Part shown: in pieces, positions 1 to 12,952 of the stretch
Layout: every line of letters begins with the position of its first letter
How positions within the stretch are numbered: the first letter of the stretch is position 1
From: Candidatus Bathyarchaeota archaeon
Lineage (GTDB): Archaea > Thermoproteota > Bathyarchaeia > TCS64
Assembly (NCBI GenBank): GCA_014729945.1
Contig: WJJC01000165.1
Coordinates: 1 to 12,952, forward strand
DNA: 12,952 bases
Direction of reading: 5' to 3'
The notes under the pieces: generated by a model
What the model was told of the DNA's origin: nothing
Database searches by the model: none
The model's input: only the letters and a program-made list of their open reading frames with translations
Position numbers and translations under genes: made by a program

Positions 1-252
1 AGTTTATTCACTGATCTTATGCTAGGTCCATACAAGCTCGAATCAGTAATAAACGAAAAAACGAGTACTTGGGATGAAAAAGGTTTGGCTTGGTATCTAG
101 ACCTCTTACAATTCAAGCACCCCAGCTTCAAGAATCAGTACAAGCATTTCCATCAATTGGTTAATAAAAAGGAATCCCCCCTGATAACTGTAGATGATGA
201 GATCAACATACTGAAGACACTTATAATGGTCTCAAGAGAAATGGGGATATAG
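1..252 (+). CDS. C-terminal fragment of a probable Gfo/Idh/MocA-family oxidoreductase (5' end outside window)
   Basis: The frame is open from the first base to a TAG stop at 250-252, so this is the 3' end of a longer gene; an ATG at 19 is internal and unlikely to be the true start. The 83 visible residues end in a pattern typical of the C-terminus of Gfo/Idh/MocA sugar and polyol dehydrogenases: an aromatic-rich helix with a YKHFHQ segment, then a short 'ESPLITVDDEINILKTL' stretch that resembles the family's 'g-x-x-P-x-v-t-x-x-d-a' signature, then a closing helix ending in SREMG. The NAD(P)-binding Rossmann domain and catalytic residues would lie upstream and cannot be seen. It is followed 2 bases later by the DUF362 gene, suggesting co-transcription. 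Family assignment is by pattern only; a general hypothetical protein remains possible. Confidence 0.5.
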   Translation, partial: SLFTDLMLGPYKLESVINEKTSTWDEKGLAWYLDLLQFKHPSFKNQYKHFHQLVNKKESPLITVDDEINILKTLIMVSREMGI

Positions 253-254
253 AG

Positions 255-1124
255 ATGGAACCAGTTTCTCTTGTTCATGTAGAAGATGTCGAGAAGGCAG
301 TTATAGAGAGTATAGACCTAATTGGTGGTCTTAGACTTGATCCCAGTGAAAAAGTGGTGATAAAACCCAATATTTGTAATGGGAAAAACCCCGATGGAAT
401 GGTGATAACGGATTTCCGGGTAATCAAAGCCGTTGTAGGCTTGATCCGGGAGAATGGAAACGATTTGGTTATAGTGGAGTCCGATAACATCTCAGGAACA
501 GCTGAGGAGAGGGTGATTGACTCAGGTTTAATGAGGTTACTAGATGAATGGGGTGTGGAGTTTCTCAATCTAAGTAAGGATGACTACCAAGAATACTCAG
601 TAGCCAATACAGTCCTCAGACTACCTCAAACAGTACTAGACGCTGATTACTTCATAAACATCCCTAAGATCAAGACTTGCGCCCACACACTAGTAACACT
701 AGGCATTAAGAACCTCTACGGGGTATTCCAGAGAAAACAAAAAGACAAACTCCATAGCAAACTAGATATGATACTGCCTTTTCTGGCGGAGCTTATTCGT
801 AATGATCTCATAATAGTGGATGGAATAAACTGTATGGAGGGAAACGGACCAGTAATTGGTAACCATCTCTGCATGAATATGGTTTTGGCTGGAAGAAACC
901 TTGTCTCAGTTGACTCTGTTTGCAGCTTGTTAATGGGTTATAACCCTGTAGATATTCCCCATATCGCATTATGTGCCTCAAATGGTCTTGGACCAATCGA
1001 ACCTGAATCTATACAGGTTATGGGAGAAGACTGGACAAAACATGTAAGAGACTTTGAGCCACCCTTCAGCCTTAGAGCAACACTTAAGTCGTTAAAGTCG
1101 ATAAAAGACATTTACCTGAGATAA
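255..1124 (+). CDS. DUF362 domain-containing protein, no ferredoxin domain
   Basis: This 289-residue protein has the hallmarks of DUF362: a KPN motif (residues 37-39) after a hydrophobic strand, a VIVESDN strand (72-78), an INIPKIKTC segment (135-142), the conserved GIKNLYG loop (150-156) and a VDGINCMEGNGP loop (188-199) followed by a strand ending VSVDSV. Many DUF362 proteins carry an additional C-terminal 4Fe-4S ferredoxin domain; this one has none, and its C-terminus is a basic helix. The biochemical function of most DUF362 proteins is not established, so no reaction is assigned. The ATG at 255 lies 2 bases after the preceding stop, implying one transcript with the dehydrogenase-like gene upstream. 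No signal peptide or membrane segment is visible. Family call is confident; role unknown. Confidence 0.8.
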   Translation: MEPVSLVHVEDVEKAVIESIDLIGGLRLDPSEKVVIKPNICNGKNPDGMVITDFRVIKAVVGLIRENGNDLVIVESDNISGTAEERVIDSGLMRLLDEWGVEFLNLSKDDYQEYSVANTVLRLPQTVLDADYFINIPKIKTCAHTLVTLGIKNLYGVFQRKQKDKLHSKLDMILPFLAELIRNDLIIVDGINCMEGNGPVIGNHLCMNMVLAGRNLVSVDSVCSLLMGYNPVDIPHIALCASNGLGPIEPESIQVMGEDWTKHVRDFEPPFSLRATLKSLKSIKDIYLR

Positions 1125-1168
1125 AACTACGTCTTTTGTCGTCTTAGATTACGCTATATGTCGAGTGT

Positions 1169-1177
1169 CTTAAATAC
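1169..1177 (+). promoter_or_regulatory. Probable archaeal TATA box for the HMG-CoA synthase operon
   Basis: The sequence CTTAAATAC matches an archaeal box A. Its centre is about 48 bases before the TTG start at 1221, which predicts transcription starting near 1198-1202 and a leader of about 20 bases containing the GAGGGT ribosome-binding site. It lies in the 96-base gap after the DUF362 gene, consistent with an independent promoter. Confidence 0.45.
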
Positions 1178-1206
1178 CATCCTTCCAGTCTCTTTCGTTA
1201 AATTCA

Positions 1207-1212
1207 GAGGGT
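1207..1212 (+). promoter_or_regulatory. Ribosome-binding site supporting the TTG start of HMG-CoA synthase
   Basis: GAGGGT ends 8 bases before a TTG at 1221. No ATG lies between them, and the next in-frame ATG falls inside the conserved N-terminal strand ([10 protein letters not shown]), so the TTG is the best-supported start. Confidence 0.6.
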
Positions 1213-1220
1213 AATTCAAT

Positions 1221-2258
1221 TTGAAGACTGGAAGACAGGTCGGGATCATTGGCTACGGAGCATATGTGCCTATGTATCGACTGGAGGCCTCAGAGATAAA
1301 CCGGGTTTGGGGAGGATTCGGTAAACCTGTTGAGGAGAAAAGCGTTGTCGCCATGGATGAAGACACTATTACTATTAGCGTTGAGGCGGCGAAACAAGCT
1401 GTAAGAAGAGCCAAGATAGATCCCAGTGATATTGGAGCGGTGTATATTGGGACGGAGTCCAAGCCATACGCCGTAAAACCAAGCGGAACTATAGTAGCCG
1501 AGGTTATAGGGGCTACTCCAAGTGTCTCTACAGCGGATTATGAGTTCGCTTGCAAGGCTGGTACAGAGGCAATGCAGACATGCATAGGCCTAGTGGGTAG
1601 CGGTATGCAGAAATATGCTATGGCTATTGGGGCTGATACCGCGCAGGGTAAACCCCATGACGCATTAGAATACACAGCGGCATGTGGGGGAGCAGCGTAT
1701 ATTTTCGCGGAAAGAACCGCGGATACTCTGGCTTATCTTGAGGCTTCATACAGTTATGTAACTGATACCCCTGACTTTTGGAGAAGAGCAAAAGAGATGT
1801 ATCCACGCCACGGGAACAGGTTCACAGGTGAGCCAGCATATTATAAACACATAACAGGAGCATCCCAAGGATTACTAGAAGAAACAGGGTACAAACCAGA
1901 GGACTTCACATGGGCGGTTTTCCATCAACCTAACACAAAGTTCCCCATTAAAGTAGCTAGAAAACTAGGGTTTTCAATGGACCAGATAGAGCCTGGGCTC
2001 GTTGTGCCCAATATAGGGAACACTTACGCCGGTAGTACACCCGTGGGTCTCGCCGCTACACTTGATATAGCAGAGCCTGAGGACACGATTTTCACGGTTA
2101 GCTACGGCTCAGGCAGCGGTAGCGATGCCTTCATTTTCACAGTACAGGACGCTATAAAGGAGAAACGTGAAGGACCCAAGTTAGCCAGGTTTATCGAGCG
2201 GAAAAAGTACGTGGATTACGCCACATACTTGAAACACAGGGGGCAGATTATCCAATGA
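1221..2258 (+). CDS. Hydroxymethylglutaryl-CoA synthase, archaeal type
   Basis: HMG-CoA synthase condenses acetyl-CoA with acetoacetyl-CoA to HMG-CoA, the committed carbon-building step of the archaeal mevalonate pathway for isoprenoid membrane lipids. The 345-residue length is normal for the archaeal family. The N-terminal [11 protein letters not shown] strand, the catalytic Glu79 in [11 protein letters not shown], the nucleophile Cys111 in EFACKAGT and His235 in FHQPN are all present, as are GADTAQG and the C-terminal [11 protein letters not shown]. The start is TTG at 1221, preceded by GAGGGT. The stop overlaps the next start in an ATGA arrangement (2255-2258), so translation is coupled to the thiolase-family gene. 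In archaea the HMGS, thiolase and DUF35 proteins form one complex that passes acetoacetyl-CoA between sites without release; the gene order here matches. All catalytic residues are intact, unlike those of its thiolase partner. Confidence 0.95.
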
Positions 2259-3391
2259 GACCCGTTAAGATAGCTGGCATAGGCATACTTAAAGTAAAAG
2301 AATATTGGGAAAAGTCCATACAGGATCTGTTCGTTGAAGCATCACTTAAAGCAATGGAGGACGCTGAGTTAACGGATATTGACAAGCTTTATGTAAGCAA
2401 CATGAGCTCAGCTTTGATGCAGGATCAACTTAACATAGGGGCCATCATGGCGGACAGCCTTGGAGTGCCCGGGATCTCAGCCACCCGCGTAGAGGCTGGA
2501 TCAGCAAGTGGAGGCGTGGCTTTCCATGAGGCAATCCAAGCCGTAGCAAGTGGTTACAGCGACGCCGTGCTGGTAACAGGCGTAGAGAAGATGAGTGATA
2601 TATTACCCGAAGTAGTTACCACTAGTCTTGCTATGGCCGAGGAACAGGAATATACTTCATACACTGGAGTAACCAAAGCCGGGGTCGCTGCGTTAATCCA
2701 TCGATTATACATGGATCGATACTCCTCACCTGAGGAAATCTGCATGATGGCTGTGAAGAGCCATGAGCATGCTGATGGATGTAGACACGCACAGTATCCG
2801 TTCAAAATGAGCTTGGAGCGAGCAATCTCTACCCCTATGGAGGCCGACCCTATACACATGATGGAGTGCTCAGGCATAGGCGATGGCGCAGCCGCTCTCC
2901 TGCTCACTCCGTCAGAAGGCGAAGGTGTGGAGGTCGCCGGGACAGCGGTAAGCACAGATTACACCAGCATAGCTCAGAGACATAACCCACTGGAGATGAA
3001 GGCTATCAAGACCGCTGCAAACAGAGCATACAAGATGGCCGGGATCAAGGCAAATGAGATAGACCTAGTGGAGGTACAGGATGATTATACAATCAACGGT
3101 ATCTTGGGAATCGAGGGACTGGGCCTAGCAGAGACAGGTGAAGGCGCGAAACTGGTCAACAGCGATGAGGTTGATAGAGAAGGCAAGATACCTGTAAACA
3201 CTTTCGGTGGACTAAAGGCGAGGGGCAATCCCATAGGTGCCACTGGTTTATACCAGTTAGCCGAGATAACAATGCAGCTCCAAGGAAAAGCTGGAGACCA
3301 TCAAGTCGAAGACGCTGAGTATGGTGTAGCCCAGAACATGGGTGGTATGGCGTCGATATGCGCAATAAACGTACTTAGGAGGAGACAATAA
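2255..3391 (+). CDS. Thiolase-family protein lacking the catalytic residues (putative pseudo-thiolase of the HMGS complex)
   Basis: At 378 residues this is a full-length archaeal SCP2-like thiolase homologue, in the gene position of the acetoacetyl-CoA thiolase of the HMGS complex. Fold signatures remain: [19 protein letters not shown] (97-115), GDGAAALLL (209-217), the [15 protein letters not shown] loop (317-331) and the C-terminal NMGGMAS. The active-site positions are changed. Ser83 (codon TCA at 2501-2503, in VEAGSASGG) replaces the acyl-accepting Cys of the family's ACASG motif. Gln275-Asp276-Asp277 replaces His-Asp-Cys of HDCFT. Arg323-Gly324-Asn325 replaces the x-Gly-His of the GHPxGATG loop. 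Classical Claisen condensation or thiolysis through an acyl-cysteine therefore looks impossible. The frame is open, and start and stop overlap both neighbours, so this is not a decayed gene. It may be a structural or acetoacetyl-CoA-handling subunit, or it may run different chemistry, as the Cys-less thiolase-fold aldolase Ltp2 does with its DUF35 partner. Confidence 0.85.
3377..3385 (+). promoter_or_regulatory. Strong Shine-Dalgarno for the DUF35 gene inside the thiolase 3' end
   Basis: AGGAGGAGA lies 5 bases before the ATG at 3391, embedded in the last codons of the thiolase gene. With the 1-base overlap of TAA and ATG it indicates reinitiation or coupled translation. Confidence 0.6.
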
Positions 3392-3783
3392 TGAGTGTAC
3401 CAAGATACTGGAGAAACGAGGTGCCACGTTACAGGCTCCAAGGAAATGAATGCACACAGTGCGGTGCAAGATATTTCCCATCACGACCTATATGCAAATG
3501 CGGCTCAAACAAGTTCAGTCCATACAAACTTGCTGAGAGGGGAATTATAGTAAGCTGGACCATTATAAGCAACCCCCCGATAGGGTTCGAGAAATATGTG
3601 CCATACGCTGTGGCCCTTATCGAGTTGGATGATGGGAACAAGCTGCTGAGCCAGGTTGTCGATGTAGACCCAGAGGAATTAGAAGTGGGCTTAAGAGTCG
3701 AAGCAGTCTTCCGTAAGGTAAAAGAAGATGGAAAAGACGGCATCATACAGTATGGATACAAGTTCCGCCCCATCGTTGAGTAA
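3391..3783 (+). CDS. DUF35 zinc-ribbon/OB-fold protein, scaffold of the HMGS-thiolase complex
   Basis: This 130-residue protein has an N-terminal rubredoxin-like zinc ribbon (Cys21, Cys24, Cys35, Cys37) preceded by the typical YRLQGNECTQCG lead, and a C-terminal OB fold (about residues 50-128) starting at the SWTII strand. In archaea this protein bridges the thiolase and HMG-CoA synthase and its OB fold helps form the shared CoA-binding site. The first pair is CX2C as usual, but the second reads Cys-Lys-Cys (CXC), one residue shorter than the common CX2C knuckle, which may change zinc geometry. The gene overlaps the thiolase stop by one base and has a strong ribosome-binding site, so it is the third member of the operon. 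The call is secure; whether the ribbon binds zinc normally is unknown. Confidence 0.9.
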   Translation: MSVPRYWRNEVPRYRLQGNECTQCGARYFPSRPICKCGSNKFSPYKLAERGIIVSWTIISNPPIGFEKYVPYAVALIELDDGNKLLSQVVDVDPEELEVGLRVEAVFRKVKEDGKDGIIQYGYKFRPIVE

Positions 3784-3792
3784 ATCCCCAAC

Positions 3793-3800
3793 TTTTTATA
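3793..3800 (+). promoter_or_regulatory. TATA box for glycyl-tRNA synthetase
   Basis: TTTTTATA sits with its centre about 35 bases before the ATG at 3832, and there is no Shine-Dalgarno sequence before that ATG. This predicts a leader of roughly 7-10 bases, in effect a leaderless mRNA. The T-run may also help end the upstream operon, whose stop is at 3781-3783. Confidence 0.5.
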
Positions 3801-3831
3801 ACCCCTAATCATTCCATGATTCTGATAAATC

Positions 3832-5361
3832 ATGGCTCCACGAACAAAATACGACAAAATATCTGAGATAGCTAAACGAAGAGGCTTCTTTTGGCCCAGC
3901 TTTGAGATCTATGGCGGTATGAGCGGCTTCACGACTTATGGAGACCTAGGAACTAAGCTTAAGAATAACATCGAGAGACTCTGGAAAGAATACTTTGTAC
4001 GAAAACAGGGCTTCCTTGAACTAGAAGCACCTATTATTAATCCGGAACGAGTGTTTGAGGCATCAGGGCACCTAGAGAATTTTAAAGAGTATAGCTCAGA
4101 GTGCAGTCAATGTGGACATAGTTTCAGAACCGATCACCTGATCGAGGAGAAGACTGGTATGGAGAACGTGGAGGCTATGGGTGGTGTAGCCATCAAGAGT
4201 CTGCTGATGGATCACAAGATAAAGTGTCCCCGATGCGGTGGAGCGCTACAGGAACCAGAACTAATCCTAACCATGTTCAAGACAGAGATAGGCGCCACAG
4301 GTGGGGCCATAGGTTACCTACGCCCAGAGACAGCGCAGGCCATGTTCCTCAACTATAAACGAGGAATAATCCATGCGAGGGAGAAACTGCCCTTCGCTTT
4401 GGTCCAGAGCAGTAAAGTAGCACGCAACGAGATTAGCCCTCGTAGGGGTATGCTGAGACTCAGGGAGTTTACCATCATGGAGCTGGAGTTGTTCTTCGAC
4501 CCGGAGGATCCTGCTTGCCCATGGTTTGATGACGTTAAAGATATGGTGATACGTTTCTATACAGAGGAGATGGAGGAGAACCAAGTCAAAGAGCCCAAGG
4601 TCTTAACGGTGGAGGAGGCAGTAAACAAGGAACTAATCTTAACCGAGTGGCAGGGCTACTTTATGGGGCTTAGCCAGCAATTCATGGCCGCGTTGAATAT
4701 ACCAGAAGAGCATCAGAGATTCAGGGCCCATCTGCCGGATGAGAGAGCCCACTACAGTGCTCAGACCTATGACCATGAGGTAAAACTGGATACTTGGGGT
4801 TGGACAGAGGTCTCGGGATGCGCTTACCGTACTGACTTTGATCTTAAAAATCATCAAGCGTCCAGTGGGGAGAGTATGGATGTGCTCAGAGAGGATGGAA
4901 CCCGATTCATACCCCACGTGGTTGAGCCAAGTTACGGTCTGGACAGACTGGTATATATTGCTATGGAGAACAATTATGAGCGGAAGAAAAAAAGGAACAT
5001 ATTCCACTTCCCAAGGGAACTCGCGCCATACCAGATAGCGTTATTCCCTCTAGTAACTAAGGATGGTGTTGACGATAAGGCCGAGGAAGTACGTGACCTT
5101 CTACTGGATAAAGGCTTCTGGTTAATATATGATGACAGTGGAAGCGTTGGTAGACGTTACGCCCGAGTAGACGAGATTGGTGTACCCTTAGCTGTAACCG
5201 TGGATTATACTACAAGAGACGAGGATATCCTAACCATCAGAGACAGGGATACATGGGAACAGGTAAAATTGCCTGTAAAGGAACTTCCTAACGCACTGGA
5301 AGCCTATTATAAACGGGAAAAGGAGTTCCATGAACTCGGGGAAAAAGTAGTCCGAGGCTAA
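3832..5361 (+). CDS. glyS: Glycyl-tRNA synthetase, dimeric class II type
   Basis: GlyRS charges tRNA-Gly with glycine in the cytoplasm. The 509-residue protein begins with the family's KISEIAKRRGFFWPSFEIYGG and GFTTYGDLGT segments. Motif 1 surrounds Pro67 (PIINPERVFEASGH). An inserted zinc-binding module has two CX2C pairs (Cys91/Cys94 and Cys132/Cys135). RPETAQ at 164-169 is the glycine-system signature, motif 2 spans 198-221 (RNEISPRRGMLRLREF), and motif 3 is EPSYGLDRL at 365-373. A HGTP anticodon-binding domain follows (about 397-490). The length is near the short bacterial alpha2 form and less than the roughly 570 residues common in archaea. It is preceded by its own TATA box with almost no leader. 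Its stop overlaps the stop of the convergent CinA-like gene by 4 bases. Confidence 0.95.
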   Translation: MAPRTKYDKISEIAKRRGFFWPSFEIYGGMSGFTTYGDLGTKLKNNIERLWKEYFVRKQGFLELEAPIINPERVFEASGHLENFKEYSSECSQCGHSFRTDHLIEEKTGMENVEAMGGVAIKSLLMDHKIKCPRCGGALQEPELILTMFKTEIGATGGAIGYLRPETAQAMFLNYKRGIIHAREKLPFALVQSSKVARNEISPRRGMLRLREFTIMELELFFDPEDPACPWFDDVKDMVIRFYTEEMEENQVKEPKVLTVEEAVNKELILTEWQGYFMGLSQQFMAALNIPEEHQRFRAHLPDERAHYSAQTYDHEVKLDTWGWTEVSGCAYRTDFDLKNHQASSGESMDVLREDGTRFIPHVVEPSYGLDRLVYIAMENNYERKKKRNIFHFPRELAPYQIALFPLVTKDGVDDKAEEVRDLLLDKGFWLIYDDSGSVGRRYARVDEIGVPLAVTVDYTTRDEDILTIRDRDTWEQVKLPVKELPNALEAYYKREKEFHELGEKVVRG

Positions 5362-6194
5362 TTATCCCGGATAAGATCCATTTCCCCGCCACCAGACTCC
5401 ATTATACGATGGTGATAATCCTCAAGTAAAGCATTCATTTTCTCAGCAGCCTCTTCTGGAGTAGCTGCTTCTAGGACGAAATCAACCTTTATCGTATGTA
5501 TTTCTTCTCTGTCCTCGCCTTCCACTGGGGGGGTTGCAGCGTTTTTAATGTAAATATCTGGGTAATCTTCCTGCATTTGCCGATATATTGGGAAAAATTT
5601 CTTCCAAATCATACTAATGTTGTATGTTTTAGCTAGGAATACACTGGTGGCTTGGGACTCGATCATTGGCGCTACATGTTTGTTAAATATTCCCTTCATC
5701 TCGTCAGGTACTCCGGGTAAGGTGCATATGGTCTTACCTCCGGCTTCTACGGCCATACCAACCGCGAACCCAACGGGGTTCTGTAAAGGTGTGCTGCCTT
5801 TAAGCACCCTGGCCATTCTTCTACCCCGATTTATCGTGGCTTGATCAGTAATTCCTCTTTTCTTGTAAACCGCTTCTATCTTGGCCGCACCCTCTTCGTT
5901 GATTATGGGCTTTTTACCTAGAGCCATTCCTATGCTATCCACGGTTAGATCATCTGCGCTTGGACCCAGCCCCCCTGTGACAATTATGAAATGGGCGTCT
6001 CTCAGGAGAGCCTCCTTGATGGTTGAGGCAATTAATTCTGGTTCATCCCCTATAGTAGTGACTCTTCTTAGACTGGCGCCCATCTCTGCCACTCTTTTCG
6101 CTATCCAGTTACTATTCGTATCTAAGATCCTTCCGAATATCAACTCGTCACCGGTGGCTATTATCTCAACATTGACGCTTCCCGTGGGCTTCAT
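5358..6194 (-). CDS. CinA/MoaB-like molybdopterin-binding domain protein (NMN deamidase-related)
   Basis: The 278-residue protein carries an N-terminal MoCF (MoaB/MogA/CinA-N) domain: EIIATGDELIFGRILDTNSN (10-29) and the glycine-rich TGGLGPSADDLT (73-84), followed by NPVGFAVGM and LPGVPDEM, both usual for CinA-type proteins. The rest resembles the archaeal stand-alone CinA N-half with a small C-terminal extension; the CinA C-terminal NMN amidohydrolase domain with its Ser/Tyr/Lys site is absent. Database labels such as 'NMN deamidase-related' therefore should not be taken as an activity. Some CinA N-domains hydrolyse ADP-ribose, which is possible here. The ATG at 6194 lies about 27 bases after a GTATAAG box (6218-6224), giving a leaderless start. 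The stop overlaps that of glyS by 4 bases. Confidence 0.85.
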   Translation of the reverse strand: MKPTGSVNVEIIATGDELIFGRILDTNSNWIAKRVAEMGASLRRVTTIGDEPELIASTIKEALLRDAHFIIVTGGLGPSADDLTVDSIGMALGKKPIINEEGAAKIEAVYKKRGITDQATINRGRRMARVLKGSTPLQNPVGFAVGMAVEAGGKTICTLPGVPDEMKGIFNKHVAPMIESQATSVFLAKTYNISMIWKKFFPIYRQMQEDYPDIYIKNAATPPVEGEDREEIHTIKVDFVLEAATPEEAAEKMNALLEDYHHRIMESGGGEMDLIRDN

Positions 6195-6217
6195 ACGCTT
6201 ATTTGGCTATCCGGTAG

Positions 6218-6224
6218 CTTATAC
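6218..6224 (-). promoter_or_regulatory. TATA-like box for the CinA-like gene
   Basis: Read on the minus strand this is GTATAAG, centred 27 bases before the ATG at 6194, the spacing expected for a leaderless archaeal transcript. It is back to back with the promoter of the ferritin-like gene. Confidence 0.4.
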
Positions 6225-6242
6225 GCCTTTTCCACGAGTCAA

Positions 6243-6250
6243 TTTTATAT
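6243..6250 (+). promoter_or_regulatory. TATA box for the ferritin-like gene
   Basis: TTTTATAT is centred about 39 bases before the ATG at 6285, predicting a leader of about 12 bases without a clear Shine-Dalgarno. It shares the 90-base divergent region with the CinA-like promoter. Confidence 0.5.
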
Positions 6251-6284
6251 GGATCCATCGGAGATAGTCTTTGACTGATTAATA

Positions 6285-6752
6285 ATGGATATTGAGAATT
6301 GGACCATTGAGAAGGCTCTGGAGGTAGGGGCTGAGATGGAGTTAGAGAGCTACACCTTATACACTGAGACCGCTAAGAAGGCAAAGTACCCAGGTGCAAA
6401 AAAGATGCTGGAGGAGATCGCTGAAGATGAAAAAAGACATAGAGATTACTTCTTGAAGGGGCTAGATGACCCTGAAAACCTACAGATGAGGACCTTGAAA
6501 GAAGAGATCCCTGATCTTAAGATCACGGATCAGCTTGTCAAAGTACCTTTGGATCCTAAAGCGGATTTCCCTCAGATATTGATCTATGCTGCTCAGAGAG
6601 AGAAGGCTACCCACGACTTTTATGTACAAGTGGCTAGAAAATTCAAGGGCACTGATATGGGTAAGATGTTCAACAACTTTGCTAAAGAGGAATTACGTCA
6701 TAAATACTTGATTGAAAAAGAGTATGATGATGTAGTTCTCTCTGATATGTAA
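6285..6752 (+). CDS. Ferritin-like diiron protein, rubrerythrin type without rubredoxin domain
   Basis: This 155-residue protein is a four-helix bundle of the rubrerythrin/ferritin-like family. Two repeated half-sites are visible: Glu19 in the first helix (seven residues before Tyr26) with Glu49-x-x-His52, and Glu106 (seven residues before Tyr113) with Glu136-x-x-His139. Together they give the six ligands of a carboxylate-bridged diiron site. The C-terminal rubredoxin domain of classical rubrerythrin (CX2C pairs) is absent; the protein has no cysteines at all, so electrons would have to come from a separate donor. Proteins of this type reduce peroxide or handle iron in anaerobes. It is a single gene, divergent from the CinA-like gene and convergent with the UxaA operon, with a TATA box upstream. 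The family is clear; peroxidase versus iron storage cannot be decided from sequence. Confidence 0.88.
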   Translation: MDIENWTIEKALEVGAEMELESYTLYTETAKKAKYPGAKKMLEEIAEDEKRHRDYFLKGLDDPENLQMRTLKEEIPDLKITDQLVKVPLDPKADFPQILIYAAQREKATHDFYVQVARKFKGTDMGKMFNNFAKEELRHKYLIEKEYDDVVLSDM

Positions 6753-6905
6753 ACTCATCTCCACTTATATTTTATTTAGTTCTAAAATTATTAGGCCTTT
6801 TGTACGCATCCAGTTAGCGTAATGATGGCGCCTCATATGTTTAAGGAGGGTAGTGTTACAGCATGGAGAGTGCTGTCGTCAACTTAGAAGTGATATAGGA
6901 GATTG
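6753..6905. other. Convergent intergenic region with two small inverted repeats
   Basis: This 153-base gap separates the 3' ends of the ferritin-like and UxaA large-subunit genes. It holds a T-rich stretch (6766-6781) that could end the forward transcript. It also holds an inverted repeat TACGC/GCGTA (6803-6807 and 6817-6821, 9-base loop) and another ACAGCA/TGCTGT (6858-6863 and 6871-6876, 7-base loop). An AAGGAGGG at 6843-6850 resembles a ribosome-binding site but no convincing reading frame follows. Probably transcript-end structure for both genes. Confidence 0.35.
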
Positions 6906-8081
6906 TTAGCAGTGTCCTAGAAACCTCTCGGCTTCTCTGCTACGTTTGAATACAATGAAATCATTGTACCCTAGGGCTTCTGCTTTGGTCTGTCTACCAT
7001 TAGCTGTGTGGATTATCATATCGTAGATGCGTTGTCCTACACCGTTTAGACTCTCACTACCATCTAGAATTGTGCCCGCGTTGATATCCATGTTATCAGT
7101 CATTTTATTGAATGTTTTTGGATTTCCCGTGATCTTTATCACTGGTGCGACGGCATGTCCTGTTGTACTTCCCCTCCCACTCGTGAAGCAGACGATCTGA
7201 GCCCCTGCTGCCACCATATGAGTGACGCTGGGGACATCCCATCCGGGGCCATCCATAAGGTAGAGACCAGACTCTGAGGGGGTGTCAAACCTCTCCCAGT
7301 TATTATAAAGCACACCCTGTATTGTTTTGGTTCCGCCTTTACGAACAGCTCCAAGACTCTTCTCTTCTAATGTGGTTAATCCTCCGTCAATGTTTCCTTT
7401 GCTCATCCATCTGCTATCAACACCCATTGCTTTCTGTCGAGCCTCCTGTTTCTCAATAACCTCATAGATGGATTCTGCTACTTCCTCGTTGACTGCTCTA
7501 TTAGCTAGGACATGCTGGGTGCCTATCATCTCTTGAGTCTCACCGAACATCACGGTTCCTCCTTCTTCTATGAGTTTATCCGCTGCTACACCTACAGCTG
7601 GGTTGGCTGCTAGTCCACTTGTTGCGTCGCTCCCTCCGCACTCGATTGCTAGGATGAGTTTGCTAGCTGGGAAGGGTTCTCTTTTAAGTTCTGCTATTTC
7701 TTGTTTCATCTCTTGGAGTATCCTGACTCCTTTTTCGTGGGTTTTCAGGGTTCCCCCTTCTTCTTGTATTGTGATGTTGTGTACTGGTTTTCCACTGGGC
7801 TCAATATGTTCCATAAGGATATCCCCGGTTAGTGTCTCACAGCCCAGCCCCACAATGAGAACACCGGCCACATTAGGGTTAAGAGCTGAACCAGCCAGAT
7901 TATGAACCAACATACTGTCATTTCCACATCCATAGGTCTGGGTTACTGCGACGGCGCCCTCGACTTGTTCCGCTATTTTTTTCGCTGGTTCATAGCTACA
8001 ATCTATGGGGGCTATTACCAGTAAATGGTTTCTTATTCCCACTTTTCCATCTGGTCTCTCGTATCCATAAAACTCTGTCAT
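6906..8081 (-). CDS. UxaA-family dehydratase, large (catalytic C-terminal) subunit
   Basis: This 391-residue protein matches the C-terminal domain of altronate/galactarate dehydratases and of sulfolactate sulfo-lyase SuyB. It opens with GYERPDGKVGIRNHLLV, has YGCGND (Cys52) and GLGCET (Cys81), and the strongly conserved ECGGSDATSGLAANPAVG (147-164). The later FTSGRGSTTGHAVAP and NAGTILDG loops are also typical. Such enzymes remove water from a sugar acid to give a 2-keto-3-deoxy acid, or sulfite from (2R)-3-sulfolactate, using a divalent metal; the substrate cannot be read from sequence. The N-terminal SAF domain found fused in bacterial UxaA is a separate gene immediately upstream, with a 4-base ATGA overlap (8078-8081), so the enzyme is probably a two-subunit complex. 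A LarA-family epimerase/racemase lies about 900 bases away on the same strand, suggesting linked 2-hydroxy-acid chemistry. Confidence 0.88.
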   Translation of the reverse strand: MTEFYGYERPDGKVGIRNHLLVIAPIDCSYEPAKKIAEQVEGAVAVTQTYGCGNDSMLVHNLAGSALNPNVAGVLIVGLGCETLTGDILMEHIEPSGKPVHNITIQEEGGTLKTHEKGVRILQEMKQEIAELKREPFPASKLILAIECGGSDATSGLAANPAVGVAADKLIEEGGTVMFGETQEMIGTQHVLANRAVNEEVAESIYEVIEKQEARQKAMGVDSRWMSKGNIDGGLTTLEEKSLGAVRKGGTKTIQGVLYNNWERFDTPSESGLYLMDGPGWDVPSVTHMVAAGAQIVCFTSGRGSTTGHAVAPVIKITGNPKTFNKMTDNMDINAGTILDGSESLNGVGQRIYDMIIHTANGRQTKAEALGYNDFIVFKRSREAERFLGHC

Positions 8082-8395
8082 GATGTTATCCCCTGTACTT
8101 CTTCTCCAGGGGTATGCATCCGTGCACTGTTAGCGTTATGAGTGTGAATCCATTCACCGACTTTGATGGGCTTAGATGCCACCCCGATAACCTCTCCATA
8201 TTTTATTATCTCATCATTCACGGCCAAGTCCTGTAAAGCGATTTTGTGGCCGAAAATAATTCCCTCCACTGGCTTTGTTTTGAGTATTACTTCCCCGTTT
8301 GGGTTTAGCACCTCTATTTCTTCCCCCTTTTCCACGATATCTGTAGTTGTGGCTACGTTATCTTCTGTATCTATCTGGATAGCCTTTTTTGACAT
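8078..8395 (-). CDS. UxaA-family dehydratase, small SAF-domain subunit
   Basis: The 105-residue protein is a stand-alone SAF (UxaA N-terminal) domain. It contains the typical opening in which the N-terminus reads as a small beta-rich domain with 'DNVATTTDIVEKGEEIEV', then FGHKIALQDLAVNDEIIKYGEVIG, and closes with the GEWIHTHN motif (His84 and His86), which is the metal/substrate-binding HxH of this family. SuyA, the small subunit of sulfolactate sulfo-lyase, has the same architecture, so that is the main alternative. The ATG at 8395 is about 28 bases after a TTTAATAAT box on the minus strand (8419-8427), giving a leaderless start. The stop overlaps the start of the large subunit by 4 bases, coupling their translation one to one. 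Confidence 0.88.
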   Translation of the reverse strand: MSKKAIQIDTEDNVATTTDIVEKGEEIEVLNPNGEVILKTKPVEGIIFGHKIALQDLAVNDEIIKYGEVIGVASKPIKVGEWIHTHNANSARMHTPGEEVQGITS

Positions 8396-8418
8396 GTTAA
8401 GAAATAGGGTGATAGGGT

Positions 8419-8427
8419 ATTATTAAA
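8419..8427 (-). promoter_or_regulatory. TATA box for the UxaA-family operon
   Basis: On the minus strand it reads TTTAATAAT, centred about 28 bases before the ATG at 8395, the expected spacing for leaderless initiation. The divergent CPBP promoter lies 15-20 bases away. Confidence 0.45.
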
Positions 8428-8437
8428 GGGCTTTAGA

Positions 8438-8445
8438 GTTATAAC
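8438..8445 (+). promoter_or_regulatory. TATA box for the CPBP protease gene
   Basis: The palindrome GTTATAAC is centred about 33 bases before the ATG at 8474, placing the transcript start at about 8467. Because it is palindromic it could in principle be read in both directions, but the minus-strand gene has a better placed box. Confidence 0.4.
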
Positions 8446-8473
8446 CTGTTAATAGAGTGAACCTATTTTGAAT

Positions 8474-9262
8474 ATGAAAAACCGGGAGCTTTTATTTTTC
8501 TTTATATTAACCTACCTTTTTTCATGGTTTTTCTATAGCCCTTTAGTTTTAACTAACGTGGGTATCTTGGATTACTCTTTTCCCTCTTATTTTACTATTA
8601 TAGCCAGTTTTGGTCCTAGTGTATCAGCTATAATTTTGGTGGCTCAAAAGAATGGTTTATTGAATACATTTAGTTTTCTGGGAAGAAACCTGAAGCCCAG
8701 AGTTGATATTGTATGGTATATCCTTGCATTGATGGGGCCGGGTGTTATAGGTGTGTCATCTGTCTTCTTAGGTTCTTTTATTAGGGGTGTTGCTCCAGAT
8801 TTCCGTTGGTCATCAGGACTCGTTTCTTTTCCTATCGTATTCTTTTTCGTCTTTTTATTTGGTGGTCCTCTTGGTGAGGAGTATGGGTGGCGGGGGTATG
8901 CGTTACCTAGACTTCTTGAGGATCATGGTATGGTTTATTCTAGCCTTATTCTGGGATTGGTTTGGGGCATATGGCATCTTCCCTTATTCTGGATCTCTAA
9001 CACTCCCCAGTCAGAGATACCTTTACTTGGTTTTTTGGCCCAGATAATTGGAACCTCATTCATATACACCTGGATGTACAAGAAGACAGGTGGAAGCATA
9101 ATGATAATGATGGTTTTCCACGCGGCTGGGAATAGCTTCGGCGGCTTAATACCTTTCTTACCTCTATCCCAGACCGGTGGCTCCTTGACAAGTTTCATCG
9201 TGTTCCTTGTTCTGATATGGGTTACAGCGATAATACTTACGTTAATGAGCAAGGGGGATTAA
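8474..9262 (+). CDS. CPBP-family intramembrane glutamic endopeptidase
   Basis: This is a very hydrophobic polytopic membrane protein of 262 residues from the ATG at 8474; a TTG at 8468 would add two residues. Motif 1, GEEYGWRGYALP, gives the catalytic pair Glu135-Glu136 and Arg140. Motif 2, WGIWHLPLF, gives His168. Motif 3, VFHAAGNSF, gives His216 and Asn220. These are the defining residues of the CPBP (CAAX protease and bacteriocin-processing; Rce1-like) family. About seven or eight membrane segments can be seen. Archaeal members have no well established substrate; the eukaryotic relative Rce1 cleaves prenylated proteins. It stands alone between the UxaA operon (divergent) and the LarA-like gene (convergent, stop codons overlapping by 4 bases), and is more T-rich than its neighbours, partly because of its membrane residues. 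No functional link to the neighbours can be shown. Confidence 0.9.
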   Translation: MKNRELLFFFILTYLFSWFFYSPLVLTNVGILDYSFPSYFTIIASFGPSVSAIILVAQKNGLLNTFSFLGRNLKPRVDIVWYILALMGPGVIGVSSVFLGSFIRGVAPDFRWSSGLVSFPIVFFFVFLFGGPLGEEYGWRGYALPRLLEDHGMVYSSLILGLVWGIWHLPLFWISNTPQSEIPLLGFLAQIIGTSFIYTWMYKKTGGSIMIMMVFHAAGNSFGGLIPFLPLSQTGGSLTSFIVFLVLIWVTAIILTLMSKGD

Positions 9263-10509
9263 CTAAAGACCCTGTTAGCTGGTATACAGCTTGTTCCATC
9301 CGGAATCACAGTAACTCTGCTACCTGGTCCATGATAGTTCTCCAGTTCCTCTATAACCTCATCCCATTTCCTGATCCAGATAACCTCATCGGAGGCATAT
9401 CTCCACTCAAAGCTCTTCAACGGGTAATCACCAAAAATTATCATCCTTTTTCCTCTTCTAAGTTTTCTAGCCTCTGGGGTCCATAGACAAGCCCCCACTT
9501 CTTTTCCGTGTCTGTTGAAGAGCCAATGGTTAATATCTCCATTGGGGTCATCGTTGATCATCACCATGGTTCCTTCCTCAGTAACACTGTTATACATGGG
9601 CCACTGGCTGAGATATGGCTCATTCTCACGCATATAGGAACCAGCAACGACGATATCAGCCATAGGGTTTTCCGTTAGATGCCACCGCTTTACGTCTGCA
9701 GCCGCTTTTCGTTGTGTCTTTATAAAGTCCCCCGCGTAAATCTCAATTGGATCCCTCTTTAGGTTCAGTACTGTGTCTATCTTATAGTCCAGTCCAGCCA
9801 TACGGGCGCTTTCCTCAATATCTAATCGCATACGGTTTTCATTGTTATTCAAGTAACCCGTGGTTTCGCATGGAGTCAAACCCGGTCCGAATCCCCCTAC
9901 CTCCCCGTGATTGAACTTTATTGTCTCCATACCAGCTACACCTGGGCTGATCATTTTTCCACCACCGCTAAACCCGGTTAATCGGTGAAACAGCACAGTA
10001 CCTATACCAATTTTGAGGTCACATGCCATTACCTCGCTGTTAACGTATACCGGCGTATCGTAGCTGGTCTCCCCGAGGTAATCCAGCATATCATATGGGT
10101 TATGGTTGTAGACTGCATACTCTGAGACCACATCATCCCCCAGTTTCTTAACGAAATCAGTTCTCCCATAGGTTCCATGTGTTCCAGGTGAGATTATGAA
10201 CCTTATATTATCCTTAGGTATACCAGCTTTACGTAGGGTCTCCAGTATGTATGGTGTATACTGTTTGGTCTTAGTGGGTCTAGTCATATCATCAAAAATG
10301 ATCACGACTTCTTCCGCTTTCTCAGCTAGTTTTTCTAAGGGTTTTTGATTTATGGGGCTATGGATGGCTGCCTTGATACTCTCTGGCTCCAAGGTTGATG
10401 CATCCATGGACGCCACTTTGCAGCTGTGAACTTTCCATTTATCTGGGAATGTTAATGTTAATGGTTTATCCTCATACCAGCAGTGATGAGGAACTTGAAT
10501 ATCTGTCAA
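9259..10509 (-). CDS. LarA-family nickel-dependent 2-hydroxy-acid racemase/epimerase
   Basis: This 416-residue protein belongs to the lactate racemase LarA (DUF2088) family, which interconverts the C2 configuration of 2-hydroxy acids through hydride transfer to a nickel-pincer nucleotide. The spacing of key residues matches LarA exactly: His175, Lys185 (ten residues on, FHRLTGFSGGGK) and His201 (sixteen further on), corresponding to the base His174, the cofactor-binding Lys184 and the nickel ligand His200 of Lactobacillus LarA. The DDMTRPT segment (Arg77) and GTHG (His111) match the remaining substrate/catalytic sites. Family members act on lactate, malate, other hydroxy acids and on sugar acids such as gluconate, so the substrate is open. 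The start is TTG at 10509, immediately after an in-frame stop. The cofactor genes larB, larC and larE are not in this window. The nearby UxaA-family operon on the same strand is a plausible pathway partner. Confidence 0.9.
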   Translation of the reverse strand: MTDIQVPHHCWYEDKPLTLTFPDKWKVHSCKVASMDASTLEPESIKAAIHSPINQKPLEKLAEKAEEVVIIFDDMTRPTKTKQYTPYILETLRKAGIPKDNIRFIISPGTHGTYGRTDFVKKLGDDVVSEYAVYNHNPYDMLDYLGETSYDTPVYVNSEVMACDLKIGIGTVLFHRLTGFSGGGKMISPGVAGMETIKFNHGEVGGFGPGLTPCETTGYLNNNENRMRLDIEESARMAGLDYKIDTVLNLKRDPIEIYAGDFIKTQRKAAADVKRWHLTENPMADIVVAGSYMRENEPYLSQWPMYNSVTEEGTMVMINDDPNGDINHWLFNRHGKEVGACLWTPEARKLRRGKRMIIFGDYPLKSFEWRYASDEVIWIRKWDEVIEELENYHGPGSRVTVIPDGTSCIPANRVFS

Positions 10510-10541
10510 TTATATCAACAGTATCAACTTTGTACACATGG

Positions 10542-10550
10542 ATATAATAT
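10542..10550 (-). promoter_or_regulatory. Near-palindromic TATA box upstream of the LarA-like gene
   Basis: The minus strand reads ATATTATAT, centred about 37 bases before the TTG at 10509, implying a leader of roughly 10 bases. The plus-strand reading ATATAATAT is equally TATA-like, so it may work in both directions. Confidence 0.4.
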
Positions 10551-10592
10551 CTACCCGATTAGAAGATAAATACATGTCCGGGAAGGGCTGTT

Positions 10593-10718
10593 ATGGCATG
10601 TGCAGAGAATAGAGATTATTTGGCTAAAAAGAAATCAAAGATCACTCCAGATCAGGGGGTCAGAAAAAATGATGTGGTAATTTTTTCTATGCAACAAAAT
10701 GTATCCAACAATGTTTAG
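10593..10718 (+). CDS. Possible small protein (41 aa), unrecognised
   Basis: An ATG at 10593 opens a 41-codon frame ending in TAG at 10716-10718. A GGAAGGG (10581-10587) lies 5-6 bases before the ATG, and a GATAAATA box (10565-10572) is centred about 24 bases upstream. The stop overlaps the convergent enolase stop by 4 bases, the same arrangement as the two convergent pairs at 5358-5361 and 9259-9262. The protein is polar, lysine- and asparagine-rich, with one Cys near the start, no signal peptide and no membrane segment. I do not recognise a family. Against it are its short length and T and A runs that could be terminators. It may be no more than 3' untranslated sequence. Confidence 0.25.
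   Translation: MACAENRDYLAKKKSKITPDQGVRKNDVVIFSMQQNVSNNV
10663..10669 (-). terminator. Candidate U-tract terminator after enolase
   Basis: On the minus strand this is a run of six T residues about 46-52 bases after the enolase stop. Oligo-U tracts are sufficient to end transcription in archaea. No strong hairpin precedes it, and it lies inside the candidate small forward frame. Confidence 0.3.
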
Positions 10719-11971
10719 AATAGATTCCGAGGGTAACTTGCCCTCTCCTCCAGCCACTCCTCTATTCGAAGCAACTGATTATACTTGGCAATCCTTTCAC
10801 CGCGACAAGTAGCCCCCGCCTTGATCTGTCCACACTCCAACGCAACGCTAAGGTCAGCCACAAAAGGATCCCCGGTCTCTCCGCTCCGATGACTCGCCAT
10901 AACCCCGTAACCGTTATTTTTGGCCAGTTTGGCAGCTTCAAAAGCCTCAGTAATGGTTCCTATCTGGTTAGCCTTCCATAGAAGAGCATTACACGCTCCC
11001 ATCTCGATTCCCTTCTGAAGTCTTTTTTTATTTGTGACAAAGATATCATCTCCCAGAACCTGTATATCTAGGGTTTTAGTCACTTCTACGAATCCGTCGT
11101 AATCCTCCTCAAACAGGGGATCCTCAATGCTCTTTATAGGGTACTTGGCGATCAGTTCAGAGTAGACATCAATCAAATCACCTGTATCTATCTCTTCACC
11201 CTTAAAATCGTAAACACATTCTTCTTTATAGAAGCTGCTTGCCGCTACATCCATTGCTAATACAGTTTTCTCTTTGTACCCCATTTCCTCTGATGCAGCT
11301 AAAATACTCTCTAAAGCCTCCTCTGGGGTTCTCATGGGTGGACTGAAACCCCCCTCATCTCCCACGTTAATGGAGTTTTTTCCGTAATCCTCCAAGAGTT
11401 TGGACTTTAATTCGTGATAAATCTCTGATCCTATCCTAAGCGCCTCATGGTAACTGGAAGCCCCAGTCGGCGCGATCATAAACTCCTGAAAGTCTAGATC
11501 ATTCCCCGCGTGTTTCCCCCCGTTTATCACATTAAAAAATGGAACCGGTAAAAGACTACAGCCTGGATTCATGTACTCGTATAGCCTTTCGCTTCTACTA
11601 TTTGCGGCCGCCTTAGCCGAGGCGACACTGACTCCCAGTATCGCGTTACCCCCCAACCTAGACTTGTTTTCGGTTCCATCCAGTTCTATCATTATATTAT
11701 CGATACCAGCTTGATCTGTGACATCGAAGCCCTTCAGTTTGGGAGCGATTTCCTCCTCCACGGCTCTAACAGCTTCCTGAACTCCCTTACCGTGAAACCT
11801 TTTACCGCAGTCTCTCTTTTCCACTGCTTCATATATTCCAGTACTCGCTCCACTGGGAACTGCGGCGCGTCCAAAGAAACCATCATCCGTAGTTATCTCA
11901 ACCTCTACAGTGGGGTTACCCCTTGAATCTAATATCTCCCTAGCTTTAATACAATTAATCCTGTTAGCCAT
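10715..11971 (-). CDS. eno: Enolase (phosphopyruvate hydratase)
   Basis: Enolase interconverts 2-phosphoglycerate and phosphoenolpyruvate in glycolysis and gluconeogenesis. From the ATG at 11971 the protein has 418 residues, the normal length; a TTG at 11980 would add three residues and cannot be excluded. It starts with INCIKAREILDSRGNPTVEVE and has the mobile loop Ser40 in PSGASTG, His154 in GGKHAGN, and Glu206 in GDEGGFSP. The magnesium ligands are Asp241 (MDVAASSF), Glu283 (SIEDPLFEED) and Asp308 (LGDDIFVTN). The catalytic Lys333 sits in LLWKANQIGT, where LLLKVNQIGT is usual, and SHRSGETGD spans 360-368. All active-site residues are therefore intact. It lies 36 bases after the small CPHC redoxin gene on the same strand and no convincing promoter is seen in that gap, so it may be the last gene of a redox-enolase operon. 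Confidence 0.95.
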   Translation of the reverse strand: MANRINCIKAREILDSRGNPTVEVEITTDDGFFGRAAVPSGASTGIYEAVEKRDCGKRFHGKGVQEAVRAVEEEIAPKLKGFDVTDQAGIDNIMIELDGTENKSRLGGNAILGVSVASAKAAANSRSERLYEYMNPGCSLLPVPFFNVINGGKHAGNDLDFQEFMIAPTGASSYHEALRIGSEIYHELKSKLLEDYGKNSINVGDEGGFSPPMRTPEEALESILAASEEMGYKEKTVLAMDVAASSFYKEECVYDFKGEEIDTGDLIDVYSELIAKYPIKSIEDPLFEEDYDGFVEVTKTLDIQVLGDDIFVTNKKRLQKGIEMGACNALLWKANQIGTITEAFEAAKLAKNNGYGVMASHRSGETGDPFVADLSVALECGQIKAGATCRGERIAKYNQLLRIEEWLEERASYPRNLF

Positions 11972-12007
11972 GCTACTCAAAAAGAAATTCTAGGACAAAA
12001 AGGGTTT

Positions 12008-12256
12008 CTACTCAAGAGCCTTATCAACATCTTCATTTGTGAAAGGCCAGCCAGAGATTTTTATCTCATCATCAACTACGAGACATGGAACCGCCATTAC
12101 CTGAAGACTCATACCTCTCTTGATTCCCTCCTCAGTATAGGTATTAACTTCCTCGTATTCGAAAGCAGGGTTTTCCTCTTTATATTGTTTAAGAAGTTCC
12201 CTAGCGTGGGGGCAATGTGGACAAACAGGGCTGTAAAACAGTTCTACTTTAGTCAC
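12008..12256 (-). CDS. Small thioredoxin/glutaredoxin-like protein, CPHC active site
   Basis: This 82-residue protein has a single thioredoxin fold. The redox motif Cys12-Pro-His-Cys15 follows a first beta strand (KVELFYSP), and the cis-proline is Pro57 in MAVPCLVVDDE, followed by a closing GW segment. Proteins of this size in archaea act as thioredoxins or glutaredoxin-like carriers that pass electrons from a flavin disulfide reductase to target proteins. An extra Cys58 directly after the cis-Pro is present. The start is a GTG at 12256 that overlaps the stop of the upstream thioredoxin reductase-like gene (GTGA, 12253-12256), so the two are translationally coupled and very likely partners. 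Whether it accepts electrons from this reductase is inferred from the coupling. Confidence 0.88.
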   Translation of the reverse strand: MTKVELFYSPVCPHCPHARELLKQYKEENPAFEYEEVNTYTEEGIKRGMSLQVMAVPCLVVDDEIKISGWPFTNEDVDKALE

Positions 12257-12952
12257 TGTCTATCCAACTGTTTCACATATTTCATGGCGTTTAATGCAGC
12301 TGTTGCACCCATGCCTGTTGCTGTAACAATCTGTAATCCTTTGCAGCAGCAGTCACCTGCGGCGAATATCCCTGGAACGTTTGTCTCTTGTTCTCTATCC
12401 GTTACCACGCACCCGCCTGAATCTGTTGTTACATTCGCGTCTTCCAATATACCCACTGTTGATATCTGCTCAAGGATGATGAAAACTCCATCCAGTTTAA
12501 CTTTATCTCCATTATCCAGTTTAACGTATTCCACAAATTCATCTCCCCCGATCTCGGTAATGTTAACATCCTCAATTAAAACCACTTTGGGGTTTTTCCC
12601 AAGATGCTTTAATTCGGGATAATTTTTACTATATCCATTCTTACCTGGGATAGCGTAGATCTTGGACGCTGTCTCGCTGAGGATCTCAATATCATGCACT
12701 GCTTCATGTCCTGCTCCCACGACTGCCACGATCTTATCCTTAAAGAATGGCCCATCGCAGACACCGCAGTAACTAACGCCTCTACCCTTGAACTCTCCCT
12801 CTCCCTTAATGCTCAGGCTTTTACGACTTATTCCCGAGGCTATAATCAGGGATTTAGCCTGATAGAATCCCCCGGAACGGGTGCTGAGCATTTTCAATTC
12901 CCCTAGATCACTAATACCGATAACCGTCTCTTTCTTGAACTCGACTCCAAAC
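12253..12952 (-). CDS. Thioredoxin reductase-like flavoprotein (N-terminus outside window)
   Basis: About 232 residues are visible; the frame stays open to the window edge, so the N-terminal FAD-binding GxGxxG strand lies outside. The redox-active disulfide is CGVC (codons at 12757-12768) in SYCGVCDGPFF, where CATC is usual. A second Rossmann signature GAGHEA follows, then the FAD-contacting NVPGIFAAGD and the closing helix ALNAMKYV. The segment after the second Rossmann strand reads YAIPGKNGYSKN instead of the HRRxxxR that binds the 2'-phosphate of NADPH, so NADPH is unlikely to be the donor; NADH or reduced F420 are candidates, as in some archaeal thioredoxin reductases. The GD motif is followed by three successive cysteines (codons at 12343-12351), which is unusual. 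It is coupled to the CPHC redoxin gene downstream by a 4-base overlap. Confidence 0.87.
   Translation of the reverse strand, partial: FGVEFKKETVIGISDLGELKMLSTRSGGFYQAKSLIIASGISRKSLSIKGEGEFKGRGVSYCGVCDGPFFKDKIVAVVGAGHEAVHDIEILSETASKIYAIPGKNGYSKNYPELKHLGKNPKVVLIEDVNITEIGGDEFVEYVKLDNGDKVKLDGVFIILEQISTVGILEDANVTTDSGGCVVTDREQETNVPGIFAAGDCCCKGLQIVTATGMGATAALNAMKYVKQLDRQ

Follow-up and report, generated by a model that had tools for sequence, protein, structure and literature searches.

The archaeal HMG-CoA synthase (HMGS) complex is a reference case of substrate channelling from a thiolase to HMGS. In the complex of Methanothermococcus thermolithotrophicus (6ESQ, 6ET9), a DUF35 protein links thiolase and HMGS, and CoA is bound where the three proteins meet (PMC6392133, PMC12329534, PMC6996347; these articles are cited from excerpts throughout), with thiolase and HMGS sharing one CoA site (PMC12329534). 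The homologous three-subunit acyltransferase PhlABC of Pseudomonas protegens (5M3K) contains one thiolase-superfamily subunit without catalytic residues, the HMGS-like PhlA. With its Cys and Glu missing, PhlA takes no direct part in acyl transfer, yet very likely has to be present for the complex to function; the thiolase subunit, PhlC, is alive (PMC6392133). A thiolase fold bound to DUF35 also occurs in the steroid aldolases Ltp2-ChsH2 and Sal-Shy, in which ChsH2 and Shy are the DUF35 proteins, and in CtSal the nucleophilic Cys is replaced by Gly (PMC12329534). The Ltp2/Sal enzymes carry a catalytic Tyr in a YDxF/Y motif and are partnered with a hydratase. Two further thiolase-like proteins have altered nucleophile positions: TbSLP of Trypanosoma brucei (5AB4-5AB7), which lacks the Cys residues of SCP2-thiolase (PMC12329534) and was crystallised with acetoacetyl-CoA, and the archaeal ST0096 of Sulfolobus tokodaii (4YZO), which has Ser at the nucleophile position. 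Titles and abstract starts among the literature matches listed did not point to any article on inactive thiolases encoded in archaeal HMGS operons; neither thiolase nor AACT was found in the main text of PMC11052028, on archaeal isoprenoid pathways, and the main text of PMC6249222, on essential genes of Sulfolobus islandicus, gave no match for the terms queried.

The locus compared here with these systems belongs to a Candidatus Bathyarchaeota archaeon and lies in a stretch of 12,952 nucleotides (contig WJJC01000165.1), hereafter the window. Three forward-strand genes stand together in it: HMGS (1221..2258), a thiolase-fold protein of 378 amino acids with an ATG start (2255..3391) and a DUF35 zinc-ribbon/OB-fold subunit (3391..3783). 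HMGS overlaps the thiolase gene by 4 nt, and the thiolase stop overlaps the DUF35 start by 1 nt. The HMGS product scores 533 bits against TIGR00748 (cut-off 353) and retains Glu79, Cys111 and His235, as in the Methanothermococcus complex, and the DUF35 protein retains C21, C24, C35 and C37, all four of which are kept in the rows read from an alignment of relatives. Its second zinc-ribbon Cys pair is CxC, not CxxC, as it is in part of the clade. The immediate neighbours, also on the forward strand, are a DUF362 protein upstream (255..1124), present in 8 of 13 related loci, and glycyl-tRNA synthetase downstream (3832..5361), which is linked to HMGS, thiolase and DUF35 in all 13, some of these loci ending at contig ends. 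Further along the window, on the reverse strand (6906-8395), a galactarate-dehydratase-like protein is split into two overlapping genes encoding an N-terminal part of 105 aa and a C-terminal part of 391 aa.

The thiolase-fold protein departs from active thiolases at three active-site motifs, reading RVEAG-S83-ASGG, EV-Q275-D276-D277-Y278 and KAR323-G324-N325-P. Alignment to structures and relatives places Ser83 (2501..2503) at the nucleophilic Cys, Gln275-Asp276-Asp277 (3077..3085) at His-Asp-x and Asn325 (3227..3229) at the His of the GHP loop, the equivalent residues being Cys, His-Asp-Ala and Gly-His in 7yvy and Cys, His-Asp-Cys and Gly-His in 6esq, the Methanothermococcus thiolase. These substitutions had been read in the same way in the initial annotation of this DNA, which further held that all expected catalytic residues were lost. 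That stands for Cys83, His275 and His325, and not for the third residue of His-Asp-x, which is not fixed: HDC, HDA, HDT and HDS all co-occur with Cys and GH in archaeal thiolases, so that the firm losses are the former three. Its observation that fold motifs, reading frame and operon overlaps are kept is borne out by the gene layout and by an AlphaFold model built from 50 sequences (pLDDT 94.7). A Foldseek search with this model returned 7yvy first by E-value, and among the best 50 structures listed 6et9 and 6esq were the closest by TM-score and rmsd (0.95, 1.6 Å); the protein is thus predicted to belong to the thiolase fold. It falls short of the curated cut-off of the archaeal acetoacetyl-CoA thiolase model NF004720 (391.8 against 420), as do three other altered thiolases (392.7, 316.3, 382.7), while three intact operon thiolases (520.9, 585.4, 545.0) and two stand-alone intact ones (461.9, 454.5) exceed it. 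NF053570 (cut-off 600) is non-discriminating, since intact thiolases (464.8, 567.6, 411.7) score below its cut-off along with the window protein (348.8). Nor does the protein fit other described active sites: QDDY lacks the catalytic Tyr of the steroid aldolases, and both ST0096 (27-28% identity), which keeps HD and GH, and TbSLP, which is eukaryotic, has a YDCF motif and has no DUF35 partner, differ from it. The KASIII and chalcone-synthase type is defined by a Cys-His-Asn triad, where the window protein has Ser, Gln and Asn.

The alteration is shared by the close relatives. A protein search with the window thiolase returned 4894 matches, and in the best 120 of these, query included, 114 carry Ser at position 83, three carry Cys, and Asn, Ala and Thr occur there once each. 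At position 275 there are 97 Gln and 23 His, and at position 325 there are 119 Asn and a single His, while D276-D277 is present in all; the combination of Cys, His and His occurs in none of the 120. Where named, these matches come from Bathyarchaeota, Thermoproteota or an archaeon. A scan across named genomes yielded 13 loci, all from Candidatus Bathyarchaeota, and here too every operon thiolase is without the Cys (Ser in nine, Gln in three, Ala in one). The Cys-His-Asn triad is present in three relatives (P0082, P0099 and P0112, with Cys together with HDD and Asn) and in genome G264, whose sole PF22691 thiolase is Cys/His/Asn; given these Cys-bearing proteins, Asn325 alone need not abolish activity. 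The recurrence of the pattern in the 120 listed proteins, together with low dN/dS in altered relatives (see below), rules out chance, sequencing error, an assembly slip or a pseudogene, and confirms the altered residues as a real, family-wide feature. We read the window protein, with a probability of roughly two in three, as a catalytically dead pseudothiolase, retained because the HMGS/thiolase/DUF35 complex requires it as a subunit, with acetoacetyl-CoA made elsewhere.

Operon thiolases were read at two levels, a class and a phylum sample. The class around genome G003 comprises 256 genomes, 41 with an HMGS match over the cut-off, and the operon thiolase was read in 43 genomes, namely 39 of these 41 and the lower-scoring G011 and G035-G037; G238, whose contig does not carry the thiolase, and G225, which carries an HMGS-DUF35 fusion, were left out. 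Altered thiolases were found in 32 of the 43 and Cys-bearing ones in 11, and HMGS retains Glu79, Cys111 and His235 in 31 of the 32 altered genomes, the remaining one being cut before two of the sites. Elsewhere in the class, most genomes match HMGS only at lower scores, and many of these matches lie in frames of about 500 aa, a size frequent among HMGS-like frames in this class; the few loci read there have Cys in the adjacent thiolase. Five loci (L122, L123, L030, L191 and L193) encode, beside a Cys-bearing thiolase, a protein of about 500 aa in which HMGS is preceded by a fused DUF35-like part. The thiolase adjoining the fusion in G225 (locus L119) is likewise without the nucleophilic Cys (TTSSAS), perhaps through a further independent loss. 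In the phylum sample, 220 of 398 genomes carry HMGS at an E-value of 1e-110 or better, and 68 loci were read, drawn from the highest scorers and so not a random set. All 68 HMGS frames keep Glu, Cys and His. A thiolase ORF is present in 56 of these loci, with Cys in 38 (one of them Cys-His-Asn) and altered in 18. Among the 12 loci lacking one, nine genomes carry a single intact thiolase elsewhere, and the other three carry an altered Asp-type thiolase and DUF35 away from HMGS, plus intact thiolases.

The initial annotation had proposed a tree of the thiolases and dN/dS across close relatives as checks. A quick tree of 99 thiolases, in which several altered rows form long branches and the Sulfolobus type is absent, requires at least three independent losses of the nucleophile in the phylum sample, forced by well-supported branches: in a large group that includes Bathyarchaeota, in the Pyrobaculum type and in a third group. 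An AU test (p 0.27) neither established nor rejected one common loss within the Bathyarchaeota class. Proteins of Thermoproteus, Caldivirga and Vulcanisaeta are Asp-type like those of Pyrobaculum. The Sulfolobus type is represented by P0210, Sulfolobus islandicus AcaB-1, annotated as acetyl-CoA C-acetyltransferase (acetoacetyl-CoA thiolase) and carrying Asp, HDS and His; its relatives occur in nine of 200 phylum genomes, and the eight loci of this type that were read all have the order HMGS-thiolase-DUF35, with the nucleophile replaced by Asp and a Tyr as the loop residue. Across altered operon thiolases the nucleophile position is S, A, Q, D, G, N, T or E, a variability that fits a position no longer used for chemistry; because of it, one new chemistry common to all altered proteins is not favoured. 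The operon thiolases of G410, G365, G360, G345 and G444 combine Gly at this position with YDDY. At loci L014, L015 and L125, a protein of another thiolase family, near a DUF35-like gene, has Ala at the nucleophile (SAASG) and keeps HDAF and GH.

Selection on the altered proteins was assessed with our own Nei-Gojobori script in 11 close pairs, all formed between relatives rather than with the window protein. These pairs gave dN/dS values of 0.053-0.152, compared with 0.038 and 0.067 for two pairs of intact operon thiolases. The altered thiolases are under purifying selection, and this strong constraint may be slightly weaker than that on intact ones. Conservation was then scored over 78 columns, each shared by 90% or more of a set of 49 intact operon thiolases, and the 25-member window clade keeps 60 of them in at least 80% of its members, is intermediate at 13 and has lost five. 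Two of the five are Cys83 and His325 (chance about 0.003 by hand calculation), the intact set having itself been chosen by Cys83, His275 and His325. The earlier proposal that selection keeps the protein and not its thiolase chemistry is favoured by the low dN/dS in relatives, by the 60 retained columns and by the presence of both residues among the five lost. In pairwise distances, the ratio of thiolase to HMGS has a median of 1.74 in the window clade (297 pairs) and is 1.67 in an Asp-type clade (10 pairs), 0.98 in five genomes with both subunits alive-looking (10 pairs) and 0.47 in three genomes with a dead-looking HMGS (3 pairs). In the sampled genomes, the subunit that loses its residues evolves faster yet persists.

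The window clade has also fixed 15 new residues, 11 of them at 114-137 and 175-196, and together with D276-D277, invariant in the 120 listed proteins, they are more than drift of a scaffold would call for, which suggests a specific role beyond bulk and leaves room for a new ligand-binding or catalytic function. The altered pocket might accordingly catalyse an aldol reaction, a decarboxylation or a hydrolysis of some other acyl-CoA substrate, by analogy with Ltp2/Sal, a possibility that gains from the combination of Gly and Y-D-D-Y in the five genomes named above, which resembles the Gly and YDCY of CtSal (PMC12329534). We consider such a retooled enzyme unlikely: altered lineages differ greatly in the nucleophile, in residue 275 and in loop residue 325 although the operon is the same, which does not suggest one shared reaction, and the gene has kept its place beside HMGS, with DUF362 and glycyl-tRNA synthetase as immediate neighbours in the window. 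Slightly less probable again is a gate or sensor whose pocket would bind acetoacetyl-CoA and hand it to HMGS, or regulate HMGS, without chemistry. The 60 retained columns and the TbSLP structure with acetoacetyl-CoA (5ab6) agree with this role, and a shared CoA site like that of the homologous complex (PMC6392133, PMC12329534) would permit loading from outside, as we infer; the idea overlaps the pseudothiolase reading, and the two make the same predictions at the level of sequence.

The pseudothiolase reading has a mirror image in genomes G035-G037 (loci L069-L071 and L203). There the operon thiolase is intact, but the adjoining HMGS has Ser or Thr for its catalytic Glu, Gly for the Cys and Pro for the His; another HMGS (520-559 aa), encoded elsewhere in the genome, has all three residues. 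Among 120 listed relatives of the dead HMGS, five (P0241-P0245) share the dead pattern as far as they are readable, two otherwise lack the residues and 113 keep Glu, Cys and His. The dead HMGS has a dN/dS of 0.19-0.21 (3 pairs) versus 0.08-0.09 for its thiolase. This archaeal operon resembles PhlABC, with a dead HMGS-like subunit and a live thiolase, and the window is the reverse.

Thiolases were scanned with PF00108 in the class and PF22691 in the phylum, and both facts were available for 84 genomes, 12 Cys-bearing phylum genomes being left out of the scan. An intact second thiolase was found in 42 of 48 genomes with an altered operon thiolase and a second thiolase in three of 36 with a Cys-bearing one, with the second copy of Cys-bearing G432 counted from the scan alone and that of G013 readable in its Cys part only. 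Fisher's test gives p 7e-14 for this link and ignores ancestry; on the tree, from which rows too short (G219 and G254, altered; G228, Cys) were left out, it reduces to three independent pairs, for which a sign test is not significant. The association is confounded by ancestry. The six altered genomes with no whole intact second thiolase are G001, G002, G007, G216, G256 and G471, and in G002 an intact-type copy is split over two frames. G241, a single 2.3 Mb contig, encodes exactly two thiolases, the altered one of the operon and an intact one elsewhere. In G241 and G003 the intact second thiolase neighbours DUF35, enoyl-CoA hydratase-like and 3-hydroxybutyryl-CoA dehydrogenase-like (3-hydroxyacyl-CoA dehydrogenase-like) genes, which fall below model cut-offs, and four more such loci have similar-looking neighbours as far as the beginnings of their sequences show. 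By analogy with these relatives, the organism of the window probably also encodes a second thiolase. For HMGR, the TIGR00533 model matched 29 of 34 genomes weakly and always below its cut-off.

Ser occurs at the nucleophile position of some thiolase-superfamily enzymes. That the window protein is still a thiolase, using Ser83 or another residue such as C176 or C369, which have no counterpart in 6esq (C205 aligns with a Cys of that intact protein), is highly improbable given the Ala, Gln or Gly at position 83 in related genomes, the added loss of His275 and His325, the presence of C176 in only 68% of the window clade, the intact second copy in most altered genomes and the inactivity of a Cys-to-Ala variant of PhlC (PMC6392133).

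The suggestion that the protein is a pseudoenzyme subunit of the HMGS complex, already made in the initial annotation, is thus the one we favour from comparative sequence evidence: the operon is retained, at least three independent losses of the nucleophile have occurred, a second thiolase is usual in altered genomes, and both the dead HMGS operons and PhlABC offer parallels. DUF35 would hold thiolase and HMGS together in a complex that probably assembles in the organism of the window as it does in Methanothermococcus, and the CoA site at the thiolase-HMGS interface would be built from all three proteins, so that HMGS would still need the body of the thiolase after the thiolase reaction had become dispensable. 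The window protein itself would have no thiolase activity. Acetoacetyl-CoA would then come from an outside source, either the second intact thiolase, the 3-hydroxybutyryl-CoA dehydrogenase of the beta-oxidation-like cluster or both, and HMGS would consume what is externally supplied. In Thermoproteales and Sulfolobales, 4-hydroxybutyrate cycles are a plausible source. The autotrophic cycles of Pyrobaculum and Metallosphaera convert crotonyl-CoA to acetoacetyl-CoA, in Pyrobaculum via crotonase/3-hydroxybutyryl-CoA dehydrogenase and in Metallosphaera via several enzymes (PMC7078158, from excerpts), and this acetoacetyl-CoA may feed HMGS in both. More tentatively, and with the odds somewhat against so broad a generalisation, at least three lineages (the Bathyarchaeota group, the Pyrobaculum type and the third group), along with the Sulfolobus type, may have uncoupled the first mevalonate step from the HMGS complex. 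Carbon fixation or beta-oxidation would then feed HMGS, and what was once the thiolase would serve as a docking port for acetoacetyl-CoA.

If many archaea keep the complex with a dead thiolase, including the culturable Pyrobaculum and Sulfolobus types, channelling would not be its sole purpose. The labels acetyl-CoA acetyltransferase and acetoacetyl-CoA thiolase on such genes would be misannotations in these archaea, and the synthesis of their membrane lipids would be tied to another source of acetoacetyl-CoA. Operons with a dead thiolase and those with a dead HMGS would together provide a natural experiment on why multi-enzyme complexes retain dead subunits.
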